This document shows positions 1-45,385 of a stretch of DNA of 45,385 nucleotides, piece by piece. Source of the DNA: Mogibacterium sp. (GTDB lineage Bacteria; Bacillota; Clostridia; Peptostreptococcales; Anaerovoracaceae); assembly GCA_024403035.1 (NCBI GenBank), contig JAKSSP010000010.1, positions 1 to 45,385 of the forward strand, written 5' to 3'. A model generated the notes under the pieces. That model did not search any database and had not been told where the DNA came from. It saw only the letters and a list, made by a program, of their open reading frames with translations. Both the position numbers and the translations under genes were made by a program. The first letter of the stretch is position 1. Every line of letters starts with the position of its first letter.

Positions 1-1
1 A

Positions 2-58
2 AGGCAGGCATGGCATTCTGCCGCCTCCTCACCGGTGCAGATCTTGCCGTCATACTAA
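2..58 (+). CDS. possible 3' end of a gene entering from the left
   Basis: An open frame runs from the window edge to a TAA at 56-58. It stops six bases before a strong terminator hairpin, as the end of a gene would. Only 18 residues are visible (ending ILPSY), so no family can be named. The other two plus-strand frames read straight through the terminator, which is why this frame is preferred. It could be non-coding. Confidence 0.3.
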   Translation, partial: RQAWHSAASSPVQILPSY

Positions 59-64
59 CAAAAG

Positions 65-100
65 CCCTCAGGAAAGGTTTCCCGAGGGTTTTTTCTTTTT
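65..100. terminator. rho-independent terminator, probably bidirectional
   Basis: The arms CCCTCAGGAAA (65-75) and TTTCCCGAGGG (78-88) form an 11-position stem with one A-C mismatch. A T-rich tract follows on the plus strand (89-100). A shorter T run on the minus strand would let it also end the RpiB-like gene. Confidence 0.8.
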
Positions 101-155
101 CATTTTCAATAAATCTGTCGTATCCGGATCACTCATGAGTCCGGATCATTTCGAC

Positions 156-422
156 TCATATTTTGTCAACAGGCACACAGCACCTGTCGTTGATTTCGCA
201 CACTTTGTTGGCGATGAGGGCGCTTCCGTATCCGACTCCATCGCAGAAAATGCCTCTGTCGCATTCGCCTTTCGCTACCGCGAGAGCTGCCGGAAATACG
301 AAGTCTGACAGGTCGCAGCTTTTTTCATCGTAGGTACCAAAGTCCTCTACTTCATAGCCGTTTGCAATAAGATAAGCTTTTATCTCGTTCTTCATCGCAG
401 TCCCGGCGTGATCATTTGCCAT
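156..422 (-). CDS. truncated RpiB/LacA/LacB-family sugar-phosphate isomerase, probably a remnant
   Basis: The 88-residue product matches the N-terminal half of RpiB/LacAB isomerases, which interconvert aldose and ketose phosphates and are normally about 145-150 residues. Visible landmarks are NDHAG near the start, VEDFGTY, and the phosphate-loop region ending in IANK. The frame then stops after only 14 more residues, so the C-terminal half with its dimer-contact and active-site residues is missing. The start is also odd. A good AAGGAGGA site lies 9 bases before an ACG codon reading T-K-I-A-M-A-N-D-H, where the family normally has M-K-I-A-x-x-N-D-H. The first ATG is 12 bases further on, too far from that site. 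Either ACG is used as a start or the start codon was lost. The family is clear; function is doubtful. Confidence 0.6.
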   Translation of the reverse strand: MANDHAGTAMKNEIKAYLIANGYEVEDFGTYDEKSCDLSDFVFPAALAVAKGECDRGIFCDGVGYGSALIANKVCEINDRCCVPVDKI

Positions 423-495
423 CGCTATTTTCGTGCTGTGCGTCCTCCTTCTGATCCATCGTCATAATGCTTTCTGCTTCAGTTTCTTCAACGGT

Positions 496-615
496 CTATT
501 CTTTGGCAGGCTTTTTGTAATAATAATGGTATTCAAGTATCACTACGATTGCCGCCACGCCAAGCAGCAGCTTCCACCAATTATGTATAAACCAAGCAGT
601 TAATAAAACCAGCAT
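496..615 (-). CDS. small membrane protein, 39 residues
   Basis: This short frame starts with ATG at 615 and stops with TAG at 496-498. It encodes one hydrophobic helix (about residues 2-27, with the run WWKLLLGVAAIVVILEY) and a basic Lys-rich tail. Its ribosome site (AGAAGGCGG) is weak. Past the TAG the same frame stays open for 27 acidic, hydrophilic residues and ends at a TGA (412-414) that overlaps the ATG of the RpiB-like gene. The original protein may therefore have been about 67 residues, interrupted by an amber codon. No family is recognised. Confidence 0.45.
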   Translation of the reverse strand: MLVLLTAWFIHNWWKLLLGVAAIVVILEYHYYYKKPAKE

Positions 616-652
616 TTCCACACCGCCTTCTATTTATCTCATGAAATTATAC

Positions 653-692
653 TATAATCTCAGGGAAGCCGAAAACGCTTTTATGGTATAAT
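653..692 (+). promoter_or_regulatory. promoter region of the 73-residue membrane protein
   Basis: Two TATAAT boxes occur (653-658 and 687-692). The second lies about 15 bases before the AAAGGAGG ribosome site of the gene starting at 723. No good -35 box is visible for either. Confidence 0.45.
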
Positions 693-722
693 GTCAGCGA
701 GCAGGAAAGGAGGGTACTTCAA

Positions 723-944
723 ATGAATGAAGAAAGAGATATAAAAGGCATTATATTCGCCATTGTTGTCATGGTAGGTTTTGGCCTGATCTTTATATTT
801 GTGCCCCGTCTTGTTCACGAATACGGACTGGACCACGGCAAGACCTGGGGAAAGGGAATAGGCTATTTCGCTGTCGCCCTGGCTTGGTGGTTCTGGACCG
901 AGATATGTCTGATCATAAAGAATCGCGGCATAGACGATGAATAA
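723..944 (+). CDS. small two-helix membrane protein, 73 residues
   Basis: This short protein has two predicted membrane helices, about residues 9-30 (IIFAIVVMVGFGLIFIFV) and 44-64 (GIGYFAVALAWWFWTEICLII). A short polar loop joins them, and both tails are charged. The start is well supported by AAAGGAGG nine bases upstream and a TATAAT box before that. It is monocistronic, ending at a strong terminator. No family is recognised. Its size and topology resemble small stress or transporter-accessory proteins, but nothing in the sequence fixes a function. Confidence 0.65.
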   Translation: MNEERDIKGIIFAIVVMVGFGLIFIFVPRLVHEYGLDHGKTWGKGIGYFAVALAWWFWTEICLIIKNRGIDDE

Positions 945-946
945 GC

Positions 947-982
947 AAAGAGCCTCCGGGAAAAAACCGGAGGCTCTTTTTT
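947..982. terminator. bidirectional terminator between convergent genes
   Basis: A perfect 13-bp stem, AAAGAGCCTCCGG (947-959) with CCGGAGGCTCTTT (967-979), has T runs on both strands. It ends the 73-residue protein gene on the plus strand and the arginine/pyrimidine operon, after the antiporter gene, on the minus strand. Confidence 0.9.
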
Positions 983-1000
983 ATTGTTTCAGAACGGCTC

Positions 1001-2047
1001 TTATACAAAGAAGAATGCCGCGCCTATCATGACATATACAGTCACCAGCTGAAGTCCCTCAAGCCAGTTCGATTCACCGTCGGAAGCGACACGGTTCGCT
1101 ATGAGAACAGAGCCCGTAACCGCGACAAGTTCAAACGGCGTAAACACTATGCTCATAGGTGTGAACAGAAGGCTGAGCAATGTCAGCACAGGTATGACGA
1201 AAAGGATGATCTGCAGGCTCGATCCAAGTGCTATCTCTATCGCTGCGTTCATCTTGTTCTTTACTGCCATGATGATGGCCGATGAATGCTCGGCCGCATT
1301 GCCGATTATCGGAACGAGTATGATGCCTACGAAAGTCTTGTGAAGCCCCGCGCTTTCAGCCATCGGTTCTACCGTGGACACAAACACCTCGGAGAGGAGG
1401 GCGATACATACTGTCGATGCTATCAGCAGAATGATGGCACGCGGCAGACTCGCTTTGTGACCTTCCTCTTCATCCGGAAGCGATTCTTCATAAAGGTTGC
1501 GGTGTGTCACGAAAGTAAACACGAACTGCATTACATATACGAGCAGCATAAGCAGCGCGATTATCACGCTTAGCCCTTCGTACTCTGTCGTCAGGCTGCT
1601 CTCCGGGAAGGCGTGTGTGAATATCGCCGGGATCGACAGCCCCAGGACTGCCAGCAGCAGCATGCTTGACGTTATGTTTATGGAATTTTTATTAAAGGTC
1701 TGTGTTTTGTATTTGAGTCCGCCCGTCAGCATCGATAAGCCCAGTACCAGCAGTATGTTGCCGATGACAGAACCCGCGAGCGACGCCTTGACGACATCGA
1801 ACATCCCGGCTTTCATGGCGACGAACGCGATGATAAGCTCTGTGGCGTTTCCGAAGGTCGCGTTCAGCAGACCTCCTATCTTCTGTCCGCAGAAGCAGGC
1901 GATGTCATCGGTGCTCTTTCCCATGACCCCCGCCAGCGGTATTATAGCCAGCGAGCTGCACACAAAAAGCAGAGGATCCGAAAATCCCATGAACTTGCCA
2001 ACTAAAGTGACAGGTATGAAAATCAGCAGTATGTACAGATACTTCAT
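1001..2047 (-). CDS. cax: Ca2+/H+ antiporter, Cax/ChaA family
   Basis: This 348-residue integral membrane protein belongs to the CaCA superfamily and should export Ca2+ in exchange for protons. It carries both family signature repeats, GNATEL (66-71) and GNAAEH (249-254), whose acidic residues bind the cation. About eleven hydrophobic helices are visible, and the length is normal for bacterial Cax. Its ATG shares four bases (ATGA) with the stop of pyrI, so it is translationally coupled to the end of the pyrimidine genes. It is the last gene before the shared terminator. Why a calcium exporter is tied to carbamoyl-phosphate metabolism is unclear. Confidence 0.88.
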   Translation of the reverse strand: MKYLYILLIFIPVTLVGKFMGFSDPLLFVCSSLAIIPLAGVMGKSTDDIACFCGQKIGGLLNATFGNATELIIAFVAMKAGMFDVVKASLAGSVIGNILLVLGLSMLTGGLKYKTQTFNKNSINITSSMLLLAVLGLSIPAIFTHAFPESSLTTEYEGLSVIIALLMLLVYVMQFVFTFVTHRNLYEESLPDEEEGHKASLPRAIILLIASTVCIALLSEVFVSTVEPMAESAGLHKTFVGIILVPIIGNAAEHSSAIIMAVKNKMNAAIEIALGSSLQIILFVIPVLTLLSLLFTPMSIVFTPFELVAVTGSVLIANRVASDGESNWLEGLQLVTVYVMIGAAFFFV

Positions 2048-2472
2048 TCTTTGTTCTCTCTATATAGCGTGTCACAGTACACGCATCTGTAGCTGCGCGC
2101 GTCCTTGTCGACGAGCCTGAATTTCTGAGGAATGCCTCTTTCCACCGATGTGATGCATCTTGGGTTACGGCATTCGAGCACGTCCGTCAGAATCGTCGGA
2201 GGTGCCGGCTTAAACTTCTTTACAAGCTCGCGGTCCTTGACGACGTTGACCGTGATGTTTGGGCTTATGTATCCGATCAGGTCGTAATCGATAGGGATAT
2301 CGGCATCGATCTTGATGATATCCTTCATGCCGTACTTCCCGCTGCTTGCTCTCTGTATGATCGCTACGGTGCAGTCCGCCTTGTCGAGGCCAAGGAGGTG
2401 GTAAAGCTCAAAGCCCTTGCCGGCTTTGATGTGATCCAGCACATACCCGGTGTTTATTCCATCTATGTTCAT
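2044..2472 (-). CDS. pyrI: aspartate carbamoyltransferase regulatory chain
   Basis: This 142-residue protein is the PyrI regulatory subunit. It binds nucleotides through its N-terminal domain and joins the catalytic PyrB trimers through a C-terminal zinc domain. The four zinc ligands are visible as C101-x4-C106 and C130-x2-C133, the spacing known from E. coli PyrI. It begins 14 bases after pyrB and overlaps the antiporter start by ATGA. Its presence suggests that aspartate carbamoyltransferase is feedback-regulated here, unlike the PyrB-only enzyme of Bacillus. Confidence 0.93.
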   Translation of the reverse strand: MNIDGINTGYVLDHIKAGKGFELYHLLGLDKADCTVAIIQRASSGKYGMKDIIKIDADIPIDYDLIGYISPNITVNVVKDRELVKKFKPAPPTILTDVLECRNPRCITSVERGIPQKFRLVDKDARSYRCVYCDTLYRENKE

Positions 2473-2486
2473 GTGTTACCTCCTAT

Positions 2487-3407
2487 CTATTTGATACCCA
2501 GCAGATACAGTATGAGCGCCATGCGGATGTACTTGCCCATCAGAGCCTGATAGAAATAGCAGGCTCTCGGATCATCATCCACATCCACGTCTATTTCGTT
2601 TACGCGCGGAAGCGGATGCATGATTATAAGGTCTTCCTTTGCCGGTTTCAGCATAGCTCTTGTAAGGATAAAGCTGTCCTTGAGTTTTTCGTATTCTTCC
2701 CAGCTTGGGAACCTCTCCTGCTGTATCCTCGTCATGTACAGTATGTCGAGATCAGGGATCGCGTCGTCGAGGCTCTCAACTTCGCTCCACTCAGCTCCGG
2801 CTTCATCCAGCTTCTCTCTTATATATGCAGGCAGCCTCAGCTCTTCCGGAGCTATCATCACATATTTGACGCCTTCGTACCTCAGCAGCGCCTCTATGAG
2901 CGAGTGCACCGTTCTGCCGTACTTGAGGTCTCCGCAGAGGCCTACGGTAAAGTTTCCGATCTCACCTTTTTTGCGGTGTATCGTCATGAGGTCGGTAAGC
3001 GTCTGTGTCGGGTGGAAGTGTCCGCCATCGCCCGCGTTTATGATAGGGACCGAGGATTTGACCGCTCCGACTACCGGCGCGCCTTCCTTAGGGTGCCTCA
3101 TCGCAATGATGTCTGCATAGCAGCCTGCCATGATTATCGTGTCGGACACGGACTCTCCTTTTTTGGAGGAACTCGAGTCTGCCGAATCAAATCCCAGGAC
3201 GTTGCCTCCCAGTTCCATCATGGCCGCTGTGAACGAGAGCCTTGTGCGTGTGCTCGGCTCAAAGAACAGGGTAGCCAGTTTTTTATGAGCGCATGCGTCC
3301 TGATATTTCTCCGGATTCGCGATTATGTCATCGGCAGTCTCCATCAGGTGATCAAGCTCTTTAACGCTCAGATCGGTGATATTGATCAGATGTCTTAACT
3401 CTCCCAT
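2487..3407 (-). CDS. pyrB: aspartate carbamoyltransferase catalytic chain
   Basis: PyrB condenses carbamoyl phosphate with aspartate to give N-carbamoyl-aspartate, the first committed step of pyrimidine synthesis. The carbamoyl-phosphate loop FFEPSTRTRLSF (STRTR at 52-56), the HPTQ motif and the HPLPR motif are all present. The 306-residue length is normal. It lies 32 bases downstream of the ornithine cyclodeaminase gene in the same operon as the arginine deiminase pathway. Carbamoyl phosphate released from citrulline could therefore feed this enzyme directly. No attenuator or PyrR site is visible in the short gap before it. Confidence 0.96.
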   Translation of the reverse strand: MGELRHLINITDLSVKELDHLMETADDIIANPEKYQDACAHKKLATLFFEPSTRTRLSFTAAMMELGGNVLGFDSADSSSSKKGESVSDTIIMAGCYADIIAMRHPKEGAPVVGAVKSSVPIINAGDGGHFHPTQTLTDLMTIHRKKGEIGNFTVGLCGDLKYGRTVHSLIEALLRYEGVKYVMIAPEELRLPAYIREKLDEAGAEWSEVESLDDAIPDLDILYMTRIQQERFPSWEEYEKLKDSFILTRAMLKPAKEDLIIMHPLPRVNEIDVDVDDDPRACYFYQALMGKYIRMALILYLLGIK

Positions 3408-3439
3408 ACGATTCCCTTTCTGTGTTATTACGGTATATA

Positions 3440-4561
3440 TTATCTCTGTTTTGAATATTTTTTCCAGTCAAGCTTCAGGCCATTTGCTATGATCGCGATG
3501 AAGTCCTGAACATTGGTGACGATGGTAGTAGCCGCGAGGCTTCCTCTGTCGAGCAGCTTGTTGACTACGAATTCATCGGCGTCAACGGTGTAGAGGAACA
3601 CCGGTCTTACAGTACCGTCCTCAAGCACTCTGAACGACGGGGTCATGTTGCCGGTCGCTATCGTGTGCAGCATGGTCGCCAGGCATATGACCGTAGTCGT
3701 CTTTTTGATGACACTGCGCATCTCGTTCTGTCCCTGATAAACATCCCCAATGACTTCCGGAATAGGACCGTCATCTCTGATGGATCCTGTCAGCACGATA
3801 GGGACATCGTTCTTGACGCAGCTGTAGATGATGCCGTTGTCGATGTCATAATCCTCTATGAACTGCGGTATGGAACCGCTGCGGCGCACTCTGTTATCCA
3901 CATCGAGGTGGTTGTAATGCCCGTTAGGCATGGACTGCTGTGTGTAAATATCCTGGCCGAGCGCGGTGTTGAGCATGGCGCCTTCAAGGTCATGGGTCGC
4001 AAGAGCGTTTCCGGCCATCAGCGCGTCAACATATCCGTTCTCTACCAGAGCCTGCATGCAGGCTCTCGCGTCATGGTCGAAGGCGAATGCCGGGCCCATG
4101 ACCCATGTTATGAATCCGTGCTCTTTTTCATATTCGAGCAGCTCAAACAGTCTGTCGTAGTCGCGGGCGTATGATGTCTCTCTGCTGCGGCCCTGACGGA
4201 ACACGAACTGATCATCGAGTTCTTTTTCGTCCTCCGCAAAGCCCTTGCTGTGGACATATATGCCCTCGTGTCCGTCCTCGCTCCTGCCGAGCACCACCAG
4301 ATCGCCTTTTTTGATGTTGCGGTTCTCGACCACATCGAGCCTGCCGTCCGGCCTCAGTACGACGCTGGAATCCATACGGCTCTCTTCAGCGAGTTTCCAC
4401 TCTCCGTTCACCTTGAAGTATTCAGGGAACATCGATGTGCTGTGATAGTACTCCGGCGCGACTCCGTCCATGTCCGCGGCTTCAAGCCTGCAGTCCGGAG
4501 CGCTTGCCAGCTCCGGCTTTGTGAAATCCGGCGCTTTGTAAACAGGCATTTTGAATAGCAT
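3440..4561 (-). CDS. ornithine cyclodeaminase, archaeal/AgrE C-terminal type (TIGR00300-like)
   Basis: The 373-residue protein matches the LOR/SDH-like family typified by the archaeal ornithine cyclodeaminase and the C-terminal domain of cyanobacterial AgrE/ArgZ. It is unrelated in sequence to the mu-crystallin-type cyclodeaminase. Recognised landmarks are the N-terminal beta domain ending near RNIKKGDLVVLG, then NALATHDLEGA and TGSIRDDGPIP in the nucleotide-binding part. The expected reaction is ornithine to proline plus ammonia with bound NAD+. The context supports this, because ornithine carbamoyltransferase and arginine deiminase lie directly upstream. A GAGAGGAG site precedes the ATG by ten bases. 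The family is secure; the exact activity is inferred from relatives and context. Confidence 0.82.
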   Translation of the reverse strand: MLFKMPVYKAPDFTKPELASAPDCRLEAADMDGVAPEYYHSTSMFPEYFKVNGEWKLAEESRMDSSVVLRPDGRLDVVENRNIKKGDLVVLGRSEDGHEGIYVHSKGFAEDEKELDDQFVFRQGRSRETSYARDYDRLFELLEYEKEHGFITWVMGPAFAFDHDARACMQALVENGYVDALMAGNALATHDLEGAMLNTALGQDIYTQQSMPNGHYNHLDVDNRVRRSGSIPQFIEDYDIDNGIIYSCVKNDVPIVLTGSIRDDGPIPEVIGDVYQGQNEMRSVIKKTTTVICLATMLHTIATGNMTPSFRVLEDGTVRPVFLYTVDADEFVVNKLLDRGSLAATTIVTNVQDFIAIIANGLKLDWKKYSKQR

Positions 4562-4594
4562 ATCGGTTTATCTCCTCTCAGGTATTTGTATCCT

Positions 4595-5590
4595 TCAGGC
4601 CAGGGTCGCTACCAGGACAGCCTTGATGGTGTGCATTCTGTTTTCCGCCTCATCGAACACTACGGAATTCTTTCCGCTGAAGACCTCTTCGGTCACCTCG
4701 CGGATGTCGTATCCGAGCTTCATCTGTTCAGCCGCCATCGTAGTATCAAAGTTGTGGAAGGATGGCAGACAGTGCATGAAAATGTCATCAGGGTTCTCTG
4801 TCTTTGCAACGAGTTCTTCCGTGACCTTGAAAGGTGTCAGCATTCTGACTCTCTCCGGGATCTGATCCTCTTCTCCCATCGATGCCCAGATATCCGTGTA
4901 GATCACATCGGCACCCTTAAGGCAGGCGTCATCATCGGTCACGGTGATCTTAGCGCCTGTCTCTGCAGCTGCGGCGTTGGCGCGCTTCAGCACTTCAGGG
5001 TCAACTCCGTCGCAGAGTTCTTTCGGTCCGTATGCAGCGAACTCCATGCCCATCTTGGCGCAGCCGTACATCCAGGCATATGCCATGTTGTTTCGTACGT
5101 CGCCCACGAACACCACCTTCACCTTATTGAGCGGCTTATCTATGTGTTCTTCTATAGTCATGATATCCGCGAGTATCTGTGTCGGGTGGTCCACATCGGT
5201 AAGTCCGTTCCACACAGGGACTCCTGACTCTCTTGCCAGCTCTTCCACCACAGCCTGCTCATAGCCTCTGTATTCTATGCCGTCAAACATGCGGCCAAGC
5301 ACTCTGGCTGTGTCAGCGATGGTCTCTTTCTTTCCCATCTGTGAGCTCTTGCTGTCAAGGAACGTGACCCCCGCGCCTTCATCCATCGCGGCTACCTCGA
5401 ACGAGCACCTCGTCCTTGTCGATGTCTTTTCAAAGAGCAGGACGATATTCTTGCCCTCCAGTATTCTTCCCTTGATACCGCTTTTCTTCTTTGCCTTCAG
5501 CTCGTGCGCGAGATCGAGCAGATATCTGATCTCGGCTGGTGTGAAGTCCATCAGTGTCAGAAAACTTTTTCCTTTAAGATTGACTGCCAT
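4595..5590 (-). CDS. arcB: ornithine carbamoyltransferase, probably catabolic
   Basis: This 331-residue enzyme interconverts citrulline plus phosphate with ornithine plus carbamoyl phosphate. The carbamoyl-phosphate loop FEKTSTRTRCSFE (STRTR at 57-61), the HPTQ motif and the catalytic HCLP motif (273-276) are present. It starts 17 bases after the arginine deiminase gene, the usual arc arrangement, so a catabolic role is most likely. What normally follows is carbamate kinase. Here the next genes are ornithine cyclodeaminase and pyrBI, so both products of this enzyme have a dedicated consumer in the same operon. Confidence 0.94.
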   Translation of the reverse strand: MAVNLKGKSFLTLMDFTPAEIRYLLDLAHELKAKKKSGIKGRILEGKNIVLLFEKTSTRTRCSFEVAAMDEGAGVTFLDSKSSQMGKKETIADTARVLGRMFDGIEYRGYEQAVVEELARESGVPVWNGLTDVDHPTQILADIMTIEEHIDKPLNKVKVVFVGDVRNNMAYAWMYGCAKMGMEFAAYGPKELCDGVDPEVLKRANAAAAETGAKITVTDDDACLKGADVIYTDIWASMGEEDQIPERVRMLTPFKVTEELVAKTENPDDIFMHCLPSFHNFDTTMAAEQMKLGYDIREVTEEVFSGKNSVVFDEAENRMHTIKAVLVATLA

Positions 5591-5607
5591 TTATTCCTCC
5601 TGTGCTT

Positions 5608-6828
5608 TTATAAGTCGTCTCTGTTTACAGGGCAGGACATGCAGCGCGGGCCGCCTCTGCCTCTTGAAAGTTCTGAACTTGGCATCGTGAGCACCTCTAT
5701 GCCGCTCTTATGGAGCAGCTCGTTTGTCACGTAGTTTCTTTCGTATGTGATGACCTTGCCCGGAGCGATGCAAAGGGTATTGGATCCGTCGTTCCACTGC
5801 TCTCTCTGCGCTGCCATGGCATCATCGCCTCCGCAGCGTATTAGTCTTACCGTCGGCAGGCCGAGCTCCTGTGACAACAGCGTCCTCAGGTCTTCCGTCT
5901 TTGATTCGAAGTGTATCTCTCCGTTGGCGTTCAGGCTGAGTTCAAAGAGCTGCAGCGGTCCTTCTATCTCGGGATGGATGGAGAACTTATCATAATCGAC
6001 CATGGTGAATACCGTGTCGAGATGCATGAACGCTCTCTTCTTAGGTATGTTGAACACCAGCACCTTCTTGAAGTCCGAATTTTCGAGAAGGTTTTTCGTG
6101 AATGTCTCTATACCGGCGGCAGTAGTTCTTTCCGACAGGCCCACCGCTACTATGTCCTTGCTGAGCACCAGTATGTCTCCGCCTTCGATGCTGTGAGGAT
6201 CACTGTAGTCGTACCACTTCTCCGTGCCGCTTGGCGCAAAGTCGTCATTGAATTCGTACATGTACTTGAACAGCAGACTCTCGCGTCTTCTTGTGGCTGT
6301 ACTCATATGGTGTATCGACACTCCGTTGCCGATGCAGGCTGCCTGGTCCCGGGTGAAATACATATTTGGCATAGGGTCCATGTAGAAAGGATATGCCTCA
6401 TCGATCTTCTCGGCCAGCGTCTTCGGTTTATACTCTGTGATCTCGCTCTTTCTGACTCCTGAGATGACCTTGTTGAGCAGGTCTTTAGGATTCATCGCGA
6501 TGAGATAAGCGTAGACAGCTTCCTTTACTCCGCGGGACGAGAAACTGACCTCGTCGAGCATCTCGCGTATGAAGCGGTCCCTTATATCTGCCTTCCCGAG
6601 AGCCTTAGCTGCTTCATCGACATAATAAACGACCTCGACGCCGTTCTTTTTCAGGATCTCGGCGAAGCGGTCGTGTTCCTGCTGTGCTACTTTGAGGTAT
6701 GGTATGTCGTCAAAGAGAAGTCTGGCAAAATTGTCCGGCACGAGTCCGTCGACTTCGCTTCCTATGCGGTGAAGAAGCACTTTGTTAAGTCTGCCTATCT
6801 CCGAATAGTTATGTACTCCCCTTACCAT
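5608..6828 (-). CDS. arcA: arginine deiminase
   Basis: This 406-residue enzyme hydrolyses arginine to citrulline and ammonia. It has the typical guanidine-modifying motifs: PNMYFTRD, the SIEGGD acid pair, HLDTVFT with the catalytic histidine, and the C-terminal GRGGPRCMSCP with the catalytic cysteine at 396. The length is normal for ArcA. The ATG at 6828 follows an AAGGAAA site that overlaps the end of the YolD-like gene, so translation is probably coupled. This is the entry enzyme of the arginine pathway encoded by the next five genes. Confidence 0.96.
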   Translation of the reverse strand: MVRGVHNYSEIGRLNKVLLHRIGSEVDGLVPDNFARLLFDDIPYLKVAQQEHDRFAEILKKNGVEVVYYVDEAAKALGKADIRDRFIREMLDEVSFSSRGVKEAVYAYLIAMNPKDLLNKVISGVRKSEITEYKPKTLAEKIDEAYPFYMDPMPNMYFTRDQAACIGNGVSIHHMSTATRRRESLLFKYMYEFNDDFAPSGTEKWYDYSDPHSIEGGDILVLSKDIVAVGLSERTTAAGIETFTKNLLENSDFKKVLVFNIPKKRAFMHLDTVFTMVDYDKFSIHPEIEGPLQLFELSLNANGEIHFESKTEDLRTLLSQELGLPTVRLIRCGGDDAMAAQREQWNDGSNTLCIAPGKVITYERNYVTNELLHKSGIEVLTMPSSELSRGRGGPRCMSCPVNRDDL

Positions 6829-6834
6829 AATACG

Positions 6835-7023
6835 CTATTTCCTTTCCTGCTCCCTCGCGTGCTCTTCTTCCGCCTGTCTCAGCCTCTCGCCGAGGCCGGT
6901 GAGCGCATCAAAAGGAGCGAACTGTTTGGCTCGCTGTGAGCGGGGCATCTTCGGCCTGTCTGATGCCGGACGCTCCCATATTTTCTCCTTGTCCATTATA
7001 CTAGATATCCGTTCTTCTTTCAT
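6835..7023 (-). CDS. YolD-like small protein
   Basis: This 62-residue, highly charged protein resembles the YolD-like family (RAKQFAPFDALTGLGERL is the recognisable core). Such proteins are usually encoded next to Y-family polymerases of the UvrX/UmuC type and are thought to act as partners of those polymerases, a UmuD-like role. It begins a few bases after the polymerase stop. The ATG at 7023 is chosen; a GTG one codon upstream (7026) is equally possible. It ends six bases before the arginine deiminase gene. Confidence 0.72.
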   Translation of the reverse strand: MKEERISSIMDKEKIWERPASDRPKMPRSQRAKQFAPFDALTGLGERLRQAEEEHAREQERK

Positions 7024-7032
7024 CACTTCTCG

Positions 7033-8421
7033 TCATTCTTTGTGGCCTCCGACCTGATGATTTCTCTCTCTGGTGGTCGCTGCCTCTTCGAGATCCATGG
7101 CCCTGAACATCGCGTCCTTGCCGTACTTGTTTCTTATGGAATTGACTGCCTCCTGAAGGGCTGTGTCGCGCTTCAGCTTTGCCTGTGTTTCGGCTATAGG
7201 GTCAGCTCTGTCATCCTTCTTCTTTTGCCCCTGTGTCTTGCCCTCTTCTTTAGCCTCAGCATCCGCGAGATCGAAAAGTGTCATCTGCTTATCCGCTTCT
7301 CTCTCTTTTATGTCGTTAAAGTTGACGAATATGCGCCTGACCGGATATTCATGGTCCGTTATCCTGTCGTAGAGGTCTGCGACCGCAGGCATTATGAGCG
7401 ATGACGCGTCCGTCGGCACCGGGAAGGATACCGAGCCGTGTGACATCGGAACGTGCAGCGCGTTGCTGTAGCCTACCGCTATGGAGACGTTCCGCGTCAA
7501 CTTACGTATATCCGTCATCTCATGGCAGAGCTGCTCGGTCATTTCCTTTATTATGAGCAGGCCCTCAGCATTCGTGTAGTCGCGCATCAGTACCTGGCCG
7601 TGCGAGAGCGAATGGCTCCTGGTCTTGTAGCCTTTTATATCTGACATCTCGGTCGACTCGAGCCCATAAGCGTGGTCTATCATGAGTTCTGCGTTGATGC
7701 CGAAGTTCTTGTAGAACCAGTCCTCATCGCGCGCGGCAAGAGCGGCTATCCCGCCCATTGTGTCTATTCCTATGCGCTCAAACTTCTTGGCAGTCTGACG
7801 GCCTATCATCCAGAAATCTGTGAGCGGCCTGTGATCCCACAGCTGTTCCTTATATGTATCTTCATCCAGCACTCCGATGAAGTCATCTGCGTGCTTGGCT
7901 ATTATGTCCATGGCTATCTTGGCCAGATAAAGGTTAGGCCCGACTCCCGCCGTCGCCCTTACGCCTATCCTTTCATATACCTCCCTCATAAGGAGCTCTG
8001 CCATTTGTTTAGGGTCAAGGCCGTAACGCTTAAGGTATGCCGTCACATCAAAGAAGACCTCATCGATGGAGTATACATGCATGTCCTCAGGCGCTATGTA
8101 ATCAAGGTAGACCTTATAAATAGCCGCCGCGTATTCCATGTACAGGCTCATCCTCGGAGTAGCCATTATGTATTCGAAACTCTTGGGGATCTCAAACACC
8201 CTGGCCCTGCCGCTCACTCCGCGGGCCTTGAGAGAAGGAGACACAGCAAGGCAGATGGTGCGGTCTGAACGGGTAGGATCCGCCACGACAAGGTCGGTCG
8301 TCATAGGATCCAGTCCCCGCTCCACGCACTCCACCGAAGCATAGAAAGACTTTAGGTCAATGCAGACGTAAGACCTCTCCCAGTTACCATAGTCAAATTC
8401 TTTTGATGCTGTTTTTATCAT
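7033..8421 (-). CDS. Y-family DNA polymerase (UmuC/UvrX-like)
   Basis: This 462-residue error-prone polymerase of the DinB/UmuC superfamily should copy across damaged DNA. The palm residues are visible: the first metal-binding aspartate in YVCIDLKSFYASVE (D22), the paired acids in YSIDEVFFD (D120, E121), and the ATAGVGPN segment. The last 60 residues are Lys/Gln/Glu-rich and form a flexible tail that probably carries a clamp-binding peptide. The ATG directly follows the TAA of the regulator gene (TAAATG), so the two are tightly coupled. Finding it between an AraC regulator and arginine deiminase is unusual, as such genes are normally under LexA control. No LexA box was recognised upstream. 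Confidence 0.88.
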   Translation of the reverse strand: MIKTASKEFDYGNWERSYVCIDLKSFYASVECVERGLDPMTTDLVVADPTRSDRTICLAVSPSLKARGVSGRARVFEIPKSFEYIMATPRMSLYMEYAAAIYKVYLDYIAPEDMHVYSIDEVFFDVTAYLKRYGLDPKQMAELLMREVYERIGVRATAGVGPNLYLAKIAMDIIAKHADDFIGVLDEDTYKEQLWDHRPLTDFWMIGRQTAKKFERIGIDTMGGIAALAARDEDWFYKNFGINAELMIDHAYGLESTEMSDIKGYKTRSHSLSHGQVLMRDYTNAEGLLIIKEMTEQLCHEMTDIRKLTRNVSIAVGYSNALHVPMSHGSVSFPVPTDASSLIMPAVADLYDRITDHEYPVRRIFVNFNDIKEREADKQMTLFDLADAEAKEEGKTQGQKKKDDRADPIAETQAKLKRDTALQEAVNSIRNKYGKDAMFRAMDLEEAATTRERNHQVGGHKE

Positions 8422-9153
8422 TTATCCAAACTGACGACGGTACTCCACCGGCGTCATCCCTTCAGCTTCCGTAAAATTCTTTGTGAAGTAACTCTGCGAG
8501 CAGAACGCCAGCCTGTCCGCTATCACAGCGACGCTCAAGTCTGTATCCCTCAGCATGCGCTTGGCTTCCAGTAGTCTCTCGTTCAGTATGAACTCGCTTA
8601 TGGTGATGCCCAGCTCATCCTTGAACACCGCAGACGCGTAGGTTCGGCTGATACCCACAGACTCCGCTATGTCAGCAAGTTCTATCTTCTCGGTCAGATG
8701 CTCTTCAATATATGTCATCATGCGGGCCAGCCGTGGCGACCTTTTCTTTTCTTTGAGTACATATTTCATCTTCACGGCGTAGCTGTGAGCCATTCCGTGA
8801 ACCAGGTCATAGATGTCCGGCAGCGAGACCGCGTTGTCGAACTCCTTGATGAACTCGTCGCGTATGTCATAAGAGACCATGTCAAGCAGGCCGGACTGTA
8901 TCGCCACCAGGCACATCTCATTTGCGGCTCCGACCGCCTCATAGTACATCTTGTCCATCGCTTCGCTGTAAGAACCGCACCTGTTGTACAGAGCGGTCGG
9001 ATACTCGTAATTTGTCTGCGAAAGCTCAGCTATTTTTTCAGTATCGCCCGCAGCAATCGCCTCAAAGTACGGCTTCTTGCGCGCATACGGAAGGTAGATC
9101 TGGTTTCTGCGTGTACGGCTTAATATTAAATTGGCGGTTTTCTTATCTGACAT
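8422..9153 (-). CDS. AraC-family transcriptional regulator
   Basis: A 243-residue protein is obtained with the ATG at 9153, chosen because AAGGATC lies eight bases upstream. A longer reading to 9342 would place the promoter and an inverted repeat inside the gene. The C-terminal 100 residues are a double helix-turn-helix AraC domain (IELADIAESVGISRTYAS, then LSVAVIADRLAFCSQSYFTKNF). The N-terminal part is mostly helical, with no recognised ligand-binding family. As first gene of the arginine/pyrimidine unit it is the likely local regulator. Arginine or ornithine as inducer is a guess. Confidence 0.88.
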   Translation of the reverse strand: MSDKKTANLILSRTRRNQIYLPYARKKPYFEAIAAGDTEKIAELSQTNYEYPTALYNRCGSYSEAMDKMYYEAVGAANEMCLVAIQSGLLDMVSYDIRDEFIKEFDNAVSLPDIYDLVHGMAHSYAVKMKYVLKEKKRSPRLARMMTYIEEHLTEKIELADIAESVGISRTYASAVFKDELGITISEFILNERLLEAKRMLRDTDLSVAVIADRLAFCSQSYFTKNFTEAEGMTPVEYRRQFG

Positions 9154-9169
9154 TATTTGATCCTTATTA

Positions 9170-9214
9170 ATGGTTTTATATGCGCAGGCGGGCCTGACGA
9201 CCATATAAAACCAT
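9170..9214. promoter_or_regulatory. 13-bp perfect inverted repeat in the operon leader
   Basis: ATGGTTTTATATG (9170-9182) is repeated in perfect inverse as CATATAAAACCAT (9202-9214). The arms can be lengthened outward by TTATTA/TAATAA if two bases bulge. The 19-base spacer itself holds CAGG-CGGG-CCTG. The repeat lies between the -10 box and the regulator start codon. It could be an operator for the AraC protein or an RNA hairpin controlling the operon. Confidence 0.6.
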
Positions 9215-9243
9215 AGTAATAATCTTATATAATTCGTAACAAT

Positions 9244-9270
9244 ATTATAACATCGCGCCTCTTCAATCAA
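9244..9270 (-). promoter_or_regulatory. promoter of the arginine/pyrimidine operon
   Basis: On the minus strand a perfect TATAAT (9244-9249) is preceded by TTGATT (9265-9270) at a short 15-base spacing. Transcription would begin near 9237, giving a leader of about 85 bases that contains the inverted repeat. Confidence 0.55.
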
Positions 9271-9342
9271 TACAATGAAGGTGTAACGGATCATGTTTTT
9301 GCAGGCTGTCAGTTCAACTCGCAAGAGTTTGTTTGCAGACAA

Positions 9343-9473
9343 CGTTACAGAAGATCCTCCGGTCTACGGGGAGGATTTCTTCGAAAACTCGATATGAGAT
9401 AGTGCTTTGAAGAAACGGCTATGCACAGGTTGATGGGGTTCGGCGTGTTCAGAGTCGTTTTTTCATTGCGCAA
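9343..9473. other. intergenic stretch with a decayed XRE-gene fragment and a hairpin
   Basis: The sequence at 9418-9440 matches the coding sequence of the intact XRE regulator (25135-25160): 17 identical bases in a row plus the adjoining GGGGTT, with three bases missing. On the minus strand it reads NPINLCIA against NPTINLCIA. The rest is not open. At 9354-9376 ATCCTCC and GGAGGAT form a hairpin. This looks like a relic of a second copy of such a regulator. No gene is supported in the whole 9154-9522 gap. Confidence 0.4.
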
Positions 9474-9497
9474 AAAGGGAGGCTGCTGCCTCCCTTT
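9472..9497 (-). terminator. terminator of the GH25 lysozyme gene
   Basis: A perfect 10-bp stem, AAAGGGAGGC (9474-9483) with GCCTCCCTTT (9488-9497), has a 4-base loop and a T run on the minus strand. Confidence 0.88.
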
Positions 9498-9522
9498 GAG
9501 GTGTGTGTTATCGATTTTCAGT

Positions 9523-10986
9523 CTACTTGACCCAGACCTTCTTGACCTTGCTCCATGACGAGTAGTATCTCATGCCGCCCGAGTCCTTGTACGTCCTTAC
9601 CTGTACGTAGTAGTACCTCTTACGCGCGTTGGTCTTGATGTTCTTGCTGACCTTGTTGTACTTGGTTCCGACGGTCTTGGTCACGCTCTCGGTCATGTCG
9701 CTGTTGCGGCTGTATTTTACCTGATAACCGCTGGCGTTGGCTTTGGCTATCTTCTTGACCTTGATGTAGAATTTTTTCTTCTTGCCCTTGAGTGACTTGA
9801 TCTTGGTTGCCTTGACCGTGACAGTCGGTACAGGCAGATACTTTGACATAGTCGTTGCTTTTTTCGTCAAATAATTGGCACACGTGATCTCCTGCTTTTC
9901 ATCGCCGCTTGTCTTTTTTGCAACCTTGATAGGAATAAGAGCATATCCACCGTAAGCGCCTATTCCCTTTATATATGCATATCCGTTGCCGGCTGCGTTG
10001 TTTCTGATACCGCCGGTCACATAATCAGTCCCTTCTTTCAGGAGCTTGTTTCCGTTATACAGCTTAAACTTCGGCGACCTCGCGTCCGCAACGCTGAGAG
10101 TGGTCCTTCCGGTGATCTTTGTCACGACATTGCTTGCCGCGTTGTTCTTGTTCAGATACCAGAAGTTGACATCCATGCTGCCCTTGGCACCCGCAAGATT
10201 GAGCAATCCGTCGATCTTGGCGCTGCTGGAGTACTGCCACTTTGTGAAGTTGGTCGATGATGTGTTGCGCTTGTAGTACTGCGCGCACCATATGTCGACA
10301 TCCGGTGCCAGCTGGCTCGTTGCAATGTAAGAGCTGAAGAAAGACGTGCTGGCATAAATACCCGGAGTGTATCCCGCAGCCTTGATGGTGTTACAGAAGG
10401 CAACAGCAGCATTCGTTGCGGCAGTCTTCTTTATGCCGTAAAGTCTGCCTGCCCTTCCGCCATAGAACTCATAGTCCATGTATACAGGCAGTTCAAGGTC
10501 TTTCGGGCCGATGCCCAGAGCTCTGAGCCTGTTGATAGCGTAATTTGCTTCCTTTACAGCTTCAGTAGCATTCTTTGCCTGCGAGAACACATATACTCCT
10601 GTCATCACGCCGGCAGCTTTTGCCTGACGGAAATGCGTCTCGAATTTGCTGTCGATATCCATTGTCAGGGTCTTCTTGATGCCCCCTGTATATGTGACCC
10701 TGAGGATCGCGTAATCGACTCCCTTTGCCTTAGCTGTGTTCCAGTTGCAGCTCTTGTTCTGCCAGTAAGAGGCGTCGACACCATTCACGATAGCGTTCCC
10801 CGTGAACCTGCCGTTATGATAGTAGGTATCATAACCTGTTTTGAAAAACGGGCTAGAGTATTTGTATTCCGATGCCGCAAAAGCAGGTCCGTCTACAAAA
10901 GCGCCGCTCACAAACACGCATAAAGTCAGCATGAAGACGAGCGCCGTCTTTGCAAAAGTGCTTTTACCCTTCTTATTCATTTTCAT
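9523..10986 (-). CDS. secreted GH25 lysozyme (muramidase) with C-terminal wall or Fn3-like region
   Basis: A 487-residue secreted protein is obtained from the ATG at 10986, which GGAAGG precedes by seven bases. Residues 1-38 are a signal peptide: basic start, hydrophobic core TALVFMLTLCVFV, cleavage after AFA. Residues about 66-290 form a glycosyl hydrolase 25 barrel that should cut the MurNAc-GlcNAc bond of peptidoglycan. The catalytic acids are D71 in GVDASYW and D171/E173 in YMDYEF. The C-terminal 190 residues contain an Ig-like segment (TDYVTGG...GYALIPIKV). They end in a Lys/Tyr-rich fibronectin-like module (GYQVKYSRN...YYVQVRTYK...YSSWSKVK) common in cell-surface proteins of this group. 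It probably remodels the wall or digests foreign walls. Confidence 0.9.
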   Translation of the reverse strand: MKMNKKGKSTFAKTALVFMLTLCVFVSGAFVDGPAFAASEYKYSSPFFKTGYDTYYHNGRFTGNAIVNGVDASYWQNKSCNWNTAKAKGVDYAILRVTYTGGIKKTLTMDIDSKFETHFRQAKAAGVMTGVYVFSQAKNATEAVKEANYAINRLRALGIGPKDLELPVYMDYEFYGGRAGRLYGIKKTAATNAAVAFCNTIKAAGYTPGIYASTSFFSSYIATSQLAPDVDIWCAQYYKRNTSSTNFTKWQYSSSAKIDGLLNLAGAKGSMDVNFWYLNKNNAASNVVTKITGRTTLSVADARSPKFKLYNGNKLLKEGTDYVTGGIRNNAAGNGYAYIKGIGAYGGYALIPIKVAKKTSGDEKQEITCANYLTKKATTMSKYLPVPTVTVKATKIKSLKGKKKKFYIKVKKIAKANASGYQVKYSRNSDMTESVTKTVGTKYNKVSKNIKTNARKRYYYVQVRTYKDSGGMRYYSSWSKVKKVWVK

Positions 10987-11048
10987 ATGCTGCCCTTCCG
11001 GTCGCAATTGCGCCTTTGATATACCGATATTTTTTCTCGTATATATTA

Positions 11049-11990
11049 TCAAAAGGTTGCTACCTCAGGCTTGCATGCTTCACATTTTTTAAGATTCCTG
11101 ATGTACAGAACAGGGCCCTTTTCCTGGTACGCGTCGGTGTATTCGCAGCGCACTTTAGCTGTTATTTCTATCCAGTCGCCGACGCTGAGTTTTTCAGCTC
11201 CCGCGTAGTATGCGAGCAGGCCGGCAAACTGTATGTCCGCCTCGCAGCATGTCATCACGTGACGGCCAAAGGCAAACTGCCCTTCAGGCAGCTCATCGGA
11301 GAGCGCGACACGGCCTTTTATGATGAAGGTCTTGCCGTCGTAATCGTCTTCATTCTCGTTGATATCTCTGTACCACTCCGCGTACCATTCATCCTCGATC
11401 TTGATCTTTGAAGCCTTCATGTCATAAGGCAGAGGATCGATGATGTCATCAGGTTCTATGTCGTCGATGCCATACTCATAGACTATCATGTTGCGGCGGT
11501 TGGCGATCCTTACTTCCTTGTGGTAAGGCATTTTGTCGAAGCCCTTCACGCAGCGGTTGAAAACGACCAGATCAGCCGTCTGCATCTTGTTGAAGCAGAG
11601 CTGACGCATGTTCTTGTTGTACATCATGAATGTGGTGGTGTCGAAGAGCGCCATTTCCTGGGCGATGACCCAGTCAGGCGGCATGGCGGCAAAGAGTTTC
11701 TGGTTCTCCCACATGCCGTTCATCTCTACAACAACGCGGTCGAATCCGCCCTGCCTGTCCATCCTTCCGAGATTGACTTCGTTCAGCTCGGCTTCAGTCT
11801 TTATGCGTTCCACTCTGACTCCCGGGCCTACGAACTTTTCAGGCTCGTACTGGACTTCGCCGTTCTCGCATATCAAAAGGAGGGTGCGGCCGTCGTCGCC
11901 GAACTCATGATGCTCAAGCGTTTCCTTTATAAATGATGTTTTGCCGGCTCCGAGGAAGCCGGTGAACAGATAAACAGGTATTTCTCTCAT
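11049..11990 (-). CDS. COG0523 (CobW-type) GTPase fused to a YcgQ-like (DUF1980) domain
   Basis: This 313-residue protein has an N-terminal G3E GTPase with P-loop GFLGAGKT (11-18). The CxCC metal motif found in most relatives is absent and the NKxD guanine motif is degenerate (NRCV). After about residue 205 comes a beta-rich domain (FIIKGRVALSD, FAFGRHVMTCCEADIQFAGL, GDWIEITAKV). It resembles the C-terminal domain of YcgQ/TIGR03943 proteins, including the CC pair. YcgQ and its partner permease YcgR are often encoded with COG0523 GTPases and linked to zinc supply. Here the two parts are one chain and no permease is nearby. The start overlaps the upstream GTPase stop by ATGA. A role in metal allocation is inferred. 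Confidence 0.78.
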   Translation of the reverse strand: MREIPVYLFTGFLGAGKTSFIKETLEHHEFGDDGRTLLLICENGEVQYEPEKFVGPGVRVERIKTEAELNEVNLGRMDRQGGFDRVVVEMNGMWENQKLFAAMPPDWVIAQEMALFDTTTFMMYNKNMRQLCFNKMQTADLVVFNRCVKGFDKMPYHKEVRIANRRNMIVYEYGIDDIEPDDIIDPLPYDMKASKIKIEDEWYAEWYRDINENEDDYDGKTFIIKGRVALSDELPEGQFAFGRHVMTCCEADIQFAGLLAYYAGAEKLSVGDWIEITAKVRCEYTDAYQEKGPVLYIRNLKKCEACKPEVATF

Positions 11991-13024
11991 GACAGTTTAA
12001 ACAGCTCGTGCAGTTTCTCCTTGTTGAGTCTTGTTCCGATGACAGCTACCATGCCCGTAGCCTCGGCTCCGGTCTCCCTGACCTCGCCCTCGCCCGGTAC
12101 ATAATCGAACTCCAGCCATCCGCCATCAGTGTTCTCTACGATACCCTTTGCTCTGATGACCTCGCCGCATTCATCCAGGCTGTCGATGATATCTTCAAGC
12201 TCTGCCTTGGTATACTTGTTGCTTGTCTGAGCGCCGGCCTCATCAAATACCTCATCGGCATCGTGGCCGTGATGGTGATGATGGTGATGGTGGTGATGAT
12301 GGCAGCACTCATGCTCTTCTTCATCATCGTGATGGTGGTGATGATGGTGCTCATGATCGTGCTCATGCTCATGGGCCTCGAGTTCGTCGTACGCCTCTTC
12401 TCTGAGCTTATCGAGCTCAGCGTTCAGCGTTTTGTCGGACTCCATTACCTCAAGCATCTTGGCGCCGGACAGCTGATCCCAGTCTGTCGTCACGACCTGA
12501 GCGGTCTTGTTGAGCTTCCTGATGTCCTTCACTACCTCATCGAGTTCGGCGGAAGTCATGCTCTGCTGGTGCGAAAGGAAGATGGAGCTTGCGTGCTCTA
12601 CCTGGTTCGCGAAGAACTCGCCAAAGTTCTCCATGTACATTTTGTATCTCTTGGCATCGACTACTGTTGTGAATCCGTTGAGCTCGATCTTGTCGTTTTT
12701 AAGGTCCTGCACTGCGATGATGACGTCGGACAGCTTGCCGACTCCGGACGGTTCTATGAGTATCCTGTCCGGATCGTACTGCTCGATGACCTCGTTGAGC
12801 GCCTTGCCGAAATCTCCGACCAGAGTGCAGCAGATGCAGCCCGCTACCATCTCATTGATCTTTACTCCCGATTCCCTGAGGAAGCCGGTGTCTACTCCGA
12901 TCTCACCAAACTCGTTCTCTATGAGTACGATGTTCTTTGTATCATAGCCTTCCGCTATAAGTTTCTTGATAAGTGTCGTCTTTCCTGCTCCGAGGAATCC
13001 CGAAAAGATATCTACTTTTGCCAT
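11987..13024 (-). CDS. COG0523 (CobW-type) metal-chaperone GTPase with histidine-rich loop
   Basis: This 345-residue GTPase of the CobW/ZigA/YjiA group is thought to deliver metal to target proteins. It has P-loop GFLGAGKT (9-16), switch region ENEFGEIGVD, and the metal motif C63-I-C65-C66. Residues 218-254 form a His/Asp/Glu tract with two long histidine runs and a CC pair, a strong zinc, nickel or cobalt store. The position expected for NKxD reads LSHQQS, so guanine recognition must differ or be weak. The C-terminal CobW_C domain follows. AAGGAA precedes the ATG and an extended -10 box lies upstream. It forms an operon with the overlapping second GTPase. Confidence 0.88.
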   Translation of the reverse strand: MAKVDIFSGFLGAGKTTLIKKLIAEGYDTKNIVLIENEFGEIGVDTGFLRESGVKINEMVAGCICCTLVGDFGKALNEVIEQYDPDRILIEPSGVGKLSDVIIAVQDLKNDKIELNGFTTVVDAKRYKMYMENFGEFFANQVEHASSIFLSHQQSMTSAELDEVVKDIRKLNKTAQVVTTDWDQLSGAKMLEVMESDKTLNAELDKLREEAYDELEAHEHEHDHEHHHHHHHDDEEEHECCHHHHHHHHHHHGHDADEVFDEAGAQTSNKYTKAELEDIIDSLDECGEVIRAKGIVENTDGGWLEFDYVPGEGEVRETGAEATGMVAVIGTRLNKEKLHELFKLS

Positions 13025-13088
13025 TGTGTTTCCTTCTTTCTGTATATAATGGTCCGCGGCTTTGGCCTCGCTTTTTTCGTTCCTTACT

Positions 13089-13097
13089 ATTGTACCA
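13089..13097 (-). promoter_or_regulatory. extended -10 promoter of the GTPase pair
   Basis: TGGTACAAT on the minus strand (TACAAT at 13089-13094) lies about 65 bases before the histidine-rich GTPase start. No clear -35 box or Zur-type palindrome was seen. Confidence 0.45.
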
Positions 13098-13140
13098 CTC
13101 CATGCAAGCCCCTGCGCCTGTCATTTTTGGTTCACATTTC

Positions 13141-13170
13141 TTGAACAACCATATCTTTTGAATATATAAT
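13141..13170 (+). promoter_or_regulatory. sigma-A-type promoter abutting the EamA transporter start
   Basis: TTGAAC (13141-13146), an 18-base spacer and TATAAT (13165-13170). The expected transcription start falls at or within a base of the ATG at 13177. Confidence 0.7.
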
Positions 13171-13176
13171 TGCGGC

Positions 13177-14079
13177 ATGAAAAAGATAGGTATTGAGATG
13201 AATGAAAGAAAAGGTGAATTTCTGGTAGGACTGGCTCTTGCTCTGAGGGCCAGCTCTTTATTGTTCGGAAAGATCGCCATGCGTTCCATGGGGCCTTTCC
13301 TGACCATTGCGATCAGATTCACCATCGCTTTCATCATCATTGCGATACTCTTCCGCAAGAGCATTACCAAGGTAGATGCCAAAACGCTGTTCCATTGCGC
13401 GCTCATTGGAGTCACCTTTTTCCTTGCGATGCTTTTCGAGATGATGGGTCTGAAGACGACAGCATCTTCAGTCACGGCTTTTCTCGAGGGGATGGTGGTA
13501 GTCACCGTGCCGGCTCTGGCATGCATCATTTACAGGAGGCTGCCGGATAAGATAACCCTCATTTCCGCCATCCTCTGCCTGGCCGGTGTTGCCCTTCTGA
13601 CGCTCAAAGGCGATCATATAGGATTCACGAGAGGCGAGCTGCTGGTCCTGCTGGGAACAGTCTGGTATTCGCTCTCGGTCATAGTCACTGATACCGCGGC
13701 CAAGAACGATGACCTCCTGGTGGTATCCATTTACCAACTCCTCTTCATTGCGATCTTCGCGTACATAGGCGCATTCTTCTTTGAGGAGATTCGCCTGCCT
13801 CAGAGCGGCACTGAGTGGGGAGCCGTGCTGGCGCTTGCCATCATCTGCAGCTGCGTGGGCTTCACTATCCAGCCTTTCGGACAGAAGTACATCACAGCGG
13901 AGCGCGCGGGCATACTCGCGGTTTTCAATCCTCTCACGGCGGCCGTGCTGGGCGTCGTTTTTCTGCATGAAAAAATGACTCCGGGCATCATAGCCGGAGC
14001 CATCTTCATTCTTATTGCGATAGTTCTGCCTTCCTGGATACAGGACCGGGCATCCCGCAAGGATCAGACTAAAAACTGA
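13177..14079 (+). CDS. EamA/DMT-family transporter
   Basis: This 300-residue protein of the drug/metabolite transporter superfamily has ten predicted helices in two EamA repeats (about residues 15-140 and 155-285). Substrates of such carriers vary (amino acids, metabolites, drugs) and cannot be read from the sequence. Two starts are possible. The ATG at 13177 coincides with the predicted transcription start and would give a leaderless mRNA. The ATG at 13198 (MNERKGEF) fits the family N-terminus better but has only a weak AGGT site. The gene is divergent from the GTPase pair and converges on the MtnA-like gene, overlapping its end by 16 bases. Confidence 0.85.
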   Translation: MKKIGIEMNERKGEFLVGLALALRASSLLFGKIAMRSMGPFLTIAIRFTIAFIIIAILFRKSITKVDAKTLFHCALIGVTFFLAMLFEMMGLKTTASSVTAFLEGMVVVTVPALACIIYRRLPDKITLISAILCLAGVALLTLKGDHIGFTRGELLVLLGTVWYSLSVIVTDTAAKNDDLLVVSIYQLLFIAIFAYIGAFFFEEIRLPQSGTEWGAVLALAIICSCVGFTIQPFGQKYITAERAGILAVFNPLTAAVLGVVFLHEKMTPGIIAGAIFILIAIVLPSWIQDRASRKDQTKN

Positions 14080-14084
14080 TCCTT
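14059..14084. terminator. hairpin spanning two convergent stop codons
   Basis: AAGGATCAG (14059-14067) and CTGATCCTT (14076-14084) form a perfect 9-bp stem whose arms contain the stop codons of the EamA gene and the MtnA-like gene. There is no T tract on either strand, so it is more likely a transcript-end stabiliser than a strong terminator. Confidence 0.5.
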
Positions 14085-15119
14085 CACTCCATTGTATTCA
14101 TACAGTCTGTAAGGCGACAGAACGCCCTGATCCGTGACCACTCCGCTCACGAGTTCGGGCGGCGTTATGTCGAATGCAGGATAATATCCTTTCACGTACT
14201 GGTTGGCCGTAGGAACTCCCATGGCCTGCAGCACGAATTCCGGATCTCTCATTTCAATCTTTACCGTGTCCACGGTCGGGTGTCCCTGGTCAGGCGTACC
14301 GCTCACGTAGTAAGGCACTCCGTGATACTTGGCGGCTATCGCTATCTGATAGGTCCCTACCTTATTGACAACATGTCCGTCGCAGCAGATGACATCTGCC
14401 GCTGAAGTAAACAGGTCTATGCCTTCGTTTTTCATGACCGCCGCCGGCATATTGTCTGTGATGACAGTAACGTCGAATCCCATGTCGCGGCAGACTGTAG
14501 CGGTAAGGCGCGAGCCCTGGAAGTACGGCCTGGTCTCAGGACAGAAGATCCTTATGTCTTTCCTCTGCTTCTTGGCTTCCCTCAGCATCATGCCGACAAT
14601 GGTCTCGGCAAAGCACTGGGTCATTATGGCGCCCTTCTCAGGGAAGAGATCCGCAAGGTACTTGCCGGTCTTGCCTATGCCTTCGTATCTGCGGTTGCTC
14701 TGGTCGATCGCCAGATCTCTGACCGCTTCCGATACGTCTTGTATGCCGAACTTCAGCGCGTCTTTCGCCGCGTTCAGGCACTCCTCCGTGATCTTCTGCA
14801 TGCGCCACGTGGTGGTTGGTCTGGCATGCGAGATCGTGTGAGCGGCCTTTGTCAGATAATCGATCTGATCGGTCTCGCTCCTTCCGGCGCACTCGTGCGC
14901 GGCAAGCGCCATGCCCATGGCCGCGGCAACATAAGGCCCTGCGCTCTGGGTGACCATGTCCTTGATCGCCGCCGCCACCTCGCGGTGGTTATTGCATACG
15001 ACCTTCTTTACGTCGATAGGGTAGATGCGGCGGTCCAGTATGTAGACCTTGCCGTCCTCATACCAGGCGATGTTCTCATACTGGAGCATCCACGCCAGGT
15101 CCAGGTCCTGTCTCAGCAT
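14064..15119 (-). CDS. MtnA/eIF2B-like sugar-1-phosphate isomerase, divergent
   Basis: This 351-residue protein belongs to the family of S-methyl-5-thioribose-1-phosphate isomerase and ribose-1,5-bisphosphate isomerase, which open a ring sugar-1-phosphate to its ketose. The N-terminal AWYEDGKVYILDRR segment, the catalytic cysteine in MTQC, TDNMPAAVM and the AADVICCDGHVVNKVGTYQIA segment align with MtnA. The usual VRGAPAIG substrate loop is replaced by TQSAGPYVAA, so the substrate may differ. The ATG at 15119 is chosen because GGAGGC lies just upstream. A longer frame to 15236 reads an Arg/Lys-rich shadow of the preceding gene. It overlaps the end of the acyl-CoA ligase region and is surely co-transcribed with it. 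Confidence 0.75.
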   Translation of the reverse strand: MLRQDLDLAWMLQYENIAWYEDGKVYILDRRIYPIDVKKVVCNNHREVAAAIKDMVTQSAGPYVAAAMGMALAAHECAGRSETDQIDYLTKAAHTISHARPTTTWRMQKITEECLNAAKDALKFGIQDVSEAVRDLAIDQSNRRYEGIGKTGKYLADLFPEKGAIMTQCFAETIVGMMLREAKKQRKDIRIFCPETRPYFQGSRLTATVCRDMGFDVTVITDNMPAAVMKNEGIDLFTSAADVICCDGHVVNKVGTYQIAIAAKYHGVPYYVSGTPDQGHPTVDTVKIEMRDPEFVLQAMGVPTANQYVKGYYPAFDITPPELVSGVVTDQGVLSPYRLYEYNGVKDQFLV

Positions 15120-15120
15120 T

Positions 15121-16914
15121 TTAAGCCTCCGGTCCCGCGGCTTCAGCCGCTTCCTCTGCTTTGCGCTTCGCCTCCTCTTCCTCCTCGAGGACGCGGTATG
15201 CCACCTTGCCCACCAGGGTCTTAGGCAGCTCTTCACGGAATTCTATATCGTAAGGCATCGCGTATTTCGCGATGTGTTTCTTTGCGTATGCCAGCAGCTC
15301 TTCTTTGAGAGCCTCATCGCCCCTGACGCCCTTCTTAGGCATGACGAACATCTTGACCTTTTCCATCTTGTAGTCGTCAGGCACTCCGATGGCGCAGCTC
15401 ATCTGCACCTTATCATGCGCGTCAAAGACGTTCTCGAGCTGGGCAGGATAGATGTTGTATCCGGACGAGATGATCATTCTCTTGGCTCTGCCGCGGAAGT
15501 GGATGAAGCCCTCTTCATCCATCGTCCCGAGGTCGCCCGTGTACAGCCAGATAAGTCCGTCCGCGTGTTCTCTCAGGGTCTCTGCAGTCTCGGCAGGCAT
15601 GTCAAGGTAGCCGGCCATAACGGTCGGTCCGGACATGATGATCTCTCCCTCTTCACCGTACGGGAGCTCTTCTGCCGTGCCCGGCTTGACGATCTTATAG
15701 TACATGTCAGGGAACGGTATGCCTATGCTGCCTTCCTTGTGCAGCTGCGGAGGAGTCAGGCAAGCGGCCGTTACACTCTCCGTCGTACCGTATCCCTCGC
15801 GGACCTGTATCTTTGAATTGTGGTCATAAAGGAACTTGTCGAATTTCTTTTTGAGTTCTATCGAAAGAGAGTCGCCGCCTGAGAAAACTCCTTTGAGTGA
15901 CGAGAGATCTTTTCCGTCCATTGACGGTAGTCTCAGCAGAGCCTCAAAGAGCGTCGGGACTCCGGCGATAAAGTTGCATTTGTATTTTGTGATCAGCTTG
16001 GCGTAGCTCTTTGGTGTGAACCTCGGCACCAGCACGCAGCGTCCGCCGCCTGCCAGCATCGTGTGTATGCATACTCCGAGACCGAAGCCATGGAATATAG
16101 GCATCGCGGCCAGCATCTTGTCGCCCGTCCTGTAGATAGGGTTGGCTGCTATTACCTGTCCGCCGAGAGCGTTGAAGTTGAGGTTGGTAAGGACTATGCC
16201 CTTGGTAATGCCTGTTGTGCCTCCGGAATAAAGGATAGCTGCAGGATCATCCGGCTTTCTTTCTACCTTGTACTCGTAGCCGCAGTGTCTGCCCAGGCTC
16301 ATGAAGTCAGGCCACTGGAAGACAGGAGCGTCTTTAGGGATCTTCTGTATCTTACGGCCCTCCGTCAGCATGTAGCCGACCCTGATAGGTTTGGTCAGCT
16401 CGTCCCTGATGCGGGCTATGATAACGTTCTGGATCTTTGTATTCTTACGGATGGCTTCTATCTTGTGATAGAACTGGTCGAGCGTGACTACCATCACGGA
16501 GTTTGACATGTTGAGGTAGTTTTCTATCTCCTTCTCAGCGCTGAGAGGATGGACCATGTTGGCGACCGCGCCCACCAGGTTGACCGCGTAAAGCATGTAT
16601 ATGGCCTGCGGGCAGTTAGGCATGGCGATGGTGACCCTGTCATTCTCGCGTATGCCCAGTACCCTGAGAGACTTTGCGCAGAGATTGATCTGGTCGATCA
16701 TGTATTTGTATGTGATGTGCTTGCCCATGAAGTCGAGAGCGATCATCAGAGGATACTTCTTAGCGGTCTCCTCCACCTTCTCGTACATGGTTCCGTTGAA
16801 ATATTCCACAGTCAGCGGCAGATCGCCCCGGCTTTTGTCCCACGGTATCTTTACCGTTTCCGGTACCGGAAATACGATATTGCCTTTTTCGTTAAGCGTC
16901 CATTTATTTGCCAT
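15121..16914 (-). CDS. AMP-dependent acyl-CoA ligase
   Basis: This 597-residue adenylate-forming enzyme of the long-chain fatty-acid CoA ligase type activates a carboxylic acid to acyl-AMP and then acyl-CoA. The P-loop-like YSGGTTGITKG, the GYGTTES motif, YTGDLG and the hinge/core GRAKRMIISSGYNIYP are all present. The C-terminal GKVAYRVLE supplies the catalytic lysine. The protein ends in an unusual Glu/Lys/Ala-rich helix (last 25 residues). AAGGAAA precedes the ATG. It heads an operon with the MtnA-like isomerase and is divergent from the large ABC transporter gene. The natural acid substrate cannot be told from sequence. Confidence 0.88.
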   Translation of the reverse strand: MANKWTLNEKGNIVFPVPETVKIPWDKSRGDLPLTVEYFNGTMYEKVEETAKKYPLMIALDFMGKHITYKYMIDQINLCAKSLRVLGIRENDRVTIAMPNCPQAIYMLYAVNLVGAVANMVHPLSAEKEIENYLNMSNSVMVVTLDQFYHKIEAIRKNTKIQNVIIARIRDELTKPIRVGYMLTEGRKIQKIPKDAPVFQWPDFMSLGRHCGYEYKVERKPDDPAAILYSGGTTGITKGIVLTNLNFNALGGQVIAANPIYRTGDKMLAAMPIFHGFGLGVCIHTMLAGGGRCVLVPRFTPKSYAKLITKYKCNFIAGVPTLFEALLRLPSMDGKDLSSLKGVFSGGDSLSIELKKKFDKFLYDHNSKIQVREGYGTTESVTAACLTPPQLHKEGSIGIPFPDMYYKIVKPGTAEELPYGEEGEIIMSGPTVMAGYLDMPAETAETLREHADGLIWLYTGDLGTMDEEGFIHFRGRAKRMIISSGYNIYPAQLENVFDAHDKVQMSCAIGVPDDYKMEKVKMFVMPKKGVRGDEALKEELLAYAKKHIAKYAMPYDIEFREELPKTLVGKVAYRVLEEEEEAKRKAEEAAEAAGPEA

Positions 16915-16980
16915 TTATTATTTTCCTTACTTTTGTATTCTGCAATGCGCAGTCCGCGTGTATTTTATCATTAATTAGTA

Positions 16981-16986
16981 TATAAT
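16981..16986 (+). promoter_or_regulatory. -10 box of the ABC transporter gene
   Basis: TATAAT lies ten bases before the ATG at 16997, with a weak TGTATT at 16959-16964 as -35. There is no room for a ribosome site, suggesting a leaderless transcript. Confidence 0.5.
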
Positions 16987-16996
16987 TCATCTGTCT

Positions 16997-19900
16997 ATGC
17001 TCGAATTAAGGAATATATCAAAGGAATACAAAACAGGCGCAGAGACCGTTCACGCTTTAAGAAACGTGAGCCTGGCTTTTCGTGAGAGCGAACTCGTGTC
17101 GGTGCTGGGGCCTTCGGGCTGCGGCAAGACAACGATGCTCAACATCCTGGGCGGACTCGATCAGTACACCGAGGGCGATCTTCTTATAAACGGGATCAGC
17201 ACCAAGGAGTACAAGGATGCCGACTGGGACGCTTACAGGAACGACACCATCGGTTTCGTATTCCAAAGCTATAACCTTATCTCGCATCAGAATGTGCTTT
17301 CGAACGTCGAGCTGGCTCTGACGATCTCCGGAGTGTCGGCTGCTGAGAGAAGAGAACGCGCGATAGCGGCTCTTGAACAGGTGGGACTCGGCGATCAGAT
17401 ATACAAGAAGCCGGCAGAGATGTCCGGCGGCCAGGTGCAGCGTGTGGCCATAGCGCGCGCCCTGATAAACGACCCTGACATAATCCTGGCTGATGAACCT
17501 ACGGGCGCTCTCGATACTGAGACCAGCACGCAGGTCATGGGCATTCTCAAGGAGATATCCGCTGACAGGCTGGTCATCATGGTAACGCATAACCCTGAGC
17601 TGGCGGAGGCCTATTCTACAAGGATAGTCAGGCTGTCCGATGGTCAGGTGATAAGCGACTCCAATCCTTTCGTACCAGGCGCGGTAAACGCGGCGTCTCT
17701 TGTGGGAGCGGTACCGGCAGTGGCAGGCGCGGCAGGTCTTGCAGAGGCAGCAGAAGCTGCAGGTCTCGCAGATACGGCGGCTCCGAGAAGACGCAAAACA
17801 AACGGGAGAGCTTCGGGCAGGCGCAACCGCTCCATGTCGATGGCGACAGCGCTTCACCTCTCACTCAACAACCTGATGACCAAAAAAGCCAGGACTCTCC
17901 TCACGGCGTTCGCGGGCAGCATAGGTATCATCGGCATAGCGCTGATACTCTCCGTCTCGCACGGATTCCAGACATACATAGATAAACTCGAGGAGGACAC
18001 TCTTTCGTCCTATCCTCTCACCATACAGGCTGAGACCGCCGACATGACGTCCATGATCGCCGCGTTCATGGCCAACGCCCAGGACACAGAGGGCGAGGCA
18101 TCCGGCGACAGGGTCCACGAGCAGCGCATCATGACGGACATGCTCGCAAGCGTCGGCACCAACGACCTCGCCGCGTTCAAGGAACGCGTGGACACTAACA
18201 TCGATACCATAGGCGACTGGTTCAACGCCTACGATTATTCGTACGGTCTCACGGTCAACATCTACTCTACCAACATGGAGTACGGACCGCTGCGCGTAAG
18301 CCCGGGTTCCATCATGCAGTCGTACATGAGCGGTTTCCAGCAGTCCAACTTCTCGATGATGAACAGCGACGTCTTCTTCCAGATGATGGACAACGAAGAG
18401 CTCCTGAAGTCGCAGTACAAGGTGCTCGCCGGCAAATGGCCGGAGAAGTACAACGAGCTTCTTATGGTGCTCGACAGCGAGGACCAGCTGAACGACTACA
18501 TCGTATATACGCTCGGTCTGCGCGACCCTCAGGAGCTGAAGGACATGATCAACGACGTCATGAACGGCGAGGAAGTGGAGAACACCAGCGAACAGCTCGA
18601 GTGGACCTACGACGACTTCCTGGGAATGGAATTCGCCCTGGTGCATTCATGCGACACATACAAGCGCAATTCCTCATATGACGTCTGGGAGGACATGACA
18701 GAGGATAACGCCTATATGGAAGATCTGATAAACAGGTCTGAGAAACTTAAGATCACCGGCATCGTCTGCGCCAAGGAAGCCTCAGCGGCAAACGCGATGG
18801 ATTCGGGTATCGGCTACCTGCCGCTCCTGACCCGCCATATGATCGAATACGCCTCCGAGTCCGACATAGTAAAGATACAGAGAGAAAACAAAAACACCGA
18901 CGTCTTCAGCGGCAAGACCTTTGAGTCCATTCGCAACAAGACGGATGAGGGTCTGGGCTTTGAGGACATGATAAGCATCGACGAGAACAAGCTGAAAAAG
19001 GCACTCGGCGGTGATATAGATCCGAACGCGATACAGAAGGATATCGCGAAGATCGCGGAGAAAGAGATCAAGGATCTCAGTAAGAACGATTCAGCCGAAA
19101 AGGTGCAGGAGGATGTGACCGAAGCCACAAAGGCCGGCTGCAGCAAGATGATCGACAACCTGAAGGAGCAGGCAGCGAAAGATCCGGATAACTTTAAGAT
19201 CGACAGCGACAGCGTATCAAAAGCTCTCGCGGATTCGCAGAATAAGGGAAAGCACTCCAGGATAGTGAACCCTCTGCTTGGCGGATACGGGACAATGCTG
19301 CAAAAGGCAGGCCCTGATATCCAGGAGCAAACGAAGCCGGCAAACATCGTGCTGGCCGCACTTTCGGAAGCCGGTGTTACAGTAGCGGAAGAAGCGGACG
19401 CCAACGAGCTGCTGGAGGCAGCAAAGAACAATGACGATACCGCCCTAGCCACAAAGCTTGCTGCCTTGGGAGTACCTTACCCGGCCATACCTGCCCTGCT
19501 TCAGCCTATCAAGGACATCGTCGCAAAAGGCGACGGCTACCTCTGGGATGCTCTTGCCGCGACTATCGACCCGTACGTGAATGCGGATGAGGTCCAGAAG
19601 GGCGTTAAGCAATACGGCGAGGGCATAGAGATGATGCAGGACGCTCAGGTGGTAGGGCCGGCGCTCGGCAAAGCGGCCGAGGCTGTAGGCAAGCAGTTCA
19701 ACGTCGATCCTCAGGGCATAGCTGACGCGTTCACCATGAAGATGAATGAGGACGAGATCACAAGGCTGATCACGGCTTATGTCTCGGGCGGTCAGGAGAC
19801 GAACTACGACCGCAACCTCAGGAAGCTGGGCTACGCGGATCTCGCGAAGCCGGAGGCGATGTCGTTCTACCTCAAGGATTTTGATTCAAAGGAAGCGTTC

Positions 19901-20425
19901 CTGAAGTTTATAGACGACTACAATCAGGAGATGCAGGATAATGGTGATGAGGATAAGGTCATCAGCTACACCGACGTCACCGGAGTCATGATCAAGTCGG
20001 TCAAGAACATCACCAACGCGGTAAGCTACGTGCTGATCGCATTCGTGGCGATCTCGCTGATAGTATCCTCGATCATGATCGGAGTCATAACATATATCTC
20101 CGTCCTTGAGAGGACCAAGGAGATCGGAATACTCCGCGCGATCGGAGCCTCAAAGAAGGACATCGCGCGCATATTCAACGCGGAGACCATCATCGTCGGA
20201 CTCTGCGCGGGCATCATAGGAATAGGCGCGAGCCTGATACTGCTGGTACCTATCAACCACATACTGATAGGTCTCACGAAGATATCTGCGCTCAAGGCTA
20301 TACTGCCGGCGGCAGGAGGCGTGGCGCTAGTGTTCATCAGCATATTCCTCACGTTCATAGCCGGACTCATCCCGTCAGGCATGGCTGCACGCAAGGACCC
20401 TGTCGTAGCGCTGCGTACGGAGTAA
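16997..20425 (+). CDS. ABC transporter, fused ATPase and FtsX/MacB-type permease with very large extracellular domain
   Basis: This is a 1142-residue fusion. Residues 1-222 are an ATPase of the LolD/MacB type: Walker A GPSGCGKT (38-45), signature MSGGQ, Walker [12 protein letters not shown] and the H-loop THNP. An Ala-rich linker (about 228-262) and a basic segment lead to the first membrane helix (299-321). About 685 residues then lie outside the membrane and are rich in charged helices. Three further helices follow from about 1010, with the FtsX signature [20 protein letters not shown]. Such proteins act as mechanotransmitters or export peptides, lipids or drugs, or sense antimicrobial peptides. 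The [11 protein letters not shown] start is canonical for the family but has no ribosome site. Confidence 0.9.
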
Positions 20426-20450
20426 GGCTTTTAAAAGAATAAAAACCAAC

Positions 20451-20483
20451 ACAAAAGCGGTGGCCTGGTGCCACCGCTTTTGT
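20451..20483. terminator. bidirectional terminator
   Basis: A perfect 14-bp stem, ACAAAAGCGGTGGC (20451-20464) with GCCACCGCTTTTGT (20470-20483), has a 5-base loop and A/T runs at the base for both strands. It ends the ABC gene and, at some distance, the MntP gene. The 123 bases on to 20606 hold no gene. They contain ATATGGAAATGTTATATGG and a third ATATGG-type element in reverse (CCATATAATA), possibly protein-binding sites. Confidence 0.85.
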
Positions 20484-20606
20484 CGTTTTGTCTTAGGTAT
20501 TATATGGAAATGTTATATGGAGGTTTCAGAGTTTTTCTCTCTACACCCATATAATAGTCTCCGATTATGTCGAAATGGTGATGTTTATGAGAATGATATC
20601 TGTAGA

Positions 20607-21194
20607 TTAAAAGAATACGCCCCTTATCCAGATCTCCAGACCTATGCCGATCAGGATGATCCCGCCCAGGATCGAAGCCTTGCCGGCAAGCACGGTTCCG
20701 AGTTTCTGTCCTATCCTGAGACCGGCCATGCAGATGATCAGCGTCACCGCCCCGATGATGAACGATGCGGATACGGCCTGCAGCAGGCTGTAAGCCGCGA
20801 TGGTGAATCCGACCGAGAGTGCGTCTATCGATGTGGCGATGCCCTGCATGATGAGATCTCCGGCTCCTACCTGCTCCTGCTCGCCGCCATTTGGCTCACG
20901 GTTTTCCTCGATGCCTTCCTTCAGCATCTTGCCTCCTATGTACAGAAGCAGCAGAAGAGCTATCCACGGGACCAGGCCGCTGAACCACTCAAGCTTGCTC
21001 TCCGCTGTGTGGACAAAGACCCAGCCAATCATCGGCATCGCGAACTGAAAGCCCGCGAATGTGCCGGCGATCGTCAGCATTCTTCCTGTTTTCATATTTT
21101 TATCAGCCAGACCGTTGGCGAGCGATACGCTGAACGCGTCCATGGCCAGACCGACACCCAGCAAAACGCTGGTGATGACAAGTTCCAGACTCAA
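20607..21194 (-). CDS. mntP: manganese efflux pump MntP
   Basis: This 195-residue membrane protein of the MntP (DUF204) family exports Mn2+. Six helices in two inverted halves are visible, with the intramembrane acidic residues of each half in LAMDAFSVSL and SIDALSVGF. The start codon is TTG at 21194, preceded by GAGGG. That ribosome site is duplicated by a 12-bp tandem repeat. The gene follows the AEC carrier by 23 bases and has no room for the manganese riboswitch that often controls mntP. Confidence 0.9.
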   Translation of the reverse strand: MSLELVITSVLLGVGLAMDAFSVSLANGLADKNMKTGRMLTIAGTFAGFQFAMPMIGWVFVHTAESKLEWFSGLVPWIALLLLLYIGGKMLKEGIEENREPNGGEQEQVGAGDLIMQGIATSIDALSVGFTIAAYSLLQAVSASFIIGAVTLIICMAGLRIGQKLGTVLAGKASILGGIILIGIGLEIWIRGVFF

Positions 21195-21196
21195 TT

Positions 21197-21220
21197 TATC
21201 CCTCTTTATATCCCTCTTTA
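21197..21220. repeat. 12-bp perfect tandem duplication containing a ribosome site and a stop codon
   Basis: TATCCCTCTTTA occurs twice head to tail (21197-21208, 21209-21220). On the minus strand each copy reads TAAAGAGGGATA. The first copy includes the stop codon of the AEC carrier, and both carry an AGAGGG ribosome site for mntP. Confidence 0.9.
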
Positions 21221-22159
21221 AAACATGCCCGCGGTCTTAAGTATGAAAAGCCACACTGGCATGGTGAAACACGCTCCGATAGTGGATATGACCACAGTCT
21301 CCCCGGCAAGTCTCCCGTTGCCGCCCATCGACTCGGCCATCGCGTACGACGCGAGGGCGGTAGGCGTAGCCAGCATCAGGAGCACCGCTATGAGTGCTAC
21401 GTCCCTCATGCCCAGCCAGACGGCTCCGGCGATCCCGATAGCAGGCCATATCATTATCTTAGACGCGACGCAGAACGCGATCTTCTTTCTGTCGCTGCTG
21501 AATCCCTTCAGGTTGAGCGCCGCACCCAGGAGTATCATCGCGATCGGAGCCGTGCAGTCCGACAGTGTGCTCACGGTCTGCTCTATAGGCACCGGCAGTT
21601 TTATGCCTATCAGCATCACGATGCCCGCCGCGATGGCGCCCAGGATTATAGGGTTCTTCAGCACGTTCTTTGCGGTGCGGCCAAGGTCGGCCTTGCCTCC
21701 TCTGAATCTCTCCAGCACCACTACTGACATGACGTTGTAGATCGGCACTACGAATAAGATCACCAGGGCCACCTGAGTGACGTTGCCTTTTCCGAAAAGG
21801 TTTATGCCTACCGGGAGCCCCATGAGTATTATGTTGCTGCGGAACGCCGACTGTATCATCGTACCCTTGTTGCGGTCTTCCTTTACGAGCCTGCTGACGG
21901 CAAACCAGGTGATGGCTATCTGCAGGCAGGTAAATACAACGCTGTATATAACAAGAAGCAGGTCGAAGTTTTCTCCGATGTTCTTGCCGTAGAGATTGTC
22001 GAACATAATAAAAGGATAAAGCGTAACGAAGACCACGCGGGTGAACTTCTTTACGTCTTCATCGCTTACCACACCGGCAGTCTTCAGAAGGATGCCGATG
22101 AGCAGATATATGGCCGACGGAATGACGGCGTTTACACAGATGATAAAGTTCTGAAGCAT
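21218..22159 (-). CDS. AEC-family (auxin efflux carrier-like) transporter
   Basis: This 313-residue, ten-helix membrane protein belongs to the AEC family (PF03547). Bacterial members carry organic anions such as malate or malonate. The N-terminal MLQNFIICVNAVIPSAIYLLIG, the GLPVGINLFG segment of the first half and the IMILLGAALNL segment of the second half fit the family. A TGATATAAT extended -10 lies seven bases before the ATG and there is no ribosome site, pointing to a leaderless transcript. It stands between the ClC and mntP genes on the same strand. Confidence 0.85.
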   Translation of the reverse strand: MLQNFIICVNAVIPSAIYLLIGILLKTAGVVSDEDVKKFTRVVFVTLYPFIMFDNLYGKNIGENFDLLLVIYSVVFTCLQIAITWFAVSRLVKEDRNKGTMIQSAFRSNIILMGLPVGINLFGKGNVTQVALVILFVVPIYNVMSVVVLERFRGGKADLGRTAKNVLKNPIILGAIAAGIVMLIGIKLPVPIEQTVSTLSDCTAPIAMILLGAALNLKGFSSDRKKIAFCVASKIMIWPAIGIAGAVWLGMRDVALIAVLLMLATPTALASYAMAESMGGNGRLAGETVVISTIGACFTMPVWLFILKTAGMF

Positions 22160-22166
22160 GTTAGAT

Positions 22167-22175
22167 ATTATATCA
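22167..22175 (-). promoter_or_regulatory. extended -10 promoter of the AEC transporter
   Basis: TGATATAAT on the minus strand (TATAAT at 22167-22172) sits in the 17-base gap after the ClC stop codon, seven bases before the ATG at 22159. Confidence 0.5.
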
Positions 22176-22176
22176 C

Positions 22177-23850
22177 TTAACGGCTGCCTGCTTCCACGAC
22201 GTGGCAGGCTTCGTCGACTATTGATTCGACATCCGCTATGTCGTTTTCTCTTGTGAGTATCTCAAGTTCATCTCCGCCCCGGAGTATGGTGTTGCCGTCC
22301 GGGATTATCTCTATGCCGCCCCGGGTCACGGATACGATCAGCGTGCCCAGAGGCAGGCCAAAGTCAGCCACATGACCACCGTCCATGCGCGATCCGATGT
22401 GGACCTCTGTGTCGATGACCGTTTTTCTGTCACGGAGGAGCGCGCTGCGGCTGGCTGAAGGCCTGCCCATGCTGCGCTCGAGGAGCTGCGTATATATAGG
22501 TTTGACTCCGAGAGCTTCCGCTGTCAGGTAGGCCACGAGTGCGGTCAGCACGAGTGGCAACAGCGTCGTGAAATCACCGGTCATTTCGGTGATGAGAACG
22601 ACGCCCGTGACAGGCGCGCGAACTATGGCCGCGAAGTAGCCGGCCATGGCGACGACCACGAAGCCGGTTATGTAGGTCTGGTCGACGCCCGCGAGGCCGA
22701 GCAGTCTTGAGAAAAGGCCTCCGGTGAGCGCGCCCAGTACCAGAAGCGGCAGGAATATTCCTCCCGGGGAGCCCGATCCGAAGCTCGCTGTCGAGAATAT
22801 GAACTTGACCAGAAGCAGCAGGGCAATGGCGCCTAAGGCGTATTCGCCGTGGCTGATCTGCCCTACCAGTCCACTCCCGCTCCCGAGCACTTCCGGATAA
22901 ACGAAATACATGACGTACGCAAGCGCCATCATGCAAAGCACTCTGCCGAATGCCGCGGCTCTGGCCGCAAAGATGGTCGGATGGAGTCCGTCCTTAATGA
23001 GCGCCGGAGTCTTTCCGGCTATCCCGCACACAAGATCCGCGAATGCCTTACCGGCCTTTTCGGATATGTTCTGCATGAAGTCGATGGTCCTGTTATATAC
23101 AGCGCCGAATACACCCAGTATGAGTCCCAGAAAAATGACCGCCCAGTAATACTTCAGCGGCAGTCCGTGCTCCACCTCAAAGCCGAACACAGGTGTCAGG
23201 CCAAGTATATTGGCCGTAACGAAGTCGCTTGCCGCGGCTGCTGCCATGGTGGTCAGCAGTACCTCCGCTGAGAAATTGCGATGCAGTTCTTCAAGGCTGA
23301 ATATGGCTCCTGCCAGAGGAGCGCCAAAGGCTGCCGAAAGTCCGGCTCCGGCTCCACATGTGAGGAGCAGACGCTCTTCTGTGAGCGGGGTGCGCCTGGC
23401 CCGCGCAAATCCCTTGCCTACCATGGCTCCTATCTGTATGCTCGGGCCCTCTCGCCCAAGCGCGAGCCCGCCTCCAATGGCGAGGGCGCACCCCGCCATC
23501 TTGGCAGCGATCACCCTCCGCCAGTTCATGTCCTTCTGTCCGCGCAGCTCGCCCTCCACCTGAGGGATTCCCGAACCGGTGATATCCGGCTCTATCACCA
23601 GCAGCACCGTGATGACTGCCGCTACGGCGATCAGTATGAGAGCTATGATGAGTGCATGTCCCGCCCCGGAACCCGCGAACTCCACCATGCAGTCCCTTAT
23701 TGTGTCGGCTCCCGTAAGCATCAGCCTGAACACAGAAATAAGGGCCCCTGTTATAAGTCCTATCAGGGCCCCTTCAAGTATCAGTCTGTATTTGTAAGTC
23801 TTCTGCCGGCGCCTTCCGGCGCCGGACGGGTCTTTTTCGGTCAGTTCCAT
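22177..23850 (-). CDS. clcA: ClC-family chloride transporter with TrkA-C domain
   Basis: This 557-residue ClC protein has the ion-path motifs GSGIPQ (92-97), GREGPS (132-137) and GGIFLP. The gating glutamate E134 is kept, so Cl-/H+ exchange is more likely than a channel. The last 90 residues form a TrkA-C (RCK_C) domain (FGLPLGTLIVSV...GGDELEIL), which in other transporters binds a small regulatory ligand such as a dinucleotide. AAGGAAG precedes the ATG. The gene starts ten bases after the isocitrate dehydrogenase gene. A role in acid or osmotic balance is likely. Confidence 0.9.
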   Translation of the reverse strand: MELTEKDPSGAGRRRQKTYKYRLILEGALIGLITGALISVFRLMLTGADTIRDCMVEFAGSGAGHALIIALILIAVAAVITVLLVIEPDITGSGIPQVEGELRGQKDMNWRRVIAAKMAGCALAIGGGLALGREGPSIQIGAMVGKGFARARRTPLTEERLLLTCGAGAGLSAAFGAPLAGAIFSLEELHRNFSAEVLLTTMAAAAASDFVTANILGLTPVFGFEVEHGLPLKYYWAVIFLGLILGVFGAVYNRTIDFMQNISEKAGKAFADLVCGIAGKTPALIKDGLHPTIFAARAAAFGRVLCMMALAYVMYFVYPEVLGSGSGLVGQISHGEYALGAIALLLLVKFIFSTASFGSGSPGGIFLPLLVLGALTGGLFSRLLGLAGVDQTYITGFVVVAMAGYFAAIVRAPVTGVVLITEMTGDFTTLLPLVLTALVAYLTAEALGVKPIYTQLLERSMGRPSASRSALLRDRKTVIDTEVHIGSRMDGGHVADFGLPLGTLIVSVTRGGIEIIPDGNTILRGGDELEILTRENDIADVESIVDEACHVVEAGSR

Positions 23851-23860
23851 TTTCTTCCTT

Positions 23861-25033
23861 TTAGATATTGCTTCTGACGATGTCCGCGAATTCTCTGCAG
23901 GTCTTTCCTCCCTGGAATCCGGTCATCTCCGCGCCTATCATCCCATCCGCTTTTTTGACAGCTGCTTCAAGCACAGCGGCCTTGTCGGCCAGCCCTATGT
24001 GACGCAGCATCATCACCGCAGCAGTCATGAGACTTGCCGGATTGGCCAGATGCGCTATGCCATCAGCGACCATTCGCGGGGCGCTTCCGTGTATGGCCTC
24101 AAACATCGCCATGCCTGTTCCTATATTTGCAGAACCGGCTGTACCGACTCCGCCCTGTATCTGCGCCGCCTCATCCGTGATGATATCTCCGTAAAGATTC
24201 GGCAGAACAAACACTTCGAAGCTGCTCCTTATATCCTTGTTCACCAGGTTGGCGGCCATGATGTCCACGAACCATGTGTCAGTTTCTATCTCCGGATAGT
24301 CCTTTGCGACATCCAGGCATATGCTCTGGAAATCGCCGTCGGTCTTCTTCATTATATTAGCCTTGGTGACTACCGATACGCGCTTCTTCCCGTTTGCGCG
24401 GGCAAAGTCGAACGCGGCCTTCGCTATCCTGCGGGTCCCCTCCGAAGTAGTTACCTTGAAGTCGACGGAGAGGCCTTCGCCTGCTCCGCTTCCCAGCCTG
24501 ATGCCGCGGCTTCCGAGAGCGTACTCGCCTTCCGTATTCTCTCTGTAGAACGTCCAGTCGATGCCCTCAGCAGGCAGCTTTACCGGTCTTACGTTCGCGA
24601 AAAGATCGAACTTCTTGCGAAGGAAAACATTGGCGCTCTCCAGGTTCTTGCCGCCCATCGCAGCGTTAGGCGTGGTGGTAGGTCCCTTGAGTATCACATC
24701 ACAGGCTTCCATCTGAGCAAGTACATTCGCAGGTACTGTCTCGCCTGCCGCGAGTCTCTCCTCGAGAGTGAAGCCCGTGATCTCACGCAGTTCCACCTTG
24801 CCGCCTGCTATCTCATCCGCCAGCAGCTTTTCAAGCACGTCCTTCGTCTCGTCCATAATGACAGGACCGATGCCGTCTCCCGGCGCAAGGCCGATAACGG
24901 TCTTCGCTTTACCGGCTGCTCCACCGGATCCTTCACCGGCAGCCATCCGCTCGTTTCTCTCATACTGCTCTGCCAGCATCTCGCGGAACTGCTCCGCTGC
25001 CTGATCTATCTGTTTTCTTATCTCTTTATCCAT
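23861..25033 (-). CDS. icd: isocitrate/isopropylmalate dehydrogenase family, probably isocitrate dehydrogenase
   Basis: This 390-residue beta-decarboxylating dehydrogenase should oxidise isocitrate to 2-oxoglutarate. The nucleotide-binding start IGLAPGDGIGP (47-57), the substrate segment SANVFLRKKFDLFANVRP and the metal site NLYGDIITDEAAQIQGGVG are clear. The S-x-N-x-x-LR pattern favours isocitrate over isopropylmalate. Aconitase and Re-citrate synthase upstream on the same strand support this. There are 43 extra residues at the N-terminus (Glu/Gln/Arg-rich helix, then a Gly/Ala linker) before the usual start. AGGAG seven bases before the ATG shows they are translated. The cofactor (NAD or NADP) is not decided. 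Confidence 0.82.
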   Translation of the reverse strand: MDKEIRKQIDQAAEQFREMLAEQYERNERMAAGEGSGGAAGKAKTVIGLAPGDGIGPVIMDETKDVLEKLLADEIAGGKVELREITGFTLEERLAAGETVPANVLAQMEACDVILKGPTTTPNAAMGGKNLESANVFLRKKFDLFANVRPVKLPAEGIDWTFYRENTEGEYALGSRGIRLGSGAGEGLSVDFKVTTSEGTRRIAKAAFDFARANGKKRVSVVTKANIMKKTDGDFQSICLDVAKDYPEIETDTWFVDIMAANLVNKDIRSSFEVFVLPNLYGDIITDEAAQIQGGVGTAGSANIGTGMAMFEAIHGSAPRMVADGIAHLANPASLMTAAVMMLRHIGLADKAAVLEAAVKKADGMIGAEMTGFQGGKTCREFADIVRSNI

Positions 25034-25082
25034 CCCATGGCTCCTGCTTACATCTCATGGCCATACCGGCCACAGACTTATT

Positions 25083-25277
25083 TTAATCTTCCCAGAAGAG
25101 CTCATCAAGAGTTTTGCCAAGCTCACGGCATATCGCTATGCACAGGTTGATAGTGGGGTTGTAGTCGCCTTTTTCTATCGCGCTTATAGTCTGCCTGGAA
25201 ACACCGATGAGATCGGCCAGCTGCTGCTGTGACAGATCTCTGGCGACGCGAGCTGATTTCATCTTAAGGTTTTTCAT
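25083..25277 (-). CDS. small XRE-family transcriptional regulator
   Basis: This 64-residue protein consists of a single helix-turn-helix (LSQQQLADLIGVSRQTISAIEKGDYNP) and a short C-terminal helix ending in LDELFWED. It belongs to the compact XRE type of Firmicutes that often controls a neighbouring membrane-protein gene; no such partner is adjacent here. AGGAGG lies six bases before the ATG. Its promoter has TTGACA with an 8-bp inverted repeat just upstream, suggesting autoregulation. It lies between the lipoprotein and isocitrate dehydrogenase genes, 49 bases before the latter. Confidence 0.9.
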   Translation of the reverse strand: MKNLKMKSARVARDLSQQQLADLIGVSRQTISAIEKGDYNPTINLCIAICRELGKTLDELFWED

Positions 25278-25356
25278 ATGCGTCCTCCTGTCTGTGCGCT
25301 TCGGCTATTCTTCTTCCTCCTTTGTGGACGGCGTCCTTTTCCGCCCTTGCGAGAGC

Positions 25357-25385
25357 AGGATATACCCTCAATGGCAAACTGTCAA
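25357..25385 (-). promoter_or_regulatory. promoter of the XRE regulator
   Basis: On the minus strand TTGACA (25380-25385), a 17-base spacer and TATCCT (25357-25362). Confidence 0.6.
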
Positions 25386-25392
25386 GTATATC

Positions 25393-25418
25393 TGACAAAT
25401 TTATTAAAATATTTGTCA
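25393..25418. promoter_or_regulatory. inverted repeat, probable operator upstream of the XRE promoter
   Basis: TGACAAAT (25393-25400) and ATTTGTCA (25411-25418) are perfect inverse copies separated by ten bases, directly behind the -35 box, which itself repeats TGACA. The XRE protein encoded downstream is the natural candidate to bind it. Confidence 0.6.
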
Positions 25419-25455
25419 TTTTGACCTAAATATCTGGAATCAGCCACAATCAGGC

Positions 25456-25484
25456 AATAAAAGACAGGCCCATTGGCCCGTCTT
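25456..25484 (-). terminator. terminator of the lipoprotein gene
   Basis: AAGACAGGCC (25461-25470) and GGCCCGTCTT (25475-25484) form a 10-position stem, with one G-U pair on the minus strand, followed by TTTATT. Confidence 0.75.
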
Positions 25485-25491
25485 CTTTCGA

Positions 25492-26913
25492 TTAGTTATT
25501 GCCGTCCGGTTTTTCCGGTGGATTTCCGCTTGGAGGTGTCCCTCCCGGGCCGCCGCTGCCATCCGGTTTCTCAGGAGGTTCTCCGTCCGGCGGTGTTCCT
25601 CCCGGCATGCCATCAGGTGCTCCGCCGGAGCCGTTCCCCGTGCTTATGTCGAACGCCTCGCCCGTCGAAGCGGATCCGGCTGTATGCTCTTTGCCGTCCA
25701 CATAGAGTTTGTGCCCGTTAAGGTCTATCGCGGATCCCTTGCCCACGGTGAGTCCGGATACATATGAGTCGGCTGTCAGCTTCCATGTGCTGCCGTCTTC
25801 GATCTCGACATATACGTCGCCGCTCTGTCCGTCCGTGTCGATGGCTCCGTTGAACGAAGAGCTGTCCTTCAGGTAGAGGTTCAGCGTCGATACATCATCA
25901 ACCAGCATACTGCCGTTGATGGTCTGGCCGGATGCGGTCATGTTGACCTTGCCGCTGTAGGATCCTTCACTGCCCCAGCCGGCTGCCTGCGCTCTGAGGA
26001 AGAGTCCCTCTGCGTCCTCGTTTGTGATCTCGACTCCGGAGAGGCTGATCTCAGTCGCCGTATTGTTCACGAAGAAGATGTCACCCTTTTTGTTTGTGAT
26101 GCTGCCTCCGTTTGCCGTGAATGACGATGTGCCCTCAGCCGCGTCACCTGACATCGACTGATAGATCATGACAGCCTGATATGAGTCGGATTTGTCGCTG
26201 TTCTTTGTATTGTTGTCGGCGGCAACCAGCGTGTCATTATTGAGCGTCACGGAGTTCTTGCCCTCTACGACGACTCCCTGCGAAGCGGTCGACTCCATGT
26301 AGGCGTCGTTCACTGTGATGTCCGCTGTGGAGTAGATGACAGGCGAACCCATGCCATTGGTCTTATAATAGCCCTTCGTTACTGTCACCGTTCCGCCTCC
26401 GCGGTCAGATCTTATCGCCGCTGATGACCTGCCTGATGTATTGATAGTCAGATTCTCCGCGTTCATTGTACCGCAGCCCGTCGTCATAAGACCGCCCGAG
26501 CAGTCGCCCTGAGTTTCGATCACCGAATCGGAGATGTTGACCACAGTGCCCTCACCGTATGAGAAAACCGCGTTGGCGTGTCTGCCGTTTGTCTCGATGA
26601 GCGAATCCGTTATTGTCAGCGAGCCTTTTTCTGTCGCGAAGGCAGCTGAATTCTCACCGTAGAAATCCGCCTCGTCGCCATCGGCATCTCCTGTCTTGGT
26701 CACACCTATGTTGGAATAGCTTTTTTCTTCACCGCTGACTTCTATGGCGTGTCCGCCGTCGCTGTCATCTGAGAAAGTCTCATTGACTGTGATGTCATCC
26801 TTGGTCAGATAAGCTGTTGCCTCTTCCGCGGTCTGCTCCGCGCAGGCACAGAGGCCGCTTGCCATCATCCCGCTCAATATTATCGCCAGTATAGTCTTTA
26901 CCTTTGTTTTCAC
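25492..26913 (-). CDS. beta-helix-type surface lipoprotein with Pro/Gly-rich tail
   Basis: This 473-residue secreted protein has a lipoprotein signal ending in LCAC, with Cys24 the better lipid-attachment residue. Residues about 40-425 are Ser/Thr/Gly/Asn-rich and made of short repeating beta strands (SLTITDSLIETNG, TVVNISDSVIETQG, ENLTINTSG, DITVNDAYMEST). This pattern is typical of a right-handed parallel beta-helix, as in carbohydrate-binding surface proteins. The last 45 residues are two imperfect copies of GGTPPDGEPPEKPDG, a likely wall-spanning spacer. It has no catalytic motif. A role in binding polysaccharide is possible but unproven. It interrupts the TCA gene cluster and has its own terminator. 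Confidence 0.72.
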   Translation of the reverse strand: MKTKVKTILAIILSGMMASGLCACAEQTAEEATAYLTKDDITVNETFSDDSDGGHAIEVSGEEKSYSNIGVTKTGDADGDEADFYGENSAAFATEKGSLTITDSLIETNGRHANAVFSYGEGTVVNISDSVIETQGDCSGGLMTTGCGTMNAENLTINTSGRSSAAIRSDRGGGTVTVTKGYYKTNGMGSPVIYSTADITVNDAYMESTASQGVVVEGKNSVTLNNDTLVAADNNTKNSDKSDSYQAVMIYQSMSGDAAEGTSSFTANGGSITNKKGDIFFVNNTATEISLSGVEITNEDAEGLFLRAQAAGWGSEGSYSGKVNMTASGQTINGSMLVDDVSTLNLYLKDSSSFNGAIDTDGQSGDVYVEIEDGSTWKLTADSYVSGLTVGKGSAIDLNGHKLYVDGKEHTAGSASTGEAFDISTGNGSGGAPDGMPGGTPPDGEPPEKPDGSGGPGGTPPSGNPPEKPDGNN

Positions 26914-26953
26914 TTCGGCTACCTCCTTGTATTTCGTTCTTACATCGAAATGA

Positions 26954-27033
26954 TAGCCCCCGATTCTTAAATGAACTTTAAAAGAAGTAAAAATAGCCCC
27001 CGATTCTTAAATGAACTTTAAAAGAAGTAAAAA
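26954..27033. repeat. perfect 40-bp tandem duplication
   Basis: A 40-base unit beginning TAGCCCCCGATTC and ending AAGAAGTAAAAA is repeated head to tail without a mismatch (26954-26993 and 26994-27033). It lies between the aconitase terminator and the start of the lipoprotein gene, where the lipoprotein promoter would be expected. Confidence 0.95.
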
Positions 27034-27053
27034 AGCCGGATCATAGTCCGGCT
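27028..27053 (-). terminator. terminator whose loop contains the aconitase stop codon
   Basis: AGCCGGA (27034-27040) and TCCGGCT (27047-27053) pair around a six-base loop that holds the TGA of aconitase, and six T residues follow on the minus strand. Ribosomes finishing aconitase would cover this hairpin. Confidence 0.75.
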
Positions 27054-29020
27054 GTGTATTTGAGCAGTCCGCCTGCAAGCAGCATGTCTTTCTGTCTGTC
27101 CGCCAGCTGCATGGTCAGCGGTATCTCCGCGACCTCTGTCAGAGCGGCAGATCCGTCTGCCAGTCCGTATTCAGTCCGCCGCATGACCTTGGCGGTCAGC
27201 CTGTTCTCCTTCAGGCCTGCGTGGATGTCCGTCAGTACCAGAGAGTCATCCTGCTGTACCAGGTCGTAGTCGCTCTCGTTCTCAAAGATGAGAGGCAGTA
27301 TGCCTGCGTTCACAAGGTTGGCCGCGTGTATGCGCGCGAAGGACTTGGCTACCACGGCTTTGATGCCAAGCGCGAGCGGAACGAGCGCGGCATGCTCACG
27401 GGATGAGCCCTGGCCGTAGTTTTCTCCGCCGACTATGATGCCCGGAGCCGACGCCTTGGCGCGCTCAGGGAATTCAGGGTCCACTACCTCAAAGCAAAAC
27501 TGCGAGAGGTAAGGGATGTTGGATCTGTACGGCAGTATCTTTGAGCCGGCCGGCATTATGTGGTCGGTCGTGATGTTATCGGCCGTCTTGAGAACGACAT
27601 GCGCGTCTATCCCGTCTGCCAGTGGCGCAGTCTCCGGGAACGGTTTGATGTTAGGTCCCTTGATGACCTCGGCGTCCTTTGCCGCCTCTTCATCGAGAGG
27701 GGCGATGATTCCGCTGTCGTTTATCCTGAACTTTTCAGGAACGTCATATATGGAGACATCAGCCTTAGGACCTGACTCCGCAGGGTCCTTGAAGTGTCCC
27801 GTCAGAGCGGATGCCGCGGCTGTCTCAGGGGAAGCAAGATAGACCTGTCCGTCCTTGGTACCGGAGCGTCCGAGGAAGTTACGGTTGAACGTACGCAGCG
27901 ATACTCCCGCCGAGTTAGGGGAGAATCCCATTCCTATGCACGGTCCGCAAGCACATTCCAGCACCCTGGCTCCCGCGTCTATAAGGTCGGTGAGCGCTCC
28001 GCATTCCGCAAGCATCGAGAACACCTGCCTCGATCCCGGGGATATGGAAAGGCTCACACTGTTAGCTATCTGTCTGCCCTTGAGCATAGACGCGACTTTC
28101 AGCATGTCCGCGAGGGATGAGTTGGTGCACGATCCTATGCAGACCTGATCGACCTTGATGTCCGTAAGCTCACTGACAGGCTTTACGTTGTCAGGGCTGT
28201 GCGGGCAGGCTGCCAGAGGTCTGAGTGCGGAAAGGTCCACGCTGATGACCTTGTCGTACTCCGCGTCCGGATCGCTCGCGATAGGCTTCCAGTCCGCGCC
28301 GCGGTCCTGCGCCTCAAGGAACGCTTTCGTTGTTGCGTCGCTCGGGAAGATGGAGGTAGTGGCGCCAAGCTCTGCACCCATGTTTGTGATGGTGCAGCGC
28401 TCAGGCACGCTGAGCGTCTCAACACCCGGGCCCGCATATTCTACTATATAACCTACGCCGCCTTTGACGCTCAGCTGCCTGAGGACGTCAAGTATGACGT
28501 CCTTGGCGCTGACCCCGTCTGTCAGACGGCCGGTCAACTCTACTTTCATCATGCCGGGCATCGGGATGTAGTACGCTCCGCCTCCCATGGCGACTGCGAC
28601 GTCCATGCCCCCGGCACCCATGGCCAGCATACCGAGGCCCCCGCCTGTCGGCGTGTGCGAGTCGGAGCCTATAAGCGTCTTGCCCGGCACACCGAACCTC
28701 TCATAATGCACCTGATGGCAGATGCCGTTGCCCGGCCTCGAATACCAGATGCCATGCTTGGCTGCTACTGTCTGTATATATCTGTGATCGTCAGCGTTCA
28801 TGAAACCCGACTGCAGAGTGTTGTGGTCAATATACGCGACCGAGCGCTCCGTCTTCACTCTCGGGATGCCCATGGACTCGAATTCAAGATACGCCATAGT
28901 GCCGGTCGCGTCCTGGGTCAGGGTCTGATCGATGCGAAGGCCTATCTCAGAGCCCTTTACCATCTCGCCGCTCAGCAGATGTTCTTCGATTATCTTCTGT
29001 GCTATTGTCTTCCCCATCAT
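27041..29020 (-). CDS. acn: aconitate hydratase
   Basis: This 659-residue aconitase isomerises citrate to isocitrate. Its length and order match the short aconitase type of anaerobes: the catalytic domain first, then the swivel domain. The [4Fe-4S] ligands are C298 in GSCTNSS and C358/C361 in CACGPCIGMG. The swivel domain carries YGQGSSREHAALVPLALG. It begins eight bases after Re-citrate synthase with an AGGAG site, so the two form an operon. The stop codon lies within its own terminator. Confidence 0.93.
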   Translation of the reverse strand: MMGKTIAQKIIEEHLLSGEMVKGSEIGLRIDQTLTQDATGTMAYLEFESMGIPRVKTERSVAYIDHNTLQSGFMNADDHRYIQTVAAKHGIWYSRPGNGICHQVHYERFGVPGKTLIGSDSHTPTGGGLGMLAMGAGGMDVAVAMGGGAYYIPMPGMMKVELTGRLTDGVSAKDVILDVLRQLSVKGGVGYIVEYAGPGVETLSVPERCTITNMGAELGATTSIFPSDATTKAFLEAQDRGADWKPIASDPDAEYDKVISVDLSALRPLAACPHSPDNVKPVSELTDIKVDQVCIGSCTNSSLADMLKVASMLKGRQIANSVSLSISPGSRQVFSMLAECGALTDLIDAGARVLECACGPCIGMGFSPNSAGVSLRTFNRNFLGRSGTKDGQVYLASPETAAASALTGHFKDPAESGPKADVSIYDVPEKFRINDSGIIAPLDEEAAKDAEVIKGPNIKPFPETAPLADGIDAHVVLKTADNITTDHIMPAGSKILPYRSNIPYLSQFCFEVVDPEFPERAKASAPGIIVGGENYGQGSSREHAALVPLALGIKAVVAKSFARIHAANLVNAGILPLIFENESDYDLVQQDDSLVLTDIHAGLKENRLTAKVMRRTEYGLADGSAALTEVAEIPLTMQLADRQKDMLLAGGLLKYTAGL

Positions 29021-29028
29021 CGTACTCC

Positions 29029-30435
29029 TTAGCCCTGCGTCGTCATGAACTCATTGACCTTATTGTGGATCTCATTCGCGCCTATCTCAGCCACACGGCC
29101 GGAGGCGTACTCCGCGTCGACCCAGTCCTTTATATAGATGACGACAGCGCTGTGCTTGTCCACCATCTTGTCGCCCTGCAGGCGGTAGCTCGTGTTGAGC
29201 CAGTGGGCGATGCCGGCTGCTCCTGAGCTCTGGCTGATATTTACCAGCGGCGGTCTGTGAAGGAATTTTTCAGTATCAAAAATGTTATATATCTCTTCGT
29301 TCTTGAGAAGACCGTCGGCGTGTATGCCTGCTCTTGTCACGTTGAAGTTGGCACCGGCGAACGGAGTCTGCGCAGGCAGCATGTATCCGACCTTCTGCTC
29401 ATAGTATCTGGCAAGGTCCGTGATGACCGTCGTATCCATGCCGTCGAGTGTTCCCTTCAGCTGCGCGTACTCAAAGACCATGGCTTCGAGAGGGATATTG
29501 CCCGTCCTCTCGCCTATGCCGAAGAGAGTGCAGTTGACCGCGCCGCAGCCGTAGAGCCACGCTGTGGCCGCATTCGGTACAGCCTTGTAGAAATCGTTGT
29601 GTCCGTGCCACTCGAGACATTCGCTCGGCACTCCCGCGTATTCGTGGAGACCGTAGATGATGCCCGAGACCGATCTCGGAAGAGCGACGCCCGGATAAGG
29701 AACGCCATAGCCCATCGTGTCGCAGACCCTTATCTTGGCAGGCATCTTGGCCTCGCGGGCCATGTCCTGTATAGCGCTGACAAATGGAACTACAAAACCG
29801 TAGAAATCCGCTCTCGTAATATCCTCGAGGTGGCAGCGCGGTGTGATGCCGGCTTCAAAAGCGTCATGAACTACTGACAGGTAATGCTCCATCGCCTGCC
29901 TGCGAGTCATACCCAGCTTATAGAAGATGTGATAATCGGAACAGCTGGTAAGTATGCCCGTCTCCTTGACGCCCATCTCCTTGACGATCTTGAAGTCCTC
30001 TTTCTTTGCCCTGATCCATGTAGTGATCTGCGGGAACTCAAGGCCGAGATCCTGGCACGCCCTGATCGCTTCCTTGTCTCTGTCTGAGTAAGTGAAGAAC
30101 TCTGTCTGTCTGATTATGCCTTTAGGGCCCGAGAGTTTTGACATCATCTTAAAGATGTCCACGATCTGCCTGGTGGTGTATGGCTCTCTGGACTGCTGGC
30201 CGTCACGGAAGGTCGAGTCTGTGATGTAGACCTGGTCAGGCATGCCGTAAGGGCTGGTTCTGAAGTTGAAGCCGACCTTCGGTACTTCTGTATATTCAAA
30301 AAATTCACGCAGAAGGTTAGGATCCGGTATGTCCTGCACCTCATAGTGATAGTTTTCCATCTCAAGAAGGTTTGTCCTTTCGTTAAGGCGGGTACCCCTT
30401 GTTGGAGCCTCTTCTACTTCATTTACTTTCCTCAT
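29029..30435 (-). CDS. Re-citrate synthase (homocitrate/isopropylmalate synthase-like)
   Basis: This 468-residue enzyme of the DRE-TIM metallolyase family has the metal and catalytic motif ITDSTFRDGQQSR (71-83) and WHGHNDFYKAVPN, followed by GCGAVNCTLFGIGERTGN. Its N-terminal stretch, length and pairing with aconitase and isocitrate dehydrogenase match the Re-citrate synthase known from Clostridium kluyveri and other anaerobes, so it probably makes citrate from oxaloacetate and acetyl-CoA. Homocitrate or isopropylmalate synthase is less likely, since no LeuA-type regulatory domain or leu/lys genes are present. A GGAGG site precedes the ATG. Confidence 0.82.
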   Translation of the reverse strand: MRKVNEVEEAPTRGTRLNERTNLLEMENYHYEVQDIPDPNLLREFFEYTEVPKVGFNFRTSPYGMPDQVYITDSTFRDGQQSREPYTTRQIVDIFKMMSKLSGPKGIIRQTEFFTYSDRDKEAIRACQDLGLEFPQITTWIRAKKEDFKIVKEMGVKETGILTSCSDYHIFYKLGMTRRQAMEHYLSVVHDAFEAGITPRCHLEDITRADFYGFVVPFVSAIQDMAREAKMPAKIRVCDTMGYGVPYPGVALPRSVSGIIYGLHEYAGVPSECLEWHGHNDFYKAVPNAATAWLYGCGAVNCTLFGIGERTGNIPLEAMVFEYAQLKGTLDGMDTTVITDLARYYEQKVGYMLPAQTPFAGANFNVTRAGIHADGLLKNEEIYNIFDTEKFLHRPPLVNISQSSGAAGIAHWLNTSYRLQGDKMVDKHSAVVIYIKDWVDAEYASGRVAEIGANEIHNKVNEFMTTQG

Positions 30436-30462
30436 CTGTAGAACCTCCGTAAACCGGTGAAA

Positions 30463-30504
30463 ATGTATACATGTATTTTAAAAGAACTGCACCTCTCATG
30501 TCAA
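30463..30504 (-). promoter_or_regulatory. promoter and palindromic operator of the citrate operon
   Basis: On the minus strand TTGACA (30499-30504), an 18-base spacer and TAAAAT (30475-30480). Directly downstream, over the expected transcription start, lie the overlapping palindromes TACATGTA (30468-30475) and ATGTATACAT (30463-30472). This is the position of a repressor site. Confidence 0.65.
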
Positions 30505-30562
30505 TCGTTAACCTGCTTCATTTGCTTGTGTTTTCAGTGTTTAAAACAGTTTTGGCACTAAA

Positions 30563-30593
30563 ATAGGGTGCCTCCCCGCGGAAGCACCCCTAT
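30563..30593 (-). terminator. terminator of the flavodoxin-like gene
   Basis: ATAGGGTGC (30563-30571) pairs with GCACCCCTAT (30584-30593) with one bulged base, and TTTTAG follows on the minus strand. The 80 bases between this hairpin and the gene contain ATTTTG/CAAAAT repeats around another GTATAC palindrome and no ORF. Confidence 0.7.
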
Positions 30594-30675
30594 ATTGCGG
30601 CTTCCGAGACGTCACGTCCCGTATATCAAATTTAGCTATTTTTAGGCCATTTTGTATACAATCAGGCCAAAATGC

Positions 30676-31332
30676 CTATAAAAACCACTCCGAATGCCTT
30701 TTCAGCAGACTAGCCCTTTCTATCACCTTTTGAGCAGCTGCGGCCGCCCTAGGCGATATGCGGCTTATCTTGTGTACCGGCATCTTTCCGCTTACCTCGA
30801 GCGGCGCCGGCTTTATCTTCAGATCTTCTATCTCGCAGCCCGCCAGTCTTCTGATCTTTGCGGCTGCTGCCTTGCTGAATTCAGACATGGCCTCGGTATC
30901 CGGGGCCACGGCAAACCCGTGCGCTCCGCCCCTTCTGGCCATACGGCTTATAAGAAAGGCTCCCGCACCTATAGGTCTGAAGCCGCAGTCCTCTGCCAGG
31001 CTCTTGAGTTCAAAGAGGGCGTTGCCGTATGATCTCCCGCCATACGAAACGGACGTGATGGTTATTGCTCCGTTGCCCGCGATTTTCCTTAACGTCTCAG
31101 CGGCCGGCAGCGGGATTTTCCCAACGTAAACAGGCATGCCGATAACGACCACAGTCTCCTCATCCACCTTGATGCCGGCTGCCTGTTCTTTCAGCAGGTC
31201 ATGGCACTCAACGGTGATGTCTTCCGGACTGCAGTCATCCAGCATTGCCTTTATGCTTCTTGCCAGGCGTTCGGTCATGACGGCCGCGCCCCCGACAGGA
31301 CTGTAATGTAACCCTGTTACCCTCTTTATCAT
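30676..31332 (-). CDS. flavodoxin-like protein
   Basis: This 218-residue protein has a flavodoxin fold: N-terminal strand and loop VTGLHYSPVGG (replacing the usual YFSxTGNT phosphate loop), then VVVIGMPVYVGKIPLPA and SVSYGGRSYGNALFELKSLAEDCGF. It resembles the flavodoxin half of EFR1-type ferrodoxins found in anaerobes but lacks the 4Fe-4S half. The ATG at 31332 is chosen because the family alignment begins there. A TGCTACAAT extended -10 lies nine bases upstream with no ribosome site. A longer frame to 31407 would include that promoter. A flavin-dependent redox role is likely; the partner is unknown. Confidence 0.72.
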   Translation of the reverse strand: MIKRVTGLHYSPVGGAAVMTERLARSIKAMLDDCSPEDITVECHDLLKEQAAGIKVDEETVVVIGMPVYVGKIPLPAAETLRKIAGNGAITITSVSYGGRSYGNALFELKSLAEDCGFRPIGAGAFLISRMARRGGAHGFAVAPDTEAMSEFSKAAAAKIRRLAGCEIEDLKIKPAPLEVSGKMPVHKISRISPRAAAAAQKVIERASLLKRHSEWFL

Positions 31333-31341
31333 GACATAGAA

Positions 31342-31350
31342 ATTGTAGCA
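31342..31350 (-). promoter_or_regulatory. extended -10 promoter of the flavodoxin-like gene
   Basis: TGCTACAAT on the minus strand (TACAAT at 31342-31347) is nine bases before the ATG at 31332. Confidence 0.4.
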
Positions 31351-31405
31351 CCGCCTACAGAGGTTTTTTCGTAGAACGTGTGAAGATTCCATGGATTCAG
31401 ACAGC

Positions 31406-31432
31406 AAAAGATCCGGGACCGCATGGCCCGGA
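31406..31432 (-). terminator. terminator of the trpS operon
   Basis: TCCGGGACC (31412-31420) pairs with GGCCCGGA (31425-31432) with one bulge, and CTTTTG follows on the minus strand. Confidence 0.7.
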
Positions 31433-31446
31433 CCGCGTGTGCTTTT

Positions 31447-32544
<1,098 letters not shown>

Positions 32545-32588
32545 TTATCTCTATCCTTTTCCGGTTATATCTGCTTCATCGGTCATGC

Positions 32589-33224
32589 TTACCTTCGCCA
32601 TCGATAGACCGTCTTTTCGGTAACGACCGCGTCGGCCGGCACATCGTGCTCTTCTGCCGGCAGTTCATCTGCCAGAGCTTCCTCATAGCACAGCACCATT
32701 GTGAAGCAATCCCTTCTCACCGTTGTGAGGTATTTATCATAGTAACCAGCGCCGTGGCCTATGCGTCTGCACTGCCTGTCGCAGCCTACGCACGGCAGTA
32801 TGACTATGTCTATCTCTTCAGCCGGCACGAGTTCGGTATCCGCTTTAGGTTCCGGGATGCCGTATGCCCCGGCGGTCAGATCATCAAAGCTCGTTATTAC
32901 GCGCGCCTCCATTGCGTCGAAGGCTCCTGTCCTGTGTCCCTCTTCATCAAGGTCGGTGCAAAGCGGCAGGCATACCTTTTTGCCCGACTTCAGAAGGCTG
33001 TCAATGAGCGCCAGAGTAGACGGCTCATTTCCGACAGAGCAGTACGCGAGAACGGTCTTTTCCGTCTTTTTGAGCCCCAGAAAACCCGTCCTTTTCTGCT
33101 CTTTCATCTCAGGGATATTCAGAGCATTCAGGGCGATCTTTGCAGAAGCCTCTTTGCGGTAATCCTCGCTCGTTGCTTTCAGCTTCTCCTTTATTTCTTT
33201 TCTGATCTTTTCCTTTTCCGTCAT
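32589..33224 (-). CDS. 5-formyltetrahydrofolate cyclo-ligase
   Basis: This 211-residue enzyme converts 5-formyl-THF to 5,10-methenyl-THF with ATP, returning stored folate to the one-carbon pool. The family motif RIGHGAGYYDKYL and the N-terminal basic helix with repeated Lys/Glu are visible. AYCSVGNEPST and LPCVGCDRQCRRIG are the usual surrounding strands. It overlaps the MATE gene stop by ATGA, indicating coupled translation. A small insertion (LGLKKTEK, residues 49-56) makes it slightly longer than average. Confidence 0.92.
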   Translation of the reverse strand: MTEKEKIRKEIKEKLKATSEDYRKEASAKIALNALNIPEMKEQKRTGFLGLKKTEKTVLAYCSVGNEPSTLALIDSLLKSGKKVCLPLCTDLDEEGHRTGAFDAMEARVITSFDDLTAGAYGIPEPKADTELVPAEEIDIVILPCVGCDRQCRRIGHGAGYYDKYLTTVRRDCFTMVLCYEEALADELPAEEHDVPADAVVTEKTVYRWRR

Positions 33225-34657
33225 GCTTCTATTGGATTTCCTTCAGCGTCGCGCGGTGTCATTTTGCTTATTATATTCTTTCTTATGCGTTTCGTGAAGA
33301 TGATGGACATCGTAACTCCTGCGACCTCAGCGCACGGGAACGCCCACCATACCATGTCGACTCCGCCTATCTTAGCGAAGATATACGCGCAAGGGATTAT
33401 GATGAGCAGCTGTCTCACCAGCGAGATGTACATGCTGTATACGCTCTTGCCAAGCGCCTGGAAAGCCGCACCCCTCATGATCGCGTATCCCGCGAACGGG
33501 AAGTTGAGCGATATGATGTGAAGCGCCACTACTCCCATCGATACCATCTCAGGCGGCGCGTTGAACAGGGCCATCAGTTCCTCAGGGAAGATCCAGAAGA
33601 TCAGCGTACCCGCGGACATGACTCCGATGCCGTATCTGGCGCCTATGCTCATTGCCTTCTCAAGCCTGTCCCTTCTGTCCGCGCCGTAGTTGTACGCGAT
33701 GATAGGCACCGAGGCGTTGTTCATTCCGAAGAGCGGCATGAACACGAAGCTCTGCAGCTTGAAGTACACGCCGAATGTCGTGACCGCCAGATCCGAGAAT
33801 GCCGCGAGTATCTTGTTGAGGCTGAAGTTCATCACGGCTCCGACCGACTGCAGGACTATGGACGGGATGCCTATCCTATAGATATCCTTCATGCTCTGCC
33901 AGTGCGGGCGCAGCCTGTGTATCGAGAGCGACACCTCTTTGTTGAACTTCCTGTTGAACGTGAATCCCAGTATGCAGCCGAGTATCTGTCCGAATACCGT
34001 GGTGATCGCCGCTCCCTTTGCTCCCATCGCCGGCAGTCCGAAGAAGCCGAAGATGAGGATAGGGTCTACTATGGCGTTGAACACGGTGCTGGACACCTGC
34101 ATATAGAAAATGTAGTTGGTCTTGCCCGTGCCCTGAAGCAGCCTTTCAAACATCGACTGCATCATAGGCGCTATCGAGAGCCACTGGGTTATGCGAAGAT
34201 ACGCTGTGCCCTCGGAGATTATCATGGCGTTGGTGCTTTCTGCCGTGATCAGATCCATGATAGGTCCCGCGAAGCAGCCTACGATGAAGAATATGACGTA
34301 GTTTATCGCGGCCAGGATGAATCCGTTATGCGCTACCTTGTCCGCCTTGTCGTATTGCTTGGCGCCCAGGTATCTCGAAAGCAGGGCGCTCATACCGACA
34401 GCTGTACCTATTCCGAACGCTATGTTGAGGTTCTGGAACGGGAAGCAGTATGAGACTGCCGTCAAAGAATCCGTGCTGTAATGGCCCAGATATATCGAAT
34501 CCACGATATTGTAAAGAGCCATGACGAACATCGATATCGCCAGAGGCGCTGACATCTTCAGCAGCAGCGGATGTACCGGTTCTGTCCCGAGCCTGTCGGA
34601 ATCCCTCTTCTGAGGCGCTTCTTCATTAACTTGTAGAGTGTCCTTATCTTCTTTCAT
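33221..34657 (-). CDS. MATE-family efflux transporter
   Basis: This 478-residue protein has twelve predicted helices in two related halves and belongs to the MATE (MOP) superfamily, which exports drugs or metabolites using Na+ or H+ gradients. PLAISMFVMALYNIVDSIYLG at the first helix pair and the repeated pattern in the second half (SVVLQSVGAVMNFSLNKIL) are typical. It starts 17 bases after the P-type ATPase and overlaps the folate gene, forming an operon. The substrate cannot be inferred. Confidence 0.88.
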   Translation of the reverse strand: MKEDKDTLQVNEEAPQKRDSDRLGTEPVHPLLLKMSAPLAISMFVMALYNIVDSIYLGHYSTDSLTAVSYCFPFQNLNIAFGIGTAVGMSALLSRYLGAKQYDKADKVAHNGFILAAINYVIFFIVGCFAGPIMDLITAESTNAMIISEGTAYLRITQWLSIAPMMQSMFERLLQGTGKTNYIFYMQVSSTVFNAIVDPILIFGFFGLPAMGAKGAAITTVFGQILGCILGFTFNRKFNKEVSLSIHRLRPHWQSMKDIYRIGIPSIVLQSVGAVMNFSLNKILAAFSDLAVTTFGVYFKLQSFVFMPLFGMNNASVPIIAYNYGADRRDRLEKAMSIGARYGIGVMSAGTLIFWIFPEELMALFNAPPEMVSMGVVALHIISLNFPFAGYAIMRGAAFQALGKSVYSMYISLVRQLLIIIPCAYIFAKIGGVDMVWWAFPCAEVAGVTMSIIFTKRIRKNIISKMTPRDAEGNPIEA

Positions 34658-34674
34658 ATAGTTGCTTACGGCCT

Positions 34675-37407
34675 TTAGCTTCTGAGTTCTTCGCCTTTCC
34701 TGCGGGCCGCAGCTCTCTGGAATGCTTTAACTATTTCTACGATCGGAATGATCAGGATCGCGAGTCCCACCGCGATACCGTACTCCTTGAGATCTATGGT
34801 AGTGAATTCGAACAGTCTCGCCAGGGCAGGTATCTCTATTACTGTCGTTGTCAGCAGCATGGCTACGGCTGCCGAACCCCAGAGCCATCCGTTCTGTCTT
34901 GTCAGTTTGAATACGGACTGCCTGCGCGATCTCATGTTGAACGAGTGGAATATCTCGCACATTGACATTGTCAGGAACGCCATGGTGATGCCGTCGTTGC
35001 TGGCCACGATGTGCCACTGTCCGGTCTGGATGAACTCGCCTACGAAGTAAGACACCAGGACCAGCAGAGTCGTGACTCCGCCCTGATAGAGGATGTCCAC
35101 ATCCATGCCGCCCGCGAAGACTCCCTCGCGTGCGCTCCTAGGCCTCTGCTTCATAGCGGCGCCTTCGCCTTCCTCCATGCCGAGTGCAAGAGCCGGCAGC
35201 GAGTCTGTGATCAGGTTGATCCAAAGCAGGTGAGCAGGCTTCAGGATGGTGAACCCGAGTATTGTCGCGATCAGTATCGAGAGCACCTCGGATATATTGG
35301 TCGCCAGCAGGAACTGTATGCATTTACGGATATTCGAGTAGATGCGGCGTCCCTCTTCAACGGCCGAAACTATGGTCGCGAAATTGTCGTCGGCAAGTAT
35401 CATGTCGGCGACGTTCTTTGTTACGTCCGTACCCGTGATGCCCATTCCGACTCCGATGTCGGCGGACTTTATGGCTGGCGCGTCATTGACGCCGTCGCCC
35501 GTCATGGCCGTTACCATGCGGTGCGCGCGCCACGCCTTAACTATTCTTACCTTATGCTCAGGCTGCACCCTCGCGTATACCGAGTAGGTGCCTACCTTGT
35601 TGAGGAGCTCCTCATCGCTCATGTCATCAAGAGCGGATCCCAGTATGGCGTCGTCCGCGCTGTCGATCATGCCGAGGTCCTTGGCAATGGCAACAGCCGT
35701 GTCGAGCTGGTCGCCGGTGATCATGATAGGCCTGATGCCTGCCGTGCGGCATTCTGCGACCGCGTCCTTTACCTCAGGTCTGATAGGGTCTATCATGCCC
35801 AGGAGTCCGACAAATATGAGGTCGTGCTCCAGAGCCTTGTCGCTGAAGTCGTTAGGTCTCTCGTGATAGACGCGCACCGCCAGCGAGAGCACGCGCAGGG
35901 CCTTTCCGGCCATTCTCGCGTTGTCTCTCCTGACGTTGGCCTCTAACTCTTCTGTCATAGGCTCTACACCGTGGTCTGTCAGTATATGAGTACTGTGGCG
36001 CAGCACAACATCAGGCGCGCCCTTTGTGAACTGTACGTATTCGGACTTAGCGATGAGCCTGTCAAGTTCTGTGTCCAGACCCGCAGGTGCATCCATGTCG
36101 TTGTTCTTGTGAACAGTAGACATCATCTTGCGGCCCGAGTCAAACGGTGCCTCGCCCAAGCGAGGGAACAGATCGACCAGTTCATTCTTAGGCAGGTTCT
36201 GTTCTGAAGCATAAGCGACGAGGGCCGCTTCCGTCGGCTCGCCCACTACTTCTTCCACTCCATCCGTGACCTTAAGCTCCGCGTCGCAGCAAAGAGCCAT
36301 CCCAGCAGCAAGTACGTCTCTGTCGTGTCCCGCGTAGTCCACGACAGTCATCTTGTTCTGTGTAAGCGTACCCGTTTTGTCCGAGCATATGACCTGGGCG
36401 CAGCCCAGTGTCTCTACGGCGGTCAGCCTCCTTATGACCGCGTTCCTGCGCGACATCTTGGTGACTCCGATGGAAAGGACTATGGTCACTACCGCGACAA
36501 GTCCCTCCGGTATCGCGGCCACCGCCAGCGATATGGCCAGCATGAAGGTGTCTATCATGACATCCATGCTGAGTCTTCCTGCCTTCACTACGCCAAGAGC
36601 GAAGATGAAGAGGCAGATACCGATGACCAGCTTGGTGAGAATGCGTGAGAGTTGAGCCAGCTTTATCTGAAGCGGCGTCAGTTCTTCTTCCGCCTGCGCG
36701 AGAGCATCAGCTATCTTGCCCATCTCGGTCGACATTCCCGTTGCAGTTATCACGGCCTTGCCTCTGCCGTATACCACAGTGCTTCCCATGTAGACCATGT
36801 TGCGTCTGTCAGCGAGAGGAATGTCCTTTGCGTTTTTGCCAAGTTCCAGCGCCTCTGCCGTCTTGGTGACAGGTACCGATTCTCCCGTCAGGGCGGCTTC
36901 CTCTACCTTCATGGACGCTTCTTCTATAAGGCGTCCGTCGGCAGGGATGCTGTCTCCGGCTTCAAGCAGAACTACATCGCCAACGACGAGTTCGCTGCTC
37001 TCTATGCTTACGATCTGCCCGTCGCGCAGCACCTTGGATCTGGCAGCGGTCATCTGCTTAAGTGCCTCAATGGCTTCCTCAGCTTTGTTCTCCTGTACTA
37101 CGCCGAGCACCGAATTGAGAACGACTACGAACAGAATGATGAAGACATCTGACGGGTTCTCATGTTGGTACAGCGATGTGACCAGTGAAAGAGCTGCCGC
37201 CACAAGAAGTATTATGATCATCGGATCCTTCATCTGATCGAAGAATCTGGCGATACTGCTTCTCTTCTTTGCCTCTATTAATTTGTTTGGTCCGTCAGCC
37301 TCAAGCTTTGACGAGGCTTTCTCCGTTGTCAGGCCCTGAGCGCAGGAGCCTGTTTCATCGAGCACCGACTCGATGCTTTCAAGATAAGGTCTGTAATTAT
37401 CTTCCAT
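34675..37407 (-). CDS. calcium-type cation-transporting P-ATPase (P2 type)
   Basis: This 910-residue P-type ATPase has an actuator TGES (174-177), the ion-site helix AAIPEGL (297-303), phosphorylation site DKTGTLT (D343) and the hinge MTGDGVNDAPA, with a C-terminal cation ATPase domain of six helices. The whole chain resembles SERCA/PMCA-like bacterial Ca2+ pumps rather than the Cu or K+ types. Mn2+ or Na+ transport is a less likely alternative. It heads an operon with MATE, the folate enzyme and probably TrpS. A TATAAT at 37516-37521 gives a leader of about 100 bases rich in GC pairs. Confidence 0.9.
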   Translation of the reverse strand: MEDNYRPYLESIESVLDETGSCAQGLTTEKASSKLEADGPNKLIEAKKRSSIARFFDQMKDPMIIILLVAAALSLVTSLYQHENPSDVFIILFVVVLNSVLGVVQENKAEEAIEALKQMTAARSKVLRDGQIVSIESSELVVGDVVLLEAGDSIPADGRLIEEASMKVEEAALTGESVPVTKTAEALELGKNAKDIPLADRRNMVYMGSTVVYGRGKAVITATGMSTEMGKIADALAQAEEELTPLQIKLAQLSRILTKLVIGICLFIFALGVVKAGRLSMDVMIDTFMLAISLAVAAIPEGLVAVVTIVLSIGVTKMSRRNAVIRRLTAVETLGCAQVICSDKTGTLTQNKMTVVDYAGHDRDVLAAGMALCCDAELKVTDGVEEVVGEPTEAALVAYASEQNLPKNELVDLFPRLGEAPFDSGRKMMSTVHKNNDMDAPAGLDTELDRLIAKSEYVQFTKGAPDVVLRHSTHILTDHGVEPMTEELEANVRRDNARMAGKALRVLSLAVRVYHERPNDFSDKALEHDLIFVGLLGMIDPIRPEVKDAVAECRTAGIRPIMITGDQLDTAVAIAKDLGMIDSADDAILGSALDDMSDEELLNKVGTYSVYARVQPEHKVRIVKAWRAHRMVTAMTGDGVNDAPAIKSADIGVGMGITGTDVTKNVADMILADDNFATIVSAVEEGRRIYSNIRKCIQFLLATNISEVLSILIATILGFTILKPAHLLWINLITDSLPALALGMEEGEGAAMKQRPRSAREGVFAGGMDVDILYQGGVTTLLVLVSYFVGEFIQTGQWHIVASNDGITMAFLTMSMCEIFHSFNMRSRRQSVFKLTRQNGWLWGSAAVAMLLTTTVIEIPALARLFEFTTIDLKEYGIAVGLAILIIPIVEIVKAFQRAAARRKGEELRS

Positions 37408-37610
37408 TTAAAAACGATCCCCCTTCTTTGGATTTTTGATCTGATTCGACCGGTGGGATCAGGTGCGGGCACCGCCTTGCAAATGCCCCGGCCTCATTCC
37501 GCCGATAACTGAAAGATTATATCATTTATGGCGCGTTATTTCCATAAAATAAGCTGCATGGAACCCAAGGCCCGTTGCTGTTTTGTACTTAAAAAAAACT
37601 TAAGGAAAGC
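37408..37610. promoter_or_regulatory. P-ATPase promoter and leader within a 410-base gene-free region
   Basis: On the minus strand TATAAT lies at 37516-37521, but no good -35 box was found. The leader can fold CCGGTG/CACCGG and GGTGC/GCACC stems, yet shows none of the conserved bases of the yybP-ykoY manganese riboswitch. From 37611 on the region belongs to the symporter gene on the other strand. Confidence 0.45.
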
Positions 37611-37639
37611 GTTGAAAAATCAAATTGTTGAAAAATCAA
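37611..37639. repeat. 13-bp direct repeat upstream of the symporter promoter
   Basis: GTTGAAAAATCAA occurs at 37611-37623 and 37627-37639, a 16-base period, about 50 bases before the -35 box. This is a plausible activator or repressor binding site. Confidence 0.7.
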
Positions 37640-37690
37640 TGCTTTATGTTTTGCGGGCTATGAATGACAATTAATTGACGATGTTTTTGT

Positions 37691-37719
37691 TTGACATCAC
37701 AAAACCTACACATTAGAAT
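37691..37719 (+). promoter_or_regulatory. sigma-A promoter of the AGCS symporter
   Basis: TTGACA (37691-37696), a 17-base spacer and TAGAAT (37714-37719). This is the strongest promoter match in the window. It predicts a leader of about 92 bases. Confidence 0.8.
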
Positions 37720-37732
37720 TTAAATGTATAGA

Positions 37733-37772
37733 TTCAGATTGGGGTACTATGTTCGTCGATCTGAACTAGTAC
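37733..37772 (+). promoter_or_regulatory. possible pseudoknot in the symporter leader
   Basis: TTCAGAT (37733-37739) pairs with ATCTGAA (37759-37765), extendable by G-C and G-U pairs. In its loop GTACTA (37744-37749) pairs with TAGTAC (37767-37772) just beyond the first stem. The two helices interlock as in an H-type pseudoknot. It lies between the transcription start and the AAGGAGG site, where a riboswitch would be. Confidence 0.45.
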
Positions 37773-37817
37773 AGACAATCTCTATATGTTATTGTTGTTT
37801 TTCAAGGAGGTTTTTTT

Positions 37818-39266
37818 ATGAGCGTTGGTGAATTTATAGGCTGGTTAGACGGTCTTGTATGGGGTACCGTAATGATGGTTCTCATCATCGTTGTAGGTAT
37901 TCTCCTGTCCGTTAAAACCAAGTTCCACCCTCAGAGAAGGCTCGGCCTCTCCCTCAGATACGCCGTTAATAACGAAGAAGGCGCAGAGGGAGACGTATCC
38001 AGCTTCGGTGCTCTGACAACAGCTCTCGCTGCTACGGTAGGTACAGGAAACATCGTAGGTGTATCCACAGCTATCATGGGCGGCGGTCCTGGAGCCCTCT
38101 TCTGGATGGAGTTTGCGGCATTCTTCGGAATCGCTACAAAGTATGCAGAAGGTGTTCTCGCTGTTAAGTACAGACACGTAAAGGAAGACGGATCGATCCT
38201 CGGCGGACCTTTCTACTACATTGAAAAGGGCATGGGCCCTAAGTGGAAATGGCTCGGCAAGCTGTTCGCACTCTTCGGAGCACTCGCTGGTGCGCTCGGT
38301 ATCGGAACATCCACACAGGTTAACGGTATCGTAAACGCCATCAACAAGGTTGCTACAGAAGTAGGCGCAACAAAGGTTGCTTTCACAGCATTCGGTGCTG
38401 ATCAGTCCTGGGTAAAGGTTATCGCTGCTATCATCATCACAGCCGGCACAATCGCCGTAATCGTTGGTGGTATCGAGAGAATCGCTCAGGTTACTGAGAA
38501 AATCGTACCTGCAATGATGGTACTCTACGTAGTATCCGCTCTGCTCGTATTCTTCTTCAACATCGGTAACCTCGGTCACGCTCTGGTAGAGGTAATCGCA
38601 GGAGCATTCGGACTCAGAGCTGCTGCAGGCGGCGCAATGGGCGCATTCCTGCTGGCTATGCAGAAGGGTGTTGCGAGAGGTATCTTCTCGAACGAAGCCG
38701 GTCTTGGTTCCGCTCCTATCGCTGCTGCTGCTGCACAGACAAAGGAGTGCGTACGTCAGGGCATGGTATCCTCGACAGGTACATTCCTCGACACAATCGT
38801 TATCTGCACAATGACAGGTCTCTGCGTAGTAATGACAGGTGCTCACGAGCAGGGTCTCGAGGGTGTAGAAGTTACAATGTGGGCATTCGGAAATGGATTC
38901 CCATGGCCGGCAATCGTTGGTTATGTGATCCTCGCTACATGCCTCGCACTCTTCGCATTCTCCACCATCCTCGGTTGGGACTACTATGCTGAGAGATGCT
39001 TCGACTACTTCACAAACGGAAACAAGGGCGCTCTGAAGGCTTACAGATGGCTCTATGTAGCTGCTGTAGCTATCGGACCTTTCCTGCCTCTGGGAGTTGT
39101 TTGGGACTTCGCCGACCTGATGAACGGTCTGATGGCATTCCCTAACCTGGTTGCTCTGTTTGCTCTCTCCGGCGTTGTTGCCAAAGAGACAAAGGACTTC
39201 TGGGAAAGAAGACAGTCCGGCGCATACGACGACAACCTGCCTGACAAGAAGGCTAAGAAGGCTTAA
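37818..39266 (+). CDS. sodium:alanine/glycine symporter (AGCS family)
   Basis: This 482-residue, roughly eleven-helix protein of the AGCS family takes up alanine or glycine with Na+. GALTTALAATVGTGNIVGVSTAI, the IFSNEAGLGSAPIAAAAAQ segment and GWDYYAERC are characteristic. AAGGAGG precedes the ATG. Codon choice differs sharply from its neighbours, with frequent GTA, GTT, ACA, GCT and GCA against their GTC, GTG, ACC and GCG. This fits very high expression, as does the near-consensus promoter. In an amino-acid fermenter it would be a main fuel importer. It is monocistronic with its own terminator. Confidence 0.92.
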   Translation: MSVGEFIGWLDGLVWGTVMMVLIIVVGILLSVKTKFHPQRRLGLSLRYAVNNEEGAEGDVSSFGALTTALAATVGTGNIVGVSTAIMGGGPGALFWMEFAAFFGIATKYAEGVLAVKYRHVKEDGSILGGPFYYIEKGMGPKWKWLGKLFALFGALAGALGIGTSTQVNGIVNAINKVATEVGATKVAFTAFGADQSWVKVIAAIIITAGTIAVIVGGIERIAQVTEKIVPAMMVLYVVSALLVFFFNIGNLGHALVEVIAGAFGLRAAAGGAMGAFLLAMQKGVARGIFSNEAGLGSAPIAAAAAQTKECVRQGMVSSTGTFLDTIVICTMTGLCVVMTGAHEQGLEGVEVTMWAFGNGFPWPAIVGYVILATCLALFAFSTILGWDYYAERCFDYFTNGNKGALKAYRWLYVAAVAIGPFLPLGVVWDFADLMNGLMAFPNLVALFALSGVVAKETKDFWERRQSGAYDDNLPDKKAKKA

Positions 39267-39306
39267 GGCAAAGTCGTTATCCGGATCGAGTCGATCACAA
39301 CAAAAG

Positions 39307-39338
39307 AAGACCTCGCGCTTATGTGCGAGGTCTTTTTT
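39307..39338. terminator. bidirectional terminator
   Basis: AAGACCTCGC (39307-39316) and GCGAGGTCTT (39325-39334) form a perfect 10-bp stem followed by T residues. CTTTTG on the other strand lets it also serve the convergent membrane-protein gene. Confidence 0.88.
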
Positions 39339-39353
39339 ATCCGTTATTCAGGA

Positions 39354-39842
39354 TCATTTTTTCTTGCTGTTCTTTGATCCTCCGGTACTTGGGGCGCCAC
39401 CGACTACAGGGTCGATCTGTACTTTCCTCCATGTCTTCCTTACCTGATCGATCTGCTTCTTGTCTACGTTTCTCTTTCTGAGCTCCTTGATATACATCTC
39501 TTCACTCATGCCGATCTGCTTGTAGTACTTGATGATCTCTTTTTCCTTATACTGGATGAAGAAGTAGCCTCCCGCTACTACCGCGACTCCGACCAGCATC
39601 GAAATGAGAAGTCCCCACCATTTCATCTTAAGGATCAGCAGGACTGACGCGACGAGCCATACCACGCCGATGGCTATGGCAATGTTTCTGAAAGTCTTCT
39701 GGTCGATGCCCTTAGGCTGCTTTACGCCTGCTGTGTTTATCTGCTGTTTATAGAGGTTCTTCTGATAACCTCCGGACGGACGGTTGTACTGCGCATTGCC
39801 CTGCATTCCGCCCTGCATTTTTCCATATCTGTTCTTTGCCAT
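39354..39842 (-). CDS. membrane protein of unknown function, 162 residues
   Basis: The N-terminal 45 residues are Gln/Gly/Asn/Tyr-rich and probably disordered. Two membrane helices follow (about 52-70, IAIAIGVVWLVASVLLIL, and 74-96, WWGLLISMLVGVAVVAGGYFF). Then comes a basic cytoplasmic helical domain (residues 97-145) with KEIIKYYKQIGMSEEMYIKELRKRNVDKK, ending in a Ser/Lys tail. GGAAGG lies before the ATG. It stands alone between two terminator or promoter regions. No family is recognised. Confidence 0.68.
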   Translation of the reverse strand: MAKNRYGKMQGGMQGNAQYNRPSGGYQKNLYKQQINTAGVKQPKGIDQKTFRNIAIAIGVVWLVASVLLILKMKWWGLLISMLVGVAVVAGGYFFIQYKEKEIIKYYKQIGMSEEMYIKELRKRNVDKKQIDQVRKTWRKVQIDPVVGGAPSTGGSKNSKKK

Positions 39843-39927
39843 CTCCTTTTTCCTTCCGTTTTTTCAATTTCTATGTGAGTTTACCATACAAAAAGGCGGA
39901 CAGCAATAGTCCCTCCGCTCGTATTTA

Positions 39928-39957
39928 TTGCAGAAAAAGTCATGTTTGCCGTATAAT
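39928..39957 (+). promoter_or_regulatory. promoter of the membrane protein / Hsp70-like unit
   Basis: TTGCAG (39928-39933), an 18-base spacer and TATAAT (39952-39957), about 38 bases of leader, then AAGGATGAG before the ATG at 40002. Confidence 0.6.
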
Positions 39958-40001
39958 GTTCTCATCAGTAATAACGGCGTTGCCGCAAGGATGAGAGCAT
40001 T

Positions 40002-40883
40002 ATGAAAATGACAGATTTACTGGAAAAAGATAAAGACAAGCTTTTGACTGAGCTTGCCGCGGCAGGAAGCGCGGACAAAGCCGTACGCGTCCTCGAAAAC
40101 GAAGTGGACAAGCTGCTGCTGAAGCACAATGAGCACTGCGAGAGCGACCGCGAAAGAGAGTCCGCCGCGTATATGATGCAAGCGGTAAGGCTTTCGCTGC
40201 CTTTGATCGATTCAAACGGCGCCATAAAGGTCTGGGAGAGAGGCAATGGCGGTTCAGATGAAGGCGGTTCCTTCAAGTTGTCGTTCCTGGTCCTCGCGAT
40301 CCTCGGCCTGGCTCTCTGCGTATTCGGCTTTGGCCCGATGTTCCTCGAATCATTTATGTCAGCCGCAGACAACGCGCGCAATGACGTTATAATGCGCGGA
40401 GGAGCGACAGTCGTCGGGCTCGTTTGTCTGTACTTTGCCGGCTACATGTACAGCCGTCCGAAAAAGGCGGGCAAGAAAGAACATCAGGTGGATATAAAAG
40501 TTGACTCAGACAAGATCTACCGCAGCTTCAGGACGATCATCCTTTCGGTCGATCAGAGCCTCGAAGAGATAGCGGCAGTCGAGCGCTGGAGCAAACGCGA
40601 CCAGGCCGGCAGCATTGACGGCAGGACGGTGACGGCTTCCGAGCTCGACCTCTTCTCGGATCTTCTGGCTGCTGCGTACAGCGGCGATCCGGAGTTTGCT
40701 CTCGAGAAGATAGAGCAGATAAAGTACTTCCTGCACAAACAGCAGATAGAGGTCGTCGACTATAACAGCGAGACCGCCAAATACTTTGATCTTATGCCGG
40801 GCGTAAACGCGGCCACGATAAGGCCTGCGCTTGTCGCTCAGGGAGGCCTCCTGAAAAAGGGACTTGCCTCCACCGGCAGATAA
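40002..40883 (+). CDS. membrane protein partner of an Hsp70-like ATPase, unknown function
   Basis: This 293-residue protein has three parts. Residues 1-70 are a charged, coiled-coil-like helical region. Two membrane helices follow (about 91-112, LSFLVLAILGLALCVFGFGPMF, and 129-149). The rest is a 140-residue C-terminal cytoplasmic domain with regular helices (KIYRSFRTIILSVDQSLEEI, ASELDLFSDLLAAAYSG, FALEKIEQIKYFLHKQQIEVV). The last domain begins KVDSDKIYRSF and ends with the segment VDYNSETAKYFDLMPG. No known family is recognised. The next gene, 27 bases away on the same transcript, encodes an actin/Hsp70-fold ATPase, so the C-terminal domain may be its adaptor, clamp or nucleotide-exchange partner at the membrane. 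That is inference from context only. Confidence 0.7.
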   Translation: MKMTDLLEKDKDKLLTELAAAGSADKAVRVLENEVDKLLLKHNEHCESDRERESAAYMMQAVRLSLPLIDSNGAIKVWERGNGGSDEGGSFKLSFLVLAILGLALCVFGFGPMFLESFMSAADNARNDVIMRGGATVVGLVCLYFAGYMYSRPKKAGKKEHQVDIKVDSDKIYRSFRTIILSVDQSLEEIAAVERWSKRDQAGSIDGRTVTASELDLFSDLLAAAYSGDPEFALEKIEQIKYFLHKQQIEVVDYNSETAKYFDLMPGVNAATIRPALVAQGGLLKKGLASTGR

Positions 40884-40910
40884 ATATACAGACGAAAGAA
40901 AGGCTCAGGA

Positions 40911-42827
40911 ATGGATCGTTTTTTCGGATTTGACCTTGGCGACGCGGAAAGCGCGGTCGCAAGGCTGCACAAAGAAGACCAGGTAGTGCCTGAGATGCTC
41001 ACCGTCGTTGGCGAGCAGAGTTTTATTACGGCCTACGCTCAGCTCTCTTCCGGAGAACTTCTCATCGGCGAGAAGGCATGCTACGCGGACAGCGTCACCA
41101 AACGCAAGATCCGCTTCAAGAGCAGGTTCCTGACAGACCGCTCAAGCGCGGCGGATGTCAAAAGCTTCGCGGCGGGCGTTCTTGGCGAGCTCTACGGAAG
41201 CGGTGACCTCATCAAGAACGAGGACTGCTCGTTCTATGTCGGCTGCCCTGCCGGATGGAACAAGAACTCCAGGGAGCACTACCGCGAGATATTCGAAAGC
41301 GCGGGCTATCCGCCTGTGAAGATAATCTCGGAGTCCAGGGCTGCCATGGTGAGCGCCTGCCAGTCCAAGCACCTCCAGATCGGAGTCGACATACTCTCGA
41401 AGCCTGTGCTGGTAGTCGATATAGGCTCATCCACGACAGACTTCGCGTATATCATGGGAGGCAAGGAAGTCGAGATGCAGACAGCCGGTGAGGTCGTTCT
41501 GGGCGGCGGCATCATGGATGAGATCCTTCTTCAGGAATCCATAGACGCGGCAGGGCTTTCAAAGAAAAAGATCAAAGCGGTCTTTGAAGCCAGCGACGCA
41601 TGGAAAAACTATGCTGAGTTTGCCGCCCGCAGGCTTAAAGAAAAATACTTCTCTGATGAGGATTACTGGTCGACGCATGAATGCAAGGAAACCATAGTCA
41701 TGCATTATGACCGTCCGGTCAAGTTCACTCTCAGGATGAACAGCACTATCGCCAAGCATCTCGTGAATAAGAAGACCCCTTCTCTGAACGGACGCTCGTG
41801 GAAGGACGTATTCATCGCTTCGCTCAAGGATGTCAGGGCAAACATAACAGGCGACCTGCCTGAGCTCATCTTCCTTACCGGAGGCGTCAGCAAGCTGATG
41901 GAGATAAGAGACTGGTGCGAGTCGGTATTCCCGGAGGCGGTCATCATATCCGCCACTGACCCTGAGTTCTCTGTCGCCAGAGGCCTCGCATACTGCGGCC
42001 GCATCGACGAGGACATCAGAGAGTTCCGCGAAGAACTCGACCAGCTGATCAAGTCGACCACCATAGAGGACATAGTTGCAAAGCACATCCCGATCCTGTA
42101 CAAGGACGCTGTCGACTGTCTGGTCGCGCCTATCATTGAGCATGTCGCGATGCCTATCTTCGACAGATGGAGAAACGGCGAGGTGCAGAAGCTCTCCGAT
42201 ACGGATGAGATACTTCAGGCAGAAGTCGCTGAGTTCCTCAGAAAAGATGAAACAAGGGAACTGCTGGCCGGGCCTATAACCGCATGGCTGAAGCCGGTCA
42301 TCGAAGAGCTGGAGTCCTATACAGTACCTATCTGCATAAAGCACAGAGTACCGTATACAGCGCTGAGTCTCCGCTCATATCTCTCAGCCGACGATATCGA
42401 CATCAAGGTCGATGCCAAGAACATCTTCGCTGTAGACGAGATGACCTTCCTTATCGACTCGATAGTCACGGCGATAATCGCGATCCTGATATCCGCGATA
42501 GATCTCATCCCGTTCATGGCGGGCCCTGAAGGCGTACTGATCGGAGTCATCGCATCGGCAGTAGTGCTTATACTCGGAAAGGACAAGATGCAGGAGAAAC
42601 TGCTTACCGCAGACATCCCTAAGGCTGTCCGCAAGATGGTGCCAAAGAACACCTTCAAGATGCGCATGGACAGCATCTGTTCCGACGTCAAGGAATCGTT
42701 CTATGAGAGCCTTGATAAGGAAAAGAACGACGAGATCACAGAACGCATGGTAGAAGACATATCCGCCCAGATAGAACACACACTCGTAAAGATGGCCGAG
42801 GTAGTCGAAATTCCGCTGGGACAGTAA
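40911..42827 (+). CDS. Hsp70-like actin-fold ATPase with a C-terminal membrane hairpin
   Basis: Residues 1 to about 375 of this 638-residue protein form an Hsp70-type ATPase. They contain phosphate-1 motif FGFDLGDAESAV (D-L-G-D replacing the usual D-L-G-T), PAGWNKNSREHYREIFESAG, phosphate-2 motif VLVVDIGSSTTDFAYI and adenosine motif IFLTGGVSKLMEI. The DnaK substrate-binding beta domain and EEVD-type tail are absent. Instead there are about 135 residues of acidic helices, a hydrophobic hairpin at about 513-557 (SIVTAIIAILISAIDLIPF, then VLIGVIASAVVLIL) and a final helical domain. AAAGG precedes the ATG. Together with the upstream membrane protein it looks like a membrane-bound chaperone or scaffold device. 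Function is unknown. Confidence 0.8.
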   Translation: MDRFFGFDLGDAESAVARLHKEDQVVPEMLTVVGEQSFITAYAQLSSGELLIGEKACYADSVTKRKIRFKSRFLTDRSSAADVKSFAAGVLGELYGSGDLIKNEDCSFYVGCPAGWNKNSREHYREIFESAGYPPVKIISESRAAMVSACQSKHLQIGVDILSKPVLVVDIGSSTTDFAYIMGGKEVEMQTAGEVVLGGGIMDEILLQESIDAAGLSKKKIKAVFEASDAWKNYAEFAARRLKEKYFSDEDYWSTHECKETIVMHYDRPVKFTLRMNSTIAKHLVNKKTPSLNGRSWKDVFIASLKDVRANITGDLPELIFLTGGVSKLMEIRDWCESVFPEAVIISATDPEFSVARGLAYCGRIDEDIREFREELDQLIKSTTIEDIVAKHIPILYKDAVDCLVAPIIEHVAMPIFDRWRNGEVQKLSDTDEILQAEVAEFLRKDETRELLAGPITAWLKPVIEELESYTVPICIKHRVPYTALSLRSYLSADDIDIKVDAKNIFAVDEMTFLIDSIVTAIIAILISAIDLIPFMAGPEGVLIGVIASAVVLILGKDKMQEKLLTADIPKAVRKMVPKNTFKMRMDSICSDVKESFYESLDKEKNDEITERMVEDISAQIEHTLVKMAEVVEIPLGQ

Positions 42828-42836
42828 ATTTAAATT

Positions 42837-42865
42837 AAAGACAGAGTGCAAGCTCTGTCTTTTTT
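42837..42865 (+). terminator. terminator of the Hsp70-like unit
   Basis: AAAGACAGAG (42837-42846) and CTCTGTCTTT (42853-42862) form a perfect 10-bp stem followed by T residues. Confidence 0.9.
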
Positions 42866-42873
42866 AGTGCCGC

Positions 42874-42903
42874 AAAAAGAGGACAGGTTTACCCTGTCCT
42901 CTT
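42874..42903 (-). terminator. terminator of the aconitase-X operon
   Basis: AAGAGGACAGG (42877-42887) and CCTGTCCTCTT (42893-42903) form a perfect 11-bp stem, with TTTTT following on the minus strand. Confidence 0.9.
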
Positions 42904-42914
42904 CAGTATCAGTT

Positions 42915-43373
42915 CTAGAACGGATCGCTGACTATGACCTTGCCGTCTTCCTGAATGATGATATTCATGCCGTCTTTGACGTACTCAAGGAATTCGTCGC
43001 CCAGCGAATCGATGACCGGCATCTTTGCCTCAGGAGCATCAAGCCATACATCGGCCAGTATTGCTCCCGCAGCCGCCAGCGAATCGATAGGGTTCGAGAA
43101 AAGCATTGCAGCAGGCTGGCGTCCCATAGAGCATGCGCAGTACAGTACGAGTCCTCCTGTGGTGGAACCAATGGTCTGAGGCAGGCATAGAGCCTTGCCG
43201 GCCATCTGCTTTCCGTAAAGATCCGGATTGTTCTGATCGCCGCATGTGGCTTTCTTGTCGCCAAACTGCAGCGCCTTCTGGAAGGAGGCGAGCGTATTAA
43301 GGCCGCCGTGTGATACGAGCGCTTCAGCAGATACTCTGCCCGGCGCTACTACGCGTCCCTGGAATGACTTCAT
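42915..43373 (-). CDS. aconitase X small subunit (DUF126 swivel domain)
   Basis: This 152-residue protein matches the swivel domain of aconitase X. It shows AGKALCLPQTIGSTTGGLVLY (the usual GRGSxSxS loop is IGSTTGG here), RQPAAMLFSNPIDSLAAAGAILAD and GDEFLEYVKDGM. In bacteria the two-subunit form dehydrates hydroxyprolines such as cis-3-hydroxy-L-proline; in archaea a relative acts on phosphomevalonate. It begins two bases after the large subunit with AAGGAGG inside that gene's end, so the two are made together. The substrate is not fixed by sequence. Confidence 0.82.
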   Translation of the reverse strand: MKSFQGRVVAPGRVSAEALVSHGGLNTLASFQKALQFGDKKATCGDQNNPDLYGKQMAGKALCLPQTIGSTTGGLVLYCACSMGRQPAAMLFSNPIDSLAAAGAILADVWLDAPEAKMPVIDSLGDEFLEYVKDGMNIIIQEDGKVIVSDPF

Positions 43374-43375
43374 GT

Positions 43376-44668
43376 CTATTTGCCTCCTTTCTTCTGAGTG
43401 ATCTGCTCCGCGATCTCATCATCCGTATAGAAGCGGGCCGATGTGTAAGTTCTGAGCTTGTTGCTCGAGGTGATCACAGGCATCTTTTCGCTCAGCGGAT
43501 TGTTCATGTACATGAGCGGGCAGATATATGAGGTGATGACTCCTGCAGCCTTGAGCCTCTCTGCGTAAGGCGTCTTTCCGAACGCTTCGAGAACATCAGG
43601 CGCTGCGGTAAAGACCGTAGGTACCGTGACCTTTGATTCGCCGCTCTTTTTGAGTCCTTCTTCCACTTTCTCTGTCCAGTCCTTGAGCTGCTGCAGACTC
43701 ATGTGCGGGCAGCCCATGAAGCAGAGCTTCGGAGCCGCGTCCTTGTTCTTCCAGATCACCGGATACTCGCGGTAAACTCTCTCGAGTTCGGCGTCATCGA
43801 TCACATAAGTCTTGGCGTCTTTCTTTATGAGCTTCTTTCCGTACTTTGCAGCCTCCGGTGTCAGCTTGTCGATGTGATAAAGGCCTACCGCGCCGTTTGA
43901 AGCCGTTGCTGCTCCGAAGTCCTTGAGGTATGTGCAGGCTTCGTCATCGAGCTCTGCGCCGAGCCACTTGTCGAGCCCGACCACGTACGGAACGTCTTCC
44001 ATGACCTTCATGCCTATGGCCGATCCGAGGAGCTGTGCCTCAGGCTTCTTTGTTGTCTTGATCTCAACGATCCAGTCCGCCTTGCGGCCTTCGTCCGTCA
44101 GCAGACCGAATTTCGGAACGTATCCGATGACCGATCCCATCAGGTCGATGATGCCCGAGTTTCTGTTGCATCTTGCGCCAAGCACTGAATTGGCGTAAAC
44201 GACGGCAGATGACTCTGACCAGCTGAGTATTTCACCGAATCCCGGCTTGTTGCCTACTTCATCCATGTAGCAGGTGCATGTGAACGCGTTGTCCGAGAGA
44301 AGGCCCAGGTCAGCCAGCTGCTTCTCGTAGTCCTTCTGCCTGCTGTACATGAAGAACTTGAATACCACATCCTGCGCAAAGTTGCTCGGAACGTTCTTAT
44401 CGAGCGGCTTAGGGTCTACGGTGAACTTCTGTCCCGACAGAGCTCCCGCCTCAAGCAGCTTGTCCATCAGCTCGTAAACAGGGCCGAGAGCCTTGAGTCC
44501 GAACGATGTTACCAGGTGGTTGTACTTGCTGCTGATAGGCACCATCTCGGTAGCGCCGAAGAGCTCGCCGTATCTTACGAGCGATTCCATGACCTTCGCG
44601 AGGGTCTCCCCCTTGGAGCCTTCAAGAATGGCCTTCTGCTCATCGGTAAGTTTTACTTTGTAGTCCAA
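43376..44668 (-). CDS. aconitase X large (catalytic) subunit (DUF521)
   Basis: This protein of about 430 residues is the iron-sulfur catalytic chain of aconitase X. LTDEQKAILEG at the start, EMVPISSKYNHL, TCTCYMDEVGNKPGF, SVLGARCNRNSGIIDLM and FMGCPHMSLQQL are the family landmarks. They include the cysteines expected to hold the cluster. A TTG at 44668 is taken as the start, because AAAGGAG (44678-44684) abuts the upstream ATG at 44677 but stands nine bases before the TTG; the ATG would add three residues. Hydroxyproline dehydration is the most likely activity in a proline-metabolising anaerobe, but other hydroxy-acid substrates are possible. Confidence 0.85.
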   Translation of the reverse strand: MDYKVKLTDEQKAILEGSKGETLAKVMESLVRYGELFGATEMVPISSKYNHLVTSFGLKALGPVYELMDKLLEAGALSGQKFTVDPKPLDKNVPSNFAQDVVFKFFMYSRQKDYEKQLADLGLLSDNAFTCTCYMDEVGNKPGFGEILSWSESSAVVYANSVLGARCNRNSGIIDLMGSVIGYVPKFGLLTDEGRKADWIVEIKTTKKPEAQLLGSAIGMKVMEDVPYVVGLDKWLGAELDDEACTYLKDFGAATASNGAVGLYHIDKLTPEAAKYGKKLIKKDAKTYVIDDAELERVYREYPVIWKNKDAAPKLCFMGCPHMSLQQLKDWTEKVEEGLKKSGESKVTVPTVFTAAPDVLEAFGKTPYAERLKAAGVITSYICPLMYMNNPLSEKMPVITSSNKLRTYTSARFYTDDEIAEQITQKKGGK

Positions 44669-44750
44669 TGATCCCATCTCCTTTCCGTGATTATATAAAC
44701 AGCATTGTCAACTATTATTCTAACACACTGAAGCGTGTGCTTCTCACTGT

Positions 44751-45176
44751 TTAATTATCCGCCAGACGCGAGTTGTTCTTCATGCTCACGGTCGATGTCT
44801 GCAAGATCTTTCCAAGCGCCCTGGTCGTCTCCTCTTTCGCTATGTCGCAGATCTTATTATTGGCCTCTGCAGCAAGCACCATCGGATTTGATGTAAGCGT
44901 CTCCGTCGCGGACATGCCTACTCCGGCTGCGTTGATCCCGGCTTCCGCCCATATGCCTACCTCAGGGTCGACATGCGGACTTGCCGTATATCTTATCGGA
45001 TCTTCAGGGAGATCTATCTCCACATGCGAGATCTTGCTCTTATACTTCCTCGGCTGCTTATCCGGTTCGACGACTATGGTCTTCATTACCTCGAAATCCC
45101 CATCGTCCGTTCTGGCTATCATTGTCGAACCGTCATAACTTGCCTTCTTACCTACCAGCACTGTAGTGCATGACAT
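44751..45176 (-). CDS. C69-family dipeptidase with large internal deletion, probably inactive
   Basis: With the ATG at 45176 (AGGAGG nine bases upstream) the product is 141 residues; C69 (PepD-type) dipeptidases are about 470-550. Residues 1-100 match the N-terminus, including the nucleophile C3 in [23 protein letters not shown] and [14 protein letters not shown]. The next 38 residues ([19 protein letters not shown]...[11 protein letters not shown]) match the C-terminal end of the same family. The whole middle, including most of the substrate-binding part, is missing without loss of frame. Promoter and ribosome site are intact, so it may still be translated. Probably a recent deletion pseudogene. 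Confidence 0.75.
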
Positions 45177-45218
45177 TGATCTTTTCCTCCTGTTTGTTAT
45201 ATTTCTCCATCCCGTTAA

Positions 45219-45227
45219 AGTATAGCA
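45219..45227 (-). promoter_or_regulatory. extended -10 promoter of the C69 dipeptidase gene
   Basis: TGCTATACT on the minus strand (TATACT at 45219-45224), about 30 bases before the ribosome site. No clear -35 box. Confidence 0.5.
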
Positions 45228-45331
45228 CATTGATGTCTGTTTCGTTTATTGTTCGCGGTTATATATGGCCGATATTGACTCCCTGTTGCCGCCGCGATAA
45301 AAAAGCATACCGCGTTCGCTGCCATCCTCTA

Positions 45332-45385
45332 ATAGGGTAGAGTGATGGTTTTCCCATCACCCTCCCGTTGCACCGTACGTACGGG
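45332..45385 (-). mobile_element. 3' end of a group II intron (domains V and VI), cut by the window edge
   Basis: Reading the minus strand inward from the edge, CCGTACGTACGG (45373-45384) is the 3' strand of a domain V as seen in many clostridial group II introns. Next comes a domain VI hairpin (45335-45366): arms GTGATGG and CCATCAC around a GAAAA loop, and a basal GGGAGG/CTACCC helix with one unpaired A. That A (45338) is seven bases from the predicted 3' end at 45332 (...CTACCCTAT), the normal branch-point distance. The rest of the intron and any reverse transcriptase lie outside the window. Confidence 0.72.

Follow-up and report, generated by a model that had tools for sequence, protein, structure and literature searches.

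A five-gene operon in the gut bacterium Mogibacterium sp. (GCA_024403035.1, contig JAKSSP010000010.1) probably feeds arginine into proline and pyrimidines, because an aspartate carbamoyltransferase (ATCase), which catalyzes the first committed step of pyrimidine synthesis, and a putative ornithine cyclodeaminase (OCD) are encoded within an arc operon and a carbamate kinase gene (arcC) was not found among the operon genes of the window, the 45,385-nucleotide stretch of DNA analyzed here. We favor, with some reservation, its description as an arginine-fed anabolic branch operon supplying both products by a preferred but not obligate route. In the usual view, carbamoyl phosphate for biosynthesis comes from carbamoyl phosphate synthetase (CPS), whereas arginine fermentation consumes it through carbamate kinase. 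If citrulline cleavage and ATCase are joined in one operon, these two roles would be linked genetically in a bacterium, with ATCase taken out of its usual pyr cluster. Such an operon predicts that the ornithine carbons of arginine enter proline and the guanidino carbon pyrimidines, suggests a proline route for a genus where proA seldom turns up, and cautions against taking arginine deiminase (ADI) genes in gut and rumen genomes as a sure sign of ATP production.

Gene content and conservation of the operon

The minus-strand order is arcA-arcB-ocd-pyrB-pyrI with intergenic gaps of 17, 33, 32, and 14 bases, in agreement with a sequence-only reading that had described five consecutive genes separated by 14 to 33 bases. 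Each product exceeds at least one family cut-off in an NCBIfam profile search. ArcA (5608..6828), which would deiminate arginine to citrulline and NH3, scores 503 bits against a cut-off of 489 for TIGR01078 and aligns with the arginine deiminase 4bof over residues 5-406, retaining GGPRCM. ArcB (4595..5590) is probably a catabolic-type ornithine carbamoyltransferase (OTC) that would phosphorolyse citrulline to ornithine and carbamoyl phosphate. It scores 387 bits against TIGR00658 (cut-off 281), matches the OTC structures 3upd, 1dxh, 1ort, 2w37, and others with STRTR and HCLP retained, and has as its best model PRK04284, which we take to be the catabolic OTC class, at 503 bits, below that model's cut-off of 515. 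The predicted ATCase catalytic chain PyrB (2487..3407), converting carbamoyl phosphate and aspartate to carbamoyl aspartate, reaches 341 bits against TIGR00670 (cut-off 237) and aligns with the ATCase structure 1ml4, with STRTR and HPLPRV retained. The regulatory chain PyrI (2044..2472) scores 177 bits against NF002063 (cut-off 171) and 107 bits against TIGR00240, under the cut-off of 149; PF01948 and PF02748 are both over cut-off, and four cysteines are retained in the alignment with 1pg5. We presume these retained residues to be the active-site motifs of the three enzymes and the zinc motif of PyrI. With intact PyrB motifs and two PyrI domains (allosteric and metal-binding), the pair has the predicted features of a class B ATCase, as the adjacent arcA and arcB, both over family cut-offs, have those of an arginine deiminase operon.

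The remaining gene, ocd (3440..4561), encodes a putative OCD of the ArgZ/AgrE C-terminal type, which would convert ornithine to proline and NH3. It scores 616 bits against a cut-off of 440 for NF052526 (ODC_var), a family itself named "putative" by NCBI, and 263 bits against the broader TIGR00300, below the cut-off of 411. The protein also matches PF21570 (Pfam) and aligns with 3c2q, with the C-terminal part of 6lrf/6lrh (Alr4995), and with 6juy (Sll1336). At gene level, then, the operon encodes a consumer for each compound that deimination of arginine and cleavage of citrulline yield, as the sequence-only reading had claimed. Of the genes for the nickel-pincer nucleotide cofactor, the Mogibacterium genome has larB and larC, and ocd-larB-larC are adjacent in one genome (G008). 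All 14 operon carriers have larC, as do 9 of the 12 genus genomes without OCD; the OCD-bearing genomes G019 (100% complete), G054, G029, G021, G028, and G057 gave no larC match. A literature search found nothing linking ornithine cyclodeaminase with the nickel-pincer nucleotide. As a pointer to a possible dependence of OCD on this cofactor, the co-occurrence of larC is weak.

Fourteen of 36 same-genus genomes share the operon order, 12 of them with arcA and two without, as does one further, named genome (L039). Such wide recurrence led us to reject chance adjacency of the genes. PyrB of the operons in these 15 genomes is 86-98% identical to that of the window. Their OCDs are set apart from the rest by a branch with SH-aLRT 99 in a quick tree with long branches flagged, whose 104 rows are the 110 labeled loci (L002-L031, L034-L113) less six same-contig repeats and the window's own copy (L018), plus the window protein. 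Loci were labeled by arc or pyr genes within 4.5 kb, the related loci being the best 80 of 537 confirmed stretches; 65 were labeled "other", 26 of them with less than 3 kb on one side, so that arc genes are possible farther out.

Every strong arcA match in the genus, 12 in all, belongs to such an operon. Two carriers, G004 and G006, keep arcB-ocd-pyrBI in contiguous assembly and have no full arcA anywhere in either assembly; in these two the direct substrate is therefore something other than arginine, and may be citrulline. They could indicate that arcB-ocd-pyrBI handles imported citrulline, or that the OTC runs anabolically, using carbamoyl phosphate from CarB to form citrulline, with arcA dispensable. 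We regard this as very improbable for the operon as a whole, given that arcA is retained in 12 of 14 operons and that the top score of ArcB is to the presumably catabolic PRK04284.

Downstream, the Ca2+/H+ exchanger gene cax (1001..2047, minus strand; TIGR00378, 368 bits) overlaps pyrI by 4 bases and is probably cotranscribed with the operon. We rejected it as a member of the module, since it follows pyrI in the window and L034 and is absent there in L035-L040. A terminator-like hairpin of 13 pairs (947..979), scored on both strands, lies downstream of cax with the better T-run on the plus strand; 11 terminator-like sites were found against 6.1 expected in shuffles. Upstream, a minus-strand ORF of 62 residues (6835..7023), left unnamed in the sequence-only reading, lies between dinB and arcA and stops 6 bases before arcA. 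It is present in 9/9 sequences compared, its stop overlapping the arcA start in five relatives, and by eye it resembles YolD-like small proteins; its shorter reading (6999-6835) had no Pfam match. A promoter-like match, ATGAAA-17-TATAAT (6995..7023, minus strand), is kept in the same 9/9 sequences but was set aside as weak evidence for an operon promoter, because it falls wholly inside the start of this conserved ORF and its conservation may reflect coding. The next genes, also on the minus strand, encode a DinB/UmuC-family DNA polymerase (7033..8421; PF00817), a neighbor given no role in the pathway although its synteny is shared in L034-L040, and, directly before it, an AraC-family regulator-like protein (8422..9342; PF00165, PF12833), read from a TTG although the true start may be downstream. 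The latter is a possible candidate regulator of the operon. Both genes fall in the span, to position 9270, that the sequence-only reading had given. The window had no Rfam match for an RNA leader at gathering thresholds.

ATCase location and the fate of carbamoyl phosphate

The operon PyrBI is the only PyrI-bearing ATCase detected in the cell: pyrI is single-copy and inside the operon in 14/14 carriers, with one match in the Mogibacterium assembly itself. A separate pyrC-K-D-F-E cluster without pyrBI is present in all six carriers whose whole cluster was opened, and of the three non-carriers opened, two have pyrBI within or next to the pyr cluster. Unlinking alone is not meaningful, since G031 has pyrBI apart from the pyr cluster yet in no arc operon. 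Window PyrB is 76-80% identical to pyrB products of seven of nine operon-less same-genus genomes compared (68% and 64% for the other two) and 52-60% identical to those of 14 genomes from beyond the genus. Because identity is highest within the genus, a genus-resident pyrB was apparently relocated into the arc operon; the alternative of imported pyrBI genes alongside another ATCase with PyrI was rejected on this identity and on the one PyrI per carrier.

Carbamoyl aspartate formed by PyrBI would pass to the products of the pyrC-K-D-F-E cluster elsewhere. Drain of both ornithine and carbamoyl phosphate would pull the unfavorable citrulline cleavage, the role of carbamate kinase in classical arc operons. 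More specifically, and with a little less than even confidence, we propose that the ADI pathway turned biosynthetic when the operon carbamate kinase was replaced by ATCase and an OCD of the Lachnospiraceae/Oscillospiraceae type, one arginine giving one proline and one pyrimidine precursor, with the only ATCase expressed on arginine's schedule and not on that of the pyr cluster.

Carbamate kinase is nevertheless encoded elsewhere in the Mogibacterium genome, over cut-off at C12:80734-81663 in an intact ygeW-arcC pair; a search of 12 genus genomes, this one included, found it in nine. Similarly, carB is over cut-off in 12/14 carriers, including the near-identical G032, and carA in 2/14; the Mogibacterium carB copy is cut near a contig end, and carB was not found in carrier G002. 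Pyrimidines are therefore not forced to derive from arginine, and we rejected CPS loss as the driver of the operon, most carriers having kept carB, unlike supply of the Thermococcus kodakarensis type, in which CPS is lacking. Since CarB can supply carbamoyl phosphate and carbamate kinase can drain it, the arginine coupling would be a preferred, not an obligate, route.

The same genes would serve an ordinary energy-yielding ADI pathway, in which carbamoyl phosphate goes mainly to the ygeW-side carbamate kinase, carB remains as the pyrimidine source, OCD only disposes of ornithine, and pyrBI lies downstream by chance or for housekeeping coexpression. This seems unlikely to us: arcC adjoins ygeW in both arcC loci opened and was not found around any of 21 arc-plus-pyr loci, repeats included (14 of them with only about 1.5 kb of sequence beside ocd, seven with more), whereas pyrBI is kept in the arc operon over 15 genomes and is missing from the opened pyr clusters of carriers. 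The coupling proposed in the sequence-only reading is thus upheld by the operon, the single PyrI, and the pyr clusters without pyrBI, and loses its exclusivity to the kinase beside ygeW and the usual retention of carB, mostly without carA. That reading had taken a carbamate kinase together with a separate complete pyr operon as contrary evidence; the kinase exists, and the separate pyr cluster, having no ATCase step, is not complete.

Proline supply and proline reduction

At a search E-value limit of 1e-20, proA was found in 0/24 OCD-bearing genus genomes. Its lack is not specific to OCD carriers, since 34/36 genus genomes are without a match at this limit, and exclusion between proA and OCD is weak as a statistical result because the lack is nearly genus-wide. 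Three genomes from elsewhere than the genus, G019, G054, and G056, carry both OCD and proA. In the Mogibacterium assembly proB was not recognized, and proC lies near the operon in some relatives. The same assembly carries a proline-reductase cluster with PrdA, PrdC, and PrdD over cut-off. Proline from OCD would be used in protein, the ProBA route being undetected, and as a Stickland electron acceptor via proline reductase, a supply that the sequence-only reading had anticipated and with which the gene complement is consistent. Hydroxyproline, proposed as a proline source in Clostridium difficile (available text of PMC13410763), could by analogy be another source besides OCD in this genus.

In a mainly fermentative alternative, proline is made for proline reductase and PyrBI chiefly removes carbamoyl phosphate so that citrulline cleavage runs. 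The prd cluster agrees with it, as does Clostridium sticklandii, with an ADI pathway and a proline-making ornithine cyclodeaminase (PMC3091704, in extract). Such flux, however, would exceed pyrimidine need many times over. Feedback control is also to be expected of an ATCase with PyrI. On both grounds PyrBI alone would be a poor sink, and the better partner, carbamate kinase, is not in the operon; we therefore doubt this alternative. The arginine-fed anabolic reading fits a rough estimate of demand, based on an assumed cell composition, in which proline need is 0.4-0.9 of pyrimidine need (proline content being taken from a mechanical ORF list that may include a few false ORFs), so that a 1:1 supply suits anabolism.

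Comparison with known systems

As in arcABC operons, arcA and arcB are adjacent and in the usual order, but the window operon is without arcC, and ocd and pyrBI occupy the downstream place. Catabolic transcarbamylase genes are mostly found near a carbamate kinase gene (extract of PMC6022934). Among the 110 labeled loci, 24 are arcA-arcB-(arcC)-ocd clusters of Lachnospiraceae and Oscillospiraceae, such as those of Clostridium asparagiforme DSM 15981 (L044) and C. citroniae (L060), with an OCD of the same family, 72-80% identical, beside arc genes; 14 of the 24 are without arcC within 4.5 kb or the sequence available. Unlike the window operon, none of the 24 has pyrB-pyrI beside ocd, the related loci being the best 80 of 537.

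Cyanobacterial AgrE/ArgZ (6lrf, 6lrh, 6juy) has a C-terminal ornithine cyclodeaminase region homologous to the window OCD. The arginine dihydrolase of AgrE/ArgZ releases CO2 and NH3. It is fused to the cyclodeaminase there, whereas here the OCD is free-standing and ArcA and ArcB would release carbamoyl phosphate. In the Lactococcus lactis ArgX model, ADI-derived carbamoyl phosphate is diverted to pyrimidines via an arcC1 translation block; this differs in being a regulatory diversion within a normal arc operon, with ATCase, in the available portion of the source, not coencoded (PMC6586332).

In Eggerthella lenta, label from 13C6-arginine appeared as M+1 in orotic acid and pyrimidines and, at a low level, as M+5 in proline; the bulk of arginine is turned into ornithine to gain ATP in that organism, and it is not considered a major biosynthetic precursor by the authors (PMC10234575, in extract). 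In Thermococcus kodakarensis, mutant genetics showed that arginine-derived carbamoyl phosphate feeds pyrimidines, arginine likewise giving ornithine, a named proline precursor, and carbamoyl phosphate (PMC13260591, in extract). That organism is an archaeon with ArcE in place of ArcA and no CPS (same extract), whereas most Mogibacterium carriers have carB and the genes form one operon. A literature search in one library found no printed description of an arcA-ornithine cyclodeaminase-pyrB operon. Arginine feeding proline and pyrimidines (E. lenta) or pyrimidines (T. kodakarensis) is thus already known, as are arc-ocd clusters without pyrBI; what appears new is the architecture, in which a predicted catabolic-type ornithine carbamoyltransferase is coencoded with ATCase rather than with carbamate kinase.

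Organization of a putative arginine–proline–pyrimidine operon

The operon is real and conserved. Its five genes follow one another on the minus strand, beginning with arcA (6828-5608) and continuing with arcB (5590-4595), ocd (4561-3440), pyrB (3407-2487) and pyrI (2472-2044), separated by 17, 33, 32 and 14 bases, and pyrI overlaps a Ca2+/H+ exchanger gene (cax, 2047-1001, minus strand) by 4 bases. Each of the five products passes the curated cut-off of one or more NCBIfam models for its own function, which together with the short gaps bears out the consecutive gene order described in a sequence-only reading of this contig; OCD, the putative ornithine cyclodeaminase encoded by ocd, is below the cut-off of the broader TIGR00300 and PyrI below that of TIGR00240. 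When aligned with solved structures, ArcA, ArcB, PyrB and PyrI are covered over nearly their full length and OCD over most of it, and the motifs expected of these enzymes are conserved.

Based on family and structure matches, the OCD is a free-standing protein that corresponds to the C-terminal half of AgrE/ArgZ from cyanobacteria. The family (ODC_var, NF052526) is already described, since NCBI lists it as "putative NPN-dependent ornithine cyclodeaminase". In genome G008 (contig C60, L120:7132-10157) a second, stand-alone ODC_var gene adjoins larB and larC, nickel-pincer cofactor genes, an adjacency that fits the proposed nickel-pincer cofactor of OCD, but ODC_var is present without a larC match in G019 (100% complete) and G054, counter to this link. 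Genome G055 carries a tandem pair of ODC_var-type genes (L031, C15:17364-19574), 49% and 43% identical to the window OCD, which suggests a second, divergent function.

Co-transcription of the operon is likely, as predicted from gene packing, and a terminator-like hairpin (979-947) lies downstream of cax. Upstream of arcA, a 62-residue ORF (7023-6835, minus strand) starts 9 bases past dinB and stops 6 bases short of arcA. It is kept in all nine sequences compared, two of which have no arcA, and in five relatives (loci L035, L037, L038, L039 and L040) its stop codon shares bases with the start of arcA; its product is YolD-like by eye. A promoter-like ATGAAA-17-TATAAT (7023-6995, minus strand) is not counted as promoter evidence, since it lies inside this ORF and its conservation may reflect coding. 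The AraC-like gene and dinB abut directly with zero gap (8422/8421), so that the transcript start may be further upstream. Upstream of the GH25-araC-dinB-arc region are two CobW-type GTPases (11049-13024), one with a His-rich stretch and the other with a DUF1980 C-terminal domain; in G006 (L125) the pair, judged by eye, likewise lies upstream.

Distribution and origin

Half of the 60 relatives' genomes (30) gave an ODC_var match, comprising 24 of the 36 in the genus (the window's own included) and 6 of the 24 outside it. The order arcB-ocd-pyrB-pyrI is present in 14 of the 24 OCD-bearing genus genomes (these 14 being the carriers hereafter), 12 of them with arcA, and in one more carrier locus, L039, not matched to any of the 36. 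The conservation of gene order that the earlier reading proposed to check is borne out. Every one of the 12 strong arcA matches from the genus falls in these operons, the copy of G020 scoring 485, slightly below the cut-off of 489. Genomes G004 (L019/L126) and G006 (L016/L036/L125) have dinB, the small-ORF region and then arcB-ocd-pyrB-pyrI without arcA, and no full arcA was found elsewhere in these assemblies, which are 78-79% complete. The OCD copies of the remaining 10 OCD-bearing genus genomes are 55-65% identical to that of the window, and none has a window arc or pyr gene beside it within the approximately 1.5 kb or less compared per side (larger stretches of G031 and G008 were read by eye).

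Among the best 80 of 537 matches (named loci L034-L113), no named relative is closer than Mogibacterium sp. RGIG2376 of the goat ileum (L034), whose OCD is 97% identical; the window is taken to come from a Mogibacterium-like Anaerovoracaceae bacterium. Within the same 80, arc genes and pyrBI occur together at seven loci, L034-L040 (L036 without arcA), all in this genus, and arcA and/or arcB stand beside ocd without pyrBI at 24 loci, 10 of which also have arcC nearby. Judging by record titles, arc clusters with ocd are widespread among the Lachnospiraceae and Oscillospiraceae. Some 6-8 kb downstream of the operon, a gene weakly PyrD-like (26-27% identity), perhaps dihydropyrimidine-dehydrogenase-like, was seen in L035-L040 and L125, and proC in L036, L037, L039, L125 and L126.

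A quick maximum-likelihood tree, which as such gives limited support, was built from 104 OCDs. In it the 15 arc-plus-pyr OCDs form one side of a branch (SH-aLRT 99) and fall within an 88-member, mostly Lachnospiraceae and Oscillospiraceae set (SH-aLRT 100), apart from the stand-alone OCDs of the genus. The window PyrB is 76-80% identical to pyrB of seven of the nine same-genus non-carriers compared (68% and 64% for G005 and G011) and 52-60% identical to the 14 compared from outside the genus. The simplest reading would be that a foreign-type OCD was joined to resident pyrBI.

Carbamoyl phosphate and pyrimidine genes elsewhere in the genome

A carbamate kinase and a separate complete pyr operon, both expressed under the same conditions, had been named as one finding that would refute the proposed coupling of arginine to proline and of carbamoyl phosphate to pyrimidines. 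The window's genome does encode a carbamate kinase (374 bits, above cut-off) beside ygeW (contig C12, L001:9229-11409). A carbamate kinase above cut-off is present in 9 of the 12 genus genomes searched, the window's own included, and a contig-end fragment of one in G002. By eye, the neighbors of ygeW-arcC are xanthine-dehydrogenase-like, dihydropyrimidinase-like and ygeY-like, and the pair looks like part of a purine/ureide degradation cluster. No complete separate pyr operon was found, because the aspartate carbamoyltransferase (ATCase, PyrBI) belongs to the arc operon, so only half of the named combination is present. On contig C55 (L237) of the own genome, pyrC-pyrK-pyrD-pyrF-pyrE lie together without pyrBI, pyrE and pyrK being recognized by tblastn with a relative's genes, and the same holds for G032, G003, G009, G024 and G033, hence for all six carriers opened in full (of 14); the 5.3-kb contig of G002, outside these six, was read as an ORF list alone. 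In all 14 carriers pyrI has exactly one match, at the operon. Genome G010 has pyrBI before the pyr cluster and G005 at its end; in G031 pyrBI is away from the cluster and no adjacent arc gene was noted, and in G007, by coordinates, pyrI is at most 4 kb from carB and 8 kb from pyrD.

Above their cut-offs, carB was found in 29 of the 36 genus genomes (9/12 and 20/24 in the two sets searched; a few of these genes are incomplete) and carA in five; among carriers the counts are 12 of 14 and 2 of 14 (G033 and G042). The window's own carB is a 229-residue 3' piece near the end of contig C12 (L114:18682-19582), the last ~200 bases of which seem by eye not to continue the gene, and this end is perhaps chimeric; carB is whole in the near-identical G032 (C7:238410-241532, L239). 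Most carriers seem to have CarB without CarA, and most genomes of the genus seem to encode such an orphan, presumably an ammonia-using carbamoyl phosphate synthetase that would need free ammonia. Beside the orphan carB of G032 is a GMP synthase gene (L239:13616-14587) with the C-terminal part alone, without the glutaminase domain.

Proline supply and proposed function

A proA match was found in two of the 36 genus genomes, both without OCD, and in none of the 24 with OCD. No proB was identified among three amino-acid-kinase family sites in the window's own assembly (77% complete), of which one is arcC and the other two were judged by length and score alone. Outside the genus, OCD and proA occur together in G019, G054 and G056, so ProA is not always replaced by OCD. 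The own assembly also encodes PrdA (922 bits), PrdC and PrdD above cut-off, with a proline-racemase-like gene below its cut-off; given the prd genes, proline can serve as both building block and electron acceptor. A two-gene aconitase-X pair (AcnX and swivel domain) lies at 42915-44677, the large part being nearest to, though far below the cut-off of, the NCBIfam model for cis-3-hydroxy-L-proline dehydratase; in this genome, where proA gave no match, the pair may be a further enzyme related to proline.

As assigned from family membership, ArcA would convert arginine to citrulline and NH3, ArcB citrulline and Pi to ornithine and carbamoyl phosphate, OCD ornithine to proline and NH3, and PyrBI carbamoyl phosphate and aspartate to carbamoyl aspartate. 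According to PMC6022934, citrulline cleavage is unfavorable and depends on an enzyme acting after it, in most cases carbamate kinase; here the two co-encoded consumers, OCD and PyrBI, could pull it. From an assumed cell composition and the 3.6% proline in window ORFs, we roughly estimate that the cell needs 0.4 to 0.9 times as much proline as pyrimidines. A fermentative flux would greatly exceed this and would require a different sink for carbamoyl phosphate. Because the demands are close enough to 1:1 and fermentative flux would exceed them, we favor an anabolic role for the operon, to which the use of proline in Stickland reactions may be added. The original account of arginine routed to proline and pyrimidines is largely right; the carbamate kinase encoded elsewhere and the carB kept in most carriers qualify it.

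These fluxes are not new. Eggerthella lenta turned 13C6-arginine into M+1 orotic acid and pyrimidines and low-level M+5 proline (PMC10234575), and loss of arcE or arcB in T. kodakarensis caused severe growth defects without pyrimidines, its authors regarding arginine as a source of proline and pyrimidines (PMC13260591). Diversion of carbamoyl phosphate from the ADI pathway to pyrimidines is proposed for L. lactis (PMC6586332), and an ADI pathway with ornithine cyclodeaminase is reported for C. sticklandii (PMC3091704). No printed description of an operon uniting arcAB, ocd and pyrBI was found in the literature searched. The metabolic idea is therefore known and implies no new chemistry, and the gene arrangement, seen in one genus, is new, notable to specialists for its relocated ATCase and the lack of an in-operon carbamate kinase.
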